Of a stretch of DNA of 64,000 nucleotides, positions 1 to 64,000 are shown in pieces. Origin of the DNA: an uncultured Fodinibius sp. (GTDB lineage: Bacteria; Bacteroidota; Rhodothermia; Balneolales; Balneolaceae); the NCBI GenBank assembly GCA_913056455.1, contig CAJXMJ010000003.1:217149-281148 (forward strand), given 5' to 3'. A program made the position numbers and the translations under genes. The notes below the pieces were generated by a model that saw only the letters and a list, made by a program, of their open reading frames with translations, did not search any database and was not told the DNA's origin. Each line of letters opens with the position of its first letter. Position 1 is the first letter of the stretch.

Positions 1-135
1 CAAAAAATGTATACCATTGGTGTTAATGCTATAAAGCAGATGACCAAACTGATTGGTGCAGCTGACAGTCCCATTGTTCAAGAGGTTTCTGATCCGATTT
101 TGGTCAAGCGAGGATCGACGGAAAAACACGCCTAA
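1..135 (+). CDS. C-terminal fragment of a probable LacI-family transcriptional regulator (5' end outside window)
   Basis: Frame 1 is open from the first base to a TAA at 133-135 and encodes 44 residues not listed in the ORF track. The end reads SDPILVKRGST followed by a few residues. LacI/GalR-family regulators typically finish with a beta strand of the form P-x-L-(I/V)-x-R-x-S-T, preceded by an amphipathic helix like the AIKQMTKLIG seen here. The gene converges on polX, with only three bases between the two stop codons. Only the last strand and helix of the effector-binding domain are visible, so the family call rests on a short motif and the ligand cannot be guessed. Confidence 0.55.
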   Translation, partial: QKMYTIGVNAIKQMTKLIGAADSPIVQEVSDPILVKRGSTEKHA

Positions 136-138
136 TTG

Positions 139-1902
139 CTACCGGTGGTTTTGAAACCAATCGATAAGTTGCTCCGTAGTTTTGGTATTTAGAATACGCT
201 CCTTTTCGAACTTGCCTTTGCGGGCGATGCGCACCCCGTAGGAAATGTAATCAATGCCTTTTTTACGGTGTGCGTCTGGGTTAATAGAAGACATCAGGTC
301 TACTTCTTTGGCTTTGTTGCCATGACGCCAGTCCAAATCAAGTCGGCGGGGATTAGCATTGATTTCAATTGCCGTATTGTGTTCTGCGGCCAGCTCAATG
401 AGTTCGTTCATATCTAAATCACTGCCGTCGCGCTGGAGTAAAAGGCGCCCGGTAGGATGCCCGACGATATCTGTATATGGGTTTTTGATGGCATTGCGAA
501 AGCGTGTCATCATTTTATCGCGCGACATATCCAGTCCGTTATGTACGCTGGCGATAACAAAATCGAATCCTTCAAGAACCTCGTCTTCATAATCTAAGCT
601 TCCGTCGCTCAGAATATCTGATTCGATTCCCTTAAATATTTTGAAGTTAATGCCGTTATCATCGAACTCTTTATTAAGCTCATCAATCTCTTTCCACTGC
701 TGTTTGATTTCATCAATCGACAGCCCGCCGGCATACGCAGCGGTTTGAGAGTGATCACTCATTCCTAAATACTCATAGCCGCGATCGATACAGGCTTGGG
801 CCATCTCCCTTATAGAAAATTTACCATCGCTGTATGTGCTATGGGCATGAAGGACTCCTCGGATATCATCTTCAGTTACCAAATTCAGGGACTCATGGGA
901 TTCATAGAACTCGATCTCCCCGCGGTCTTCGCGCAGCTCCGGAGGTACAAAATGAAGGTCCAACTCTTCATAAATATCCGTTTCGGAATTGTAATCTATA
1001 GGCTGATCGAAATCGGTATCCCCATTGTCGTCAAGCTGGAATAGCCCGTATTCATTGAGTGAAAGTCCTCGTTCTCTTGCGCGTTGACGCAGTACCACGT
1101 TATGTTCTTTGCTGCCTGTGAAATACATGAGAGCGGCGGGAAACTGTTCGGGTTTTACGATACGAAGGTCGACCTGTCTCCCGTTCCCGGTTCGGATAGA
1201 GCTTTTTGTTTCTCCGCGACCCAGCACTTCGACAACCAATTCGTGATTCACAAAGGCATCGAAAAGATTTGAGATATGCTTTTCGTTGGCTCCAATGAGA
1301 ATGTCCACATCGCCAATGGTTTCCTTAGATCGACGGAGTGAGCCTGCAATTTCAATGTCCTCAACGCCTTTCTGATCTTTGAGAAAGTCGTACATGGGCT
1401 CTGCAATTTCGGTGGCTTCGTCAAGACGGCAGCGTTCGTCAAACTGTTCCATCCATTCAATAGATTTCAGAATTTTCTGCGCCGATTTTTCTCCCAGTCC
1501 GTCGAGAGAAGCTACCCGGCCATCTTTACAAGCTTCTTTTAGTTCTTCAAGTTCTGATATTCCCAGTTGGTCATGAATTTTTGCAATATTCTTAGGTCCT
1601 AAGCCCGAAATGTCTAACCATTTGATAATGCCCTCGGGAATACGTTCGCGCAGGCTGTCCAGCACTTCAATAGTCCCTGTTTGGGCGTATGATTTGATGT
1701 CTTCTGCAATTGAGTTGCCGATGCCTTTGATATCAGTCAGCGAATCATTCTCAATATAGTTGCTAATATCCTCATTTAACGATTCTATCGTTTGCGCGGC
1801 GCGGTCAAAAGCTATAGCACGAAATCTGTTTTCGCCGGCAAGTTGCATCAGTTGATAAATTTCACGCAGACGATCAGCAATTTCATCATTTGTTACAGAC
1901 AT
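139..1902 (-). CDS. polX: DNA polymerase/3'-5' exonuclease PolX
   Basis: This 587-residue protein has the bacterial PolX layout. A helix-hairpin-helix polymerase-beta-like N-terminal half spans roughly residues 1-320, with the nucleotidyltransferase metal site GDVDILIG near residue 197. A C-terminal PHP domain from about residue 345 opens with the metal-binding HAHSTYSDG. Family members fill short gaps in base excision repair, and the PHP domain gives 3'-5' exonuclease or AP-endonuclease activity. Length is normal for the family (about 570-590). The ATG at 1902 gives the expected N-terminus (EIADRLREIYQLMQLAGE). It converges on the regulator fragment upstream and appears monocistronic. Confidence 0.95.
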   Translation of the reverse strand: MSVTNDEIADRLREIYQLMQLAGENRFRAIAFDRAAQTIESLNEDISNYIENDSLTDIKGIGNSIAEDIKSYAQTGTIEVLDSLRERIPEGIIKWLDISGLGPKNIAKIHDQLGISELEELKEACKDGRVASLDGLGEKSAQKILKSIEWMEQFDERCRLDEATEIAEPMYDFLKDQKGVEDIEIAGSLRRSKETIGDVDILIGANEKHISNLFDAFVNHELVVEVLGRGETKSSIRTGNGRQVDLRIVKPEQFPAALMYFTGSKEHNVVLRQRARERGLSLNEYGLFQLDDNGDTDFDQPIDYNSETDIYEELDLHFVPPELREDRGEIEFYESHESLNLVTEDDIRGVLHAHSTYSDGKFSIREMAQACIDRGYEYLGMSDHSQTAAYAGGLSIDEIKQQWKEIDELNKEFDDNGINFKIFKGIESDILSDGSLDYEDEVLEGFDFVIASVHNGLDMSRDKMMTRFRNAIKNPYTDIVGHPTGRLLLQRDGSDLDMNELIELAAEHNTAIEINANPRRLDLDWRHGNKAKEVDLMSSINPDAHRKKGIDYISYGVRIARKGKFEKERILNTKTTEQLIDWFQNHR

Positions 1903-2047
1903 AAAAAGCGGGTAGTTTTGTTCTTAATTTTCTGATAGATAAAGGTAACAAATAGCACTCTTTTTTAGCAGCGCTATAATGGATTAATTACTTCCTTTTG
2001 GCTTTGAAATTTTTTATACATTCCACAAAACAAATTCACTCTTTATT

Positions 2048-2557
2048 ATGACGCAAAAAAGGATCACCTATATCGTAATCATTCCTCTTCTTGTTATGTT
2101 GATGACCGGTTGCTCGGCAGGGGATGACCAATCTCGGAAAGTGCAGAAAAAAGCAATTAACACCATTTTGGATGATTGGCACTTGGCCGCCTCGGAAGCT
2201 AATTTTGAGCGCTATTTTATGCATTTTGCAAGTGACAACTCCATTTTTATGGGCACAGATGCTACCGAACGATGGACCGTTGCTGAATTCAAACCTTGGG
2301 CTAAGCCTTATTTTGATGAAGGTAAGGCCTGGGATTTTACTCCCGTTGAACGACACGTTTATCTATCTGATAACGGACAAACGGCTTGGTTTGATGAGTC
2401 GCTGAACACGCCTAACTTGGGGCCGGCGCGTGGATCCGGGGTGCTCGTTAAAAAGGCAGAATCCTGGAAAATTGCTCATTATAACTTGTCGATTTCTATC
2501 CCCAATGCCATTGTAGATACCGTTGTAAAGCAGGTTGATGAGGCGTTAAGCGAATAA
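2048..2557 (+). CDS. SnoaL/NTF2-like lipoprotein
   Basis: The 169-residue product starts with a hydrophobic signal and the lipobox LMTGC, so it is probably a lipid-anchored envelope protein. The mature part has the cone-shaped NTF2/SnoaL pattern: a helix (ILDDWHLAASEANFERYF), a strand with FMGTDATERWTVAEFKPW, and a late strand SGVLVKKAESWKIAHYNLS. This is close to the SnoaL_3/DUF4440 group often found as secreted proteins of unknown substrate. No catalytic residues can be assigned. It lies 73 bases upstream of the M14 peptidase on the same strand, so the two may be co-transcribed. Confidence 0.75.
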   Translation: MTQKRITYIVIIPLLVMLMTGCSAGDDQSRKVQKKAINTILDDWHLAASEANFERYFMHFASDNSIFMGTDATERWTVAEFKPWAKPYFDEGKAWDFTPVERHVYLSDNGQTAWFDESLNTPNLGPARGSGVLVKKAESWKIAHYNLSISIPNAIVDTVVKQVDEALSE

Positions 2558-2630
2558 CAGAAGACGTTTTTAGAATCGATGAATACGCTCCATTCTATGC
2601 ATTGCTAACTATTGATCACCAACAAATATT

Positions 2631-5165
2631 ATGAAATTAATCTCTCGCACACTTTTATGTTTGTTATTTCTTATAACGCTTAGTACTTCGGTACAAGCGC
2701 AAAATGAGATCCAATCGCCATCCGAATTTTTAGGTTATGAGTTAGGTAGCCAGTGGACCCCCCATTATAAGGTAATGGATTACTTTTGGTATGTCGCTGA
2801 AACATCAAATATGGTAAAAGCCAAGGAATATGGAGAATCCTATGAAGGACGGGAGTTAATGCTGGCATATGTATCAGATGAAGAAAATATTGCTCGTCTG
2901 AAAGAGATAAGAACTAATAATTTAAAGCGGACGGGACTAATAGAGGGTGACCCTTCCACAGACTCTACAGCAATCGTTTGGCTCAGCTATAATGTGCATG
3001 GTAATGAAACATCCAGTAGTGAGGCGGCCATGAAAACAATTTATGAGCTAACACGTCTCGATAACCAGAAGACCAAATCGTGGTTGCGAAATACCGTTGT
3101 GATTATGGATCCGATGTTGAATCCGGACGGGAGGCAACGATATGTGAGTTGGTTCAGGCAGATGGTAGGTGAAGATTTTAATGCCCACGTGGAAGCTCGC
3201 GAGCATCACGAGCCGTGGCCGGGCGGACGTACTAATCATTATTATTTTGATCTGAATCGTGACTGGGCTTGGCTCACGCAGAAGGAGAGTCGTCAGCGTG
3301 TGGACGAATATCAAAAGTGGATGCCGCATATTCACGTTGATTTCCACGAACAGGATTATAATTCGCCCTATTACTTTGCCCCTGCTGCTAAGCCCTTTCA
3401 TAAGGCCATTACGGACTGGCAGACTGAGTTTCAGTACACGATCGGCGAAAATAATGCCAAGTATTTTGATAAAAATAACTGGCTCTATTTTACCCGCGAA
3501 GTATTTGATCTTTTCTATCCCAGTTATGGAGATACTTATCCAACTTTTAACGGGGCCATTGGCATGACCTACGAGCAGGCCGGCCACAGTATGGCGGGGC
3601 TGGGCATTGTCCAGGCTGAAGGGGATACACTAACCCTTGACGATCGATTGACTCACCATTTTACAACCGGACTTTCGACCATAGAGGTTAGCTCAAAAAA
3701 TGCAGAGAAACTGGTAAGAGAGTTTTCGGATTACTATCAGACAGCCCGGAATAATCCCCGTGGAGAGTACAAGACATTTGTAGTTAAAGGTGATAATAAT
3801 CCCGATAAATTGGAGGCCCTCTTTGGCTTGTTAGACAAGCACCGGATTGATTACGGGAAAGCGACCCGTGAGCAAACGTTGGGCGGGTATAACTACCAAA
3901 CCGGCGAAACAGAACGTATCCGGGTCACTGAAGACGATTATTTGGTGAGTGTTCATCAACCAAAGGGGGTAATGGCTCGTATATTGTTTGAACCTCGTCC
4001 CGATCTGGCTGATTCAGTGACCTATGATATTACGGCATGGGAGCAGCATTATGCTTATGGAATTGAAGGATATGCCCTGAAGAAACAACTGGAGGTAGAA
4101 AAGGTTGATTACTCAAAAGAAGAAATGGAAAGCAGTTTTGGGGAATCCCCTTATGCATATTTAGCTCGCTGGCAGGATTTAACGGATGTTCGAATGTTGT
4201 CTGATTTATTGAATAACAATATAAAAGTGCGTTATGCCAGCGAAGAATTTAAAATTGATGATCGCATGTATGATCGGGGAACGTTGATCATTGCACGAGC
4301 TGATAATAAAAGTATGGGCGAACGGTTTGACCAAGTAGTACAACGGCTTGCTGCCAAGCATAGTCAACAAATTCAGACCGCTGAAACCGGATTTGTACAG
4401 TCGGGACCTGATTTTGGATCATCTTCGGTCCTCTACCTCAAAAAGCCACGAGTAGCTTTACTGGCCGGTGAGGGGACAAGCTCAAACAGGGTGGGAGAAG
4501 TCTGGCACTATTTTGACCGGCAAATTACTTATCCCATCACGCTGCTTGATACCAGCTATTTTGATGATGTTAATCTCAATAATTATGATGTGCTGATTTT
4601 GCCATCTGCAATTGATGATGATAAGTTGAGCGACGAGCGATTTCAGGAAGTTCGAAAATGGGTAGAAGCGGGCGGTAAGCTCATTGCGTTAAAAGAGGCT
4701 AACAATATGCTGGTCGGCAAGGATGGGTTTGATCTTCAGTGGAAGGAGAATAACGAGGATTCTACTGCTGAAACATCCTCGAATGCTAAATTAGATCGTT
4801 ATGGAGAACAGCAGCGCGAATATATCACCGGCAGTAATACCGGATCTGTTTTTGAGATATCGATGGATACGAGCCACCCCCTTGCTTTTGGGTATGAAGA
4901 TAGCTACTTCTCCCTAAAACTTGACGCTGATGCCTACGGCTATCTGGATGACGGATGGAATGTAGGGGTTGCCAAAGAAGATGCTCATATGAGTGGGTTT
5001 GTAGGATATAAGGCAGAAGAAGAGCTCGAAAACACCCTAACATTTGGAGTGCAGAATATGGGGCAGGGTTCGGTGGTTTATATGGTTGATAATCCGCTGT
5101 TTCGTGCTTTTTGGTACAACGGGAAACTGTTGTTTGGCAATGCTGTATTTATGGTAGGGCAATAG
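2631..5165 (+). CDS. Secreted M14-family zinc carboxypeptidase with C-terminal GATase-like domain
   Basis: The 844-residue protein has a signal peptide (cleavage near VQAQ, residue 23) and an M14 catalytic domain at about residues 35-360. The zinc ligands are visible as H123-x-x-E126 in VHGNE and H239 in VDFHEQ. The substrate-binding DLNRDW motif lies between them, and the probable general-base glutamate is E315 in MTYEQAGH. Beyond the peptidase, about residues 605-700 resemble a class I glutamine-amidotransferase-like fold (RVALLAGEG, DVLILPSA, WVEAGGKLIAL). This is an accessory domain seen in large secreted Bacteroidota M14 proteins and is probably not an active amidotransferase. It should trim peptides in the periplasm or outside the cell. 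Confidence 0.88.
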   Translation: MKLISRTLLCLLFLITLSTSVQAQNEIQSPSEFLGYELGSQWTPHYKVMDYFWYVAETSNMVKAKEYGESYEGRELMLAYVSDEENIARLKEIRTNNLKRTGLIEGDPSTDSTAIVWLSYNVHGNETSSSEAAMKTIYELTRLDNQKTKSWLRNTVVIMDPMLNPDGRQRYVSWFRQMVGEDFNAHVEAREHHEPWPGGRTNHYYFDLNRDWAWLTQKESRQRVDEYQKWMPHIHVDFHEQDYNSPYYFAPAAKPFHKAITDWQTEFQYTIGENNAKYFDKNNWLYFTREVFDLFYPSYGDTYPTFNGAIGMTYEQAGHSMAGLGIVQAEGDTLTLDDRLTHHFTTGLSTIEVSSKNAEKLVREFSDYYQTARNNPRGEYKTFVVKGDNNPDKLEALFGLLDKHRIDYGKATREQTLGGYNYQTGETERIRVTEDDYLVSVHQPKGVMARILFEPRPDLADSVTYDITAWEQHYAYGIEGYALKKQLEVEKVDYSKEEMESSFGESPYAYLARWQDLTDVRMLSDLLNNNIKVRYASEEFKIDDRMYDRGTLIIARADNKSMGERFDQVVQRLAAKHSQQIQTAETGFVQSGPDFGSSSVLYLKKPRVALLAGEGTSSNRVGEVWHYFDRQITYPITLLDTSYFDDVNLNNYDVLILPSAIDDDKLSDERFQEVRKWVEAGGKLIALKEANNMLVGKDGFDLQWKENNEDSTAETSSNAKLDRYGEQQREYITGSNTGSVFEISMDTSHPLAFGYEDSYFSLKLDADAYGYLDDGWNVGVAKEDAHMSGFVGYKAEEELENTLTFGVQNMGQGSVVYMVDNPLFRAFWYNGKLLFGNAVFMVGQ

Positions 5166-5333
5166 ATAGTGAGGCTATCCAATGGCTTGTAAAGAAATAT
5201 TTTCGTGAAATCTGATGGATTTTGCTCAGGTTGATCAGAGGATGTTGGGTAGCCCCAATCTTATTTGGAAAACTCAGTTAGTGTGAGTCAAAATATTCAA
5301 GGTTCTGATTTAAAGAGGGATCGCTATCATTTT

Positions 5334-5870
5334 CTATTTATTCCATCCCTGTACACCTTCCAGAAGTGCATCGTCTAAATCATGGTTAGGATCGTCATGA
5401 TGAAGTACTGCTATGTCACCGGTTGACTCCATTACTACGGCCTGTACCTGGGTCATCTTTGTTACATTTGCTTCCCGAAGCTTAGCTCGTAAATCGGAGT
5501 GTGTTACTTTCGCTCTTTTTAAGTTCTCTTCAATAATTTCCGTGTTTTTCATTAGTAGCAATGGTTCATTATCAACCAATTTGCGCATTATTGCAGAATT
5601 GCCTCGGAAATAAGCTACAAGCATCTGGATTCCGAAAAGTGATCCCATCGCAACCGCGGCATGTACTAAAGATGGAGGCCTGAATAAAATAGTACTGGCC
5701 AGGACAGAACCAATAGCGACCGTGATAGCAAAGTCAAAACTCGACATTTTGGAAAAAGAACGAAGGCCGGATATGCGGGTGAATACAATTAAAACAATAT
5801 AAATACCAATTGTTGATATAAGCGCCATAAAAACGGTCTGCCAAGAGGTAAAAATCCAAGAACTATCCAT
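5334..5870 (-). CDS. DUF421 (YetF-like) membrane protein
   Basis: The 178-residue protein has three N-terminal membrane helices (residues about 12-30, 45-65 and 70-88) around the family signature TRISGLRSFSKMSSFDFAITVAIGS. A cytosolic YetF-type domain follows (NEPLLLMKNTEIIEENLKRA, then RAKLREANVTKMTQVQAVVMES). DUF421 proteins are inner-membrane proteins of uncertain function, some linked to spore or envelope physiology in Bacillus. This copy is short but has both halves. It converges on the M14 gene with a 168-base gap in which I see no gene or clear terminator. Confidence 0.88.
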   Translation of the reverse strand: MDSSWIFTSWQTVFMALISTIGIYIVLIVFTRISGLRSFSKMSSFDFAITVAIGSVLASTILFRPPSLVHAAVAMGSLFGIQMLVAYFRGNSAIMRKLVDNEPLLLMKNTEIIEENLKRAKVTHSDLRAKLREANVTKMTQVQAVVMESTGDIAVLHHDDPNHDLDDALLEGVQGWNK

Positions 5871-6162
5871 AATAAACTCTATTTGTATTTTTAAACAAGT
5901 CTGATGAAGGTTGTGAAGAGAAAGAAACTAATTCTGAACTTATATCATAGTATCAGTACATATTCGATTAATCTAAAATTATCCACGCAACCCTGTATTT
6001 ACTCATAAATAGCATGCTCCTGAGATAGAATAAATATTTCTGATAAGGTTGTAGGATCTTTGATGTGATTTCTATACAAGAATCCTGTTCAACGTGATTG
6101 TTTTATGTTAAGAGTGGTGTTCGAGGATACGCACCTGAGCCTATTAATTTTTCAAACTTATT
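5871..6162. other. Intergenic stretch without a recognisable gene
   Basis: This AT-rich divergent spacer lies between the DUF421 gene and the TPP-regulated receptor. I find no open frame with a plausible ribosome site, no tRNA and no repeat. The right end runs into the receptor promoter described next. Confidence 0.6.
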
Positions 6163-6193
6163 TTGAAGATACGAGCTAGGGCTCTTATCTTTG
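6161..6193 (+). promoter_or_regulatory. Bacteroidota-type promoter upstream of the TPP riboswitch
   Basis: TTTTG at 6161-6165 is followed, exactly 20 bases after the TTG, by TATCTTTG at 6186-6193. This matches the TTG-N19..21-TAnnTTTG promoter known for the Bacteroidota primary sigma factor. Transcription would begin near 6200, about ten bases before the riboswitch, which is the expected position. Confidence 0.75.
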
Positions 6194-6214
6194 GACTGAA
6201 TAAAAATCACCCAA

Positions 6215-6295
6215 GGTTGGGGGTGCTTGCAACAGCAGGCTGAGATCATACCCTGAGAACCTGAACCGGATAACACTGGCGTAGGGAAACCAAGG
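6215..6295 (+). promoter_or_regulatory. TPP (THI-box) riboswitch
   Basis: The conserved core is complete: GGGGTGC near the 5' end, CTGAGAT followed by ACCCTGAGAACCTGAACC, then GGATAACACTGGCGTAGGGAA. The closing stem P1 can form from TTGG (6217-6220) and CCAA (6290-6293). Immediately downstream GCAGCG (6295-6300) can pair with CGCTGC (6314-6319). This short hairpin lacks a U-run, so control is more likely of translation than by a classical terminator. In this class thiamine pyrophosphate binding represses the downstream gene, here a TonB-dependent receptor. Confidence 0.96.
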
Positions 6296-6386
6296 CAGCG
6301 TAAATAATCATTCCGCTGCTGGATTGATCAGCATTTCTTGCAAGTTCATCTCCCGCTCTTATGAACCTAATAAGACGGAGGAACTT

Positions 6387-8672
6387 ATGTTTTCCAAACT
6401 ACTTAAAAGCACAATATTCCTGTGCTTAATATTTATTAGCAGCACATCTCTTTTTGCCCAAACAATAACGGGTAAGGTACTCAACGAGGAAACGGAACAA
6501 CCCATTGTTGGGGCAAATGTTTACGTGGTAGACTCTAATGATGGAGCAGTAACGAACGAAAGTGGAACGTTTAGGATCGATATTCCCGAGGATGCCGAGA
6601 CATTGAGAGTCAGTTATGTAGGCTACAAAACGAGGGAGGTCTCGGTAAAAGATAATCTTACGATTTACCTAAGTCCGTCGCTAAGTCTGGAAGAGATTAT
6701 TATACAGGGCGTACGGGCTGAATCGGATGACCCTGTGGCCCAAAGTATTGTTGAAAAGGAAGAGCTCGAGGAGGTATATAATGGAGAGCAGCCCACATAT
6801 TACCTGGAGGATTTGACACCGGCTATATTTTCATACTCGGAGTCTGGTACTAAGTTGGCCAATTACGGTAGTATGCGTTTGCGGGGCATCAGCCAGGAAC
6901 GCATTAATATTACCTTAAATGGTGTTCCGCTCAACGACATGATCGATCACGGGGTATTCTTTTCTAATTTTACCGACATCAGCAATAGTTTTGAGTCGGT
7001 GCAGGTACAGCGCGGCGTTGGCACCAGTAGCAATGGCGTTGCCTCCTATGCCGGATCTATCAATTTTGAGTCGATTAATATCGAGGGACGCGAGCAGGGT
7101 GGACAGTTGGAAGTTGGGCTGGGATCCTACGATAGTTACCGCGTAAATACCAGCATGTCTTCTGGCATGATTGACGATAAATGGTCGTTATATGGCAGCT
7201 TTAGCAAAATTATGTCAGACGGCTACCGGTATAACACTGAAACGAATTCACACTCATTTTTCTTTTCCGGTGGCTATTTTGGTGAAAATGATATGATCAA
7301 GATCAATGCGTTTGATGCGGGATCCAAAAATGGGCTGGGCTATATGGCCGTGGCTGAGAGTGATCTGGAAGAGGATCCCCGAACGAATTATTTGAACGAA
7401 AACGACGACGATGATTTTGGGCAGCGGTTGGTACAGCTGCAGCATACTCATATTTTTAGTGATAAATTTTCGACAACGGCGTCACTGTACTACGGCGGAT
7501 CGGGAGGCGACTATTTTTATACCTATTCTGATACGGACTCTACGCTGGAGCAAATTAACTATCCCCTTTACAATGATCGTTACGGATTAATGATCAACGG
7601 GTTTTGGGATTCTGGGAACTGGGAGGTTAGCTCCGGTATTCACGGCTACCTTTTTTATCGGATAAATGAAGAGTCATTTGCCCCTGATTTTGATAATCCT
7701 TACTACTTCGAGAAATCAGACAAGAACGAGTTCAGCTGGTTTGCGAATGTAGAATGGTCGAAGAGCGACTGGAAGGTATTCGCCGATCTGCAAATCCGAA
7801 CTCAGCAGCTATCAATTAATCCGGATTACAGTTTTATCGGTATTTCACCGGAGGGGCCAATTGAGAAGAGTTGGACGTTTATCAATCCCAAGATAGGATT
7901 CAGTTATTCAGTTACCGAAAATACCACTGCCTATGCCTCTGCCGGAAGGATGGGCAGAGAACCTACTCGTATTGATATTCTTGGCGGATTCCGGTTGGGA
8001 CCCCCAAATTACAGTCAGGCCCGTGCCGATAATTTTGACCCGGAACATGTGGATGATTACGAGGCAGGACTCAAACTGAATTATCAGGATCTGGCCTTTA
8101 AGGCGAACTATTTTTATATGGATTTCCAGGATGAAATTGCGCCCATCGGTGAAGTGATTGCTTTTGGAGTACAGAAGCGTCGGAATATCCCCGATAGTTA
8201 CCGTACAGGATTAGAGTTGCAATGGAATTATCTGCCCGTAGACTTTTTGACGTTTAAAGGTAACATGACATATATGCAAAGTAAGATAGATTCATTTACT
8301 ACGGGAGCGGGAAATACGTTTACAGATAAAACACCGATTTTGAGTCCGGAATGGATCGTTAATGGAAAGCTAAAGGTTTTTCCGATCGATCACTTGACTA
8401 TTGGTCTGTCTGGTAAATTTGTTAGCGAATCATTTTTAGAACTTACCAATAATCCTGAAATGACCTTGCCCTCTTATACGGTTTTTAATGCCTCTCTGGG
8501 CTATGAGTTAAATAAACTCTCATTCCATTTAGAGGTTAAAAATCTGGAAGATGAAATTTATTACACGAGTGGAGCGCCCGTTGATACCAACTTTGATGGT
8601 GTCCCTGACGAGCCAGGGTATTTTGTCAATGCGGATCGTCACTTTTTCTTTTCGGTGAAATACGAATTATAA
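6387..8672 (+). CDS. TonB-dependent receptor, probably for thiamine
   Basis: I start the gene at the ATG at 6387, not 6324, because a strong GGAGGA sits just upstream and the next residues form a signal peptide ending at LFAQ. The 761-residue product has a carboxypeptidase-regulatory-like domain (about residues 26-105, TITGKVLNEETEQPIVGANV), a plug domain (SMRLRGISQERINITLNGVPLN) and a long barrel ending in the aromatic strand FFFSVKYEL. TPP-riboswitch-controlled outer-membrane receptors are known in Bacteroidota as thiamine transporters. The substrate assignment here therefore comes from the riboswitch, not from the protein. No inner-membrane thiamine permease or thi gene is adjacent. Confidence 0.9.
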   Translation: MFSKLLKSTIFLCLIFISSTSLFAQTITGKVLNEETEQPIVGANVYVVDSNDGAVTNESGTFRIDIPEDAETLRVSYVGYKTREVSVKDNLTIYLSPSLSLEEIIIQGVRAESDDPVAQSIVEKEELEEVYNGEQPTYYLEDLTPAIFSYSESGTKLANYGSMRLRGISQERINITLNGVPLNDMIDHGVFFSNFTDISNSFESVQVQRGVGTSSNGVASYAGSINFESINIEGREQGGQLEVGLGSYDSYRVNTSMSSGMIDDKWSLYGSFSKIMSDGYRYNTETNSHSFFFSGGYFGENDMIKINAFDAGSKNGLGYMAVAESDLEEDPRTNYLNENDDDDFGQRLVQLQHTHIFSDKFSTTASLYYGGSGGDYFYTYSDTDSTLEQINYPLYNDRYGLMINGFWDSGNWEVSSGIHGYLFYRINEESFAPDFDNPYYFEKSDKNEFSWFANVEWSKSDWKVFADLQIRTQQLSINPDYSFIGISPEGPIEKSWTFINPKIGFSYSVTENTTAYASAGRMGREPTRIDILGGFRLGPPNYSQARADNFDPEHVDDYEAGLKLNYQDLAFKANYFYMDFQDEIAPIGEVIAFGVQKRRNIPDSYRTGLELQWNYLPVDFLTFKGNMTYMQSKIDSFTTGAGNTFTDKTPILSPEWIVNGKLKVFPIDHLTIGLSGKFVSESFLELTNNPEMTLPSYTVFNASLGYELNKLSFHLEVKNLEDEIYYTSGAPVDTNFDGVPDEPGYFVNADRHFFFSVKYEL

Positions 8673-8741
8673 AAGAGGCGCAATATCATGCTGCAGCTTT
8701 CGTTTAATTTCTAGATAGTTATGTTTAGATGATTAGTTTGG

Positions 8742-8771
8742 AAAGGCGGGTCGGCAGGCCCGCCTTTTTAT
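8742..8771 (+). terminator. Rho-independent terminator of the TonB receptor
   Basis: AAAGGCGGG at 8742-8750 pairs with CCCGCCTTT at 8759-8767, followed by further T residues. The hairpin lies between two converging genes and, with its A-rich left arm, could also serve the EamA gene on the other strand. Confidence 0.85.
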
Positions 8772-8785
8772 TTTGCGTTATTAGG

Positions 8786-9682
8786 TCAGCTTTCCTGTTT
8801 TGTTTCGGTGAAGAAGGTTAAGTCCTCCTCTTTTTGTGTACGCATTGTTGATGTAGCTCCTGCGTCACTGTCGATGACTTGAATAAATATTGCACCGGTG
8901 ATAATAAAGGCCGCGGAAATGATTTCCATCAGGCTGGGATTTTCACCGATACTAAACCAAGCTATTACCAAGGCTGCAATAGGTACCATATTCCCATAGA
9001 GCACTACCTGGGTTGGTCCCAGTATTTTTAGTGCTCGTACCTTTACCCATTGACCTATCCCTACTCCGATAGCTCCACCGGCTAAAATGGCGATCCATGT
9101 CCAAAAGCCTAACGACAGCCAACTTACTTCAATTAAATCCGGGGTGGCAATTAAAATGTATAATGATCCCCCAATAGCAGTACGAAGAGCTACGATAGAA
9201 ACAGACCCGTATTCGCGTGCCAAGGGCTTAATAGCATGCAGCTCAATAACAGTGAGAGCTAATGCCACTATAAGAATGAGGTCGCCCAACCAATAGCCTT
9301 GTTCGGGTTGCAGTCCATCCCAAGCCAAAATAACAGTACCTATTACGGCAAGCAGGACTCCGGCATATCCGAATATTCCCATTTGTTCGGTGCGGAACAG
9401 GTATCCGATACCCGTACTGATAGCTGGTCCGAGAGCCAACCAGAGCGAAGCACGTGCTCCATGGGTTAGTCCTAATCCTTCAATTCCGAGCCATGGGGCT
9501 AGTGTAGCACCGATTACAGAGACAAATAGCAGTCGGGGCCAGTCATCCCTTTGAATTTTCGGTAAAAAAGGAACCGCAGATGAAGTATTACTGCATTCGG
9601 TTCGGTATTGCAGGTACATCACCAAAAACATAGCAATGCCTCCCATCGCAAAGCGCGAAACACTGAATGCAATGGGAGACAT
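8786..9682 (-). CDS. EamA/DMT-family transporter (canonical start truncates helix 1)
   Basis: The frame encodes a drug/metabolite-transporter protein with two EamA repeats: alternating hydrophobic helices, GAxxAPWLGIEGLGLTHGA in the first half and VVLYGNMVPIAALVIAWFSIGE in the second. Such proteins normally have ten helices and export small metabolites. The ATG at 9682 gives 298 residues and begins after the first helix. The same frame stays open upstream through a convincing first helix (see next entry) but has no ATG, GTG or TTG there. The substrate is unknown. Confidence 0.85.
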   Translation of the reverse strand: MSPIAFSVSRFAMGGIAMFLVMYLQYRTECSNTSSAVPFLPKIQRDDWPRLLFVSVIGATLAPWLGIEGLGLTHGARASLWLALGPAISTGIGYLFRTEQMGIFGYAGVLLAVIGTVILAWDGLQPEQGYWLGDLILIVALALTVIELHAIKPLAREYGSVSIVALRTAIGGSLYILIATPDLIEVSWLSLGFWTWIAILAGGAIGVGIGQWVKVRALKILGPTQVVLYGNMVPIAALVIAWFSIGENPSLMEIISAAFIITGAIFIQVIDSDAGATSTMRTQKEEDLTFFTETKQES

Positions 9683-9823
9683 TTCGGTAAGAGCAATTTC
9701 GGCTAATATAAAATTAGCGCCCCAGAAAAAAACGAATAATACAAGTAGACCGTGATGGGGTAAGGCTTCCCCGCTTACCGATGATTTAAGAGGATTAAGT
9801 TTCGAAATAATGTGCTTTATATA
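9683..9823 (-). other. In-frame N-terminal extension of the EamA transporter without a canonical start codon
   Basis: Read on the minus strand, the 47 codons between a TAA at 9826-9824 and the ATG at 9682 encode a basic leader (IISKLNPLKSS) and then LLVLFVFFWGANFILAEIAL. That is the expected first membrane helix with the family W-G-x-N motif. Only ATA and ATT codons are available as starts, and the segment overlaps the last bases of the DUF2911 gene. Either initiation is non-canonical, or a start codon was lost by mutation or sequencing error. Confidence 0.6.
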
Positions 9824-10362
9824 TTAATTGTAAAGGGCACTTTGGTCGTATCCCAGCGTAATACCACGGTTGCTGATTCATTTGAGACATCCTCAAAATA
9901 GAATAGCAGACGCTCCATAAAGTCTGCTTCTTGAGGTTCTACCGTAAATCGGAATACGTCTTTAGATTTATCGTACTGAGTACCCCATGAAAGCTTTGAG
10001 TTAATAATGATGGTCCATTCGTCCTTTCCTGGGATAGTATAGAGTGAATAGGTGCCAGCTTCCAGTTCGTTTCCTTCAATTGTTACGTTATCAGAAACAA
10101 CTAAAGCCGTTGATTCATTAGCTCCTGTTCGCCAAACTTCGCCGTAGGGGACCAAATTACCAAAGATGGTTCGGTCATTGACAGCAGGACGCCCATATGT
10201 AATAGTAATATCCGTAGTGCCAATAGTTTGGCTCACCGTGGCATTAGGACTTACCCGAGGTTCATCATTAGCGCGCTCTTGTGCAATTGTAGTTGTAGCT
10301 ATAAATAAGCTCATGAACGCAATAAGCGAAATCTTGTAAAAGGTTGATACAATAGTTTTCAT
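9817..10362 (-). CDS. DUF2911 periplasmic/secreted protein
   Basis: The 181-residue protein has a signal peptide ending near TIAQ (residue 27). A DUF2911 domain follows, with the motifs ITYGRPAVNDRTIFG, LVPYGEVWRTGANESTAL and GTYSLYTIPGKDEWTIIIN. The family is widespread in Bacteroidota and its function is unknown. The stop codon lies within the open extension of the EamA frame, so the two genes are probably on one transcript and may be translationally coupled. Confidence 0.9.
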   Translation of the reverse strand: MKTIVSTFYKISLIAFMSLFIATTTIAQERANDEPRVSPNATVSQTIGTTDITITYGRPAVNDRTIFGNLVPYGEVWRTGANESTALVVSDNVTIEGNELEAGTYSLYTIPGKDEWTIIINSKLSWGTQYDKSKDVFRFTVEPQEADFMERLLFYFEDVSNESATVVLRWDTTKVPFTINI

Positions 10363-10595
10363 AATAAAGATGATTGGTTTAGGATTGTTGGTACACAGGT
10401 TTTTAACTTAAAATGTAATGCGATCGTTTAATTTTAATGTTCTGAAATTGTTCGTAAATAACCTATTCCAGTTTGAGAGAGTAGTTTGGTGATTGAAATT
10501 TAAACATTAGTATTTTCTAATAAGAAATTTAATCCTTATATATACGATAATAGGTTTTGGTGATTTAACAAACTGACATTAGGGGTATATAATAG

Positions 10596-13328
10596 ATGGA
10601 GGAAAAACCAGGCACTCGTTTTTCTGACGATATAGAACAGCTTTTTAGCAGCGGAACGGTCATTTTATTTACGTGTGCGGTTACATCGGATTTTCCCATT
10701 CTTTCTGTTAGTCAGAATTCCGAAAATATTTTGGGATTCAAGCCTTCTTATTTTGTTGAAAACAAGAACGGCTGGTCGAATCGCATTCACCCGGAGGATA
10801 AAGAAGATGTTTTTAGACAGTTCACCAGAGTGATTAAAGAGGATGGTGGAGCTATTAACGAGTATCGCTTCAAGACGAAAGGGGGAGAATATATTTGGCT
10901 TCGGGATGAAATAAAAGTTATTGAAAATGAGGATGGAGATCGGCTTATTTATGGCTCTTCTATAGATATTACCGAACGAAAGAAAGCAGAGATAGCCCTA
11001 AAAGAAAATAAAACGGAAGAGCTGAAGCAGGAGATTACTCGGAGAACAAAGGCAGAAGAAAAGTTGCAGAAACGCCTTGAATATGAAAAAGTGATTTCTC
11101 AAAGCTCAAAATTACTGTTGGAGAGTAATTCGTCAGAGGCGCTCGAAAAGAGTTTGGATCTGCTTCAGGATGTAACTGATGCTGATCGTGTGTTTCTGTA
11201 TAAGAATAAAGAAATTGAAGATGAGCTCTATTTGGATCCGGTATTGGAGGTAACCAAAGACGGAGTTGAGCCCATCATCGAAAACCTCGATCGAACGTTT
11301 AAATATTCTGATGTTCCCTGGTTGCATGAAAAGTTGTCATCCCTTCAAAAGGTCCATGCACAGATCGATGAGTTGCCGGATCCCGAACAATCTATTTTAC
11401 AGGACCAAGAGGTAGAATCAATTTTGGTTATTCCCTTTTCCATTGAAGGCGAGTGGAAGGGATATATTGGGGCGGCAGATACGCAAAAGAAGCGTACTTG
11501 GGATGAGGAAGAAATTTCGCTGTTGAAAACCGTTTCTCGAATTATAGCTGCTTTTGAGAAACGGAAAGCTATTGAAGGATCGCTTGTTAAGCAGCGAAAC
11601 TACACTAATACGATTTTAGACAGCTTGCCAAGTATCTACCTGTTGATGGATGAGGATTTCCATTTTATTGAGTGGAATAGTTATGCCGAGCGCTACACCG
11701 GTTATTCAGGTGATGAGTTAAAAACAAAAACAGCTTTTGATATTATTAAGCCTGAACACCATGAGTTGCTGAAAGAAGCGATAGAGCGGGTTAGACGAAA
11801 AAAAGGAAAGGGCACAGAGTTAGATCTGTTAACAAAATCGGGGGAAACCGCTCCCTTTTTCTGGCGGGGGTATTTCATTGAAATCGATAATGAACAGTAT
11901 TTTTTGTGTGTTGGGATTGATATTACGGAGCAAAAAAGGACGGAAAAGGAGCTGCGGCATGAGAAACGATTTAACGAGGCTTTGTTAGAAAGTTTGCCCG
12001 GTGTTTTCTACATGTTTGATGAGGATGGAAATTATCACCGATGGAATCAGAACCTGCTTGACGAAACAGGCTATACGGCAGAAGATATGCAGCAGATTTC
12101 GCCGGAGGTATTTTTTGGAGAGGAAGAATTGGATGCTGCACGCCGAGAGATCGGTAAAGTTTTCGAAGTTGGGCAGGCAGAGATAGAATCGAAGCTCAAA
12201 ACAAAAGATGGACAGGAGATACCTTATTATTTCACGGGTAAGCTATTTAAACAAGATGGAAACAATTATTTGCTCGGCGTTGGTCATGACATGTCGGAGC
12301 AGGTAAAAGCCAGAGAAAAATTACGCCGGAGTGAGAAACTTTTCCGCGATCTGTTTTTGAATGCGCCGGCGGGTATTGTAATGGTGGATCCTGATAACAA
12401 GGTGGTGAATATTAATAAGAGCTTTGAAGATATGTTTGGATTTGCCGAGGAAGAGCTCAAGGGTAAAGATGTTGATGAGTTTATTGTTCCGAAAGAAGAA
12501 CGTGAACAGATTCCCCGAATGCCATTGAAAGAATATGCTTCCGACAGTTTTAACAGGGAAGCCAAGCGTCTGACCAAAGATGGAGAACCGATCGACGTGA
12601 TTATGGCAGCTATTCCTGTTTATATTGATGGTGATCCTATAGCGGGGTTTGGAATGTATATTGATATTACGGAAGAGAAGAAGTATGAACAGGAGATAAC
12701 CAGCTCACTTAAAGAAAAAAAGGTGATGCTGAAGGAAATTCACCACCGGGTAAAGAATAACCTGGCTATTGTTTCGGGATTACTTCAGCTACAGATGTAT
12801 GAAACTGACAATCCCCTCTTGCGTGATACGCTGGAGGAAAGTGAGCGCCGTATTCAAACGATGGCGCTTATCCATGAGCAGCTCTACAATTCCGAAAGCC
12901 TGGGTAATATATCTTGTGATCAATATATCGGGGATTTGGTAGAAACGATTCGAAATACCATTGGTTCTTCCCAAGATGTCAATGTAAGGACTGATATCGA
13001 AAGCATTGAGTTGGATATTGAGCGGGCGGTGCCCTTTGCACTTTTGGTGAATGAAGTGGTCACCAACTCATTTAAACATGCCTTTGATGGTCAAAGTGAC
13101 AGTACAAACACGATAGCGATCCGTATAACGGAAGATAGTGGACAGGTGCATGCCCGGTTACGTGATAATGGCAAAGGGTTGCCAGATGATTTGCAGCCCG
13201 AAATGAGTGATACACTGGGTATGAACCTTATCGACAACTTTGCTCAGCAGTTAGAAGCAGATTGGGAGATAGGTAGTGATAATGGCACCTATGTCCAGTT
13301 ACGGTTCAGCAAAAATGGAGAAGCGTAA
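10596..13328 (+). CDS. Multi-PAS/GAF sensor histidine kinase of the HisKA_2 type
   Basis: The 910-residue protein is soluble: no signal peptide or membrane helix is visible. An N-terminal PAS/PAC unit (about residues 30-125, ending in SSIDITERKKAE) is followed by a short coiled segment, a GAF-like domain (about 160-325) and three more PAS units ending in GIDITEQKRTE, GHDMSEQVKAR and YIDITEEKKYE. The kinase core has the HisKA_2 H-box LKEIHHRVKNNLAIVSGLLQLQ near residue 713 and an N-box VNEVVTNSFKHAF near 818. These kinases usually sense cytoplasmic signals such as redox, light or ligands. No response regulator is adjacent. Start: AGGGGT lies 10-15 bases before the ATG. Confidence 0.92.
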   Translation: MEEKPGTRFSDDIEQLFSSGTVILFTCAVTSDFPILSVSQNSENILGFKPSYFVENKNGWSNRIHPEDKEDVFRQFTRVIKEDGGAINEYRFKTKGGEYIWLRDEIKVIENEDGDRLIYGSSIDITERKKAEIALKENKTEELKQEITRRTKAEEKLQKRLEYEKVISQSSKLLLESNSSEALEKSLDLLQDVTDADRVFLYKNKEIEDELYLDPVLEVTKDGVEPIIENLDRTFKYSDVPWLHEKLSSLQKVHAQIDELPDPEQSILQDQEVESILVIPFSIEGEWKGYIGAADTQKKRTWDEEEISLLKTVSRIIAAFEKRKAIEGSLVKQRNYTNTILDSLPSIYLLMDEDFHFIEWNSYAERYTGYSGDELKTKTAFDIIKPEHHELLKEAIERVRRKKGKGTELDLLTKSGETAPFFWRGYFIEIDNEQYFLCVGIDITEQKRTEKELRHEKRFNEALLESLPGVFYMFDEDGNYHRWNQNLLDETGYTAEDMQQISPEVFFGEEELDAARREIGKVFEVGQAEIESKLKTKDGQEIPYYFTGKLFKQDGNNYLLGVGHDMSEQVKAREKLRRSEKLFRDLFLNAPAGIVMVDPDNKVVNINKSFEDMFGFAEEELKGKDVDEFIVPKEEREQIPRMPLKEYASDSFNREAKRLTKDGEPIDVIMAAIPVYIDGDPIAGFGMYIDITEEKKYEQEITSSLKEKKVMLKEIHHRVKNNLAIVSGLLQLQMYETDNPLLRDTLEESERRIQTMALIHEQLYNSESLGNISCDQYIGDLVETIRNTIGSSQDVNVRTDIESIELDIERAVPFALLVNEVVTNSFKHAFDGQSDSTNTIAIRITEDSGQVHARLRDNGKGLPDDLQPEMSDTLGMNLIDNFAQQLEADWEIGSDNGTYVQLRFSKNGEA

Positions 13329-13378
13329 AGGACCTGTGTATCCTTCCTTGTCAGATGTATCGCGGCTGATTTTTGGTA

Positions 13379-14038
13379 TTAGTCTTTCACCTTATCTTTA
13401 AGCAAGTGTGGAAAGTCCTTTCGGAACTTTTTGAGCTTGGGAGCGATGACTACCTGGCAATATCCCGCATTGGGATTATTTTCGTAATAGTTCTGATGAT
13501 AGTTCTCGGCTACCGAATAATTTGAAAGAGGCTCTATTTCAGTAACAATAGGATCTTCCCAGAGGTCAGACTTGTCGGTCTTTTTAAGCGATTTTTCAGC
13601 AATTTCTTTCTGTTCTTCATTATGATAAAAAATAGCTGATCGATATTGGGGGCCTACATCAGCACCTTGTCGGTTCTTGGTGGTTGGATTGTGCGTGTGC
13701 CAAAAGACTTCAAGAAGCTGTTCGTAAGATATAATGGAGGGATCGAAAGTAATGCGTGCCACTTCGGCGTGTCCGGTTTGCCCCGAAGATACCTGGCGGT
13801 AGGTGGGATTCGGGAGCTCCCCGCCTGCATACCCGGCGACGGCTGATTTTACACCCTTGACCTCCTCAAAAACAGCTTCGACGCACCAGAAACAGCCGGC
13901 TCCGAAGGTAGCTTCTTCCATTGTTGTTGAGCTCATGGTTTCAGTATTCTTATTGGTTTGAGCCTGTACCACAGCCGATGAACATATTACCAAAGCAATA
14001 GCTGTAAACAGTAAGGCCGTAATTCTATTAGGTTCCAT
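13379..14038 (-). CDS. msrA: Secreted peptide-methionine (S)-S-oxide reductase MsrA
   Basis: The 219-residue protein carries the MsrA active-site motif GCFWC at residues 48-52, with catalytic C49. It also has the conserved GYAGG, GHAEVARITFDP, THNPT and NYHQNYYENNP segments. A hydrophobic leader ending near VQAQ (residue 27) suggests export, so it would repair oxidised methionine in periplasmic or lipid-anchored proteins. There is no fused MsrB domain. It converges on the PAS kinase with a 50-base gap. Confidence 0.95.
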   Translation of the reverse strand: MEPNRITALLFTAIALVICSSAVVQAQTNKNTETMSSTTMEEATFGAGCFWCVEAVFEEVKGVKSAVAGYAGGELPNPTYRQVSSGQTGHAEVARITFDPSIISYEQLLEVFWHTHNPTTKNRQGADVGPQYRSAIFYHNEEQKEIAEKSLKKTDKSDLWEDPIVTEIEPLSNYSVAENYHQNYYENNPNAGYCQVVIAPKLKKFRKDFPHLLKDKVKD

Positions 14039-14132
14039 ATTATATGTAATTATAAGTCGTCCGTCTTGGTTACATCCAGTAACACAAAAGCTGGCCCTAC
14101 CGTTTATAAAAGAGAAGTAAATGTAAGGGGAT

Positions 14133-14576
14133 CTATTTACGTATCTCTTCGTATGCTTCTATAAACTCATCCGGCGTATGTTTACCTATGATGGTTGCGA
14201 TAGGCTCCAGGGGCAAATCAGTAACCATGTTGAAGCGAAGGCAAGAACGACCCATATCCATTTTTTTACCGGCCTTTTCAAACTCTTCTTCTAACCATTC
14301 TTGGAGTTCCTCATCCTGATATACCGACATCAGGTAAAGTGAGTTGTGATTCTCTTGTGCGGCTAAACCTATATAGTTGAGCGGCTGATTGTTATAGGTG
14401 TCCGGGTATTTTTCAAGTGGAATTTCATAGCTGATCATTCCCCAATTAATGGTTTCTTCATAGCCCTCGGGAATATTATCCAGAATCAGTTCCCGAATTT
14501 GTTCTATCGGTTCTCTGCGATACTCGGGAAGTTCTTCAATGTATTCTTCTACAGTTTGAGCCATACTCTTTGCCAT
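14133..14576 (-). CDS. DUF1801 (YdhG-like) protein
   Basis: The 147-residue cytoplasmic protein matches the DUF1801 pattern: TVEEYIEELPEYRREPIEQIRELI at the start, the NWGMISYEIP strand near residue 44, LAAQENHNSLYLM in the middle and a C-terminal helix. The family has an iron-chaperone-like fold related to frataxin-like YdhG of Bacillus, but the role of most members is unproven. It lies upstream of msrA on the same strand with a gap of about 94 bases. Confidence 0.82.
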   Translation of the reverse strand: MAKSMAQTVEEYIEELPEYRREPIEQIRELILDNIPEGYEETINWGMISYEIPLEKYPDTYNNQPLNYIGLAAQENHNSLYLMSVYQDEELQEWLEEEFEKAGKKMDMGRSCLRFNMVTDLPLEPIATIIGKHTPDEFIEAYEEIRK

Positions 14577-14872
14577 GACAGAAATTCGTTGGTTAATTTT
14601 TGAAAATTAGATCATACCGAGAAAAATGAGCGCAGTAAATTACTATAGTAAAAAAAATAGTATTGTTCGTGCGATCATATTCATAACCGGATTTCTATCT
14701 CGTAGAAACCCATTCATGTTGCACACAATATAAGTGCTATAAATGCCAATTTCCGCCCTAAACTGTTCTTGTTAATTTGTCCAATATTTAAACGATTTTA
14801 CGTTGAAAATCCTTGTAGTTGTATATTGTAAAACACTATTAATTAAATTATCAATGAGCCAAGAATATTATT

Positions 14873-15874
14873 ATGGAATATAGATTTTTAGGACGATCAG
14901 GACTTAAAGTTTCCGCGCTATCATTTGGATCATGGGTTACTTTCGGTGATCAGATTGACGAAGACGCAGCTTACGAGTCGATGAAAGAAGCCTATGACGC
15001 GGGAGTCAACTTTTTTGATAATGCTGAAGTCTATGCTGAAGGACGGTCAGAAATTATGATGGGTAATATTATTCAAAAAGCAGGATGGAAGCGTACAGAT
15101 TTGGTACTGTCCACGAAAATATTTTGGGGCGGAGAAGGTCCCAACGATCAGGGACTTTCTTTTAAACATATCAAAGAGGGTACCGAAGCCGCATTAGAAC
15201 GCCTCCAAACTGATTATGTGGATCTTATTTTTTGCCATCGGCCGGACAAGCATACTCCTATTGAGGAAACGGTCCGGGGCATGCATCAGATGATACAAGA
15301 AGGGAAGGCCTTATATTGGGGAACCAGTGAATGGTCGGCTCGTCAAATCCGTCAGGCATATGATTTTGCACGCCAAGAGCATCTTCGCCCACCGTTGATG
15401 GATCAGCCCCAGTATAATATGTTTCGGCGCGACAAGGTGGAAAAGGAATTTGCTCCGCTGTATGATGAGATCGGTCTGGGTACTACTATCTGGAGTCCGC
15501 TGGCCAGCGGGTTATTAACGGGCAAATATAACGATGGGGTGCCTGAAGGAAGCCGGTTGTCGCTCGATAAATACGACTGGCTGCGTGAAAAACTTCTCGA
15601 AACCGAAAGTGGTCGTCAAAAGCTAAATAAAGTGAAGGAGTTGGCTGAAGTAGCAGAAGGAGCTGGAATTCCCATGCCGCAGTTCGCACTGGCTTGGTGC
15701 TTAAAAAATGAGGACGTAAGCACCGTGATTACCGGGGCCTCAAAGCCAGAGCAGGTAAAGCAAAATATGAAAGCTATTGATGTAGTAGATCAGATGACAC
15801 CGGATATTATGGAGCGAATTGAAGAGATCCTTGATAATAAACCGGAGCCCGAACCTGATTTTAGGAACAACTAA
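14873..15874 (+). CDS. Aldo/keto reductase, potassium-channel beta-subunit (KvBeta/YghZ) type
   Basis: The 333-residue TIM-barrel enzyme begins MEYRFLGRSGLKVSALSFG. It has the catalytic tetrad elements in DNAEVYAEGRSE (Asp and Tyr), a Lys in LVLSTKIFWGG and a His in LIFCHRPD. The C-terminal NADPH-binding region reads VITGASKPEQVKQNMKAID. The WTSEWSARQI-like stretch and overall length fit the AKR6/KvBeta subgroup, which reduces aldehydes such as methylglyoxal in bacteria. Upstream, TTTG-N19-TACGTTGA is a weak match to the promoter type used elsewhere in the window. Confidence 0.92.
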   Translation: MEYRFLGRSGLKVSALSFGSWVTFGDQIDEDAAYESMKEAYDAGVNFFDNAEVYAEGRSEIMMGNIIQKAGWKRTDLVLSTKIFWGGEGPNDQGLSFKHIKEGTEAALERLQTDYVDLIFCHRPDKHTPIEETVRGMHQMIQEGKALYWGTSEWSARQIRQAYDFARQEHLRPPLMDQPQYNMFRRDKVEKEFAPLYDEIGLGTTIWSPLASGLLTGKYNDGVPEGSRLSLDKYDWLREKLLETESGRQKLNKVKELAEVAEGAGIPMPQFALAWCLKNEDVSTVITGASKPEQVKQNMKAIDVVDQMTPDIMERIEEILDNKPEPEPDFRNN

Positions 15875-15904
15875 AGATTAGTTTCTATTGATTTCTAATT
15901 TCAT

Positions 15905-15936
15905 GCCCGGGGATAACACTCCGGGCGTTATTTTTT
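15905..15936 (+). terminator. Terminator of the aldo/keto reductase gene
   Basis: GCCCGG at 15905-15910 pairs with CCGGGC at 15921-15926, followed by GTTATTTTTT. The T-run touches the stop codon of the converging patatin gene. Confidence 0.75.
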
Positions 15937-18181
15937 AAAAATGATATCCCAGATTAAGCTTTACGGCATAGCCGCTGGTAAGATTTGGAGTTGACAGAGC
16001 CACCTCAATGGGGCCTACAATTGAAGTGGCACCAACAGCAAGGGAATATCCGGTTTCCAGCCGTTCTTGATCCAGATTAAATGTCCATTGTTCGGCAAGA
16101 TGTGCAAGGTTCATACCCCCGCTGATATAGATTTTTTTATTTATCCTGAACTGAAGGTTTGAACGGAGGCCTTTGATATTTGCAGCACGAAGCTGTTGCG
16201 CAGGATGCCCCATAAAAGGTAGCTGTTTGAGGTCAAAAACCGGGTTTTGAGACAGGCCTCCTAAATAATAATAGTAATGCAGAGGCAACTCTGAGGTAGA
16301 AGAATATCCGGCAAAAAGTTCGTTGGAAATATTTACTCCGTCAAAAAGCTTAATGGTAGAGAACCACCTGCCGGAAGTCTGAAAAAAGGTTGACGAGCTT
16401 CCCCATCCGGGCTCTGAAATTTCGGTTTTTAAACTGAGATCTTGTCCTTTCGTCGGGAAATAGGGGCGATTCAGCGTATTGAAATCAACACTCAAAAAGG
16501 GTTTGAGTAAAAATGTAGTATTGCCGAATACAAGCGTATTTCCAATGGCTTCATTTAAGTTATAGAGCTCCGTTTCGAAGCCAACTTCAAAATCGACTTG
16601 TTGCCAGAACCGCATGGTGAATGAGGGTTGAAATGACAGCTTTTCCACATCAATGCTTGATAAAGCCTGGTTTTGGTCGTAATAATTGATGGGAGAGCGC
16701 TGGAGGTTAAACCTTGTTTTCATGTGAGTAAGTGGAACAAGGCTGGTTGGAATGCTGTAATCTGCGGTAAGCTCCAATATCTCACCGGCTCTCAGCTGCA
16801 TGGTTAACCGATCGTTCAAAAAGATATTGTCTGTAAATGAGGCACCGAATAATAGCGCCGCTTTATATTGGCTGTCGTATCGCATGCTAAAACCGGCATA
16901 TTCCTGTTCTTTGTGTTGGAATTCCATGACTAGATGACTGCCCTTGTTATTCTGATCTTTTTGCAGGCGATATGATATTTGGCTGAAGAGCCCTGAGGCG
17001 TAGAGTTGGTTTATCTTTTGTTCGAGTTGTGAGAGGGTAAGTGTTTCCGGTGGTTGTATATCAAGCCCAAGAAATACTTGTCGCTGCTGTACTAATCCGG
17101 TTAGATTATTAAGTGAAATACTTGAGACAAGGATGGTATCCTGACGTGTTGATCGTATGGGTTTAAATTCGGAAGGTGCTGTTTGGTGTTTTGCCAGTGC
17201 TTTCTGGATTTTCGGGAGTGCTTTCCGGGTGGCCTGTTCTCCGCGGCGAATAATCTCATCTACCTTTTCATAGCTGAATGTAGAAAAGCCGCTGATATTC
17301 GGACGGATATAGATATCCGTTTTTTCTTTTTGGATAGTATCTGATTCCTGTTGATGAAATCCTACAGATTGGAAGAGTATATCAACAAATGTTTTAAGGC
17401 TGTCGACATTTTTAATGGGTTCTCCCACATCGGATGCAATAACGAAGTCGGCCCCCAAATTTTCTACATCTTCGACGGGTATATTTCGAGCAACACCTCC
17501 GTCAATATATGTTTCTCCGTCAATGCTAACCGGTTTAAAAATGCTGGGAATGGCAATGCTGGCTCGGACAACGTCGGGCAGATAGCCACTGGAAAAGCTT
17601 TTTGGTTTTCCCGTAGCCAAGTTGGTTGCCACCGCCGAGAATGGGATGGGGAGCTCTGTAAAATCTCTAGCATCATGAAAGGGAAGCATCAGCCGATAGA
17701 GCATCATTGAGATGTTTTGACCATCAATAAGGCCGGTCGGCAGCGAAAGCTTATTGTTATCGAAGGGAAACGTAACAAGATAGGTATCCTTTTTTAGGAT
17801 ACTGTTTGAGATTTGCTGTGGATTAATTTGATAACTGTCATTTAAAAGAATATTCCAGTTCGTAGTTCGAGCTATTTCCTCGATTTCTTGTGGGGAATAA
17901 CCGATGGCATATAAAGAGCCTATTATTGATCCCATGCTGGTGCCACTGACCATATGGACCGGAATTCCTTCTTCTTCCAGTACTTTAAGCACGCCGATAT
18001 GTGCAAATCCCTTGGCGCCTCCTCCACTTAAGGCAAGTCCCAGTTTTATTTCTTTTTGAGCCTTAGTGGTTGTGTTTTCCTGCCGGTCTTGTTGGGCAAT
18101 TCCTAAAAAAGGTATGAACAAAAAGCATAGTAGAAGTACGGAGCTTCGTATGTAGAATTTTTGTAAGGTTAGACCTGCCAT
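15935..18181 (-). CDS. Patatin-like phospholipase fused to POTRA and outer-membrane barrel (type Vd-like)
   Basis: The 748-residue protein has an N-terminal signal (residues 1-29, ending GIAQ) and a patatin domain at about residues 46-240. The domain shows the oxyanion loop SGGGAKG (52-58), the nucleophile motif GTSMG (80-84, S82) and the catalytic DGG (227-229). A segment at about 350-410 resembles a POTRA domain (LTLSQLEQKINQLYASGLFSQISYRL). The rest is rich in beta strands ending in LNLGYHF, as in Omp85-type barrels. This is the arrangement of PlpD-like type Vd autotransporters, which are outer-membrane-anchored phospholipases. The catalytic Ser-Asp dyad is intact. Confidence 0.9.
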   Translation of the reverse strand: MAGLTLQKFYIRSSVLLLCFLFIPFLGIAQQDRQENTTTKAQKEIKLGLALSGGGAKGFAHIGVLKVLEEEGIPVHMVSGTSMGSIIGSLYAIGYSPQEIEEIARTTNWNILLNDSYQINPQQISNSILKKDTYLVTFPFDNNKLSLPTGLIDGQNISMMLYRLMLPFHDARDFTELPIPFSAVATNLATGKPKSFSSGYLPDVVRASIAIPSIFKPVSIDGETYIDGGVARNIPVEDVENLGADFVIASDVGEPIKNVDSLKTFVDILFQSVGFHQQESDTIQKEKTDIYIRPNISGFSTFSYEKVDEIIRRGEQATRKALPKIQKALAKHQTAPSEFKPIRSTRQDTILVSSISLNNLTGLVQQRQVFLGLDIQPPETLTLSQLEQKINQLYASGLFSQISYRLQKDQNNKGSHLVMEFQHKEQEYAGFSMRYDSQYKAALLFGASFTDNIFLNDRLTMQLRAGEILELTADYSIPTSLVPLTHMKTRFNLQRSPINYYDQNQALSSIDVEKLSFQPSFTMRFWQQVDFEVGFETELYNLNEAIGNTLVFGNTTFLLKPFLSVDFNTLNRPYFPTKGQDLSLKTEISEPGWGSSSTFFQTSGRWFSTIKLFDGVNISNELFAGYSSTSELPLHYYYYLGGLSQNPVFDLKQLPFMGHPAQQLRAANIKGLRSNLQFRINKKIYISGGMNLAHLAEQWTFNLDQERLETGYSLAVGATSIVGPIEVALSTPNLTSGYAVKLNLGYHF

Positions 18182-18334
18182 CCGTGTCGAATTTGATGAA
18201 TTTTATTGGAATAAATATATAGTAATATAAAAAGATCAGCTGACGAGAGATATTAAATTACATTTATTTGGAGCGTTCTCTTCCAAGAATATTACATAGG
18301 ATTTGAGGGATGGGTTGATCCTTAGAGAGTAGTT

Positions 18335-19138
18335 TTATTCGAGGGAAAAATTCAATTTTTGCTCATAAGCAAAACCACTTTGAAGGGGATCTGAAAGCTC
18401 TCTGAATGTTACCGGTACCGACTTTGATCCGGCCAGAACAACAAAATGCAAATGTGGGGTGGTCGAGAATCCGGTATTGCCGCTAAAGCCGATAACTTCC
18501 CCGGCGTAAACTTGTTCACCAACATCGACGAGGGCTCCCTTATGTCGCAGATGGGCATAGACGGCTATGGTTCCGTCATTATGGCAAACCATAATTTTAT
18601 TGGCTTGTTGCAAATAATCCTCATTGTCGCCGCCCTTTTTATTATTAACACTTACAAATCCGACCGTTCCACCGCGAGCAGCACTGATCAGACTGTTTTC
18701 GGGCATCTTAAAATCGAAGGCATACTTTGAGTTTGGCATGTTGTGGGTAAAAGCCGAGTTATTTCCCTGTATAAGTATATGAGACTTTCCCTTGGGGTAG
18801 GGCAGTAAATATTTATAGCTTGAATCGTGAATTGCATTGGGATTACCAAGCGTGAGATGGTATCGCACCTGTCCTTTGAATTCGGAAGGAGAATCTAATG
18901 AATCGATGGGCAGTTGAATAAGCTTGTCTTTCCCTCCCTTTGGTACAAAGCGCTCAAACTTGGTATCCAGTGAATCGGGTTCAGCTTTTAAATAAACAGG
19001 GCAGGGGAGATTGTTTTGAGCCCATAGGGTGAACTCCTCGTTAGAGATATCGTCCCAAATAAAGACTGCCTGGGCATTGGAGTCCTGAACAGTACCCACT
19101 AATGGGAGAAGAAATAAAAGTAGGATAAGTGTACGCAT
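18335..19138 (-). CDS. Secreted M23-family peptidase
   Basis: The 267-residue protein has a signal peptide (ending near SNAQ, residue 23), a strand-rich middle and a C-terminal LytM/M23 domain. Zinc-site elements visible are AFDFKMPENS (Asp) and the HLHF motif in STTPHLHFVVL near residue 232; AVYAHLRHKG supplies the other conserved histidine. Members cleave peptidoglycan cross-bridges or act as non-catalytic activators. Here the motifs look sufficient for catalysis. The substrate is not determinable. It appears monocistronic, and the 153 bases upstream toward the patatin gene hold nothing recognisable. Confidence 0.85.
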   Translation of the reverse strand: MRTLILLLFLLPLVGTVQDSNAQAVFIWDDISNEEFTLWAQNNLPCPVYLKAEPDSLDTKFERFVPKGGKDKLIQLPIDSLDSPSEFKGQVRYHLTLGNPNAIHDSSYKYLLPYPKGKSHILIQGNNSAFTHNMPNSKYAFDFKMPENSLISAARGGTVGFVSVNNKKGGDNEDYLQQANKIMVCHNDGTIAVYAHLRHKGALVDVGEQVYAGEVIGFSGNTGFSTTPHLHFVVLAGSKSVPVTFRELSDPLQSGFAYEQKLNFSLE

Positions 19139-19215
19139 ATGACCATTTGATAATAGTTGGTTTCCCTACCCAGTTTAGACTATGTAACAGTATTTTGTAT
19201 TACGAAGTTTAACCG

Positions 19216-19554
19216 TTAACTAAGTTTGCTGCCATCAGGGATATTTTTATCGGGCACTGCCAGTACTACGCCTTCATCGTCTCGGTAAAAGCCGGTAATG
19301 AGACATTCAGAAATAAAGGGTCCAATTTGTTTGGGAGGAAAATTTATGACGCCAATAACTTGTTTATCGATGAGATCGGTTGTTGAGTACAGGGATGTAA
19401 TTTGGGCACTGCTCTTCTTGATCCCAATTTCTTTGCCGAAATGTATCCACAGCTTATAAGCAGGTTTGTTCGCTTCTGGAAATTCCTCGGCCTTGATGAT
19501 CGTTCCGACTCGAAGGTCGACCTGTTCAAATTCTTCCCAACTAATTGTTGACAT
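19216..19554 (-). CDS. csaA: CsaA-like tRNA-binding/chaperone protein
   Basis: The real start is the ATG at 19554. The ORF track extends 20 codons upstream into the preceding thioesterase gene, whereas family members begin near MSTISWEEFEQVDLRVGTI. The 112-residue OB-fold protein has the tRNA-binding-domain hallmarks DLRVGTIIKAEEFPEANKPAYKLWI, QIT and VINFPPKQIG. CsaA homodimers bind tRNA-like or unfolded protein substrates and have been linked to protein export in Bacillus. It starts seven bases after the thioesterase stop codon without a clear ribosome site, so translational coupling is likely. Confidence 0.93.
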   Translation of the reverse strand: MSTISWEEFEQVDLRVGTIIKAEEFPEANKPAYKLWIHFGKEIGIKKSSAQITSLYSTTDLIDKQVIGVINFPPKQIGPFISECLITGFYRDDEGVVLAVPDKNIPDGSKLS

Positions 19555-19561
19555 TAATTGA

Positions 19562-20008
19562 CTATTGGTTTTGCCATTCGAATGATTCAGTTCGCGGAAA
19601 CTGCATAACAACATCTAATAATTTATCAGGAGGTTTTCCTAACTTTCGTTGTTTCAGATTTAGCCAGGCTCCATCAACAATGATTTGGGCTGCTTGGTCA
19701 CCGTTCTGCTTAAATATCTCGTGGAGAAAAGACCAACGCGAACCATCCTTACGCATCGTCAGCACTTTACAAGTAACTGTAATTTGTTCTGATAGCCCGA
19801 TCTCTTTAAAAAACTTTGTTTCTTCCCTGAATAAGATAGGCCCAAGATTCATTTCGGCAATGTCTTTAATGGGTAGCCCAAAACTCTGGAACATAGCGAT
19901 ACGTGTTTGGGCAGCATAGTCATTATATACCGAATGCCGCATGTGACGATTGGGATCCATATCGGCCCAGATCACTTCGTATGTTTTGCTATAATCTTTT
20001 TTCTGCAT
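19562..20008 (-). CDS. Acyl-CoA thioesterase (hotdog fold, 4HBT family)
   Basis: The 148-residue protein matches the 4-hydroxybenzoyl-CoA thioesterase/FadM-YbgC type hotdog proteins. It has the motif WADMDPNRHMRHSVYNDYAAQTR, with the catalytic Asp-x-x-x-H-M arrangement, a helix MFQSFG, and strands LFREETKFFKEI and ITVTCKVLTM. It would hydrolyse an acyl-CoA or acyl-ACP thioester in the cytoplasm; the chain length cannot be read from the sequence. It is followed at once by csaA. Confidence 0.88.
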   Translation of the reverse strand: MQKKDYSKTYEVIWADMDPNRHMRHSVYNDYAAQTRIAMFQSFGLPIKDIAEMNLGPILFREETKFFKEIGLSEQITVTCKVLTMRKDGSRWSFLHEIFKQNGDQAAQIIVDGAWLNLKQRKLGKPPDKLLDVVMQFPRTESFEWQNQ

Positions 20009-20267
20009 AAGAAGGCTATTCGTTGTATATCAAGATAGATGAAAGTGATCTGATGATGTAGTGTTATTGCAAATAGAGTTTCGTTTTTACTGGTTGTATA
20101 CACTATTGTAAAAGAAATTCTTTCGATAAGCGAGCAATATTTAAATGAGGGAGTTAACTATGTTAATAGTAGCCCTTGCCCAAAAAGGTAACATAGAGAT
20201 ATTAATGGGAGGGGAATTGAGTGGGCGGGATGGGGTATAGTTTAAATTGATTCACGTAATTTTCCGA

Positions 20268-21131
20268 TCATTTTTTATCGGGGAGTTTATCAGGATTTAG
20301 GATCGAGAATATTCTTATGATTGTATTTTTCTTGAGGCTAAATGTCCAGATGCTGTGGAGTTCTCCCTTGATGTAGACTTTAAACCCAAGCCGATTGTTT
20401 ACATGGGTGAACTCTATTTCGACATGCCCTTCATTTTTATCGGCGATGCTTACTAAGAATTTGCTTATTTTTTTAGCACTTATAATAGGTTTGGGAGCAG
20501 CCTCAGCCTTGCCGCCACCGTCAGAATATAAAACAGCATCATCGGTTAAAAGAGCTTGGAGCTTGTCAATATTCCTATCCTGCAGCGCTTGGAGAAATTG
20601 CTCAATAATGTATTGTTCTTCTTCTTTGGGTAGATCATCCGGAAGAGTATTACTTTGAATTCGTTGGCGGGCCCGTTGTGCCGCTTTCCGACAAGCTGCG
20701 GCGTTCTTATCGACCATCTCAGCAACTTCCTCAAAGGTATATCCGAAGATATCGTGGAGCAAGTAAATGGCCCGCTGATCAACCGGCAAGTTTTCAAGCA
20801 GGTGTAATAAGGCAATAGTTAGTTCATCGTGGAGCTCGATATTGCTATCAGGTTGGTTGTTGCTGACCCCTATTATTGGTTGTGGCAGCCATGGACCGTA
20901 ATACTCTTCTCTCTGATTCTTTGCAGATCGAAGGCGATCAATACAGAGGCGACTAATAATGGTTTTGAGGTATCCCTCCGGGTTCTTAATATCATCGGTA
21001 GAAACGTTTGTCCATCTTAGATATCCATCTTGCACAATATCTTTTGCATCGTGTAGACTGCCCAGCATGCCATAAGCAATATTGGTAAGTTCAGATCGAT
21101 AACTGTTAAAGATCTTAGTCTTATTATTCAT
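20268..21131 (-). CDS. ECF41-group sigma factor with C-terminal SnoaL-like domain
   Basis: The 287-residue protein has sigma region 2 (about 8-75, HDAKDIVQDGYLRW) and region 4 (about 105-160, LPVDQRAIYLLHDIFGYTFEEVAEM). These are joined by a linker carrying WLPQP (81-85), close to the ECF41 linker motif. The C-terminal NTF2/SnoaL domain contains DGGGK (204-208) and ends with NPDKL (279-283). All three motifs are the published hallmarks of ECF41 factors, in which the C-terminal domain takes the place of an anti-sigma factor and modulates activity. It lies three bases after the carboxymuconolactone decarboxylase gene, the usual ECF41 partner and a likely target. Confidence 0.95.
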   Translation of the reverse strand: MNNKTKIFNSYRSELTNIAYGMLGSLHDAKDIVQDGYLRWTNVSTDDIKNPEGYLKTIISRLCIDRLRSAKNQREEYYGPWLPQPIIGVSNNQPDSNIELHDELTIALLHLLENLPVDQRAIYLLHDIFGYTFEEVAEMVDKNAAACRKAAQRARQRIQSNTLPDDLPKEEEQYIIEQFLQALQDRNIDKLQALLTDDAVLYSDGGGKAEAAPKPIISAKKISKFLVSIADKNEGHVEIEFTHVNNRLGFKVYIKGELHSIWTFSLKKNTIIRIFSILNPDKLPDKK

Positions 21132-21134
21132 GGT

Positions 21135-21713
21135 TTAAGGCTGTGAGTTACAAAGGCTGTCAGATGCTATTCCAAGAGGTCGGTTTATCAGGTTATAGTA
21201 ATTTTCCAGGGCATTGAGCCAGGTTATCTCTACTATTTCTTTCTCATTATAATGGGTTTGCAGCTCTTCAAATACCACATCACCAACTTGTTTTTCAAGG
21301 GTAGCTTGTTCGACATATTGGAGCGCTGCTTTTTCGGATTTATCAAATACATCGCTGGATTGGTAATTCAACAGCTGCTCATATTTGCTGATATCAATAT
21401 TCTCTTGGGCATCTGCTTTAGCAATGTCGATACAAAATGAACAGCCATTAAGTGTGGCCACAAAGCTTTTGATATAAAATATAAGTTCATCTGAAAGCGA
21501 AAGGTTATCCTCAATACTCATCAGTTTTTGCGAGAGAGAAAGCGTCTCGGGCATGCGAGCCTGAACAACCTTTACAGGTGTTATGACCTTGCCAAGCTTC
21601 TTTTTGGTGAACCAGTAAGCCAGCTTTTTTTTAATGCCGGTGGGATTATCAATGGGTTTGAGCCGGGGTTCATCTTTTGATGACAACTCGGTTATTTCGT
21701 CAGTAGTATCCAT
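21135..21713 (-). CDS. Carboxymuconolactone decarboxylase (AhpD-like) family protein, ECF41 partner
   Basis: The 192-residue all-helical protein has the CMD core with a CxxC pair in NGCSFCIDIA (C91 and C94). Family members with redox activity normally continue CxxCxxxH, but here the histidine position is an alanine (A98). Proton relay of the AhpD type may therefore be altered or absent. The gene is first in a two-gene unit with the ECF41 sigma factor (three-base gap), an association reported across many phyla. The physiological substrate of these CMD proteins is unknown; oxidative stress or detoxification is an inference. Confidence 0.9.
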   Translation of the reverse strand: MDTTDEITELSSKDEPRLKPIDNPTGIKKKLAYWFTKKKLGKVITPVKVVQARMPETLSLSQKLMSIEDNLSLSDELIFYIKSFVATLNGCSFCIDIAKADAQENIDISKYEQLLNYQSSDVFDKSEKAALQYVEQATLEKQVGDVVFEELQTHYNEKEIVEITWLNALENYYNLINRPLGIASDSLCNSQP

Positions 21714-21792
21714 AATGCTACGTTTTAATTCAATGGTAACATTAATAGACGAAATGGAGAGCTTGAGTGTGACAATAATTCCCGAACTTTTT

Positions 21793-22341
21793 TTATGCGC
21801 TACTATTCCACTCTGATTTAAGAGTACGGTAAATGATGCGGTCTTTAAATTTGTCCTTCAATTGAATGGTTTCCTTTTGGCTCCCTTCTTGGGTGAACCC
21901 AAGGCGTTCCGGAATTGCTCTGCTCTTTTTATTATCGATGGCACAATAAATTTCAACGCGGTTCAGATCCAGCTTATTAAAAGCGTGGCGAACCACTTCG
22001 GAACAGCATTTTGTCATAATTCCCCGTCCCTGATAGGATTTGCCCAACCAATATCCCAGCGAGGTTTTCTGGTTTTGCCAATCTATTTTGTGGTGTCCAA
22101 TGGTTCCTGCAATATTATTATCTACAAGGATGGCAGCCTGAAAGCTTTGATTTTCAACCCACTGTTTTTGGGTCTGTTTTATGAAATCAACAGTATCGTC
22201 TGGCTGTTGGACCGAATCAACCCAGGGAAGCCATTGAGCAAGGTATTCTCGATTCTGGTCTGTAAGCTGAAAGAGCTCCTGGGCGTGTCGCACTTCTAAC
22301 TGTTCAAGACGTTTATGATCAGTTATCTGCCAATCGAACAT
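21793..22341 (-). CDS. RimJ/RimL-type GNAT N-acetyltransferase
   Basis: The 182-residue protein follows the RimJ/RimL pattern. It has an N-terminal substrate half (RHAQELFQLTDQNREYLAQWLPWVD) and the acetyl-CoA loop in LGYWLGKSYQGRGIMTKCCSEV. The late strand is LNRVEIYCAIDNKKSRAIPERLGF, with the typical N-x-x-S-x-x-I-x-x-x-L-G-F. It probably acetylates a protein N-terminus, a ribosomal protein or a small amine. There is no adjacent toxin-like gene. Confidence 0.9.
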   Translation of the reverse strand: MFDWQITDHKRLEQLEVRHAQELFQLTDQNREYLAQWLPWVDSVQQPDDTVDFIKQTQKQWVENQSFQAAILVDNNIAGTIGHHKIDWQNQKTSLGYWLGKSYQGRGIMTKCCSEVVRHAFNKLDLNRVEIYCAIDNKKSRAIPERLGFTQEGSQKETIQLKDKFKDRIIYRTLKSEWNSSA

Positions 22342-22390
22342 GAAAATGGATGATAGTCTTGCTTAAAAGCCATTCGATAAACAGAATCAT

Positions 22391-22876
22391 TTAGGAGTTA
22401 ACCTTTATAAATCGACCGGAGTATTCCAGGCAGAGTAACAAGGTAATGCCATACCCAAGATGCATAATCAATCCTGCTGCTATATTGAGTACCGGAAACC
22501 AGGTATCCATATAAAATATGCCGAATGATTCGCCTCCGGCCATAGAAATTGCGGGGGATACTATAACAGCAGCAATAATTGATATCACAACACCATAGAT
22601 AATGCCTTGTGCCAGCCAGTTAACCGGGAGTTTGTTATCCAGAAAGACAACCCATATTAAGGCTAATAAAATACCACCTATATAGTATGCTGCATTGCCC
22701 CATAGAATGTTGTAGGGGGCCTGTTCATGGATATGATTAAAAATTTCCTTTAGCATGTATCCTACATCAATAACAGGCAGGCCAATGCCGCTTGATAAAA
22801 ATGATAGCATCGACATCATAAATGTAGCAATGAGCCCGCAAATAACTGTTTCCGAAAAAGAATAAGTGCGTTCCAT
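22391..22876 (-). CDS. Hypothetical four-helix membrane protein
   Basis: I prefer the ATG at 22876 over the TTG at 22891 in the track. The roughly 161-residue product has four strongly hydrophobic helices (about residues 12-32, 52-75, 85-105 and 132-152) and few charged residues. Glycines in the first helix (ICGLIATFMMSMLSF) recall a family of small bacterial four-helix proteins of the DUF6789 type, but I am not certain of the family. No function can be proposed. It precedes the GNAT gene on the same strand, 49 bases away. Confidence 0.7.
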   Translation of the reverse strand: MERTYSFSETVICGLIATFMMSMLSFLSSGIGLPVIDVGYMLKEIFNHIHEQAPYNILWGNAAYYIGGILLALIWVVFLDNKLPVNWLAQGIIYGVVISIIAAVIVSPAISMAGGESFGIFYMDTWFPVLNIAAGLIMHLGYGITLLLCLEYSGRFIKVNS

Positions 22877-23177
22877 AACAGGTGTACCCAACGTAATTAG
22901 TTTAAAAGTTTATTTATATATAGATACTATATTACACAGAAACAAATAAGAGCTGTTTTTGTAAAGAGATTCTTCCAGAATATTTATTCGTGAATAAATT
23001 TAGAGAGGTATAATAAACGATTATTAATTTTTATATCGGTATGGGATTGGTGTCAATTTAAAGGAGGTAACCGTACATGCAGAAACGATAAGGAAGACTA
23101 TGTTACCTTGAAAGCAAGAGGGGGGGTAAAGTTTTGATGTTTACAATGAGAGTTCAAGCCAACCTTGCCTAAATAAT
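22877..23177. other. Intergenic stretch without a recognisable gene
   Basis: An AT-rich region of about 300 bases. It contains a strong ribosome-site-like GGAGGT near 23061 followed by an ATG and only three further codons before a stop, which I do not treat as a gene. Nothing else stands out before the terminator hairpin. Confidence 0.5.
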
Positions 23178-23206
23178 AAAAGCCCGGAGCAGTACTCCGG
23201 GCTTTT
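23178..23206 (-). terminator. Terminator downstream of the acidic lipoprotein gene
   Basis: AAAAGCCCGGAG at 23178-23189 pairs perfectly with CTCCGGGCTTTT at 23195-23206 around a five-base loop. T residues on the minus strand would end the transcript of the gene at 23241-24107. Because both arms end in A/T runs it could also act in the other direction. Confidence 0.88.
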
Positions 23207-23240
23207 CAGCGTTTAACAGATAATGTTATTTAATCACGGG

Positions 23241-24107
23241 CTAATCATCATTATCATCTTCGTCGTCCTCATCCTCATCATCATCGAAATCATCTTCGTC
23301 TACCTCAATTTCTTCAACGCCATCTTCGAATTCGGCTTCAAACTCCAACAGTTCGCCGTATTCACTCCAGTCGTACTGTGAAAGATCATAAACGGACCCG
23401 TCTTCTTGCTGCAGCCATCGGGTAGGATTGATACGGACTGATACAACTTGTTGTACGTTCTCTTCGGTGATTTCGAGAGGCGGTTCAAATTCCCGTTCAA
23501 TTTCGATTTCAGCTTCGGCAAATACGTTAAACGATTGTGGGTCTCCATCGCTGGGAGTAAAAGAACCCGTAATCACCATACTGGCTTCATCCGGCCATTC
23601 GGGAAATACCGTTCGAATGGAATCAGCCAAGGCTGTGTGTTCTTGTTCTTCCCCTTCTTCTCCATCGTCGAAGTCGAGGTCTTCGACTTCAAATTCAAGT
23701 TCTTCATAAAGGCCGGCCTGTATAGCGCTGTTGCCCAGGCTTAATGTCTCCTCGCCAAGCGGCAGGTCGACCCAGAAAGCTTTTGATTCAAATTCATCGG
23801 GTTCAACCTCAACGCTGTCATTGTCGCTGTCGGCGGCTTCCAACTTGAACTTTGCGACGATAAACCGGATGTCATCAATCCGAAGGGTGCCATTCGACCC
23901 TTCAATAACTAACGAGTCATGGGATGATGAAGTGGTAATGCCAGATGAGACAGTTTTAGCAGAAGTGTTGCCAGAAATGGTTTTAAATTGGAGGGCAACA
24001 TTTCCTTCTCCCGGTTCCGGGTTAGTATTGGTGGTATCACAACCGGTAAGAAAAGAGATCAGTAGGAAAGATAGCGCAGTGAAGGATAGTAGCTTTGTAA
24101 ATTTCAT
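23241..24107 (-). CDS. Lipoprotein with DUF4382-like domain and polyacidic C-terminus
   Basis: The 288-residue protein begins with a lipoprotein signal (lipobox LTGC, Cys 23). A strand-rich mature part follows (TLRIDDIRFIVAKFKLE, FWVDLPLG, AGLYEELEFEVEDLDF) that resembles the DUF4382 group of Bacteroidota surface lipoproteins; that family call is tentative. Acidic clusters are found throughout, and the last 20 residues are almost entirely Asp and Glu. Such a tail could bind calcium or reflect adaptation to saline conditions, but no specific role is shown. It has its own terminator and appears monocistronic. Confidence 0.7.
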   Translation of the reverse strand: MKFTKLLSFTALSFLLISFLTGCDTTNTNPEPGEGNVALQFKTISGNTSAKTVSSGITTSSSHDSLVIEGSNGTLRIDDIRFIVAKFKLEAADSDNDSVEVEPDEFESKAFWVDLPLGEETLSLGNSAIQAGLYEELEFEVEDLDFDDGEEGEEQEHTALADSIRTVFPEWPDEASMVITGSFTPSDGDPQSFNVFAEAEIEIEREFEPPLEITEENVQQVVSVRINPTRWLQQEDGSVYDLSQYDWSEYGELLEFEAEFEDGVEEIEVDEDDFDDDEDEDDEDDNDD

Positions 24108-24494
24108 GATTCTGATATTATAGATGATAATTTATGCTTTGAAGAAGCAGGGAACGTATATGACGATCGAACTGTAAAAAGGTTACCTGTCTTCTAAAAG
24201 TTGACGTATATGCGTTTATTTCAACTGACTACGGGTACAAATGTTTCAAAGTACCTAAGCTCCCTCAATGAAAGATGGATATGCTATAACAATTTCATGA
24301 AAGCGTATAGGTAATTAGCCAGGGCAACAGAGGTTGCTATCATATTGATTAATCTCCCGATATAGAGTATTCTGAATTAATTAAGAACAGAGTAGTTGAG
24401 TGAAAGTAGTTATAAGGTAAAAAGCCAAAAGAAGAGGAAAGGATACTGTTACAGGCTTTTGATATGATCTGTAATCGAAGTATTTAGAGGATGA
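24108..24494. other. Intergenic stretch without a recognisable gene
   Basis: About 390 bases between the start of the acidic lipoprotein gene and the tRNA-Leu terminator. I see no credible frame, RNA fold or repeat. The promoter of the lipoprotein gene must lie here but does not match the promoter pattern seen elsewhere. Confidence 0.5.
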
Positions 24495-24497
24495 AAT

Positions 24498-24539
24498 AAA
24501 AAAGCTGTAAACCATTTTGTGCAACGATTTACAGCTTTT
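24498..24539 (-). terminator. Terminator of tRNA-Leu
   Basis: AAAAGCTGTAAA at 24500-24511 pairs with TTTACAGCTTTT at 24528-24539. On the minus strand the hairpin follows four bases after the tRNA CCA end and is followed by a T-run. Confidence 0.85.
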
Positions 24540-24543
24540 CGAG

Positions 24544-24631
24544 TGGTGCCCTGGACTGGAGTCGAACCAGCACTCCCTAAATGGGAACTGACCCCTCAAG
24601 CCAGCGCGTCTACCAATTCCGCCACCAGGGC
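24544..24631 (-). tRNA. tRNA-Leu(GAG)
   Basis: The minus strand reads GCCCTGGTGGCGGAATTGGT at the 5' end and has a seven-base acceptor stem closing on CCAGGGC. The anticodon loop TTGAGGG sits between CTGGC and GTCAG, a long variable arm follows, and then GGTTCGACTCC. The anticodon is GAG, and the 3' CCA is encoded (24546-24544). The class II variable arm and GAG anticodon identify leucine. Confidence 0.96.
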
Positions 24632-24662
24632 AATAAGTAAAATAAGGAACTAAACCTGTTAA

Positions 24663-24690
24663 GTCCGCCGAAACGTCAGTGTAGGCGGAC
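24663..24690 (-). other. GC-rich hairpin between TPR gene and tRNA-Leu
   Basis: GTCCGCC at 24663-24669 pairs exactly with GGCGGAC at 24684-24690 around a 14-base loop. There is no T-run, so it is not a classical terminator. Its position just before the tRNA on the minus strand fits a processing or transcript-end structure. Confidence 0.45.
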
Positions 24691-24779
24691 CATCAGGGTA
24701 AAGGTCAAAATTTTCGAGGCCTCAAATATAGGAGTTAATCCCGAAAATTAGAAACAAAATTTATGCGGAAAAAGGCCTG

Positions 24780-25325
24780 CTACATTTCGCCCAGCTGCTC
24801 CTTGACGTATTCGTTGTCCGGATCCATTTTTCTGGCTTGCTGATAGAACCCTTGAGCCTTTTCATCTTGGCCGGCGCGCTGTAAAAGGTCGCCCATCAAG
24901 ATCCAGTTTTCTACATCCTGTGGATCTTGTTTGATACGATTGAGCAGGTATTCATTGGCCTTGCTGGCTTCTCCATTCATGATCATATACAGCACCTTGT
25001 TACGGTGAGCAGCCGGAGAATCATCCAGGTCGATGGCCTTATCGAAGTCTTCTATAGCTTTATCAAGGTTCTCGAGCTGCATGTTGGCAAAACCGCGCAA
25101 GTTATAGTATCCGCTGTTTTCCTCTTCCAACTCAATGGCTTTTTCGAGTGCTTCAATACTTTTTTCCCATTGGTTGAGCTTTTGGAATACCAATCCTTCC
25201 AGGTGGAAGCCATCAGAGTATTCAGGCTCCTTTTTTTGTAGCTGATGGGCAATATCCAGCGCATGATCAAAGTCGCCTTCGTGCAGTAGCGATAATCCTT
25301 CTTCGAGCTGATCTTCGTAGTTCAT
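24780..25325 (-). CDS. Tetratricopeptide-repeat protein
   Basis: The 181-residue protein consists of about five TPR units. Clear repeats are FHLEGLVFQKLNQWEKSIEALEKAIEL, YYNLRGFANMQLENLDKAIEDFDKAIDL and WILMGDLLQRAGQDEKAQGFYQQA, with the usual Gly8, Ala20 and Pro32-like positions. No signal peptide or enzymatic domain is present, so it is probably a cytoplasmic scaffold. Its partner cannot be inferred. It lies downstream of the DUF4834-like and dNK/fol genes with about 70 bases between. Confidence 0.9.
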   Translation of the reverse strand: MNYEDQLEEGLSLLHEGDFDHALDIAHQLQKKEPEYSDGFHLEGLVFQKLNQWEKSIEALEKAIELEEENSGYYNLRGFANMQLENLDKAIEDFDKAIDLDDSPAAHRNKVLYMIMNGEASKANEYLLNRIKQDPQDVENWILMGDLLQRAGQDEKAQGFYQQARKMDPDNEYVKEQLGEM

Positions 25326-25394
25326 GAGAAATAGCTGCTTTCGAGGTTATGGGTAAATGAAATAATGCTTCGAAAGATAAGGAATGTTGAAGCG

Positions 25395-25658
25395 TTAATC
25401 AGATGATTTTGAGGTCGTTTTTTCCTCGTCGGTGATTTCCTCAAATTCGGCCTCTTCAATTTGATCAAAATTCTGTTTCGAAGAATTCTGGGACCGTGAA
25501 TTGCGGTTCTGCTGATTCTGTTGCTGCTGATACATCTGATAGAAAAAGTTTGATCCTTTTCTGCTTTTTTTCTTTGAATCGGAAGGCAGAAAAAGTCGGC
25601 TGATGACCTTAATAAGAAGATACATCACCAAAAAAAATAAAAGGGTGCGAAAAATCAT
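25395..25658 (-). CDS. Small single-pass membrane protein (DUF4834-like)
   Basis: The 87-residue protein has one N-terminal helix (IFRTLLFFLVMYLLIKVISRLFL). A basic stretch KKKSRKG, a Gln/Asn-rich linker and an acidic tail (EEAEFEEITDEE) follow. The same layout is found in small DUF4834 proteins of Bacteroidota, so I offer that name tentatively. Function is unknown. It starts five bases after the deoxynucleoside kinase stop, suggesting one operon. Confidence 0.72.
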   Translation of the reverse strand: MIFRTLLFFLVMYLLIKVISRLFLPSDSKKKSRKGSNFFYQMYQQQQNQQNRNSRSQNSSKQNFDQIEEAEFEEITDEEKTTSKSSD

Positions 25659-25663
25659 TACGG

Positions 25664-26305
25664 TTAATCTGTGATGTGTATATGCGTATTGCCGCGAATG
25701 GGCTGATTGAAAATTTGTTCTTCTATATAATCTAAGTGTTTTTCGTTACTAACGAAATCAATCTCTGATGTATTAATGATCATCAGGGGTGATTTATTGT
25801 AATGGTGGAAAAAATGATTGTAAGCATCACTGAGTTCCTTCAGGTATGATCGGGAGATGTCGCGCTCGTAATCCCGGTCGCGCTCCTTAATATTCTGCAT
25901 GAGTCGATCCACGTTGGATTGCAGGTAAATGACAAGATCAGGCTGTGCAGAAATGCCCGCCATAATTTTGAAAATGGTATCGTAGAGCGCCAGTTCATCA
26001 TCTTCAAGATTGAGCCGGGCAAAGATGCGGTCTTTTTCAAAGATATAATCCGAGATGGTCATCTGTTGAAACAGATCCTTACTGAGCATCTCTTGCTGCT
26101 GCTGAAAACGACTTGCTAAAAATGACATCTGAGTGGGAAAAGCATATCGCTCCCTATCTTTATAAAACTTGGGCAGAAAGGGGTTTTCTTCGAACTGTTC
26201 AAGGACGAGACGTGCATTATGACGTTCGGTTAGCAGTTTTGCCAGGGATGTTTTGCCTACTCCAATGACTCCTTCAATGGCAATAAAATCGAACTCGTTT
26301 TTCAT
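25664..26305 (-). CDS. Deoxynucleoside kinase
   Basis: I choose the ATG at 26305 over the TTG at 26314, because it begins two bases past the folK stop and gives the usual N-terminus KNEFDFIAIEGVIGVGKTSL with the P-loop. The roughly 213-residue enzyme has the dNK features EQFEENPFLPKFY, the ERD-containing LID region (IKERDRDYERDI) and a Q-rich helix FLASRFQQQQEM. It phosphorylates deoxynucleosides (dAdo, dGuo or dCyd) for salvage. It follows folB-folK directly, linking dNTP salvage to folate synthesis. Confidence 0.93.
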   Translation of the reverse strand: MKNEFDFIAIEGVIGVGKTSLAKLLTERHNARLVLEQFEENPFLPKFYKDRERYAFPTQMSFLASRFQQQQEMLSKDLFQQMTISDYIFEKDRIFARLNLEDDELALYDTIFKIMAGISAQPDLVIYLQSNVDRLMQNIKERDRDYERDISRSYLKELSDAYNHFFHHYNKSPLMIINTSEIDFVSNEKHLDYIEEQIFNQPIRGNTHIHITD

Positions 26306-26307
26306 AG

Positions 26308-26796
26308 TTACCAACGTAGATCTGTTTTTTCAAGTCTCAGCTCTGGTGCCGCGGACGTTAGTTGTGCTATGGAAGTTCCGGATTTGGGGTCGTTCCAGTC
26401 GGGCATAACTTCTGCCAGGGGCGTTAACACAAAAAGTCGTTTCTGATATTCCGGATGCGGAATGATAAGATTATCCGTTTGAATCACCAAGTCGCCATAC
26501 GAAATAATATCGAGATCGATCGTGCGAGCACTCCATCTTGGCTGATCAGCACTGCGCCCATGTTGCCGTTCAAAATCTTTAAACGTTTTGATCAGCGGTT
26601 TCGGATTTTTGTTACTCTCCATTACTACAACCGCATTATAAAAGTCCCGCGTAGAGGGACCTACCGGCGCTGTAATATAGATCGATGACTTTTGCAACGG
26701 ATATTCTGATTGCTGCTCCAAAAAATCAGCGGCATCCATCAGGTGTTGATGCCGGTTGCCTACGTTTGATCCCAGTGCTACAACTACCGTTGCCAT
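26308..26796 (-). CDS. folK: 2-amino-4-hydroxy-6-hydroxymethyldihydropteridine pyrophosphokinase
   Basis: The 162-residue protein has the HPPK signature [23 protein letters not shown] at the start, [21 protein letters not shown] in the middle, and [15 protein letters not shown] with the metal-binding D-x-D and [13 protein letters not shown]. It transfers pyrophosphate from ATP to the pterin in folate synthesis. Its first 13 bases overlap the end of folB, so translation of the two is coupled. Confidence 0.96.
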
Positions 26797-27143
26797 TGCA
26801 TCGTAATCTCAGAATATGCGGTTTCTACGTCGAGAGGTGGATGAAGCTTGCGTACAGATACTTTAAGGGATGCGACCGTGGGAAATTGCTCGAAAAGTTG
26901 GTCACCAATTTTCTTGGTGAGTGTTTCAATGAGCTTAAGGGAAGGGCCGTTCATCACTTTTTTAATGGTGCCGAGCACCTTTTGGTAATCAATTGTATCT
27001 TCGAGTTGATCTGTTTCTCCAGCTTTGCGTAAGTCGGCTGAAAATATGATGTCAACTTCAAAATCATTTCCCTGCTTGCGCTCTTCCTCATAATATCCAT
27101 GATATCCTTTAAAGGAGAGACTTTTAAGCGTCAGGGTTTCCAT
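26784..27143 (-). CDS. folB: Dihydroneopterin aldolase
   Basis: The 119-residue protein shows the FolB pattern: [27 protein letters not shown] with the active-site [35 protein letters not shown] with the conserved Glu, and a final VRKLHPPLD. It makes 6-hydroxymethyl-dihydropterin, the FolK substrate. It starts three bases past dnaA and overlaps folK, forming a dnaA-folB-folK-dNK run. Confidence 0.95.
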
Positions 27144-27146
27144 AAG

Positions 27147-28598
27147 TTACAGCGTGGATACTTCAATTTTCTGATGCAACTCTTCTACGATGCGCTTGTG
27201 CTTGGCAGTGGTCTGCATGCGTTCTTCAACAGTAGATATGGCATGAATAACGGTTGAGTGGTCGCGTCCGCCAAAGTGAAGTCCGATGGTTTTTAAGCTC
27301 GAGTCGGTAAACTGTTTCGACAGATACATCGCAATTTGCCGAGCTTCTACGATTTCCTGCTTGCGCGTTTTTTCGCGTACCTTGTTGGTGTCAATGCCAA
27401 AGTAGTCGCACACATAATCTTGGATCTGCTCAATAGAAATGGTGGTCTGTGACTCCTGGATCATATCTTTGAGCACGCGCTTGGCCATCTGAGGCTCAAT
27501 TTCATCAACATGTTGCAGCGATGCAAAAGCAAGCAATTTAATAATAGCGCCTTCCAGATCGCGGACGTTCGACTTGAAATTATGAGCAATAAATTCGAGT
27601 ACTTTGTGTGAGAGCTCGATGCCATTATCCGAGGCTTTGCGTTCCAGGATAGCGTATCGGGTTTCGTATTCCGGAACTTGCAGGTCGGCGCTGAGTCCCC
27701 AGCTGAATCGCGAGATAAGGCGCTCCTCGATGTCAGGAATTTCACGTGGGGCACGATCACTACTCAGAATAATCTGTTTGCCATCCTGATGGAGGGCATT
27801 GAAAATATGGAAAAACTCTTCCTGTGTTTTTTCCTTACCGCTGAAAAACTGGATATCATCGACAATAAGCACATCAATCTGCCGATAAAACATTGTGAAT
27901 TCACTGGCTCGGTTATTTCGAATAGCCTGAACAAATTCATTCGTAAAGCTTTCGGAAGAAATATAAAGGACGGCAAGCTCATTGCCGTGTTCCTGCTTTA
28001 CCTTATTACCAATACTTTGGATAAGGTGTGTTTTGCCCAGCCCGGTGCCGCCATAAATAAAGAAGGGATTGAAGGAACTGCTCCCCGGATTTTCTGCAAT
28101 AGCCATCGCTGCCGACCGTGCCAGCCTGTTACAGTCACCCTCTATATAGCGATCAAATACATAGCTTGAATTAAGATTTGAGTCGATCTTTGTTTTTTGG
28201 ATACCCGGAATAACAAAGGGGTTTTCAATTTTACCCGGGCTATACTCCGAATATCCTTTAATTTCCTGACCCTGATTATTTTCCGGCGGCATGGGGCGTT
28301 GCGGTAGTCGAACCGATCGGTTATCGGTATTATCATCAGACTTTTCAAGGACTACCGAATATTCAAGTTTGCCATCCTCACCCAGTACTTTCGCCAGTGT
28401 AGATCGCAACATCCCATAATAGTGTTCCTCTAACCACTCATACCAGAACTGGCTGGGAACTTGAATAGTAAGCGTATTTTCCTCCAGCTTCACCGGTTCG
28501 ATAGGCTCGAACCACGACTTGAACTTCTGGTAGCTGATATTGTCTTTAATAATTTCTAAGCACTGCTCCCATGCAGCCTCGGAAGAAATATTACTCAA
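27147..28598 (-). CDS. dnaA: Chromosomal replication initiator DnaA
   Basis: The 483-residue protein has domain I (residues 1-85, SYQKFKSWFEPIEPV), a short variable linker and the AAA+ domain. The AAA+ domain carries Walker A GGTGLGKTHL (about 183-192), Walker B VLIVDDIQF and sensor motifs. The C-terminal DNA-binding domain has the signature GGRDHSTVIHAI. The start codon is TTG at 28598, preceded by AAGAGG. It lies next to a region rich in DnaA boxes. dnaN is not adjacent, unlike the classical dnaA-dnaN-recF order. Confidence 0.97.
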   Translation of the reverse strand: MSNISSEAAWEQCLEIIKDNISYQKFKSWFEPIEPVKLEENTLTIQVPSQFWYEWLEEHYYGMLRSTLAKVLGEDGKLEYSVVLEKSDDNTDNRSVRLPQRPMPPENNQGQEIKGYSEYSPGKIENPFVIPGIQKTKIDSNLNSSYVFDRYIEGDCNRLARSAAMAIAENPGSSSFNPFFIYGGTGLGKTHLIQSIGNKVKQEHGNELAVLYISSESFTNEFVQAIRNNRASEFTMFYRQIDVLIVDDIQFFSGKEKTQEEFFHIFNALHQDGKQIILSSDRAPREIPDIEERLISRFSWGLSADLQVPEYETRYAILERKASDNGIELSHKVLEFIAHNFKSNVRDLEGAIIKLLAFASLQHVDEIEPQMAKRVLKDMIQESQTTISIEQIQDYVCDYFGIDTNKVREKTRKQEIVEARQIAMYLSKQFTDSSLKTIGLHFGGRDHSTVIHAISTVEERMQTTAKHKRIVEELHQKIEVSTL

Positions 28599-28990
28599 CG
28601 TCTCTTAACCTCTTGTATATTTAAAATTATTACTCAGAATACCCTACAGTTATCCACACATTTTTGTGCTGTCCCAATTTTATCTGAAACGAAGATGATA
28701 ATTTCGAGGACAGATGTCAAAAAAATATTACCCGCGTGCGTAAAAGTTATCCACATTGCTCTAAACATTGTAAATGTATGCGAGGCAAGGGATTAGTATT
28801 TTATGCACATTTCTATCAAATTTCACTTGACAGTACATAATATTACGCTAACAATGATTTTACCTAAAAGTAATATGCAGAAACCAGCCGAAAAAAAGTT
28901 TTCCACAAGTTTTCCACAAGTTTATTATGGAGTAAATAGTCCAAAATATGTAACTAATATAAATGGCTTAAAAGGGAAGGAAATATCGGT
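28599..28990. other. Candidate chromosomal origin (oriC) upstream of dnaA
   Basis: The roughly 390-base non-coding gap has two perfect DnaA boxes TTATCCACA (28650-28658, 28747-28755). Two TTTTCCACA boxes in tandem, 11 bases apart, lie at 28899-28907 and 28910-28918. All four are on the plus strand. Between them lies an AT-rich segment (about 28795-28895) that could unwind. Location beside dnaA and absence of any gene support an origin. dnaA autoregulation through the same boxes is also possible. Confidence 0.75.
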
Positions 28991-29854
28991 TCAGCGCTTC
29001 TGAGCTATAATAAAACGAGGCTTCTTATCATAGTCATTTTCTACATGTGCTGACCACTGTTGTTCATCAAAAAGAGCTAAAATTTGATCACTATATTTTT
29101 CGTGCAGTTCCAAATATAAAGAGCCGTTTTTTGTCAGATTCTGGAATGCAAATTCAATGATGCTATTATACATTTTTTCGAGATCATTGAAGAATAATGC
29201 TTCGGCCGGCTCATAGTCTTTCACTTGGGGCTCCAGTATATCTTTTTCTTCTGGCTTAACATAAGGAGGGTTAGAAACAATAAGATCTAAAGGATCTTGA
29301 ATAGAAATACTGGTAGGATTTAAAATATCCCCCTTAGAAAAAGAAACGTCAGTATCATTGTGTTCAGCATTTTTCCGGGCCAGACTTAATGCCCCTTCAG
29401 AAATATCGATCCCGGAGACTTCCCAGTTGGGTTGCTCCATTTTTAAAGCGATGGGAATACATCCCGATCCGGTACCAACATCGAGTGCAGATAGCTCCTC
29501 TTCTGACTGATGTTTCTCCAGAATAATCTCAACAAGTTGTTCGGTTTCAATACGGGGGATAAGCACCTGCTCGTTGACCGAAATCCGGGTATTCATAAAG
29601 TCGGTATACCCAATAATGTATTGCAGGGGTTCGTGCTGAGCTCGGCGTTTAACCATCGGTCGTAAGGTGTCGAGCTCCTGAGGAGAGAGCGGCCGGTCAA
29701 ACTTGAGATACAGGTCCAGCCGCTTAATATCGAGTGTTTCGGCTAAAAGCCATTCAATGCTATGCCGGGGATCGGGAATGTTCTTATTCTCAAAAAACTC
29801 AGTACCCCATTCCAACATGGAAAGGACAGTCCATTCCTCGACCTTTTTACTCAT
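28991..29854 (-). CDS. prmC: Peptide chain release factor N5-glutamine methyltransferase
   Basis: The 287-residue protein has the PrmC helical N-terminal domain (residues 1-80, PRHSIEWLLAETL) and a Rossmann methyltransferase domain. The SAM loop is DVGTGSGCIPIAL, and the catalytic motif NPPYV is near residue 187. It methylates the GGQ glutamine of release factors RF1/RF2. No prfA is adjacent. It is 18 bases downstream of the 130-residue unknown gene and leads toward oriC. Confidence 0.95.
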   Translation of the reverse strand: MSKKVEEWTVLSMLEWGTEFFENKNIPDPRHSIEWLLAETLDIKRLDLYLKFDRPLSPQELDTLRPMVKRRAQHEPLQYIIGYTDFMNTRISVNEQVLIPRIETEQLVEIILEKHQSEEELSALDVGTGSGCIPIALKMEQPNWEVSGIDISEGALSLARKNAEHNDTDVSFSKGDILNPTSISIQDPLDLIVSNPPYVKPEEKDILEPQVKDYEPAEALFFNDLEKMYNSIIEFAFQNLTKNGSLYLELHEKYSDQILALFDEQQWSAHVENDYDKKPRFIIAQKR

Positions 29855-29872
29855 ATTATGGAGATGAAGTAG

Positions 29873-30265
29873 TTACGACTCGCCTTCTTCGACTTGTTGT
29901 TCTTTTTCTTGCTGAACGGTAAGCCCAAAACGTTTGCCAAAGTCTAATATAAAATCAATTACTTCATCATCAATAGTGCGTTTCTCTTCGTCCAGAGAGC
30001 TTCCCCGAAAACCCATGCGTCCACCGGTTTTCTTAAGTTCAAACCGATTTTGTTTACCGGTAAATTCAATAATACAGGTGAGGGTAACGCTTGCGTTAAT
30101 TTGTTTTTCATACTCTTCATAAACAGCAACATGAACTTCGTCGCCGTTGTCTGATGATTGGTATTTATATAAATACTTAGGCTCAATATCATTAAAGAGC
30201 TGTTCGGGCATTCTACGCAGTGTATCTGCTGGCCCAAAAACAAGATACTTGCTTACAGTAGCCAT
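29873..30265 (-). CDS. Conserved hypothetical protein, 130 residues
   Basis: I do not recognise the family. The protein has no signal peptide or membrane helix. It alternates strands and helices (SVTLTCIIEFTGKQNRFELKKTGGRMGFRGSSLD), ends in a charged glutamate/glutamine-rich tail and has a helix ending DFILDFGKRFGLTV. It shares a transcript direction with prmC, 18 bases away, so it may be an operon partner. Codon use looks ordinary for this window. Confidence 0.7.
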   Translation of the reverse strand: MATVSKYLVFGPADTLRRMPEQLFNDIEPKYLYKYQSSDNGDEVHVAVYEEYEKQINASVTLTCIIEFTGKQNRFELKKTGGRMGFRGSSLDEEKRTIDDEVIDFILDFGKRFGLTVQQEKEQQVEEGES

Positions 30266-30398
30266 AATATGTTAACTTCGATTGGTAGATTGATAGGTTG
30301 TAAAGAGCCTGAATAAAAGTTTTTCTATACTCAGAGTCAAATTTGTTTGTAGGTTCGTATATATTTATTTATAACTACTAAATTATCTTCATAATTTT

Positions 30399-30430
30399 TT
30401 GGTTGAACGATTGTTATCTTAATACGTTTA
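30399..30430 (+). promoter_or_regulatory. Probable promoter of the outer-membrane protein gene
   Basis: TTTTTTG, with its TTG at 30399-30401, is followed after 21 bases by TACGTTTA (30423-30430). That is one mismatch from TAnnTTTG. The start codon lies 36 bases further on. Confidence 0.5.
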
Positions 30431-30465
30431 TTACTTAGTGAAAGTTCAACACAGCGGATCCACAC

Positions 30466-31308
30466 ATGAATGAATCGATGACAAAATATATATTTTCTGT
30501 ACTTGTCTTGGCACTGCTGTTGAGTGGGTTGTCAGATACAGCTCTTGCCCAGATTAAAGAGCCTGAAGTTATTGACATGTCAGACCCTAAAACGCCATTG
30601 TCAGAAGGTTATCATAATAGTCTTGGGTTTGATGTGTTTGTCAATAATTTTGGATTCGGAATTGGGGGTACCTATGGTCGTATGGTAGCTCCATTCACAG
30701 AAGTTACTTTTCGTACCGGAATAACAGGTATAAGAGATGCAAGTGAGCAAAATTTTCAGAGCTTTTTGACAGGCCAGCAAATTGTGCCTAATAAATATAA
30801 GCGTGGGTTAGGTTTTCCCTTTCTGCTGGGAGTAAAACAGCGTCTCTTTGCTCGCCATATTGAGGATAATATGCGCTTCTTTGTTAGCGCAGCCGGCGGT
30901 CCTGCTTTGGCTTTTACTTATCCCTATGTAAGTGACACCGTAGTTCCGGAGTACGGGGAGCCCAATGGATTTCGAGATTTTCAAGTAGGCCCCAATGGAT
31001 TTTTATATCCCGTAGAACGAGTGAATGACTTTTTCACCGGATGGAGTGAGGGAGAAACCACGTGGGGATATAGTGGTGCAATTAAAATAGGAGTGGATTT
31101 AGGTAGTGAGTTTGATTCACGAACAACCATTGAGTTTGGATATTTCTTTTATTACTTCAGCGATGGGCTGCAAATTATGGAGCCATACAAGCCTACCGAA
31201 TATAACGCAGACGGAGAACCGATTTTTGAGTCAAGGGTGGAGTTTTTTGATGCCCAAAAATACTTTGGGACACCACAGATTAAATTTACGTTCGGCGGTA
31301 TGTGGTAA
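30466..31308 (+). CDS. Outer-membrane beta-barrel protein of unknown function
   Basis: The 280-residue protein has a signal peptide ending TALAQ (residue 29). The mature chain alternates polar and aromatic residues as in small outer-membrane barrels (FGFGIGGTYGRMVAPFTEVTF, DSRTTIEFGYFFYYFSDG) and ends in a strand KFTFGGMW with a terminal aromatic. An alternative ATG at 30478 would shorten the leader by four residues. No specific family is recognised. It is followed, after about 180 bases, by eno with its own promoter. Confidence 0.75.
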   Translation: MNESMTKYIFSVLVLALLLSGLSDTALAQIKEPEVIDMSDPKTPLSEGYHNSLGFDVFVNNFGFGIGGTYGRMVAPFTEVTFRTGITGIRDASEQNFQSFLTGQQIVPNKYKRGLGFPFLLGVKQRLFARHIEDNMRFFVSAAGGPALAFTYPYVSDTVVPEYGEPNGFRDFQVGPNGFLYPVERVNDFFTGWSEGETTWGYSGAIKIGVDLGSEFDSRTTIEFGYFFYYFSDGLQIMEPYKPTEYNADGEPIFESRVEFFDAQKYFGTPQIKFTFGGMW

Positions 31309-31421
31309 GACCCTTGACAACCAGTATGCCACACAGTCGGGGCTTAAACTACCCGATTCTTCAATACATTTAGCCGATTTGTTGTGAAGTCTTAAAAACT
31401 GCTACTGGCCTTTCTTTTCTC

Positions 31422-31452
31422 TTTATCTGTAGATAAAAACCTTGTACCTTTG
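31422..31452 (+). promoter_or_regulatory. Probable promoter of eno
   Basis: TACCTTTG at 31445-31452 is a perfect -7 element, and TTT (31422-31424) stands 20 bases before it where TTG is expected. The ATG of eno is 36 bases downstream. Confidence 0.5.
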
Positions 31453-31478
31453 TCTACAATTTCCACGACAATAAATAA

Positions 31479-32774
<1,296 letters not shown>

Positions 32775-32803
32775 CGGACTTCAAATTAGGTAATTAAGGT
32801 ATG

Positions 32804-32836
32804 ATAGCGCGGGTCTTTGCCCGCGCTATTTTTTTA
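32804..32836 (+). terminator. Terminator of eno
   Basis: ATAGCGCGGG at 32804-32813 pairs perfectly with CCCGCGCTAT at 32820-32829, followed by seven T residues. recF begins only 18 bases later, so recF needs read-through or a promoter within this region. Confidence 0.93.
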
Positions 32837-32853
32837 GTTGATAGCAGGTGCCA

Positions 32854-33987
32854 ATGAAGATCACAAAGTTAAAATTGCAGAACTTTCGGAACCACGAGGA
32901 AACCGTGGTTGAATGGGCACCGCACATGAATGTGATCGTTGGCCAAAATGGTGCGGGTAAGACGAACCTGATTGATGCAATTCATTACCTGTGCATGAGT
33001 CGCAGTTTTGTATCCAGCAGTGATATGTACGTAGTTAATCAGGATGCTACGTTCTTTATGATTAAAGGGCATTTTGAGGGAAATATACGCGCTAGTTTTG
33101 ATGTGGGATGTTCCTATTCCCGTGGAGAAGGGAAGAAGATATTTGTCAATGAAAGTCCGCTCGATCGCCTGTCTGATCTCATTGGAATGGTGCCGGTGGT
33201 GGTACTTTCTCCATCCGATAAAAAGTTAACCAGTGAAGGTCCCAAGCAGCGTCGATCATTTATTGATTCGTTTATTAGCCAGATTTCACCGGCCTACCTG
33301 CAGGATTTACTCGATTTTCGCAAAGCCCGCAAGCAGCGTAATAAATTGCTGCAGGAGTTTAGGGGGAATCGCGAAGTTTTACTGGCTTACCTTGAGCCGT
33401 GGAATGTGCAGTTGATGGAGTACGGATCGCGTATTGTGGCTAAGCGTACCGAGGTGTTGAATAAATTCCGTGAGTACCTGGCGAAGGAGTACGAGGTGAT
33501 ATCCGGAATGCGGCACGAACCCCATTTGGAATATCAGACGTTTTGTGAACCATCCGAGGATGAAGAAACCGTACGAGAGCGTTACAAGGCAGAGCTTGAA
33601 AAAGAGCAGGATCATGAGCTTGAACGAGAACTGACGCTCATCGGGCCGCACCGCGACGAGATTGTTTTTTATCTGGATGACTTTGAACTACGTAAGTTTG
33701 GCTCCCAGGGGCAGCATCGCCTGTTTGCTCTTGCTTTGAAACTGGCCCAGCTTTTGTATTTTTCAGATGAGTTGGATGATCTGCCTATATTTCTGCTGGA
33801 TGATGTATTTGGTGATCTGGATGCCCAGCGTACCGAAGTGTTGCTTAATGCGCTAATTGAACATGCCGGACAGACCTTTGTTACGGCGGCCAATCCTATT
33901 CCGTTTGATGAATACATAACCTTTGATGGTGAACGGAATAGAAAATACAAAGTAGAGCAAGGACAGGTTTCTGTTGTTAAACCGTAA
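32854..33987 (+). CDS. recF: DNA replication and repair protein RecF
   Basis: I prefer the ATG at 32854, which has AGCAGG at a proper distance; the track uses a GTG two codons upstream. The 377-residue SMC-like ATPase shows KITKLKLQNFRNHEETVVEW, Walker A VGQNGAGKTNLIDAI (about residue 28), the signature region GSQGQHRLFALALKLAQ and Walker B IFLLDDVFGDLD. It loads RecA at single-strand gaps together with RecO and RecR. It is followed by dciA, a frequent neighbour. Confidence 0.96.
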   Translation: MKITKLKLQNFRNHEETVVEWAPHMNVIVGQNGAGKTNLIDAIHYLCMSRSFVSSSDMYVVNQDATFFMIKGHFEGNIRASFDVGCSYSRGEGKKIFVNESPLDRLSDLIGMVPVVVLSPSDKKLTSEGPKQRRSFIDSFISQISPAYLQDLLDFRKARKQRNKLLQEFRGNREVLLAYLEPWNVQLMEYGSRIVAKRTEVLNKFREYLAKEYEVISGMRHEPHLEYQTFCEPSEDEETVRERYKAELEKEQDHELERELTLIGPHRDEIVFYLDDFELRKFGSQGQHRLFALALKLAQLLYFSDELDDLPIFLLDDVFGDLDAQRTEVLLNALIEHAGQTFVTAANPIPFDEYITFDGERNRKYKVEQGQVSVVKP

Positions 33988-34002
33988 TCAATAGTAGCAG
34001 TT

Positions 34003-34305
34003 ATGGGACGGTATAAATCAAATTCTCCGAAATCTTTAAAAGAGGCATTAAAAGATTTTTTGGATACATATCCTCATCGCAAAAGATTAAAGCGGGGGAT
34101 GATCTTATCGCTCTGGGAACAGACGGTGGGTGAACGAATTGCTGAACAGACAGAGAATCTGCACTTTGAACATGGAAACTTAGTAGTTCACGTTAAAAAT
34201 CCGGCATGGCGGCAAGAGATCCATATGAAGCGTTATAGCATCGCCAAAAAGTTAAATGATCAGGTGGACGAGAAAATAATCAAAGAGATTGTTGTGCGCT
34301 CATAA
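34003..34305 (+). CDS. dciA: DciA-like DUF721 protein
   Basis: The 100-residue protein is a DUF721 domain: KSLKEALKDFLDTYPHRKRLKRGMILSLWEQTVGERIAEQT followed by LVVHVKNPAWRQEIHMKR. DUF721/DciA proteins assist loading of the replicative helicase DnaB in bacteria without DnaC. It sits 15 bases after recF, the common recF-dciA arrangement, and supports a replication role. Confidence 0.9.
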   Translation: MGRYKSNSPKSLKEALKDFLDTYPHRKRLKRGMILSLWEQTVGERIAEQTENLHFEHGNLVVHVKNPAWRQEIHMKRYSIAKKLNDQVDEKIIKEIVVRS

Positions 34306-34362
34306 TGTATATTTGATTATTGACATGGGCTCAAAAATGATCGATTGATCTGAAAATTATTT

Positions 34363-35373
34363 ATGGATACATCAAAAATTGAGGAATATAAAGAGAAGTT
34401 ACTGGCGGGTTGGGAGTCACTCCTTCAAAAGTCAAGTGAGGATGAGATTGCCGGCTTTGGTCGTGAACGCATTATCGTTTTTATCGTAGCACTTATTTTG
34501 GCACTGGCTTTATGGATGATGGTCAACCTAAGCCGTGATTATACATTAAATATTGAGCTGCCTATTGAACTTGGAGGTGTTCCCGCCGAAAAAGCATTAG
34601 TTGAGGATCTCCCTTCCACAGCAACGGTAAGCGTGACGGGAGAGGGATGGAAGCTGATAAATCTATATAATAATCCACCTACCATAAATATAGATGTGAG
34701 TGATACTGAGGTAGATCTATTTGATCAGGTACAGCAAAAAATGAATGCGATGCTGAATATTAATATTCAGCGTGTGCAGCCCCAGGACCTAACCGTGAAG
34801 TTGGGAGATCGGGTTTCAAAAAAAGTACCTGTGCGTTCTGCTGTAAACGTTAATTTCAATGAGCAATACGGGTTTTTAGGTTCACCGATCATAAAGCCCG
34901 ATAGTGTTACTATTGACGGTGCGGCATCACTTCTCGAAGATGTTGAAGAGTGGTCTACTGATTCCGTACGAATTAACAATGTCAGAAAGGATATTTCTCG
35001 GTCTGTGCCTTTAGAGTCTTCACCGAATGGACTAATCAGTTTATCGAAAAGTGAGGTTAGTTTTGAGGCTGAAGTTGCTGAATATACTGAAGGAGAGGTG
35101 CAGGTCAATATAACTACGCGCAACTTGCCTCCGGGACGTATGGTCAGTTACAGTCCACTCGCTATTACCATCAAATATGATGTGCCCATTGAAGAGTACA
35201 CGGATGTGCAGGATGAAAATCCTTTTAACGTGTATGTGAGTTACCAGCAGATTTTAGAGGATTCGACTGGTTTCGTGACTCCGCATATTGAGGAAAAAAA
35301 TGATCGTTATCATATCAAGTTGCGATCATTTCAACCGCGGCGCGTAGCATACTTTATTGTACTTGATAGTTAG
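34363..35373 (+). CDS. YbbR-like domain protein (CdaR-related)
   Basis: The 336-residue protein has one membrane helix at about 41-60 (IIVFIVALILALALWMMVNL). An extracytoplasmic region contains YbbR-type repeats, visible as NIELPIELGGVPAEKALVEDLPSTATVSVTGEG, VKLGDRVSKKVPVRSAVNVNF and LGSPIIKPDSVTIDGAASLLEDV. In Firmicutes YbbR/CdaR regulates the CdaA diadenylate cyclase. Whether that applies here is unknown because no cdaA is adjacent. It is 57 bases after dciA and converges on ispH. Confidence 0.85.
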   Translation: MDTSKIEEYKEKLLAGWESLLQKSSEDEIAGFGRERIIVFIVALILALALWMMVNLSRDYTLNIELPIELGGVPAEKALVEDLPSTATVSVTGEGWKLINLYNNPPTINIDVSDTEVDLFDQVQQKMNAMLNINIQRVQPQDLTVKLGDRVSKKVPVRSAVNVNFNEQYGFLGSPIIKPDSVTIDGAASLLEDVEEWSTDSVRINNVRKDISRSVPLESSPNGLISLSKSEVSFEAEVAEYTEGEVQVNITTRNLPPGRMVSYSPLAITIKYDVPIEEYTDVQDENPFNVYVSYQQILEDSTGFVTPHIEEKNDRYHIKLRSFQPRRVAYFIVLDS

Positions 35374-35381
35374 TAATCCCG

Positions 35382-36632
35382 TTACGCTACTTCGTCCAGC
35401 TTTTCCTCAAATGGTTCAATCACTTCTTCTACTGATCGGGTATCTTCAAAATAATCGAGGATCTTAAGCATAACTTCGTCTACCAACACATCGGGACATG
35501 AGGCTCCGGACGTGATAGCAATATCAACCGGCTGATCTTTGGACGACAGCCAGTTATCAGTTTGTTTGATCTCTTTTTCCCACTGATTAAAGTGCTGGAT
35601 TTTTTCGGGAGATTCGATTTCCTCTGCATCCCTAACGTGATAGGTAGAAAAGGAATCCTCCAGAATTTCAACCAAGTGCATGGTATTTGATGAATTATAT
35701 CCGCCTACCACGATTGACAGGTCGGCATCGGTCTCAGCCAAGGCAAGAGTTGCCGATTGGTTCTCGTTGGTGGCATAGCAAAGAGTATCCGATGTGTCGG
35801 CAAAGTGATCAAGAATGTCGGCCTCACCGTATTTTTCGATAGCCGCTTCTTTGAGAATTTCCATCACTTCTTCCGTTTCGGTAGCCAGCATGGTTGTCTG
35901 GTTGATGACCCCGAAGTGTTCGAGATCTTTTTGAGGGTCAAAGCCATCCGTGCTCTTATGGCCAAAATACTCTTCAAAATCTGATTGCGGACGTTCACCT
36001 GTCATAATATCCGCTAAAATTTGGGCCTCTTCCGGATTCAGGACAACGACACATTCCGAGTGGTCTGCGCTGTGCGAAAAGGTAGCCCGGGTTTCTTCGT
36101 GATAATGTTTTCCGTGAATTACCAGCGAATAGCCTTTTTTACCCAACTGCTTACCCCGCCGCCAAACTTTCTCTACAAAGGGACAAGTGGTATTGTATTC
36201 GTAGGGATCGATGCCCTGTTTTTTTAGCTTTTTCTGAATTTCAATAGTGGTTCCAAAGGCGGGAACAATCACAATGTCATCCTCGTTCAGCGACTCGATG
36301 GGAATGATCTCGGTTCCATCGGTTTCGAAAAGAAATTTAACGCCCCGAGCCTGTAGATCTTCATTCACCGTTGGATTGTGAATCATTTCGCTCAGCAGGT
36401 AAATATCTTTTTCCGGATAGTTTTTTACGGTGTCGTAGGCGATATCAATTGCATTTTCTACGCCGTAACAAAAGCCGAAATGTCGCGGTACAAAAAACCG
36501 AACAGGGCCAAAGTCGAGTACGCTGGGTTCAAGATCTTTTTTGGTAGGATCTATTACTTTATTGGCATCTTTGACCTTGCTGATAATAGGCGATTGATAA
36601 ATGTCGGGGATGTTAAATTTTTTGCGAGCCAT
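35382..36632 (-). CDS. ispH: 4-hydroxy-3-methylbut-2-enyl diphosphate reductase (long form)
   Basis: The 416-residue protein carries the IspH signatures HFGFCYGVENAIDIAYD with the first cluster cysteine, EMIHNPTVNEDLQARGV, VIPAFGTT, TTCPFVEKVWRRG with the second cysteine and ITSGASCPDVLVDEV with the third. Fe4S4 chemistry converts HMBPP to IPP and DMAPP in the last MEP step. It is about 100 residues longer than the E. coli enzyme, as in the longer forms of cyanobacteria, plants and many Bacteroidota relatives. It is last in the smc direction, 148 bases away. Confidence 0.95.
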   Translation of the reverse strand: MARKKFNIPDIYQSPIISKVKDANKVIDPTKKDLEPSVLDFGPVRFFVPRHFGFCYGVENAIDIAYDTVKNYPEKDIYLLSEMIHNPTVNEDLQARGVKFLFETDGTEIIPIESLNEDDIVIVPAFGTTIEIQKKLKKQGIDPYEYNTTCPFVEKVWRRGKQLGKKGYSLVIHGKHYHEETRATFSHSADHSECVVVLNPEEAQILADIMTGERPQSDFEEYFGHKSTDGFDPQKDLEHFGVINQTTMLATETEEVMEILKEAAIEKYGEADILDHFADTSDTLCYATNENQSATLALAETDADLSIVVGGYNSSNTMHLVEILEDSFSTYHVRDAEEIESPEKIQHFNQWEKEIKQTDNWLSSKDQPVDIAITSGASCPDVLVDEVMLKILDYFEDTRSVEEVIEPFEEKLDEVA

Positions 36633-36780
36633 AACTATTTGCTGGATTTTCTTTAGCCTTTAAATATACGGAGATGAGCGCGAAACATCACAAATAATAA
36701 CAGTAAAACTGTTGCTTTCGATCGTGATAACAACAGGGATATAAAGGGAAGGCTAAACGGTAATGTTGCAGACGAATTAT

Positions 36781-39700
36781 TTAGACTTCGGCAACTTCAT
36801 CCAGCTTAACGCCAACAAGGCGACTGATGCCTGTTTCCGGCATCGTTACACCGTACATCATTTCAGCTTTGCTCATCGTCTTTTTATTGTGGGTGATGAT
36901 GATGAATTGGGTTTCTTCACTGAAATTACGAATCATGTCAGCAAACCGCTCGATGTTGGCATCATCCAATGGGGCATCAACCTCGTCAAGAACACAAAAT
37001 GGAGAGGGCTTAACAAGATAGATGGCAAACAAGAGGGCTATAGCTGTAAGCGTTTTTTCGCCACCCGAGAGCTGATTAATGGTTGAGGGTCGCTTCCCCT
37101 TGGGGTTGGCCTTAATTTCAATGCTCGCATCAAGCGGATCTTCGGCCTCCTCGTCAATTACGAGGTCGCAGTAATCATCCTCGTTAAACAGCGTGTGAAA
37201 TACTTTTTGGAAATTGACGCGGATCTTTTCGAACGTTTTGTTAAACCGCTCAACGGCTGTTTTGTTAATCTCATTTATTGTTTCCTGAAGTTCTTCAGCG
37301 GCTTGGTGCAGATCGCCAACCTGCTCTTCGTAAAAATCGAGCCGCTCTTTTTCCTCTTCATATTCTTCGATGGCCAGCGGATTAACTTCCCCGATTTTAT
37401 TGAGTCTTTGCCGCAGCCAAGCGATACGTTCTTTGGCTTCATCGGGCTCGGTATCCTCGGGAAGTTCTTTATCGATCTGATCCATTAATACGCCATAGGT
37501 TTCCCAGATGTGATCAGATAGATTTTCGATCTGCATTTCATACTTTTCCTTGGACATCGCAAGGTGGTGGACGAGTTCCATATTTACTTCCTTGCGTCGG
37601 CGAACTTCCTTCAGGTCCTTCTCAACCTCATTAATGCGTCCGCGCTGCTTGCCCGACGCCTCCTCAGCTTGTTCCAGCTGCTTGTCAGCCTCCTGCTTTT
37701 TCTCTTTAAGGGTACTGAGATCGTCTTTAAGCTGCTCAATGGTCGACTGGTACTTGTCGATACGTTCTTTCGCCTCTTCGGTCTTCTCTGAGCGAATTTT
37801 GAGCCGTTTCTTTAGGTTTTTAATTCCTTCTTGCGCTCGTTTAATATCCCGCTCGTGATTCTCAACTTTGTTTTTCAGATCCTGATGCTTCAGCTGTGCG
37901 TCGTTGTATCGGCTTTGAGCAATCGAACGCTCTTCATCAAGTTCGTGGAGTGTTTCTTTTTTCTTCTCCTGCTGTTCATGCAGATCCTTTAGCTTTTGCT
38001 GTAATTCTTTTTGTTTAGGTTGCAGTTGATCCAGCTGTTGTTGAGAAGAATCCTCATTATCAATTAGTGATTCTCTTCTATTTTTAAGCTCCCCAATATT
38101 TTTCTGATAGATTTCAATCTTGTGCTCAAAGCTGTTAATATTGTTTTCAATTTTTCGAACTTGCTTTTCTTTTTCTTTGAGCTCCTGCTCCAGTTCGTTC
38201 AGATCAATAGCTTCATATTGCTGTTGAACGTCCTCGAGATGATCTTCAGATGATTGAATCTCACTGCTGATGGATCCGGCCTTATCTTCCAGCTTGGTAA
38301 TTTTATCTTTTAAACCAACACGGATGCCGGCATTTTTGCTTTTACTTCCACTTTTTAAAAACTGTGCATTTGTGATGACTTCCCCATCAAGGGTTACGCC
38401 CGTCTGTCCGTTATTGTTGAGCGAAGAGTAGGCTTCATCGACAGAGCTGAAAACACGGACATTGCCCAGCAATAGTTCTTTTAAGGCATTGAACTTTGAT
38501 TCGGTTTCAACTTGATTGGCAAGGGAGTCAGAAGCAGTATTATATGAGTTTGAAAGCTGGTCGAGCGGGATAAAAGTTGCCCGGCCCTTATCATGCTCTT
38601 TGAGCAGTGTTGCTGCTTTTCGAGCATCATCAAGCGTATCAACCACTATATAATTGAGCGCATCAGCTAAGACCGCTTCAAGGGCAACGGCGTGTTTTTC
38701 ATCCGTTGAAAGTACATTCGATACGACCTCTAACTGGGAAAACTGGGCAGCATGATTTTCCAACAGAAACTGTACACTGCTTGGGAAAGCTTCATTGGAG
38801 TTTGCAATATCCTGCAGTAGCTGAATTTCGGACTGTACGGAATCCAGTTTGCTTTGGTGGCTGCGGATCTGATCCTTGAGGGTATTGCGTTTTTCACTGA
38901 GTTTCTCGCGCTGCTCACGAGCAGATTGCAGTTTTTCTTGTTGCTGGTCGCGTGCTTTTATTGCTTTTTCAAGTTTTTCGTTTGCCAGCTTTTTCTCTCC
39001 GCGAAAGTTCATGATCTCGTTTTCAAGATCTTCAATCTCTTCACGGATGCGAATTAGGTCCCCTTCGGTATTTTCTAGTCGCGACTCAATTTTAATGCGC
39101 TTGGTCTGCAGATCATTAAGATCCTGGTTCGCCTGAGAAAATTCTTGTTCCAGTCGATTTAGTTTTTCCTGCTCCTTGTTATACTCTTGCTGAATTTCTG
39201 AGTAACGCTCTTTGGATTCCGCAAGATTTTTTTCCGCTTTTTCAAGATCATCATCGAAGGTAGCGAGCTTCTTTTTGCTGCTTTCAAAGGCTTCCCGGAG
39301 ATCTTCCAAATCTTTCTCGCTCTGCTCAATATCGTTGGTGTACTGCTCAATTACGTTCTCTTCATTAGAGATCTTCTCCTGCGTAATCTCGAGGGTTGTT
39401 TCGGTATCCCGAATTTTAGAGTTGAGCTGGCTTACTCGTCGTTGGGCTTCAGATTGCTGACGTTCTTTTTTGCTTAATGCCTTGCGAGCTTCTTCGGCTT
39501 CTTCTTCAAGCTTTTCCGCCTTGGCAATAATCTCCTTCTTTTCTTTGTCCGCATTGTCAATACGTTCTTCAAGCGGTTCAAGCTCTTCTTTTATTTTAGA
39601 ATATTCGTGCTTGTTTAATGCTTTGTCGAGATGTTCTAACTCTTTTTTGAATTTCTTCGCTTTTTGAGCTTTTTCAGCCTGTTTTTCGAGGGAGTTGGTT

Positions 39701-40302
39701 TTCTTACGAACCTCAACAAGAATATCTTCAACACGTTGAAGATCGGCTTGGGTTTCGTCGAGTTTGCGAAATGTTTTCTTTCGTTTTTCCTTGTACCGGG
39801 TAACGCCCGCAGCTTCCTCAAAAAGTCGACGCCGATCGTTGTTTTTATCATTAAGGATTTCTTCGACCATCTTCAGCTCAATTACCGAGTAGGCGTCCGA
39901 GCTCATGCCGGTATCCATAAACAGATCGGTAATATCCTTGAGCCGGCAGGTCGTGCCGTTGATGAGATATTCACTTTCTCCAGAACGATACAGGCGTCGG
40001 CCAATAGTAACTTCGTTATATTCGGTGGGAAGCAGGCCTTTGTTATTGACAAAGGTTAGGTAGACTTCTGCCATGCCCAGGGCATTTTTCTTGGCAGTTC
40101 CGTTAAAGATAACGTTTGACATGCTTGAAGAACGGAGCAGGGTAGGGCGCTGTTCGCCGAGTACCCAACGCATAGCATCAACAATGTTGGATTTACCGCA
40201 GCCGTTGGGTCCTACAATAGCGGTTATGCCTTTATCAAAAGAGACATTGGTTTTGTAGGCAAAACTCTTGAAGCCCTGAAGTTCAAGTTCGGATATATAC
40301 AT
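36781..40302 (-). CDS. smc: Chromosome segregation protein SMC
   Basis: The 1173-residue protein has an N-terminal head with Walker A GPNGCGKSN (31-39) and two long coiled-coil arms (about 165-500 and 670-1010, very rich in E/K/Q). The hinge at about 510-660 carries the glycine-rich GVTLDGEVITNAQFLKSGS. The C-terminal head has LSGGEKTLTAIALLFA near residue 1075 and Walker B FCVLDEVDAPLDD. It is the condensin ATPase that organises and segregates chromosomes with ScpA/ScpB. Neither partner gene is in the window. Confidence 0.97.
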   Translation of the reverse strand: MYISELELQGFKSFAYKTNVSFDKGITAIVGPNGCGKSNIVDAMRWVLGEQRPTLLRSSSMSNVIFNGTAKKNALGMAEVYLTFVNNKGLLPTEYNEVTIGRRLYRSGESEYLINGTTCRLKDITDLFMDTGMSSDAYSVIELKMVEEILNDKNNDRRRLFEEAAGVTRYKEKRKKTFRKLDETQADLQRVEDILVEVRKKTNSLEKQAEKAQKAKKFKKELEHLDKALNKHEYSKIKEELEPLEERIDNADKEKKEIIAKAEKLEEEAEEARKALSKKERQQSEAQRRVSQLNSKIRDTETTLEITQEKISNEENVIEQYTNDIEQSEKDLEDLREAFESSKKKLATFDDDLEKAEKNLAESKERYSEIQQEYNKEQEKLNRLEQEFSQANQDLNDLQTKRIKIESRLENTEGDLIRIREEIEDLENEIMNFRGEKKLANEKLEKAIKARDQQQEKLQSAREQREKLSEKRNTLKDQIRSHQSKLDSVQSEIQLLQDIANSNEAFPSSVQFLLENHAAQFSQLEVVSNVLSTDEKHAVALEAVLADALNYIVVDTLDDARKAATLLKEHDKGRATFIPLDQLSNSYNTASDSLANQVETESKFNALKELLLGNVRVFSSVDEAYSSLNNNGQTGVTLDGEVITNAQFLKSGSKSKNAGIRVGLKDKITKLEDKAGSISSEIQSSEDHLEDVQQQYEAIDLNELEQELKEKEKQVRKIENNINSFEHKIEIYQKNIGELKNRRESLIDNEDSSQQQLDQLQPKQKELQQKLKDLHEQQEKKKETLHELDEERSIAQSRYNDAQLKHQDLKNKVENHERDIKRAQEGIKNLKKRLKIRSEKTEEAKERIDKYQSTIEQLKDDLSTLKEKKQEADKQLEQAEEASGKQRGRINEVEKDLKEVRRRKEVNMELVHHLAMSKEKYEMQIENLSDHIWETYGVLMDQIDKELPEDTEPDEAKERIAWLRQRLNKIGEVNPLAIEEYEEEKERLDFYEEQVGDLHQAAEELQETINEINKTAVERFNKTFEKIRVNFQKVFHTLFNEDDYCDLVIDEEAEDPLDASIEIKANPKGKRPSTINQLSGGEKTLTAIALLFAIYLVKPSPFCVLDEVDAPLDDANIERFADMIRNFSEETQFIIITHNKKTMSKAEMMYGVTMPETGISRLVGVKLDEVAEV

Positions 40303-40329
40303 GTATTATGATTCAAGTAACAATGTTCT

Positions 40330-40376
40330 AATAACAGTCTTCACTCCGTTCAAGCCCCTGATTTGAAGCTGTTATT
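40330..40376 (-). other. Long hairpin in the leader between frr and smc
   Basis: AATAACAG (40330-40337) pairs with CTGTTATT (40369-40376). CTTCA (40339-40343) continues the stem with TGAAG (40364-40368) across a one-base bulge. No T-run follows on either strand, so it is not a simple terminator. It lies 27 bases before the smc ATG and could affect smc translation or end-processing. Confidence 0.45.
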
Positions 40377-40395
40377 GCTTAGGCAACAGGACCTT

Positions 40396-40965
40396 TTAAA
40401 CGGTCATTATCTCTTTTTCCTTTTTCTCAGAAAGGTCTTCTACCTTATCAGTATGCTGATCAGTTAATTTCTGAATTTCCTCTTCGGCCTCGTATAAAGA
40501 ATCTTCGGGAAGTGATTCTTTCTGTACTTTCTTTTTTACTTCGTCATTGGCATCGCGACGAGTATTTCTAATAGAAATGCGTGCTTCTTCAGCCAGTTCG
40601 TTAACACGCTTCACGAGTTCCTTACGGCGTTCTTCGGAAAGTATTGGCAAAGGTATCCGAATAATATTGCCATCATTATTGGGATTTAATCCCAGCCCGG
40701 CAGACATAATGGCTTTTTCAATCTCTTCCATAGCTGATTTGTCAAAAGGCTCCACGGTAAGGAGACGGGCTTCAGGAGCACTGACGTTAGCTAATTGGTT
40801 TAAGGGTGTTTGCGACCCATAATATTCAACCTTGACGCCATCAAGAATCGAAGGTTGAGCCTTGCCGGCGCGAATATGAGAAAGTTCCTTCTTATAGTGT
40901 GCAACAGCCTGGTCCATTTTTTTGTCGGCAGATTTAATAATGGGCTCTAACTCTGGTGGTATCAT
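40396..40965 (-). CDS. frr: Ribosome recycling factor
   Basis: The 189-residue protein has the RRF pattern. A helical start precedes MDQAVAHYKKELSHIRAGKAQPSILDGVKVEYYGSQTPLNQLANV. NPNNDGNIIRIPLP and LSEERRKELVKRVNELAEEARISIRNTRRDAN follow. It splits post-termination ribosomes with EF-G. It follows pyrH in the usual pyrH-frr order, with about 67 bases between them. Confidence 0.97.
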   Translation of the reverse strand: MIPPELEPIIKSADKKMDQAVAHYKKELSHIRAGKAQPSILDGVKVEYYGSQTPLNQLANVSAPEARLLTVEPFDKSAMEEIEKAIMSAGLGLNPNNDGNIIRIPLPILSEERRKELVKRVNELAEEARISIRNTRRDANDEVKKKVQKESLPEDSLYEAEEEIQKLTDQHTDKVEDLSEKKEKEIMTV

Positions 40966-41032
40966 AATATTGGCGTGTTGTTTGATTCTTTTTTGATGAT
41001 GCTATTATTTAGTCAAAATGAATTTAAGAAAT

Positions 41033-41758
41033 CTACGAATCTTCCCAAACCACCTTTGACCCCACTGATGCATCTTCCTGCAAGACTTTTTTCAGGTTTC
41101 CAACTTTGTTCATATCAAAAACAATAATGGGCGTTTTGTTTTCTCGACAAAGGGTAAAGGCTGTTAAATCCATAATGTCGAGCTGACGTTTTAATACTTC
41201 TTCGCCAGTGATAGTGGGAAATTTTTCAGCATCAGGGTTTATTTCAGGATCAGAATCAAAAATACCGTCTACCCGGGTTCCTTTGAGTATAACATCGGCT
41301 TCAATTTCAATGGCACGAAGTGAAGCAGCGGTATCAGTTGTAAAATAGGGATTCCCGGTTCCCGCCCCGAAAATGACTACGCGTCCTTTTTCAAGATGCC
41401 GGGTAGCACGCCGACGAATATAGGGCTCGGCAATTTCTTCCATTCTAATGGCCGACATCAGCCGTGTTTGCACTCCCATTCGTTCCAGAGAATCTTGAAG
41501 TGCCATACTGTTAATCATGGTTGCAAGCATGCCCATATAATCTCCTTGAACGCGATCCATTCCTTCAGTGGCACCCTTAACACCTCGAAAGATATTTCCA
41601 CCACCCACAACAACAGAAACTTCAAATCCTTCGTCGTGTATAGATTTAATCTCCTCGGAATACTGGGTAAGAATATCTCCGTCAATACCGTGTCCCTGTT
41701 CTCCTAAAAGTGCTTCTCCGCTTACTTTTAATAAAATCCGATGATATGTGCTGTTCAC
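41033..41758 (-). CDS. pyrH: UMP kinase
   Basis: The 241-residue amino-acid-kinase-fold protein has [68 protein letters not shown] and [15 protein letters not shown]. It phosphorylates UMP to UDP. The start codon is GTG at 41758. A terminator separates it from tsf, so the canonical rpsB-tsf-pyrH-frr order is kept but pyrH probably has its own promoter in the short gap. Confidence 0.97.
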
Positions 41759-41833
41759 TTTGCTATCCTAACTAATTATTGAATTGACTGTCTTTTTAAT
41801 ACGATCTGATCAATCTTATAATCCCTTAAGCAT

Positions 41834-41867
41834 AAAAAAAAGGCTACCGAATTGGTAGCCTTTTTTT
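41834..41867 (-). terminator. Terminator of the rplM-rpsI-rpsB-tsf transcript
   Basis: AAAAAAAGGCTACC (41835-41848) pairs with GGTAGCCTTTTTTT (41854-41867) around a GAATT loop. It lies 14 bases after the tsf stop on the minus strand and ends in a T-run on that strand. Confidence 0.92.
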
Positions 41868-41881
41868 GAGAATCAAAATGA

Positions 41882-42715
41882 TTACGAGTCGTCTCCGAGC
41901 TGGAGTCGATGAAACGCTTTCACCAGCGGAGTATCGTTGTTTTTGAGATACTCCTCAACAGAGAGACTGTTATCCTTCACAAACTTCTGTTCCAGAAGAA
42001 CACGTTCTTCGTAGAAGCGTCGCAGTTTACCCTGAGAGGCTTTCTCAGCAATCTCTTCGGATTTTCCTTCTTCGAGAAGCTGATCTTTAGCTATTTCGAG
42101 TTCTTTCTCAACAATCGAGCTGTCAACGCCCTCTCGTGTAACCGCCAGTGGACTCATAGCTGCAATCTGCATCGCAACATCTTTTCCTACTTCCGGATCT
42201 TCTACATCATCTTTAAATTCAACCAATACACCGAGTTGATTGCCGGGGTGAATGTAAGAGATGAAGAAACCATCCGTTTCAGCATATACTACACGGTTGA
42301 TCTTAATCTTCTCACCGATTTTGCCAACCATGTCTTTTACGTGATCAGCGATAGTAAGTCCATCATGTTCGGTTTCAAGCAGTTCATCAACAGATTCGAT
42401 TTGGTTTTCAAAAACGATGTCTAAAAACTGTTGTGCACGGTTTTGAAAGTCATCATTGCGAGCAACGAAATCAGTTTCACAGTTGATTTCGAGTGCTGCA
42501 GCTTTACTTCCGTCATCGCTTACGCGTGTAACTATTAAGCCTTGGTTGGCTTCACGATCGGCACGCTTTTCAGAGAGCTTTTGTCCCTTTTTGCGAAGAA
42601 TTTCAGTTGCTTTTTCAAAATCACCGTCAGCTTCTTGGAGGGCCTTCTTGCAGTCCATCATGCCGGCCCCGGTTTGTTCGCGCAGTTCTTTTACGTCTTT
42701 TGCAGAAATACTCAT
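41882..42715 (-). CDS. tsf: Elongation factor Ts
   Basis: The 277-residue protein starts ISAKDVKELREQTGAGMMDCKKALQEA, the conserved EF-Ts N-terminus. The core TDFVARNDDFQN contacts EF-Tu, and the dimer core is followed by VEKELEIAKDQLLEEGKSEEIAEKASQGKLRRFYEE. It exchanges GDP on EF-Tu. It is 62 bases after rpsB, the universal pairing. Confidence 0.97.
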   Translation of the reverse strand: MSISAKDVKELREQTGAGMMDCKKALQEADGDFEKATEILRKKGQKLSEKRADREANQGLIVTRVSDDGSKAAALEINCETDFVARNDDFQNRAQQFLDIVFENQIESVDELLETEHDGLTIADHVKDMVGKIGEKIKINRVVYAETDGFFISYIHPGNQLGVLVEFKDDVEDPEVGKDVAMQIAAMSPLAVTREGVDSSIVEKELEIAKDQLLEEGKSEEIAEKASQGKLRRFYEERVLLEQKFVKDNSLSVEEYLKNNDTPLVKAFHRLQLGDDS

Positions 42716-42777
42716 TGTTCGAGTTACGCTATTTAAATTGTTGTTCTAGGTTTAAAAAAGGATAGTACAGCCGTTTA

Positions 42778-43623
42778 TTACTCTTCTTCGTTCGAAGAGT
42801 CGTCGTCAGAATCTTTCTTCTTGCGACGTTTACGGCGTTTGCCTGTAGCTTTGGTTTTTTCTTTTACTTGTTGCTCCTCAGCTTTTCGAGCTTCTTCAGT
42901 AGCTTGATCCATAATTTGCTCTTCACTTTGAGCTTCTCGCTCAGCATTGCCTTCAATAATGGCATCGGCAATTTTAGAAGTGACAAGCTGAATACTGCGG
43001 GCAGAGTCATCATTGCAGGGAATGATGTAATCCGGAATATCGGGATCACTGTTGGTATCTACCATTGCAATAAGAGGAATATTGAGTTTAACCGCTTCGT
43101 TTACGGCAATGTCCTCCTTGATTGTATCGACTACAAAGATTGCTCCGGGAAGATGTCCCATATTGGCAATACCACCCAAAGTATTTTCGAGCTTCTCATA
43201 CTCACGCTCAAGCATCAGGGCTTCTTTCTTTGTAAGCTCTTCAAAAGTACCGTCTTTGCTCATTCGATCAATCTCTTCCATTCGAGAGATACTCTTTTTA
43301 ACGGTACTGAAGTTGGTCATCATTCCTCCTAACCAACGGTGAGTAACAAAAGGCATACCGCATCGGATAGCCTCTGTTCTAACAATGTCTTGCGCTTGCT
43401 TTTTTGTTCCTACAAAAAGGATAGACTTTCCGGCACGGGCAAGCTTGGTAACTTCGTCCAGTGCTTCCTGGAAAAACTTCTGTGTCTTTTTGAGGTCTAT
43501 GATGTGAATCCCGTTACGTTCCATGAAGATGAATTCCTTCATTTTGGGATTCCATCGGCGGGTAAGGTGTCCAAAATGGGCACCGGATTTCAATAGTTCT
43601 TCTAAGTCAGGTGTAGTAGGCAT
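42778..43623 (-). CDS. rpsB: 30S ribosomal protein S2
   Basis: The 281-residue protein has LLKSGAHFGHLTRRWNPKMKEFIFMERNGIHIIDL, the GMPFVTHRWLGGMMTNF stretch and LPGAIFVVDTIKEDIAVNEA. It is about 40 residues longer than E. coli S2 because of a charged C-terminal tail (KGKRRKRRKKKD-like, then Asp/Ser/Glu), a type of extension seen in related phyla. A folded leader RNA lies immediately upstream (see 43653-43720). Confidence 0.97.
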   Translation of the reverse strand: MPTTPDLEELLKSGAHFGHLTRRWNPKMKEFIFMERNGIHIIDLKKTQKFFQEALDEVTKLARAGKSILFVGTKKQAQDIVRTEAIRCGMPFVTHRWLGGMMTNFSTVKKSISRMEEIDRMSKDGTFEELTKKEALMLEREYEKLENTLGGIANMGHLPGAIFVVDTIKEDIAVNEAVKLNIPLIAMVDTNSDPDIPDYIIPCNDDSARSIQLVTSKIADAIIEGNAEREAQSEEQIMDQATEEARKAEEQQVKEKTKATGKRRKRRKKKDSDDDSSNEEE

Positions 43624-43652
43624 AGGTTAGATTTATTTTTGAGTTAATCCTC

Positions 43653-43720
43653 TATGCAGATCATCCCCGGCGCTAATCCCAACAGATGTTGGGACACTCG
43701 GCGCACTGAGTAGCTGCATA
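43653..43720 (-). promoter_or_regulatory. Structured RNA leader upstream of rpsB, candidate S2 autoregulatory element
   Basis: On the minus strand TATGCAG (43720-43714) pairs with CTGCATA (43659-43653) to close a domain. The domain contains a perfect hairpin CCCAACA-TC-TGTTGGG (43693-43678). The domain ends 29 bases before the rpsB start codon. Ribosomal-protein leaders at this position bind excess S2 in several phyla. The fold fits that idea, but I cannot confirm conservation of a known motif. Confidence 0.55.
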
Positions 43721-43773
43721 TGTGTGATTGAATGTTGTATATGTGGAAAAAGAAAACGTATAAACGCGATCTA

Positions 43774-44160
43774 TTAACGCTTGGAGAACTGGAACTTCTT
43801 ACGTGCACCAGGTTGACCGTATTTCTTACGCTCTACCATACGATCGTCGCGTGTAAGTAGATCATGCGCTTTCAATACATCGTGCCACTCTTCATTATGA
43901 TCGTCAAGAGCGCGGGCCAAAGCGTGCTGTATGGCACCGGACTGACCGGTAATACCACCGCCGCTTACGTTAACTAAAATATCAAACTGTCCGTCTGATT
44001 CGGTAACGTCAAGCGGAAGCTTGGCTATATTGCGATGTGCCTGAGTGCAAAAGTATTCATCCAGCGGTCGTTTGTTTACAACAAACTCACCTGATCCTGG
44101 TTGAATATAGAGTCGCGCAGTAGAAGTCTTTCTTCTTCCGATGAAATTTTTCTGTTCCAT
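43774..44160 (-). CDS. rpsI: 30S ribosomal protein S9
   Basis: The 128-residue protein has IGRRKTSTARLYIQPGSGEFVVNKRPLDEYF, VNVSGGGITGQSGAIQHALARAL and the C-terminal tail LTRDDRMVERKKYGQPGARKKFQFSKR, which reaches the P-site tRNA. It is six bases after rplM, the standard operon. A gap of about 150 bases with the leader RNA separates it from rpsB. Confidence 0.97.
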   Translation of the reverse strand: MEQKNFIGRRKTSTARLYIQPGSGEFVVNKRPLDEYFCTQAHRNIAKLPLDVTESDGQFDILVNVSGGGITGQSGAIQHALARALDDHNEEWHDVLKAHDLLTRDDRMVERKKYGQPGARKKFQFSKR

Positions 44161-44166
44161 TCGTGA

Positions 44167-44610
44167 TTAAAGCTCGATTTTTTCTGGTTGTTGTGCTTCT
44201 TGTTCATGAACCGGACCGGCATAAATTCGAATATTGGTCATAAGCTTGTCGCCCATCTTGTTCTTTGGCAACATTCCTTTTACAGCTTTTTCAATAACCA
44301 ATTCAGGATTATGGTCCAGCATTTCTTCTGCCGAAGTAAAGCTTTCGCTGCCGGGGTATCCGGAATAACGGAAATATTCTTTCTGCTGTAATTTCTTGCC
44401 GCTCAGTTTAACTTTGCTGGCATTAATTACAACAACGTTGTCACCGGTGTCCATATGCGGAGCGAAGTTTGGCTTGTGCTTGCCTCTAAGTAGACTTGCT
44501 ACTTTAGAAGCAACTCTTCCAAGCGCCTGATCTTCGGCATCAACAAGAACCCAATTCTTTTCGATATCACTCGGTTTTGGGGAGTAGGTCTTGTAACTGT
44601 TAGTATCCAC
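44167..44610 (-). CDS. rplM: 50S ribosomal protein L13
   Basis: The 147-residue protein shows NWVLVDAEDQALGRVASKVASLLRGKHKPNFAPHMDTGDNVVVINASKV and the YFRYSGYPG and AVKGMLPKNKMG motifs. The start is GTG at 44610. It heads the rplM-rpsI-rpsB-tsf run. A promoter and a repeated near-palindrome lie upstream, between it and the divergent acnA. Confidence 0.97.
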   Translation of the reverse strand: MDTNSYKTYSPKPSDIEKNWVLVDAEDQALGRVASKVASLLRGKHKPNFAPHMDTGDNVVVINASKVKLSGKKLQQKEYFRYSGYPGSESFTSAEEMLDHNPELVIEKAVKGMLPKNKMGDKLMTNIRIYAGPVHEQEAQQPEKIEL

Positions 44611-44649
44611 GGTTAAAACTTGTTTATAATTGCTTTTATGTGAAGTCTC

Positions 44650-44680
44650 GAAAAATAGGCTTATTTAAATCCATTTGCAA
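44650..44680 (-). promoter_or_regulatory. Probable promoter of rplM operon
   Basis: On the minus strand TTG (44680-44678) is followed after exactly 20 bases by TATTTTTC (44657-44650). That is one mismatch from TAnnTTTG. The predicted start is about 30 bases before the GTG. The first copy of the AAATAGGC repeat overlaps the -7 element and spacer. Confidence 0.6.
44653..44670. repeat. AAATAGGCYTATTTAAAT element, copy 1 (rplM side)
   Basis: AAATAGGCTTATTTAAAT here is 17/18 identical, in the same orientation, to the copy at 44823-44840. It overlaps the predicted rplM promoter. The core is a near-palindrome, as expected for a dimeric regulator site. Confidence 0.7.
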
Positions 44681-44822
44681 CGGTGAAGTCATGAATATTT
44701 TCTAAGCCATACTTAAATGCTTTGATTGCAGGATTTTTTTGTTGAAATAAGGGTATTATAGATGAAATTTCTAAGGTTTAAGATAAGATATTCTTAAAAA
44801 TTAATTGTATCTTACGGGCACG

Positions 44823-44840
44823 AAATAGGCCTATTTAAAT
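44823..44840. repeat. AAATAGGCYTATTTAAAT element, copy 2 (acnA side)
   Basis: AAATAGGCCTATTTAAAT contains the perfect 14-base palindrome AAATAGGCCTATTT (44823-44836). It lies 36 bases before the acnA ATG, in the expected promoter or leader position. Together with copy 1 it brackets the divergent rplM-acnA spacer. Confidence 0.72.
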
Positions 44841-44876
44841 AGGTTAAGCCAAGTTTAAAAAGGACAATCAAGAACC

Positions 44877-47588
44877 ATGAGTAAAGAGAATAAATTTTTA
44901 CAGACGAAGACCCCGTTTGATACAGGCAACGGTCAAGCGCACCTGTATAGTTTAAAAAAGTTGGAAGAAATGGGGTATGGAAATGTGAGTAAGCTTCCAT
45001 TTACCATCCGTATATTACTGGAAGCTGTGCTCAGAGAGTACGATGGCTATGTCTTTTCCGAAAATGATGTAGATGTTTTAGCGAATTATAATGCCAAAAA
45101 CCCTGAGGGAGAGATTCCATTTAAGCCTTCGCGAGTTGTGCTTCAGGATTTTACCGGCGTGCCGGCCATTGTTGATTTGGCGGCACTGCGTTCTGCCATG
45201 GAGCGTATGGGCGGTAATCCGACTTCCATAAATCCGCAGGTGCCGGTGGATCTGGTGATTGACCATTCGGTACAGGTCGATGAATTTGGTCAGGAGTATG
45301 CGTTTATGCATAACGTAGAAAAAGAGTTTGAGCGAAATCGTGAGCGGTATGAGTTTTTGAAGTGGGGACAAAAATCGTTCGATAATTTTCGAGTTGTTCC
45401 TCCCGGACGCGGAATTGTTCACCAGGTAAATCTTGAATACTTGGCAAAAGGAGCATTCAGCAGAGAGGAAGAAGATGGAACTACGGTTGTATATCCCGAT
45501 ACGCTTGTAGGTACTGATTCGCATACCACGATGATTAACGGTCTCGGTATTTTAGGCTGGGGCGTTGGTGGTATTGAGGCCGAAGCCGCCATGTTGGGAC
45601 AACCTATATATATGCTCGTGCCCGAAGTGGTAGGCATGAAGTTAACCGGCAAGCTTCGTGAGGGCATAACCGCCACTGATTTGACGCTGACCGTAACGCA
45701 GATGCTTCGAAAGCATGGTGTTGTCGGGAAGTTTGTGGAATTTTATGGTGAGGGGCTCAGCAACATGAGTTTACCCGATCGTGCAACAATTGCCAATATG
45801 TCTCCGGAATACGGAGCTACGATGGGCTTCTTCCCAATGGATGATGAGGCAATGCGCTATATGCGTCGTACCGGTCGTGATCCCGAGCATGTGGAAATGG
45901 TCGAGCGCTATATGAAGGAGCAGGGACTGTATCGCACGGATGATACGCCCGATCCTGAATTTACGGATACGCTTGAGCTTGACCTTGGTGATGTGGAAAC
46001 ATCGTTGGCCGGCCCTAAGCTTCCCCACGATCGTATTGCATTGCCGAATATGAAAGAAACATTTGAGAGCAGCCTGACCAGTGATGACCCAACGATGGGC
46101 TTTAACCTGGCACAGGAGAAACTTGCCAATAAGGGAACGTTCAAAAATGGACAGGAAATTGAGATGGAGCATGGTGATGTTGTTATTGCTGCCATTACGT
46201 CCTGTACTAACACTTCTAACCCAAGTGTAATGCTGGGTGCTGGAATTGTGGCAAAGAAAGCTTTCGAAAAAGGATTAGAAGTTCCCCCATATGTCAAAAC
46301 TTCCTTGGCACCCGGTTCTCGTGTAGTTACGGATTATCTTGAAGAAGCCGGACTAACAGATTATATGGATCGACTCGGATTCAACTTGGTGGGTTATGGA
46401 TGTACAACCTGTATCGGTAATTCCGGTCCGTTGCCGCAGGCGGTTGAAGATGCCGTAAAAGAAGGCGACCTGATCGTAGCAGGAGTGCTCTCGGGTAACC
46501 GTAACTTTGAAGGACGTATCCATCCCTATGTAAAAGCCAATTACTTGGCTTCGCCCCCATTGGTTGTAGCTTATGCATTGGCCGGTACGGTAGATATTGA
46601 TCTGGAACAAGAGCCGCTGGGTAAAGACAAAGATGGTAATGATGTATACCTTAAAGATATATGGCCAACATCTGAAGAGATTGCCGAGCATCTCGACAAT
46701 GCTATCCGTCCCGAGCTTTTTGAAAAGCAATATGGAGATATTTTCAAATCTGAAGAGTGGGATGAAATTCCAGTAGGCGGAGGAGAGCTTTATGAGTGGA
46801 AGGATGAATCCACCTACATTCAGGAGCCGCCGTTCTTCATGGATATGGGTGAAGATCCGGATCCTATTACTTCTATTAACGGAGCGCGTGCGCTGGTTAA
46901 AGTAGGTGATTCTATAACTACTGATCATATTTCACCGGCTGGAAATATTCCAAAAGACAGTCCTGCTGGAGAATATCTGATTGAGCATGGTGTAGAGCCG
47001 AAAGATTTCAACTCTTATGGATCACGCCGTGGTAATGATCGCGTGATGACCCGGGGGACGTTTGCCAATGTGCGTTTTAAAAATCAATTGGCACCGGGCA
47101 AAGAGGGCGGTTATACGAAGTACTTCCCCGAAGATGAGATCACAACCATCTACGATGCAGCGATGCGATATAAAGAAAATGATACGCCGCTGGTAGCATT
47201 GGCCGGAGATCAGTACGGTACCGGTTCATCCCGAGACTGGGCTGCCAAAGGTACAATTCTATTAGGTGTTGAAGCTGTTATTGCAACATCCTATGAGCGT
47301 ATTCACCGTTCTAATCTTGTTGGAATGGGTGTACTGCCGCTGCAGTTCAAAGAAGGCGAATCAGCTGATTCACTCGGACTGGATGGTTCGGAAGAGTTTG
47401 ATATCCATTTGGATGATGAGCTCGAAGCACAACAGATGGTGAAAGTGGACGCTAAAAAAGAAAACGGAGAAACGGTTTCTTTTGAAACGGTCTGCCGTAT
47501 TGATACTCCTGTTGAAGTAGATTACTATCGCAATGGCGGAATCCTGCATTACGTCTTGCGGGAATACTATCGAGCTGAACAATCATAG
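44877..47588 (+). CDS. acnA: Aconitate hydratase AcnA type
   Basis: The 903-residue protein is a full-length AcnA/IRP1-type aconitase. The Fe4S4 cysteines are in [10 protein letters not shown] (near 442) and [11 protein letters not shown] (508 and 511). The substrate and swivel segments are [50 protein letters not shown] and the late [18 protein letters not shown]. It isomerises citrate and isocitrate in the TCA cycle. It is transcribed alone, divergent from rplM, and ends in a strong terminator. Confidence 0.98.
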
Positions 47589-47627
47589 CAGAGTTTATTA
47601 CCTGCTAATTTAGAATACGAAATAGTC

Positions 47628-47662
47628 AAAGCCCAGACTTGATCAGAGTCTGGGCTTTTTTT
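47628..47662 (+). terminator. Terminator of acnA
   Basis: AAAGCCCAGACT (47628-47639) pairs with AGTCTGGGCTTT (47647-47658), followed by more T residues. Confidence 0.92.
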
Positions 47663-47772
47663 ATTGATATCAAGTTGTAATTCCTTTATATATTCTAAAT
47701 AAGATCAAGAATATTAAATAGATAGAGAAAAGAGAGTAAAAAACATCAGGTTAAACGGGCTTTGAGGTTAAA

Positions 47773-48945
47773 ATGTCATTATCAAATAGGGATAAGATTG
47801 CAGGAAAAATATCATACGACGAAAAAACAAGCAGTAGTCTTCAAATTCTGCTGAAAAATATCAGCAGTGTTAATAGGGCTGTTGAGCTTAACACTGTTTT
47901 GCGAGAGAGTGTTGAGGTTGTACAAAACGTGATGAATGCAGAAGCCAGTTCTTTAATGCTTTTGGATGAAAATACCGATGAGTTAATTATAAGCATGCCT
48001 ACGGGTCCGGTTAGAAAAGAGGTCAAGGGCAAAAGAATTAAAAAAGATGAGGGTATCGCAGGATGGGTTGTTAAAAAGGGAAAGCCATTCTATTCAAATG
48101 ATGTAACTGAAAGCGATTTGTTTGACGGTGATATAGCTGAAGATTTCACCAGTGAAAACATTATCTGTGTACCTCTTCGAGACAGCCATAAAAAAGTGAT
48201 TGGAGTGTTACAGGCTATAAATAGGCGCGATAGTGATTTTACTGATCAGGATATTCCGGTATTTGAGGCACTGGCCGATCATGTAGCATTAGCGATTGAA
48301 CGGACCAAAGAATTGCAGGAAGCTCAAAACAAGATCGAAGAACGAGATTTAATGCTAACGGAGGTACATCACAGGTTAAAGAATAATTTATCTACGATAA
48401 CCGCGCTAATTGAACTGGAGCTACCTGATATTGAGGACCAGACGGCAAAGGAAACGTTACAGAAAACGATGGCTCGTATTAAATCAATGACAGAGGTCCA
48501 TGATTTTCTGTATAACAATAAGCCTGGTAATGAGATTAGGTTAAAGTTATATGTCGAGCGATTGTCTGATAAGATTGCTAACATTCTTTCACATGCCTCT
48601 CAAGATGTTAAAATAAAAGTTAAGGCTGATGATGTATCTCTGGATACCGATCGCGCCATGAGTTGTGGATTACTGCTCAACGAATTATTGGTTAATTGCT
48701 ATAAGCATGCCTTTAGTAATGAAATCGAAAATCCCAGGATTATTATTGAGCTTCGGGAAATAAATAATGAGACTATTGAGTTTAAAGTTTCTGATAACGG
48801 GACCGGAATTGGCGAAGATTTTTCTATTACAGAGTCAGGTTCCATCGGGGGATGGCTTATTGATGTCCTTATTCGCAGACTTGAGGCAAACATAGATATT
48901 CAACGAGGGGACGGGACAACTTTTTTAATTCGTTTTGACAAATAA
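47773..48945 (+). CDS. GAF-domain sensor histidine kinase of the HisKA_2 type
   Basis: The 390-residue soluble protein has an N-terminal GAF domain (about 25-175, with VVQNVMNAEASSLMLLDENTDELI and VPLRDSHKKVIGVLQAINR). A HisKA_2 core has the H-box LTEVHHRLKNNLSTITALIELE near residue 198, N-box LLLNELLVNCYKHAF and G-box KVSDNGTGIGEDF. It is similar in core type to the PAS kinase at 10.6-13.3 kb. No response regulator is adjacent; it lies between acnA and the PKS operon and converges on the latter, nine bases away. Confidence 0.92.
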   Translation: MSLSNRDKIAGKISYDEKTSSSLQILLKNISSVNRAVELNTVLRESVEVVQNVMNAEASSLMLLDENTDELIISMPTGPVRKEVKGKRIKKDEGIAGWVVKKGKPFYSNDVTESDLFDGDIAEDFTSENIICVPLRDSHKKVIGVLQAINRRDSDFTDQDIPVFEALADHVALAIERTKELQEAQNKIEERDLMLTEVHHRLKNNLSTITALIELELPDIEDQTAKETLQKTMARIKSMTEVHDFLYNNKPGNEIRLKLYVERLSDKIANILSHASQDVKIKVKADDVSLDTDRAMSCGLLLNELLVNCYKHAFSNEIENPRIIIELREINNETIEFKVSDNGTGIGEDFSITESGSIGGWLIDVLIRRLEANIDIQRGDGTTFLIRFDK

Positions 48946-48954
48946 GGGGGCAGT

Positions 48955-50127
48955 TTAAATGGGCCATCGCTCAATGCCGCGCATCGTAAATATATTCGCC
49001 ATAAGTTGAGAGATAGGAGACTTTAGCATAAGAGAAACCAATATTTTTCGAAAAAAAGGGGTATTTATTTTTCTGCCTAATTTCATGTTCATTTCTGCTC
49101 TTCGGATAGCCACTTTAGCGGCGTGGACTCTGCGTTTTTGATATTGATTTAGGATGGTATCTTTCTGTAAATTATTATATAGCGCCTGAGGTAATGTTTC
49201 TGCTAAATCACGGGCATCAAGCCATCCTAAGTTCATTCCCTGTCCGCCTATGGGGCTAACGATATGAGCCGCATCCCCAATTAAAATTATACGCCCTTTA
49301 ACCATAGGATCGGCCAACAGTTTTTGTACCCCAAAGCTACTGAGCATCGTATGTTCGGTATTGTTCATAGAATGACCAATTCTGCTCAAAACGCTTGAGG
49401 TCAGTTGCTCTCTTGAAACCTGATCAACATAATCATCTGTTTTGACAACCCACCGACGGCGATTATTGGGTAATGGAAAAGACTCAATGAGCCCTTTGTC
49501 ACATAAAAAAATAGCTGCATCAGAACCGAACTGGGTGTTATCAGTAAAATCTCCCATAATATACGTATCGGGATAGTATTGTCCTTTAAAAGAAATGCCA
49601 GACTGCCTGCGAATCGAGCTGTTTTTTCCGTCACATCCTACAAGGTACTCAGCTTTGGCAGTATGTTTTTTTCCTTTGTATTCAAAATGGACGTCGACAT
49701 GGTGTGCATGCTCCCTAATGGTATGGACTGTTGCGTTACGGAGCAGAGCGCTGGTATTTTTTTCAGTCAAGGCTTGTTCCAGCAACAATTCAGTTCGGTA
49801 TTGAGGAAGAGCCAGAATAAAGTTGAATGGTTTTGGACAGCTTTTAAATGATAGAACGCCCAGCTTTTTTTTATTTAAAAAGGTGTGTCCTTTTTGAATT
49901 GTAACTCCATCACGAATAAAACTGCTGGCTATATTCAACTCCTCAAATAATTCCAGTGAGACTGGATGAATACCCAACGACCGCGAGCCGGGGCGTGGTG
50001 CAGATCTCTTTTCGAGGATGATATAGGAAATACCTGCCTGCTCAAGACACAAGCCAAGGTAGAGTCCCACCGGTCCTCCACCAACAATAACTACCTGGTA
50101 TGTATTAGAAAAGTTATTCGTGGTCAT
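48955..50127 (-). CDS. FAD-dependent monooxygenase of the type III PKS operon
   Basis: The 390-residue flavoprotein has the FAD dinucleotide loop VVIVGGGPVGLYLGLCLEQAG, the DG motif in EYLVGCDGKNSSIRRQ and the GDAAHIVSPIGGQGMNLGWLDARDLA box of class A aromatic hydroxylases. A phenol-type substrate is expected. It overlaps the methyltransferase gene by 14 bases, so it is the third gene of a coupled operon with the type III PKS. By analogy with the Streptomyces srs operon it would hydroxylate a resorcinol or related lipid to a hydroquinone or quinone; that step is inference. Confidence 0.9.
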   Translation of the reverse strand: MTTNNFSNTYQVVIVGGGPVGLYLGLCLEQAGISYIILEKRSAPRPGSRSLGIHPVSLELFEELNIASSFIRDGVTIQKGHTFLNKKKLGVLSFKSCPKPFNFILALPQYRTELLLEQALTEKNTSALLRNATVHTIREHAHHVDVHFEYKGKKHTAKAEYLVGCDGKNSSIRRQSGISFKGQYYPDTYIMGDFTDNTQFGSDAAIFLCDKGLIESFPLPNNRRRWVVKTDDYVDQVSREQLTSSVLSRIGHSMNNTEHTMLSSFGVQKLLADPMVKGRIILIGDAAHIVSPIGGQGMNLGWLDARDLAETLPQALYNNLQKDTILNQYQKRRVHAAKVAIRRAEMNMKLGRKINTPFFRKILVSLMLKSPISQLMANIFTMRGIERWPI

Positions 50128-50809
50128 AGGTTAACAATAGTCGAAAGGGGAAGAGGTTTTGTACTTTCCAGTTCGGCGGGACAATCGCTTGTAATTCTTT
50201 TTGGGTGTAGCTTCGTTTAATGGAAGTAAGTCCATCTTCGGTTATGAAGGAACTGCGAAAAATAGGTCGTGAGAAAATATTAAAAAAAAGATAAGCCCAG
50301 TCGCTGCGACGGAGATCATTAAAAATAACAGAAGTCGTGCTTAGTGCACGAGATTGTTTTAAAATGTTATGAAGCTCTTCGATTTTGAGATGATGTATGA
50401 GATGATTAGAAATTACGAAATCAAACTGTTCTTCAGAGGGATTTAATTCGGAAATACCACATTGCAAAAACGTTATATTTGGAGGATAATCAAGCTCCGC
50501 CACAAAGTTTATGGCCCGTGGATCAGGATCTACAGCTGTAATGGAAAGATTAAATCCATCTTCTGTAGCCCATCGAGTCAATGCAATTGGAATATCGCCG
50601 CCTCCAAATCCAATATCCAGAAGGGTATTTGGGGCGTTATGCTGCAGCTGTGGACGAATTTTAGATTTGTAAATATAGCTCCATTGCGAAATCCAGGCGT
50701 TGACTCGTCCAAATTGGTGGTAGGTATTTTGGAGTTCATCCGGATCACAATCGCGGCTATCCATGCGTTCCCGGCTTTCAGTATCCCGCTGAGATAGAAA
50801 CAAAGGCAT
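50114..50809 (-). CDS. Class I SAM-dependent methyltransferase of the type III PKS operon
   Basis: I use the ATG at 50809, which overlaps the PKS stop as TGATG; the track uses a TTG one codon upstream. The 231-residue protein has the SAM loop LLDIGFGGGDIPIAL, an acidic ITAVDPDPRAI and FDFVISNHLIHHL. It fits small-molecule methyltransferases. Its likely substrate is the phenolic product of the adjacent PKS (O- or C-methylation). The classical srs methyltransferase is of a different, membrane type, so this is an analogous and not an identical arrangement. Confidence 0.88.
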   Translation of the reverse strand: MPLFLSQRDTESRERMDSRDCDPDELQNTYHQFGRVNAWISQWSYIYKSKIRPQLQHNAPNTLLDIGFGGGDIPIALTRWATEDGFNLSITAVDPDPRAINFVAELDYPPNITFLQCGISELNPSEEQFDFVISNHLIHHLKIEELHNILKQSRALSTTSVIFNDLRRSDWAYLFFNIFSRPIFRSSFITEDGLTSIKRSYTQKELQAIVPPNWKVQNLFPFRLLLTYDHE

Positions 50810-51918
50810 CAATTTGGTTGAATTTTTTGAAGGAGTCCGCTTTCGATGGTTAAGCCGGGACCAAAAGCCATCGCCAGAACAATTTCCTGATTTTGCGAAG
50901 CCGGCTGATCTAACAACTCTTTAAGTACAAATAGGATCGTAGCGCTACTCATATTTCCATATTCTGCCAGTACTTTTCTTGATGGAGATATCTGTTTTTC
51001 TTCAAGTCCAAAGTTTTTCTGTACTTTATCGAGAATTGCACGTCCGCCGGGATGTAGTGCCCAGTGATTGATATCATTTGCAGTAAGTTGGTAGTCGGTA
51101 AAAAGTGGTTGGATAGACTGTCTGAGATTTGCCTCAATAATATCTGGGACATAGGTAGATAATACCATATCAAAACCGGTATCGCCGATCGTCCATGCCA
51201 TATCTTTTTCACTTTCTTGGGCGATAGCAGTAGAAAATTGGGTCAGCTCGAAACTGCTGGTAGCTTGTGGTTTATTACTGTTGATTATTACTCCTGCTGC
51301 ACCATCAGCAAACACAGATGCGGAAATCAAGTTATCGGTGACTTCCGAGGGTTGCAGATGGATCGAGCAGAGTTCGAGACAAACGATAAGAATATTTGCA
51401 TCAGGTTGAGAGGTGCAAAATGATTTGGCCATCTTCATTGCGGGAAAAGCGGCAAAACATCCCATGAAGCCAAGATGAAAGCGCTGTGTAGAGGTTGGTA
51501 ACCCCAGTTTTTGGATGATTTCAAATCCGGGTTCCGGGGCAAAGAATCCAGTGCAGGAAACGGTAATAACGTGGGTAATATCAGCACGATCAACGTTCGG
51601 ATTTTCGTCAATCGTTTGGCGGGCCGTTTCTACAAAAAGCTCCTTGGCTTTTTGGGTGTATAACTTATTTCGAGCTCCGGTAGAAGGTACGTTTAGGGTG
51701 CCATCCTCTTGAAAGAAAAATCGGGGATCGCCGTTGGCATTAAAATCTGGAATAACGGTATGACGTTTGTCAATGCCTGACTTTGAATAAATGCGATGGA
51801 TAATACGCTGCGTAATTTCTTTATCGCTGATATATTCCTTCATGCGGTCACGCAAAAAGGCCTGATCATATGAGCGTTCAGGAACCACTGTGGAAATATT
51901 TTGAATATATGCTGACAT
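50809..51918 (-). CDS. Type III polyketide synthase (chalcone/alkylresorcinol-synthase-like)
   Basis: The 369-residue ketosynthase has the complete type III PKS triad: C154 in GFMGCFAAFPA, H289 in WALHPGGRAI and N322 in EYGNMSSATI. The late GPG loop reads AFGPGLTIESGLL. It lacks an acyl-carrier protein, consistent with direct use of acyl-CoA and malonyl-CoA. Chain length and cyclisation (resorcinol, pyrone or phloroglucinol) cannot be read from the motifs. It is the first gene of a coupled PKS-methyltransferase-hydroxylase operon; a MATE exporter gene follows upstream on the same strand. Confidence 0.93.
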   Translation of the reverse strand: MSAYIQNISTVVPERSYDQAFLRDRMKEYISDKEITQRIIHRIYSKSGIDKRHTVIPDFNANGDPRFFFQEDGTLNVPSTGARNKLYTQKAKELFVETARQTIDENPNVDRADITHVITVSCTGFFAPEPGFEIIQKLGLPTSTQRFHLGFMGCFAAFPAMKMAKSFCTSQPDANILIVCLELCSIHLQPSEVTDNLISASVFADGAAGVIINSNKPQATSSFELTQFSTAIAQESEKDMAWTIGDTGFDMVLSTYVPDIIEANLRQSIQPLFTDYQLTANDINHWALHPGGRAILDKVQKNFGLEEKQISPSRKVLAEYGNMSSATILFVLKELLDQPASQNQEIVLAMAFGPGLTIESGLLQKIQPN

Positions 51919-51994
51919 CTACCACTATAATTAGAGGATTAGAGAATGTACTCTATAATACCCTAATTTTGTGGTAAAAATTCCGAATTCCTAA

Positions 51995-53350
51995 TTATGA
52001 CCTATTTTTTGTGAGCAGGTAAAATCGGATATTGTGTAAAATAGCGGCGATTGTCAGGCCGGCAATGAGTCCCATCCATAATCCCTGGGGACCAATACCG
52101 CGAGTAATTCCTAAATAATACCCAAGTGGCAGTCCCACCATCCAGTAGGCAATAAAATTAACGACCATAGGTACGGTGGTATCTTTAAGGCCGCGCAATG
52201 CACCGTAACCGCTGACTTGCAGTCCGTCCGAAATTTGGAAGATAGCGGCCATATATAGCAGACTGACTGCTACTTTTTGTACTTCCGCATCCTGAGTGTA
52301 CATGCTGGTAATGAGTTCGGGGAAGAGGTACATAATTATAGCGGTAATACTCATAAAAAAGGTAGCCATGGTAATACCAAGATAGCCTCGCTTGCGAGCT
52401 TCACTTATTGACCCCTTACCGATGGCATTACCGACGCGTGTAGTAATAGCCGTTGAAAGTCCGAAGGGGACCATAAAAGTCATCGCTGAAAAGTTAATGG
52501 CGACCTGGTGGCCGGCTACGGCCACAGCGCTAAGTGATCCCATCAGCAGGCTGACAAGAGCAAACATAGTGACTTCCATAGTAGAACTGAGTCCGATTGG
52601 GATGCCCACCTGCAGAAGTTCTTTTAGGTACTTCCATTCCGGAAGCCGCCAAGTAGAAAAGATTTCGAATCGGTCGTAAGGTTTGTGATTCATGGTAAAA
52701 AGAAGCATTCCCAAGAACATTACATAACCTACGAGTGAGGAGGCGTATCCGCATCCGACCGCACCGAGTTCAGGAAAACCCAGTTTCCCATACATTAACA
52801 CATAGTTGGCTCCAATATTGACAAAGACCCCGACGAGGGCGAAGTACATGGCCGGACGTGTTGCTGACATCCCTTCGTTAAAAAAGCGCAGGGCCATATA
52901 TCCACAGACGCCGAAAACACCCCATGAAATAGCATTCAGGTATCCTTGTGCAAGCGGAATAATATCCGGCGTTACATCAAGAAAATGCATGACAAACTCA
53001 AGATTACGAATAAGAAAAAAGATGGGAACAGCCAGCATCAGGCAGAGCCACAAACCCTGCCGGACATTAACACCAATTTTATCGAAATTACGTCCGCCAA
53101 CATGTTGCGCTACGATAGGAGTGAGAGCCATAAGCGTACCCGCAGCAAGCATCATAAAAGGCATAAAAACAGCCCCGCCCACAGCTACTGCCGCAAGATC
53201 TTGTGCAGAAAGGTTCCCTGCCATCACGGTATCCACAAAGTTCATCGACATTTGTAAGAGTTGGGCGATGATTACCGGCAGACCGATCTTTAGTGTAATG
53301 CCGGCCTCTTTACGAAGGCTATATTTTTCGGATTTCAAATAAGCGAGCAT
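51995..53350 (-). CDS. MATE-family efflux transporter
   Basis: The 451-residue protein has twelve membrane helices and the MATE/NorM features GLPVIIAQLLQMSMNFVDTVMAGNLSAQDLAAVAVG, VGIPIGLSSTMEVTMFALVSLLMG and VAGHQVAINF. It exports organic cations or planar compounds using a sodium or proton gradient. It is 77 bases upstream of the type III PKS and on the same strand. It could export its product, but MATE genes are common and the link is only positional. Confidence 0.93.
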   Translation of the reverse strand: MLAYLKSEKYSLRKEAGITLKIGLPVIIAQLLQMSMNFVDTVMAGNLSAQDLAAVAVGGAVFMPFMMLAAGTLMALTPIVAQHVGGRNFDKIGVNVRQGLWLCLMLAVPIFFLIRNLEFVMHFLDVTPDIIPLAQGYLNAISWGVFGVCGYMALRFFNEGMSATRPAMYFALVGVFVNIGANYVLMYGKLGFPELGAVGCGYASSLVGYVMFLGMLLFTMNHKPYDRFEIFSTWRLPEWKYLKELLQVGIPIGLSSTMEVTMFALVSLLMGSLSAVAVAGHQVAINFSAMTFMVPFGLSTAITTRVGNAIGKGSISEARKRGYLGITMATFFMSITAIIMYLFPELITSMYTQDAEVQKVAVSLLYMAAIFQISDGLQVSGYGALRGLKDTTVPMVVNFIAYWMVGLPLGYYLGITRGIGPQGLWMGLIAGLTIAAILHNIRFYLLTKNRS

Positions 53351-53446
53351 TTAAGGGTATACTGCTTTAGGAAAGAGAAAATTTCGATTTCAGGGAATCG
53401 CGTATGGTACAAAAAAAGAGAAGGAAAAGTAAGCCGGGAGCGGATG

Positions 53447-56400
53447 TTATTTCTGTGGCAGTTTAATCACAAAGGTGGTGCCTTCGCCTTCGACTGATGC
53501 AAAGCTGATACCGCCTTCGTGGGCCTCAATAATTTTTTTACAAATTGCCAGTCCCAGACCGGTGCCACTCGATTTGGTCGAGAAGTTGGGTACAAAGATA
53601 TTGGGACGATCGTCTTCGGCAATACCACTGCCGTTGTCTTCCACTTCTATAAATACATTTTGCTGATGATGGTACAGCCGAAGTACAATCTCTCCGTTTT
53701 CATCGGGCATCGCTTCGTACGCATTTTTTACCAGGTTAATGATGACACGCTTCAGTTCATCTTGAATTCCTTGAACCTGGACAGGGTGCGGTGGTACTTC
53801 CAGGTTAATAGTAACTTTTTCATCGTGCTCATACAGTTTTGCGACTGAGGTTAAAATGGTTTTTAAATTGACCTCCTTAAAATCTTCGGTCAGGGGTTGC
53901 GAAAACTTTGAAAAGTCAGATGCTATATTGCTGAGCGACTGGATTTGTTCGATTAAGTTGGCAGTAATTTTCTGTACCCGTTTTTTAAGCTCTTCCGGAT
54001 TTTGACTATCGCTTTTGAGTTGTCGTTCCAAGTGTTGAACATTTAGTTTCATTGGGGTAAGCGGATTCTTAATCTCATGGGCTACCTGCTGGGCCATCTC
54101 TTTCCAGGCGGCTTCGCGTTCGGCAGCAGCCAACTCTTTTTGAAGCTTTTTGAGTCGGGTAACCATGTTGTTATAAGCTTCGGCAAGGTTTCCGATTTCA
54201 TCGTCACTGGTAACCGGAATAGTGGTATCAAGATTCCCGCCCGATATCTTATTGAGTCCGCGCTGGATATAAACTAAAGGACGCGTAAGTTGTTTTGAAA
54301 TAAAGGTTGAGGCAAGGATAAATAATCCAAAAACAAACAAGTAAACGAGTATAAGATAGCTGATGGTCTCTAATAATTGTTGGTCGTACTTTGGTGATTC
54401 TAAAAACGTAGGAATGGCAATAGTAGCTATCGGTGTACTTTGATTGTTTAGGATGGTGCGATAGCCGATAAGTAGGTTCTGTCCGGCCAGCCGTACATTT
54501 GAGTAAGCATCCTGCCGGTCGCGATTGATTAGCTGGTTATATATATCATAAGGCAGTGCTGCGGGCAAAAGATGCTGCTGATAAATCTGTGGAGTTGTGG
54601 TTTCTGTAACGGTTCGTCCGGTATAAAAGCTGGCGTCCACGTCAAGGGGAGTAGTTAACGAGTCTAATGAGAATGAGGATCCGAGCTGGTTTTTATTGCG
54701 AATAACTTGGTTCGACTCAATGGTGTTAGATAGGCGTTCAAGCTTATCAACCAGCTCTTGTCGTACAATATCACGATTTTGCTGTTTTATAGCATAATGG
54801 GAGGAGGCGATAAGAAATCCCAGAAAGATTAGGGTAGCCAGTAGGAAACTGTCGATCAGGCGATCTTGAAAACTTATGTTAGAGCCAAGAAATCGGGAAG
54901 TGAAATTTGGCAGTGCCTGCCTGATTAACAAAATGAGACCACCGATCAACAAGAGAAAAAAGCTGAAACGGAAAAATGAAAAAAGAATGACCCTGTAACC
55001 CGGCAGGGTAGTACTTGCTTTGATGATGTTGTCTTGGGATTCATTCCAAAACAAAGTACGGTACGAGAATGTGTCAGTTTGGTTAGTTACATAGATGAGG
55101 GTATCATTTTGTAAAGCATTAAGTTGACTCTCGTCTAAGGTACGGTACTTTGGAAAATAGTTGGTAAAGCCCTGCTGCACTGAATTTACAAGCTTTGCGT
55201 TTTGGAAGGTTTGCAAGAGATAAGGCGTGTTCAGGTCTTCAAAGCTAAGCCTGGACATGACCGTACGGATAGGCTTATTGTATTCTGGACGCTCCTGGTA
55301 TACCGAGCAAAGAATCCAGGCGATGGGCTCTTGATCAGAAATACCGAAAATGGGTATCCATCCACGATAAAAAGTGCGATACTCTTGCTGGTTGACAAGT
55401 TGTGGTAATTGCACAACCGGTCGGATTGTGGATTTGGTAATCTGTTCAATTTCGGTGACAACCTGCAGTGTCGATATGTTATACCTATTCACCCAATTAG
55501 GCGAGTTGAGGTCAGTAGCATAATCTCCAATCAGTTCTCCTGAGGAGTTGACAAGCTGAAGGTTTAAGGAATAGGTATTGCTTCTGGGAGAAATATAATC
55601 ACTTATCGTCTGGGTAAATCGGGTTTGTAAATTGGATCTGTTTTCTTGCAGGTCTTGTGTGGTAATCCCTCGAAAACTTTCCTCAAGTCTGATGAGCAGG
55701 TTACGAGTAAGGCGTTCTGCAAAGTGATCTTCTTCTTGAGCATAGCTTGATGCCCTCTTCCACAGTTTGTCATCGGTGCTATTGAGGGCTGCCTGATATA
55801 TTGTTGGCAAACAGACAATGGCAATGAGAAAGGATCCAATAATGGTTTTTCTGAGGTGTGATTTGTTAGTTAGATTGTTTAGATCCCTTTCATAAGTGAT
55901 GGCAATGGTCAGTACAATGATAAATCCCATAATGCTGCTGTAGAACAGCCAGTTGAAGATAAACCGCTCGGGAATAAATAGCTGGGCAACAAATAGGCTG
56001 ATGATAAAACTGACAGATAATACTGAGGAAGTAAGCTTGAGATGTTCGCGAGAAAATCGAAATAACATACGATTTATAACAACCAGTATGTTGCCAGCAG
56101 CTAAGGTTGCCATGCCCAGTACAAGGTATAAAATGATGGTTCCCGGTTCGGGGAAAATGCGTAAGTCGAGAAGGGCGACGCCTGCATCATTGGTTGCCTG
56201 AAATAGCATCTTAAAGAAGCTAAGAATGGCTAAGGTATTAACAACTCCAAAAATGCCAGCTAAACTAATGACGCTTAGATACCAGTCGGCTTTGAGTTCG
56301 TGCTTGTATTCCTGCAGCTTTCGTGTTATCACTAAAGAGGCAAAAAGTGCAAATGCAGCATTTGTAAATGAATAACTTAAATTGGTGACTAAATTAACCC

Positions 56401-57331
56401 ACTCTGTACTATCCGATGATGAGATCGAAAGTATCCAGTAGGATAGTAGGTTTGAATAGGAGAAAATTGCCCATCCAATGATGACAAAGAACAGTTGTAC
56501 CAAGAGGGCTTTCCATAAAGAAAGATTTTCGGCAGCTATAAAGAGGATGAAAATAATGATTGCAAAACTGAGGGCGGCAAAGATGGATCGCCAAAAGGTA
56601 TTGTTTGCTTCCCACTCTGCCCGGTTTTGTTCAAATTCATCGGCGGTAGCGTAAACTACACCAACAGAATCTCCCTGAAGATTTGTTAGGGGCTTACTTT
56701 GAACGGTTTGGGCCGGCGGATCACTAAAAATGCTAAAGCCAAGGGGATACGAAGTTGAGAAATTATCAGAGTTAAACAGGCTGAATTCGCTATTGTCGCC
56801 TATAGAGAGAGGATTGTTTTGTTGGACCCGATAGGTGGTAAATAGGTCGTATTCGACTGTGCCTGAACTGTCTTGAATACTGAACGGAATATGGCACTCC
56901 CAAAAAATAACATTGTTATGTCTTCTGAGGGTGAGATTAGGGGTGGATGAATCTTGATCGTGAGCTTGGGAAGTGTTTTGTAGCGCAAATCCTCTCCAGA
57001 TGACAGGTTCATTATCATGATATAAAGCTGCACCCCATAAGTCGGGAATCTGGTTAATAGTATTATAAAGATACTGGTCGGATCTGTGTTGAAGAAGCGG
57101 TACTTGAAGAGTATTCGCCAGATTCTGTGTGTTAGATAGTAGTCTTTCTTGCCTTTCCTGAAAATAATCGGAGGCTTGGGTAAGGCTGTTCTCTATGACT
57201 TCTTTATTCGTTGCGGCTGATGGCTTTATCCCATAGCGCCATCCCTCGAGGAGTAATAGCGTTACAAGCAAGACCAGTAACGACCAGCCCAGCCAGCGAT
57301 AAAATTGTTTATTTGAAGAAAAGTTAACCAT
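53447..57331 (-). CDS. Very large polytopic NtrY-like sensor histidine kinase
   Basis: The 1294-residue protein begins with one membrane helix and a roughly 230-residue extracytoplasmic domain. A central bundle of about eight helices (about 245-505) and a second extracytoplasmic domain (about 520-780) follow. Two more helices, a third sensor loop and another helix lead to a HAMP domain (RPLVYIQRGLNKISGGNLDTTIPVTSDDEIGNLAEAYN). The kinase core has the NtrY-type H-box VAHEIKNPLTPMKLNVQHLERQ (His near 1085), N-box INLVKNAYEAM and G-boxes DNGSGIAEDD and GTGLGLAICKKI. No response regulator is adjacent. About twelve helices with three outer loops is far larger than ordinary NtrY. Confidence 0.9.
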   Translation of the reverse strand: MVNFSSNKQFYRWLGWSLLVLLVTLLLLEGWRYGIKPSAATNKEVIENSLTQASDYFQERQERLLSNTQNLANTLQVPLLQHRSDQYLYNTINQIPDLWGAALYHDNEPVIWRGFALQNTSQAHDQDSSTPNLTLRRHNNVIFWECHIPFSIQDSSGTVEYDLFTTYRVQQNNPLSIGDNSEFSLFNSDNFSTSYPLGFSIFSDPPAQTVQSKPLTNLQGDSVGVVYATADEFEQNRAEWEANNTFWRSIFAALSFAIIIFILFIAAENLSLWKALLVQLFFVIIGWAIFSYSNLLSYWILSISSSDSTEWVNLVTNLSYSFTNAAFALFASLVITRKLQEYKHELKADWYLSVISLAGIFGVVNTLAILSFFKMLFQATNDAGVALLDLRIFPEPGTIILYLVLGMATLAAGNILVVINRMLFRFSREHLKLTSSVLSVSFIISLFVAQLFIPERFIFNWLFYSSIMGFIIVLTIAITYERDLNNLTNKSHLRKTIIGSFLIAIVCLPTIYQAALNSTDDKLWKRASSYAQEEDHFAERLTRNLLIRLEESFRGITTQDLQENRSNLQTRFTQTISDYISPRSNTYSLNLQLVNSSGELIGDYATDLNSPNWVNRYNISTLQVVTEIEQITKSTIRPVVQLPQLVNQQEYRTFYRGWIPIFGISDQEPIAWILCSVYQERPEYNKPIRTVMSRLSFEDLNTPYLLQTFQNAKLVNSVQQGFTNYFPKYRTLDESQLNALQNDTLIYVTNQTDTFSYRTLFWNESQDNIIKASTTLPGYRVILFSFFRFSFFLLLIGGLILLIRQALPNFTSRFLGSNISFQDRLIDSFLLATLIFLGFLIASSHYAIKQQNRDIVRQELVDKLERLSNTIESNQVIRNKNQLGSSFSLDSLTTPLDVDASFYTGRTVTETTTPQIYQQHLLPAALPYDIYNQLINRDRQDAYSNVRLAGQNLLIGYRTILNNQSTPIATIAIPTFLESPKYDQQLLETISYLILVYLFVFGLFILASTFISKQLTRPLVYIQRGLNKISGGNLDTTIPVTSDDEIGNLAEAYNNMVTRLKKLQKELAAAEREAAWKEMAQQVAHEIKNPLTPMKLNVQHLERQLKSDSQNPEELKKRVQKITANLIEQIQSLSNIASDFSKFSQPLTEDFKEVNLKTILTSVAKLYEHDEKVTINLEVPPHPVQVQGIQDELKRVIINLVKNAYEAMPDENGEIVLRLYHHQQNVFIEVEDNGSGIAEDDRPNIFVPNFSTKSSGTGLGLAICKKIIEAHEGGISFASVEGEGTTFVIKLPQK

Positions 57332-57373
57332 AGCCTCAACAATCAGTTCCTTGATACGGAATATGAACCGAAA

Positions 57374-58348
57374 TTAAGGCTGAATCAAGTTGGGAATTTC
57401 TGAAGCTGGCTGGCCTTCTAATACGCCAATGATGGCATCGGCTGCGAGCATGCCGATGGCTTCACGGGTTTTATGGCTGGCACTGGCAATATGTGGTGTT
57501 CGAATGCAGTTTGGCGCAGTTTTGAGTTTGGGATGCAGATCAGGTTCATTTTCAAAGACATCAAGGCCAGCCCCTCCAATTGTTTCGTTATGCAGGGCAT
57601 GAGCAAGAGCCTCTTCATCAACGACGGGTCCGCGTGAAGTATTAATTAAAATAGCATCTTCCGGCATCAGGGAGAGTATCTCTTCATTTATCAGGTGATG
57701 CGTTTCTTCGGTGAGCGGACAGTGAAGGGTTGTGATATCCGACTCTGCAACGAGCTCTTGAAGAGTTGAACAGTATTGGGCGTCAAGTTGCTTCTCTAAT
57801 TCAGAGTCCACTTTACTTCGGTTGTGGTAAGTGATTTGCATTCCCAGTGCTTTCGCCCTGCGAGCTACGCCCGTTCCAATACGTCCCATGCCGATGACGC
57901 CAAGCGTGCTGCCGTTCAGTTCTTTTCCCAGAAAACCGAGCGGTTCCCAGTTATTGAACTTTCCGTCCAACAGGTATTTCTGCGCTTCAACTAAGCGGCG
58001 CGATACGGCAAGCATAAGTCCGATCGTAAATTCTGCACAGGAATCGGTGAGTACGTCCGGCGTATTGGCCACCGCCACGTCGTATTTTTGGGCTGCTTCA
58101 AGATCAATATTGTTATAGCCGACTGCGTGATTGGCAATAATATCAAGATTAGCACCCGCAGCAATAACCTTTTCTGTTATTGGATTAGAGAGCATTGGCA
58201 ACAATGCATCATAGGCGGGAATATCATCAATTAATTTCTGCTCGTTGTTATAAGTGCCTCGCTCTCCTACATCTACTTGATATCGTTTTTTGAGCTTATC
58301 AATTACGGACGGAATGATGGGTTCTGTAATGAGGACTCGTTTAGACAT
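57374..58348 (-). CDS. D-isomer-specific 2-hydroxyacid dehydrogenase
   Basis: The 324-residue protein has the NAD-binding GxGxxG in LGVIGMGRIGTGVARRAKALGM and the catalytic Arg in INTSRGPVVDEEALAHAL. Glu is in GAGLDVFENEPDLHPKL and His in PHIASASHKTREA. This is the glyoxylate/hydroxypyruvate-reductase-like branch. It reduces or oxidises a 2-oxo/2-hydroxy acid. The exact substrate is uncertain. It is 42 bases upstream of the large kinase on the same strand. Confidence 0.92.
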   Translation of the reverse strand: MSKRVLITEPIIPSVIDKLKKRYQVDVGERGTYNNEQKLIDDIPAYDALLPMLSNPITEKVIAAGANLDIIANHAVGYNNIDLEAAQKYDVAVANTPDVLTDSCAEFTIGLMLAVSRRLVEAQKYLLDGKFNNWEPLGFLGKELNGSTLGVIGMGRIGTGVARRAKALGMQITYHNRSKVDSELEKQLDAQYCSTLQELVAESDITTLHCPLTEETHHLINEEILSLMPEDAILINTSRGPVVDEEALAHALHNETIGGAGLDVFENEPDLHPKLKTAPNCIRTPHIASASHKTREAIGMLAADAIIGVLEGQPASEIPNLIQP

Positions 58349-58353
58349 AAATC

Positions 58354-58770
58354 TTACAAATGATATGAGCTGCCGTTAACGATTACTTTTGTTTGAGTGC
58401 TTATTTCTTCTTCGGCGATGTCATTATAGATATATGAGAAAGGAGTGAGCACTTGAGAGCACATCATGTCGGGATTCCGCCATGCCTGTATATCCAAATG
58501 CAGCGAGTCGTCGACAGTGCGATGGCTAACATGCTGGAGTTTTGTGCAGGCATCCGGAAAAGTTCCACTGATCAACAATGCGGGCTCGTCGTGATTTGAT
58601 AATTTTTTAACAGAGTCGATATACACTTTTGATTGCTGATACGGTTCATCGCCGGGCTTCTGAATAGTTACCAGGTTTTCATAGGAGTCCACAGTATCAC
58701 TTTTTTGTGACGAGGAAGCGCAGCCAATGATCAAAATAAAAATTGTAACAGTATAAAGTAGTAGTCGCAC
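58354..58770 (-). CDS. Small hypothetical lipoprotein
   Basis: The 138-residue product starts with GTG at 58770 and has a lipobox IIGCA (Cys 17). The mature part has strands such as PALLISGTFPDACTKLQHVSH and SLHLDIQAWRNPDMMCSQVLTPFSY with two further cysteines that could form a disulfide. I do not recognise the family. It lies two bases after rsfS and five before the dehydrogenase, inside one gene run. Confidence 0.7.
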   Translation of the reverse strand: MRLLLYTVTIFILIIGCASSSQKSDTVDSYENLVTIQKPGDEPYQQSKVYIDSVKKLSNHDEPALLISGTFPDACTKLQHVSHRTVDDSLHLDIQAWRNPDMMCSQVLTPFSYIYNDIAEEEISTQTKVIVNGSSYHL

Positions 58771-58771
58771 G

Positions 58772-59185
58772 CTATTGGTTGTCTTCTATTTTTCGAACAG
58801 GAGCATCGTTCCACATCCGTTCAAGAGCATAATATTCACGCAGCTCCTTTTTAAAGATATGAACCACAACGTTTACGTAATCAAGAATAACCCATCGGCG
58901 TGTTTCCCGACCCTCTTCTTGCCAGGCTTTTTCATTTAGTTGCTCTTTGGTTTCTTTATTGACGTTGTCAGCAATCGCTTTAATTTGCACATCGGTATTA
59001 GCATGACAAATAACAAATTTGTCGGCCAATGTAGTTAGTTCATGTACGTCAAGCACGGTAATGTCTTCGGCCTTGCGGTCGAGGAGGGCTTCACCAATAA
59101 CCTCGATAAGTTTGTCAGAATCAACCGTTCTCTGGTCACTGGAACTACTAAACTGTTGATTTGTTTTGGGGGATGTTTTTGTCAT
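58772..59185 (-). CDS. rsfS: Ribosomal silencing factor RsfS
   Basis: The 137-residue protein has the RsfS/Iojap pattern: EALLDRKAEDITVLDVHELTTLADKFVICHANTDVQIKAIADNV, then RETRRWVILDYVNVVVHIFKKELREYYALERMWND. It binds L14 and blocks subunit joining in starvation. It follows the LytR_C gene with ten bases, a pairing seen in other bacteria. Confidence 0.95.
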   Translation of the reverse strand: MTKTSPKTNQQFSSSSDQRTVDSDKLIEVIGEALLDRKAEDITVLDVHELTTLADKFVICHANTDVQIKAIADNVNKETKEQLNEKAWQEEGRETRRWVILDYVNVVVHIFKKELREYYALERMWNDAPVRKIEDNQ

Positions 59186-59195
59186 ATAGTATATA

Positions 59196-59645
59196 TTATA
59201 ATTTAAGTGATTTGTAATCGGAACCGATTACCACGGTAGCATCCAGGTAAAAGTCTTCTGATGCTTCTATGAAAACATGTTCTTCTGCGATGCCAAGTGC
59301 ATCGGCAACGCGCTTAGCATTTTTTGTGTCGAAAGTCCGGGCAATAACAACGGTATTCTGCATATCAAAATTTTTGAAATTCCCGGTTTCAACCACGTCA
59401 AAGCCATTTTTACGCAATGCTGAGGTAAAGTTGTTGGCCAGGCCCGGAACGCCACAACCGTTTAGGACTTCAAGTTGGATAATATCTCCAATTAGCTCTG
59501 GATTATTTGTAGCTCGCTGATTTTCGATACGCGGATAGATGATTCGTGTAAATAATCCGAAGATAAGAATCGCCAATAAAAGGCTTAGAAAGCCAATGGT
59601 AGCGTTTAGGGCAAAAGAGTTCGTTTCGCTATTCTTTGATGTCAT
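59196..59645 (-). CDS. LytR C-terminal domain (LytR_C) membrane protein
   Basis: The 149-residue protein has one N-terminal helix (ATIGFLSLLLAILIFGLFTRIIY) and an extracytoplasmic LytR_C domain: IQLEVLNGCGVPGLANNFTSALRKNGFDVVETGNFKNFDMQNTVVIAR. This domain often follows LCP cell-wall ligases but here stands alone. It may bind wall or lipid-linked polymers. It heads the LytR_C-rsfS-lipoprotein-dehydrogenase-kinase run. Confidence 0.9.
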   Translation of the reverse strand: MTSKNSETNSFALNATIGFLSLLLAILIFGLFTRIIYPRIENQRATNNPELIGDIIQLEVLNGCGVPGLANNFTSALRKNGFDVVETGNFKNFDMQNTVVIARTFDTKNAKRVADALGIAEEHVFIEASEDFYLDATVVIGSDYKSLKL

Positions 59646-59667
59646 TAATTATTATTGAATCCGAGAC

Positions 59668-60204
59668 TCAAAAGTTGCGATCATGGAATGGTGATACAAA
59701 AGGATTATGTCGCATGCCCGAAGACCATGGATTCATTCCGTATCCATAACTGGGTAGCTGTTGGAACTGAATGCTGATGTTACTCCGATCGCTAATCTGA
59801 TAATTAAGTTCAGCGTTGCGGATTAAAAACTGGGTATCCATACCGCTGCTGGAATTTGGAGACATCATGCTGTTTCCAAACGGTGAATGCAGCAGGGATA
59901 AGTCTACTCGTCCGGTCAGATCTTCCGAAAAGAAGAAATGCATAGTGTTGGTATAGGCATTCATGTTTTGAAATTGTCCGCCGGCGCTCGAAAACATCAT
60001 CGAGTAGGAGTGATCCATCTGCATGTTAAACAAGTTGCCAAGATCAGCACCTTGGCTGGGATCGTTTTGCTTGATGATGGGGCCCATCAATTCAGAGCTA
60101 TTATTGACTTCTGATCTCAGTTGAGCATGAGAAACCGAGCTTAACCCGATCAAAAATAAAACAACTAAGCTTACCGTTGATATAAATGCTGTTTTTTTCA
60201 TCAT
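59668..60204 (-). CDS. Hypothetical secreted protein, Met/Asn-rich
   Basis: The 178-residue protein has a signal peptide ending SHAQ (residue 27). The mature part is unusually rich in Met, Ser, Asn and Phe (MQMDHSYSMMFSSAGGQFQNM, SPFGNSMMSPNSSSGM) with strands VDLSLLHSPF and NISIQFQQLP that could be part of a small barrel. The C-terminus (MRHNPFVSPFHDRNF) is compact. I do not recognise the family. It lies just upstream of the LytR_C gene on the same strand, with a tandem 18-base repeat in front. Confidence 0.7.
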   Translation of the reverse strand: MMKKTAFISTVSLVVLFLIGLSSVSHAQLRSEVNNSSELMGPIIKQNDPSQGADLGNLFNMQMDHSYSMMFSSAGGQFQNMNAYTNTMHFFFSEDLTGRVDLSLLHSPFGNSMMSPNSSSGMDTQFLIRNAELNYQISDRSNISIQFQQLPSYGYGMNPWSSGMRHNPFVSPFHDRNF

Positions 60205-60226
60205 AAGACAGATACTAGTTTTTGAA

Positions 60227-60262
60227 TCTCTTAACAGCTAATATTCTCTTAACAGCTAATAT
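60227..60262. repeat. Perfect tandem duplication of an 18-base unit
   Basis: TCTCTTAACAGCTAATAT occurs at 60227-60244 and again at 60245-60262 with no base between and no mismatch. It lies in the spacer upstream of the Met/Asn-rich secreted protein and beyond the tRNA-Ser 3' end. Confidence 0.9.
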
Positions 60263-60412
60263 AACGATTAGCTCTCAAAGAAAGTATAATAAAGTCTCTA
60301 TCTAAGATAAAGAACTGAGTACGATAAATTAATAGGTAATAAAAACCGTAGAAGATACAATTGCGGGACTTGCCAAAGCGTGATTAACTGGCAGGGTAAT
60401 AGTAGGTCTATG

Positions 60413-60499
60413 CGGAGGTGGAGGGATTCGAACCCCCGGAACCCAAAAAGGTTCAACGGTTTTCGAGACCGCCCCATTCGACCGCTCTGGCACACCTCC
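60413..60499 (-). tRNA. tRNA-Ser(CGA)
   Basis: The minus strand starts GGAGGTGTGCCAGAGCGG and has the anticodon loop CTCGAAA between GCGGT and ACCGT. A long variable arm precedes GGTTCGAATCC, and the acceptor closes with CACCTCC plus discriminator G. The anticodon is CGA. The CCA end is not encoded, unlike tRNA-Leu above. Confidence 0.96.
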
Positions 60500-60515
60500 A
60501 TGCTAAATATTGCCG

Positions 60516-60547
60516 TTTGTCCTACGGAATAAAATAGAGTATATTTG
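60516..60547 (+). promoter_or_regulatory. Promoter of the queA-ispD-ispF-dedA operon
   Basis: TTTG (60516-60519) is followed after exactly 20 bases by TATATTTG (60540-60547), a perfect -33/-7 pair. The queA ATG is 64 bases past the -7 element. Confidence 0.78.
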
Positions 60548-60610
60548 GAACGCTTTGAATCTGACTAAAATACCGGTTAAGCAAAACAAATAAAAGCCCA
60601 TAGTTCGATA

Positions 60611-61657
60611 ATGAAACTTACCGATTTTAAATTTGAGACAGAAGACTTTAATGTTCCCGAAGAACCTGTACAGCCCCGTGATGCTGCTAAGCTGATGGTT
60701 TTGAATCGAGAAGATCAATCCATCAAGCATGAAACATTTGCAGACATTCACAAATACATGGATGAGGGTGATGTTTTAGTATATAACAACACGAAGGTTT
60801 TCCCCGCACGATTAAAGGGTAAGAAAGAAAAAACCGATGCCGATATTGAGGTATTTTTACTTCGGGAACTTGTGCCGGAGAACATGCTTTGGGATGTATT
60901 GGTAGAGCCTGCTCGAAAAATTCGTATTGGGAACAAATTATATTTTGGCCCCAATCTGATGGCTGAAGTGATCGATAATACAACCTCCCGTGGCCGAACA
61001 ATCCGTTTTCTTTTTGAGGGGTCAAACGAAGAGTTGTATCATATTCTGGATAATATCGGTGAGATGCCCCTCCCTCCATATATAGAGCGTGAAGCACGTG
61101 AGGAGGACAAAGAGCAGTATCAGACTATATTTGCCAAAGAACGCGGGTCGGTTGCGGCACCTTTTGCAGCCATGCATTTTACCGAAGAGCTGGTTGAAAA
61201 ATTGGAGGATAAAGGCGTTGAGATGTTACCTATCACTATGCATATCGGATGGGGAACATTTCGTCCGTGCGAGGTAGAAGATTTGACGAAACATCGAACC
61301 GATTCTGAGAACTATTATATATCTGAAGAAACATCGTCCAAAATTAATGAAGCTCTGGCTGATGATGATCGCAAAGTTGTAGGATGTGGGACAACCTCGG
61401 TACGAACTATTGAAACAAGTATTACTGCAAGCGGTATTTCAAAGCCGGGTACAGGCTGGACCGATAAATTTATCTTTCCGCCATATGATTTTAAAATAAC
61501 CGAAGGCGTTATTACTAATTTCCATCGCCCGGAGTCAACAATGTTAATGTTGGGTGCTGCTTTTGCCGGGTATGACTTTTTGATGGAAGCCTATGAGGAA
61601 GCGCAGGAAAAAGATTATCGTTTCTTTGCTTTCGGTGACTCAATATTGATACTCTAA
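60611..61657 (+). CDS. queA: tRNA preQ1(34) S-adenosylmethionine ribosyltransferase-isomerase
   Basis: The 348-residue protein has the QueA pattern: DFKFETEDFNVPEEPVQPRDAAKLMVL, DVLVYNNTKVFPARLKG, MPLPPYIEREAREEDKEQYQTIFA, GSVAAPFAAMHFTEELVEKL and VGCGTTSVRTIE with TNFHRPESTMLMLGAAFAGYD. It transfers ribose from SAM to preQ1 in tRNA to make epoxyqueuosine. It is the first gene of a run, three bases before ispD. Confidence 0.97.
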   Translation: MKLTDFKFETEDFNVPEEPVQPRDAAKLMVLNREDQSIKHETFADIHKYMDEGDVLVYNNTKVFPARLKGKKEKTDADIEVFLLRELVPENMLWDVLVEPARKIRIGNKLYFGPNLMAEVIDNTTSRGRTIRFLFEGSNEELYHILDNIGEMPLPPYIEREAREEDKEQYQTIFAKERGSVAAPFAAMHFTEELVEKLEDKGVEMLPITMHIGWGTFRPCEVEDLTKHRTDSENYYISEETSSKINEALADDDRKVVGCGTTSVRTIETSITASGISKPGTGWTDKFIFPPYDFKITEGVITNFHRPESTMLMLGAAFAGYDFLMEAYEEAQEKDYRFFAFGDSILIL

Positions 61658-61660
61658 GTT

Positions 61661-62350
61661 GTGACTACCAAAGTTCTTATTATTCCAGCTGCTGGAGCGG
61701 GGAGTCGTATGCAGAAAGATACTCCCAAGCCTTTTTTGCAGCTGGGAAATCAGACTATTCTTGAGCAGACTATCCGTCGCTTTTTACCGCTCGATGGGTT
61801 GCAGCAAGTGTTAGTTGCCACCTCGGGATCTTTTGTACAGAAAACGGAAAATATTCTTAAAAAGGTTCTTCCGTCGGAGATTAAAGGAGGTTGCCTGGTC
61901 GGTGGAAAAACACGACAGGAGTCTATATATAATGCTCTGCAAGAAGTATTTGCGGCTGATCTTGTCATAGTTCATGATGCTGTTCGTCCCTTTGTGAAGC
62001 TTCAGCACGTTCAACATTGTTGCAGTGCGGCCCGGCAATACGGTGGGGCAGTCTTGGGGGTACCCGCGAAGGATACGATCAAAAGGATTAATGATCAGCA
62101 GGAAATAAAGGAAACGCCGTCGCGCAAATATTTATGGCAGACTCAAACGCCACAGGTATTTCAAAGAGATTTGCTTGTTCGGGCTTACAAGCAGGCACTC
62201 GAAGATGATTTTGTTGGAACGGATGATTCCTCTTTGGTAGAACGACTGGAGGAAACGGTGAAAATGGTAGAGGGAGATCGATCCAACTTTAAGATTACCT
62301 ATCCGTTGGATTTGGAAGTCGCAGAATTGTTAATCAAAAAAGATAAATAG
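61661..62350 (+). CDS. ispD: 2-C-methyl-D-erythritol 4-phosphate cytidylyltransferase
   Basis: The 229-residue protein starts with GTG and carries IIPAAGAGSRMQKDTPKPFLQLGN for CTP binding. VHDAVRPFVKLQ, GVPAKDTIKR, WQTQTPQVFQRDLL and GTDDSSLVE are further family motifs, and the end NFKITYPLDLEVAELL is typical. It makes CDP-ME in the MEP pathway. ispF follows two bases later. Confidence 0.96.
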   Translation: MTTKVLIIPAAGAGSRMQKDTPKPFLQLGNQTILEQTIRRFLPLDGLQQVLVATSGSFVQKTENILKKVLPSEIKGGCLVGGKTRQESIYNALQEVFAADLVIVHDAVRPFVKLQHVQHCCSAARQYGGAVLGVPAKDTIKRINDQQEIKETPSRKYLWQTQTPQVFQRDLLVRAYKQALEDDFVGTDDSSLVERLEETVKMVEGDRSNFKITYPLDLEVAELLIKKDK

Positions 62351-62351
62351 T

Positions 62352-62828
62352 ATGCGTATCGGATATGGATACGACGTACACCGGTTTGAAGACGGTGGTT
62401 CGCTTATTTTAGGAGGGGTGAAGATCCCCTTTGAAAAAAGTTTGTCCGGTCATTCCGATGCCGATGTTTTGCTCCATGCCATTACGGATGCGTTACTCGG
62501 CGCTTGTGCATTAGGCGACTTAGGAAAGCATTTTCCAGATACCTCTGATGATTATAAAGACATTGACAGCAGGGTGCTGCTGCGAGATGCATTAGCACTT
62601 ATAGAGGAAAGAGGATTATCCGTTGGAAATGTCGATGCAACCGTTGTAGCTGAAAAGCCCAGGCTAGCTCCTTATATAGCGGAAATGCGTGAAGTAATTG
62701 CAGGAGATTTAAGCGCTGATATTGATCAGGTATCCGTAAAGGCAACAACATCCGAGGGGTTAGGATTTGAGGGTAGGGGCAAAGGGATATCAGCAAGAGC
62801 AGTAGTTTTATTAATGGAGAGTGAATAA
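62352..62828 (+). CDS. ispF: 2-C-methyl-D-erythritol 2,4-cyclodiphosphate synthase
   Basis: The 158-residue protein has RIGYGYDVHRFEDGGSLILGGVKIPFEKSLSGHSDADVLLHAITDALLGA with the zinc ligands D-x-H and H. DLGKHFPDTSDDYK and KATTSEGLGFEGRGKGISARAVVLL follow. It forms MEcPP after IspE. Its stop overlaps the dedA start by one base. Confidence 0.97.
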   Translation: MRIGYGYDVHRFEDGGSLILGGVKIPFEKSLSGHSDADVLLHAITDALLGACALGDLGKHFPDTSDDYKDIDSRVLLRDALALIEERGLSVGNVDATVVAEKPRLAPYIAEMREVIAGDLSADIDQVSVKATTSEGLGFEGRGKGISARAVVLLMESE

Positions 62829-63460
62829 TGGCTGAGCAATTTGTTCAGGAAACGGTACAGTTTATTAATACGCTTCCTCCGTCAAGTATTTACCTTGTTT
62901 TCTTTTTGGTGGCCTATGTCGAAAATATTGTACCGCCCATACCCGGTGATGTGTTGGTTGCATTTGGCGGATACTTAGCTGCAGAGTCAGTCATTGGATT
63001 GGTTCCGGTTTTGTTGCTTACCACTGTAGCCTCAGTAATAGGATTTATGAGTATGTATTGGATTGGCAGTCGCTGGGGAATGTTGATTCAGGAAAAGAAA
63101 AAGCAATTCTGGTTGCTTCGATTTATACCACTAAAATATGTCAACAAGGTACGGGCATGGATGCGAAGGTGGGGGATGGGGGTGATTTTGGCAAATCGTT
63201 TTTTGGCCGGTACCCGATCTGTTATTTCATTAACGGCGGGATTAAGTCACACCCGTATTGGCAGCACTATTTTTTATTCAACAGTAAGTTCTCTTTTATG
63301 GAATAGTATTTTACTCGGCTTTGGATGGATCGTGCACGAGAATTGGCAACTTATTGGGAAGTATCTGTCAATTTATGGAAGAATTATTTTAGCAGCTATT
63401 GCCATATTTATAATTATTAAGGTGATACTCTACTATTACAACAAACGGAGCACGAATTGA
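62828..63460 (+). CDS. DedA-family membrane protein
   Basis: The 210-residue protein has the DedA signature: membrane-reentrant VENIVPPIPGDVLVAFGGYLA and the second half GMGVILANRFLAGTRSVISLTAGLSHT with the basic-containing motif, between several hydrophobic helices. Some DedA proteins recycle undecaprenyl phosphate or other lipids across the membrane. The role of this one is not assigned. It is the last gene of the queA run and precedes the tRNA cluster by about 150 bases. Confidence 0.93.
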   Translation: MAEQFVQETVQFINTLPPSSIYLVFFLVAYVENIVPPIPGDVLVAFGGYLAAESVIGLVPVLLLTTVASVIGFMSMYWIGSRWGMLIQEKKKQFWLLRFIPLKYVNKVRAWMRRWGMGVILANRFLAGTRSVISLTAGLSHTRIGSTIFYSTVSSLLWNSILLGFGWIVHENWQLIGKYLSIYGRIILAAIAIFIIIKVILYYYNKRSTN

Positions 63461-63509
63461 TAGATTTATAAAGCCTCTAAAGAAAAAAGATTTAATTACC
63501 AATTTTGTG

Positions 63510-63540
63510 TTGACAAAAATAAAAACTGTACTTAGTTTTG
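63510..63540 (+). promoter_or_regulatory. Promoter of the tRNA cluster
   Basis: TTGACA begins at 63510; its TTG is followed after 20 bases by TAGTTTTG (63533-63540), a perfect -7 element. The first tRNA starts 70 bases further on. Confidence 0.75.
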
Positions 63541-63609
63541 GAGTCTTTCGGCCAAGGGCTGATTGTTGCATTGGAACGTCGGCCTAAATATTGAAAAGAG
63601 ACTCGATAA

Positions 63610-63681
63610 GCCAGCGTAGCTCAGGGGTAGAGCAGCTGTCTTGTAAACAGCCGGTCATCGGTTCGAATCCGGTCGCTGGCT
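63610..63681 (+). tRNA. tRNA-Thr(TGT)
   Basis: GCCAGCG pairs with CGCTGGC, the anticodon loop is CTTGTAA between GCTGT and ACAGC, and the T loop is GGTTCGAATCC. The anticodon is TGT. The CCA end is not encoded. Confidence 0.97.
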
Positions 63682-63744
63682 CACTTGGTTCGTCGAGTAT
63701 TCTGAAAGTTTGGCTGAAATTAATTTTGACATACTGATTTCGCT

Positions 63745-63827
63745 GGGGGGATACCAAAGTGGCCAACTGGGGCAGACTGTAAATCTGTTGGCGTGAGCCT
63801 TCGTAGGTTCGAATCCTACTCCCCCCA
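63745..63827 (+). tRNA. tRNA-Tyr(GTA)
   Basis: GGGGGGA pairs with TCCCCCC, the anticodon loop is CTGTAAA, and a class II long variable arm precedes GGTTCGAATCC. The anticodon GTA identifies tyrosine. Confidence 0.97.
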
Positions 63828-63833
63828 CATTAA

Positions 63834-63906
63834 GCGGGCGTAACTCAATTGGTAGAGTGTCACCCTTCCAAGGTGAATGTTGCCGGTTCGACTCCGGTCG
63901 CCCGCT
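63834..63906 (+). tRNA. tRNA-Gly(TCC)
   Basis: GCGGGCG pairs with CGCCCGC, the anticodon loop is CTTCCAA between TCACC and GGTGA, and the T loop is GGTTCGACTCC. It begins six bases after tRNA-Tyr. Confidence 0.96.
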
Positions 63907-63930
63907 CAGCCCCATGCGGGATACGCACAA

Positions 63931-64000
<70 letters not shown>

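Follow-up and report, generated by a model that had tools for sequence, protein, structure and literature searches.

In srsABC of Streptomyces griseus and pkqABC of Mycobacterium smegmatis, a type III polyketide synthase (PKS) gene is followed by genes for a methyltransferase and a flavin oxidoreductase or hydroxylase, and these operons yield methylated alkylbenzoquinones (PMC9927152, PMC5916927). The three-gene PKS-methyltransferase-flavoprotein operon is a broader pattern than srsABC, and includes pkqABC, the hierridin operon hidABC and operons of planctomycetes. The PKSs of the planctomycete operons made 5-pentadecyl- and 5-heptadecylresorcinols in C. glutamicum from C16 and C18 acyl starters, and when the methyltransferase and oxidoreductase were added a probable C-methylated form was obtained (PMC10896814). 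A tryptophan at the position of ArsB residue 281 is reported to be conserved in the alkylresorcinol formers ArsB, SrsA, FtpA, PKS10 and PKS11 (PMC5916927), and has been linked to resorcinol formation (PMC9927152).

The window, the whole 64,000-nucleotide stretch of DNA analysed here, comes from the genome of a Fodinibius/Aliifodinibius relative in the family Balneolaceae, and carries a trio of genes with the same three activities in the same order as srsABC and pkqABC, to which we liken it by their published descriptions. The likeness extends to a tryptophan of the window PKS at the ArsB 281 position; the differences are that the window trio is from another phylum and that its host genus has MK-7. 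As in hidABC and the planctomycete operons, the three activities are in a single operon, but Paludisphaera and most hid clusters have the order methyltransferase, oxidoreductase, PKS, and the flavoenzyme there scores 56 bits against PF01494, compared with 197 for that of the window. The operon is of a kind already known, and what is new is its distribution, not its mechanism.

Table 1. Features of the PKS locus, in order of transcription (window positions; residue numbers are those of the PKS)
Feature	Position	Strand	Remarks
MATE efflux transporter	51995..53350	(-)	451 aa; MatE 234 bits, TIGR00797 343 bits, over cut-off
MATE-PKS intergenic gap	51919..51994	(-)	76 bases; too weakly defined for a promoter call
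Type III PKS	50809..51918	(-)	369 aa; Chal_sti_synt_C 100 bits and Chal_sti_synt_N 81 bits, over cut-off
PKS catalytic triad	C154 51459-51457, H289 51054-51052, N322 50955-50953	(-)	from alignment
PKS W242	51195-51193	(-)	from alignment
Class I SAM methyltransferase	50114..50809	(-)	231 aa from ATG; Methyltransf_25 46 bits, over cut-off
Class A flavin monooxygenase (aromatic hydroxylase type)	48955..50127	(-)	390 aa; FAD_binding_3 197 bits, over cut-off

All four genes in Table 1 are open throughout and lie on one strand. The PKS and methyltransferase genes overlap by one base, the last of the PKS TGA stop codon being common to the methyltransferase ATG, and the methyltransferase stop codon lies inside the flavoprotein gene, giving an overlap of 14 bases. 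These three genes and both overlaps had been listed in a preliminary description of the locus and are confirmed on the open reading frames; that description also had the MATE gene upstream on the same strand, as found, but 77 bases away, one more than the actual gap. A scan of this gap for promoters gave no consensus sites clearly above those of shuffled sequences. Beyond the end of the flavoprotein gene, a GAF/histidine-kinase gene (47773-48945) is convergent to the trio. The GC content of the trio is 0.421 and that of the window 0.427, so a recent foreign origin, which was considered, finds no sign here and was rejected.

The window PKS is the sole PF00195 gene of its genome. Close relatives, in a scan with this one protein that reached no further than these, are Aliifodinibius salipaludis (90% PKS identity) and Fodinibius halophilus. 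A PKS is present in 85 of 92 Balneolaceae genomes (64 of the 66 of good quality), and in 79 of the 85 the PKS, methyltransferase and flavoprotein genes run colinearly on a single strand; measured between the aligned ends, the median gaps are 14 and 17 bases. Some of the remaining cases are contig breaks, for example in G061, where the contig ends 490 bases past the PKS. The trio is therefore not a chance arrangement, and its earlier description as a three-gene operon is supported. Colinear trios are also found beyond the family, in sister Balneolales and in Rhodothermia family f9, and on plasmids of Deinococcus and Microbacterium. Type III PKS operons are usually classed as accessory secondary metabolism, and the present one is near-core throughout a family; together with the strongly supported close clade on Deinococcus plasmids (see below), this suggests a physiological role rather than an occasional ecological one.

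The Deinococcus plasmid trios (e.g., M7777_RS15120-15130 of D. radiodurans), of which our literature search found no study, have the same gene order and a PKS of the same clade as the window trio; identities are 46-49% for the PKS, 39-46% for the methyltransferase and 40% for the flavoenzyme. They differ in having no MATE gene and in having a phospholipase D-like gene downstream with one gene between, which in D. radiodurans encodes a glycosyltransferase. In two of these plasmids the phospholipase D-like gene was located on the same strand, downstream of the trio (L047, 9227-10714; L048, 8482-10011), and this neighbour is possibly a lipid-remodelling link.

Both chalcone/stilbene synthase domains (N and C) of the window PKS exceed their curated cut-offs, which makes it a type III PKS, and the complete Cys-His-Asn triad previously read from its sequence was found as C154, H289 and N322. 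In the alignment residue W242 coincides with W230 of Pks11 from M. tuberculosis, and a tryptophan occupies this site in all aligned relatives of the window PKS clade; the site is Tyr in THNS and Leu in a pks18-like protein (7cb3). This tryptophan is supportive of the resorcinol type but is not decisive, because it is shared by PKSs paired with ICMT-type methyltransferases and is replaced by Leu in CylI, which has been placed among the alkylresorcinol-making cyanobacterial enzymes (PMC8086630). A maximum-likelihood tree of 80 rows places the window PKS in a clade (support 100/99) with those of Balneolaceae, other Balneolales, Rhodothermia family f9 and Deinococcus, and a 98/89 split parts it from THNS (1u0m), a PhlD-annotated protein and Pks11, which thus belongs to another clade in spite of the shared tryptophan; the pks18-like rows (7cb3) are also outside the window clade. 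The preliminary description had proposed alkylresorcinol-type and not RppA-type chemistry, and had named a grouping with RppA as the result that would speak against it. No such grouping was seen in this tree, from which SrsA, ArsB, FtpA, HidC and AgqA were left out, and the tree position and Trp242 support the proposal. Assignment as RppA/THNS was accordingly rejected on the 98/89 split and the Tyr of THNS, and assignment as PhlD because the PhlD-annotated protein lies across that same split. Of the NCBIfam models for type III PKSs, that of DpgA (3,5-dihydroxyphenylacetyl-CoA synthase) scores highest with the window protein, but this assignment was likewise rejected: the score of 174 bits is far below the equivalog cut-off of 425, there are no dpgBCD partners, and annotated DpgA branches far off in the tree. 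ArsB and ArsC were not among the PDB matches listed for the PKS, and an AlphaFold model of it made from six sequences (mean pLDDT 48) was discarded.

The methyltransferase has the SAM motif DIGFGGG at residue 65 and belongs to NCBIfam NF004851 (PRK06202; score 281 bits, cut-off 243), an equivalog model that carries no functional name ("hypothetical protein"). Among 60 genomes sampled from the class, a member of NF004851 (E <= 1e-30) is present in 40 of the 42 that have a type III PKS and in none of the 18 that lack one; the Fisher probability of about 2e-13 is overstated because the sampled genomes are related. In several Rhodothermia the NF004851 gene is unlinked to that of the PKS and both are retained. 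NF004851-like methyltransferase genes are also found beside or near PKS genes in a planctomycete, alphaproteobacteria and Psychrobacter, with scores below the cut-off (232 bits, just below it, in Paludisphaera). Judged by this co-occurrence, NF004851 enzymes seem to accompany type III PKSs generally, in different phyla and also when unlinked, and we suggest the name type III PKS-associated methyltransferase for the family. Since it tracks the PKS whether linked or not, the module consists of a PKS, an NF004851 methyltransferase and a flavoprotein. A structural model of the methyltransferase (pLDDT 75) matches many class I methyltransferases by Foldseek at TM ~0.5-0.6, including Coq5, METTL6 and UbiG, so the structure is compatible with C- as well as O-methylation.

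The flavoprotein matches PF01494 over the full length of the domain (residues 10-343), has all three of the expected GxGxxG, DG and GD motifs (GGGPVG at 16, CDGKNS at 165 and GDAAH at 284), and its PDB matches are headed by class A hydroxylases. A strong class A hydroxylase is the flavoprotein kind of the Balneolia and Deinococcus trios. A flavoprotein gene follows the unlinked NF004851 gene in three of the five Rhodothermia loci read (L135, L137 and L138), and in the two of these that were scanned (L137 and L138) it is geranylgeranyl-reductase-like and not a class A hydroxylase. The flavoprotein is thus of at least two kinds, which are swapped within one module. The window flavoprotein matches the planctomycete trio flavoenzyme at 38 bits, a level at which orthology is not demonstrable. 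In three genomes of genus g2 (G006, G007 and G008) the flavoprotein gene has in-frame stops or is on another contig, and in G006 the match shows both; decay of the hydroxylation step and assembly error are both possible causes.

The best explanation of the trio, to which we give a probability of about 0.7, is that the three genes form an operon dedicated to the synthesis of a methylated alkyl-phenolic lipid, in which an alkylresorcinol would be converted to a methylated alkylhydroquinone or quinone. The PKS would load a fatty acyl thioester starter, for which iso-C15 is a candidate because iso-C15:0 is the main fatty acid reported in a Fodinibius species, together with the quinone MK-7 (PMC12260241). 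It would then add three malonyl units from malonyl-CoA and close the ring by aldol condensation, giving a 5-alkylresorcinol or resorcylic acid. The NF004851 enzyme would add a methyl group, either to the ring itself or to one of its hydroxyls, and the class A flavoenzyme would, probably as the later step, introduce a further hydroxyl on the ring, giving a methylated alkylhydroquinone that could be oxidised to the benzoquinone. The reading is built on the enzyme families, the catalytic residues, the tryptophan, the colinear conservation and the co-occurrence of methyltransferase and PKS, and from these we infer the starter, the order of steps, the O- or C-methylation, the product and the role of the trio. 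A phenolic lipid or quinone, as predicted earlier from the sequence, remains the most reasonable candidate product.

What such a product would do, and whether the ring is a phenol at all, can be read in several ways. It may be a structural membrane phenolic lipid, an alkylresorcinol or its methylated form, that protects against salt, desiccation and oxidants, with hydroxylation a mere modification; we regard this as a serious contender with a little under an even chance. Close homologues are found in halophilic Balneolaceae and in Deinococcus, and in the two Deinococcus plasmids the trio precedes the phospholipase D-like gene, but those neighbour genes are not conserved elsewhere and the link to stress is ecological, not experimental. 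It is a more tentative suggestion, with the odds against it, that the product is a redox-active polyketide quinone, an electron shuttle beside menaquinone as in M. smegmatis. The three activities are those of pkqABC, the near-core conservation suits a housekeeping role and the flavoenzyme is of the true ring-hydroxylase type; however, no respiratory gene adjoins the trio, and the presence of menA over its cut-off in this genome and of MK-7 in the genus leaves no quinone gap to fill. Fodinibius chemotaxonomy records MK-7 only, by a method designed for respiratory (isoprenoid) quinones (PMC12260241); should these halophiles make a polyketide quinone, the published account of their quinones is incomplete. 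The bolder conjecture that all Balneolaceae, and the Deinococcus strains of the same clade, have, besides menaquinone, a second redox carrier in the membrane, an undescribed methoxy-alkylquinone of polyketide origin that isoprenoid-only chemotaxonomy has missed, is unlikely. That the PKS makes mainly alkylpyrones or some other ring, later modified by the methyltransferase and flavoenzyme, seems to us quite improbable: cyclisation is not fixed by the sequence and the tryptophan also occurs in the ICMT-paired PKSs, but the pyrone-type relatives (7cb3/pks18-like) have Leu at that site and fall outside the clade, and a phenol suits a class A hydroxylase better than a pyrone does.

The same weighing applies to the MATE transporter, which had been taken as an exporter belonging to the system. 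In 76 of the 83 genomes that have both genes it is directly upstream of the PKS on the same strand, often 47-150 bases away, as would suit a product exporter in a four-gene operon. Across these genomes, however, the distance ranges from 47 to 6290 bases, in G046 the MATE gene is divergently oriented (L132) and in G063 it and the trio are on different contigs. In G036 (L126) and G090 (L127), which have the MATE gene but not the PKS of the trio, MATE and aconitase genes are adjacent with no trio between; in G089 the MATE-aconitase pair persists with the trio located on another contig (L128, L129). Nor is there a MATE gene beside the trios of several other families of the class or of Deinococcus. 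The trio thus moves as a unit while the MATE gene stays with aconitase as a conserved chromosomal neighbour. An exporter role within a four-gene operon is therefore very unlikely; the location and presence of the MATE gene are independent of the trio, and it is probably not part of the pathway, the operon being one of three genes. The empty site in L126 (bases 5857-5935) is clean, with some 80 bases between the ends of the aconitase and MATE genes. The window ends in a tRNA cluster (63610-64000) at the end of its contig; in many relatives the PKS is about 12 kb from a contig end, which suggests a conserved repeat beyond the tRNAs, perhaps an rRNA operon.
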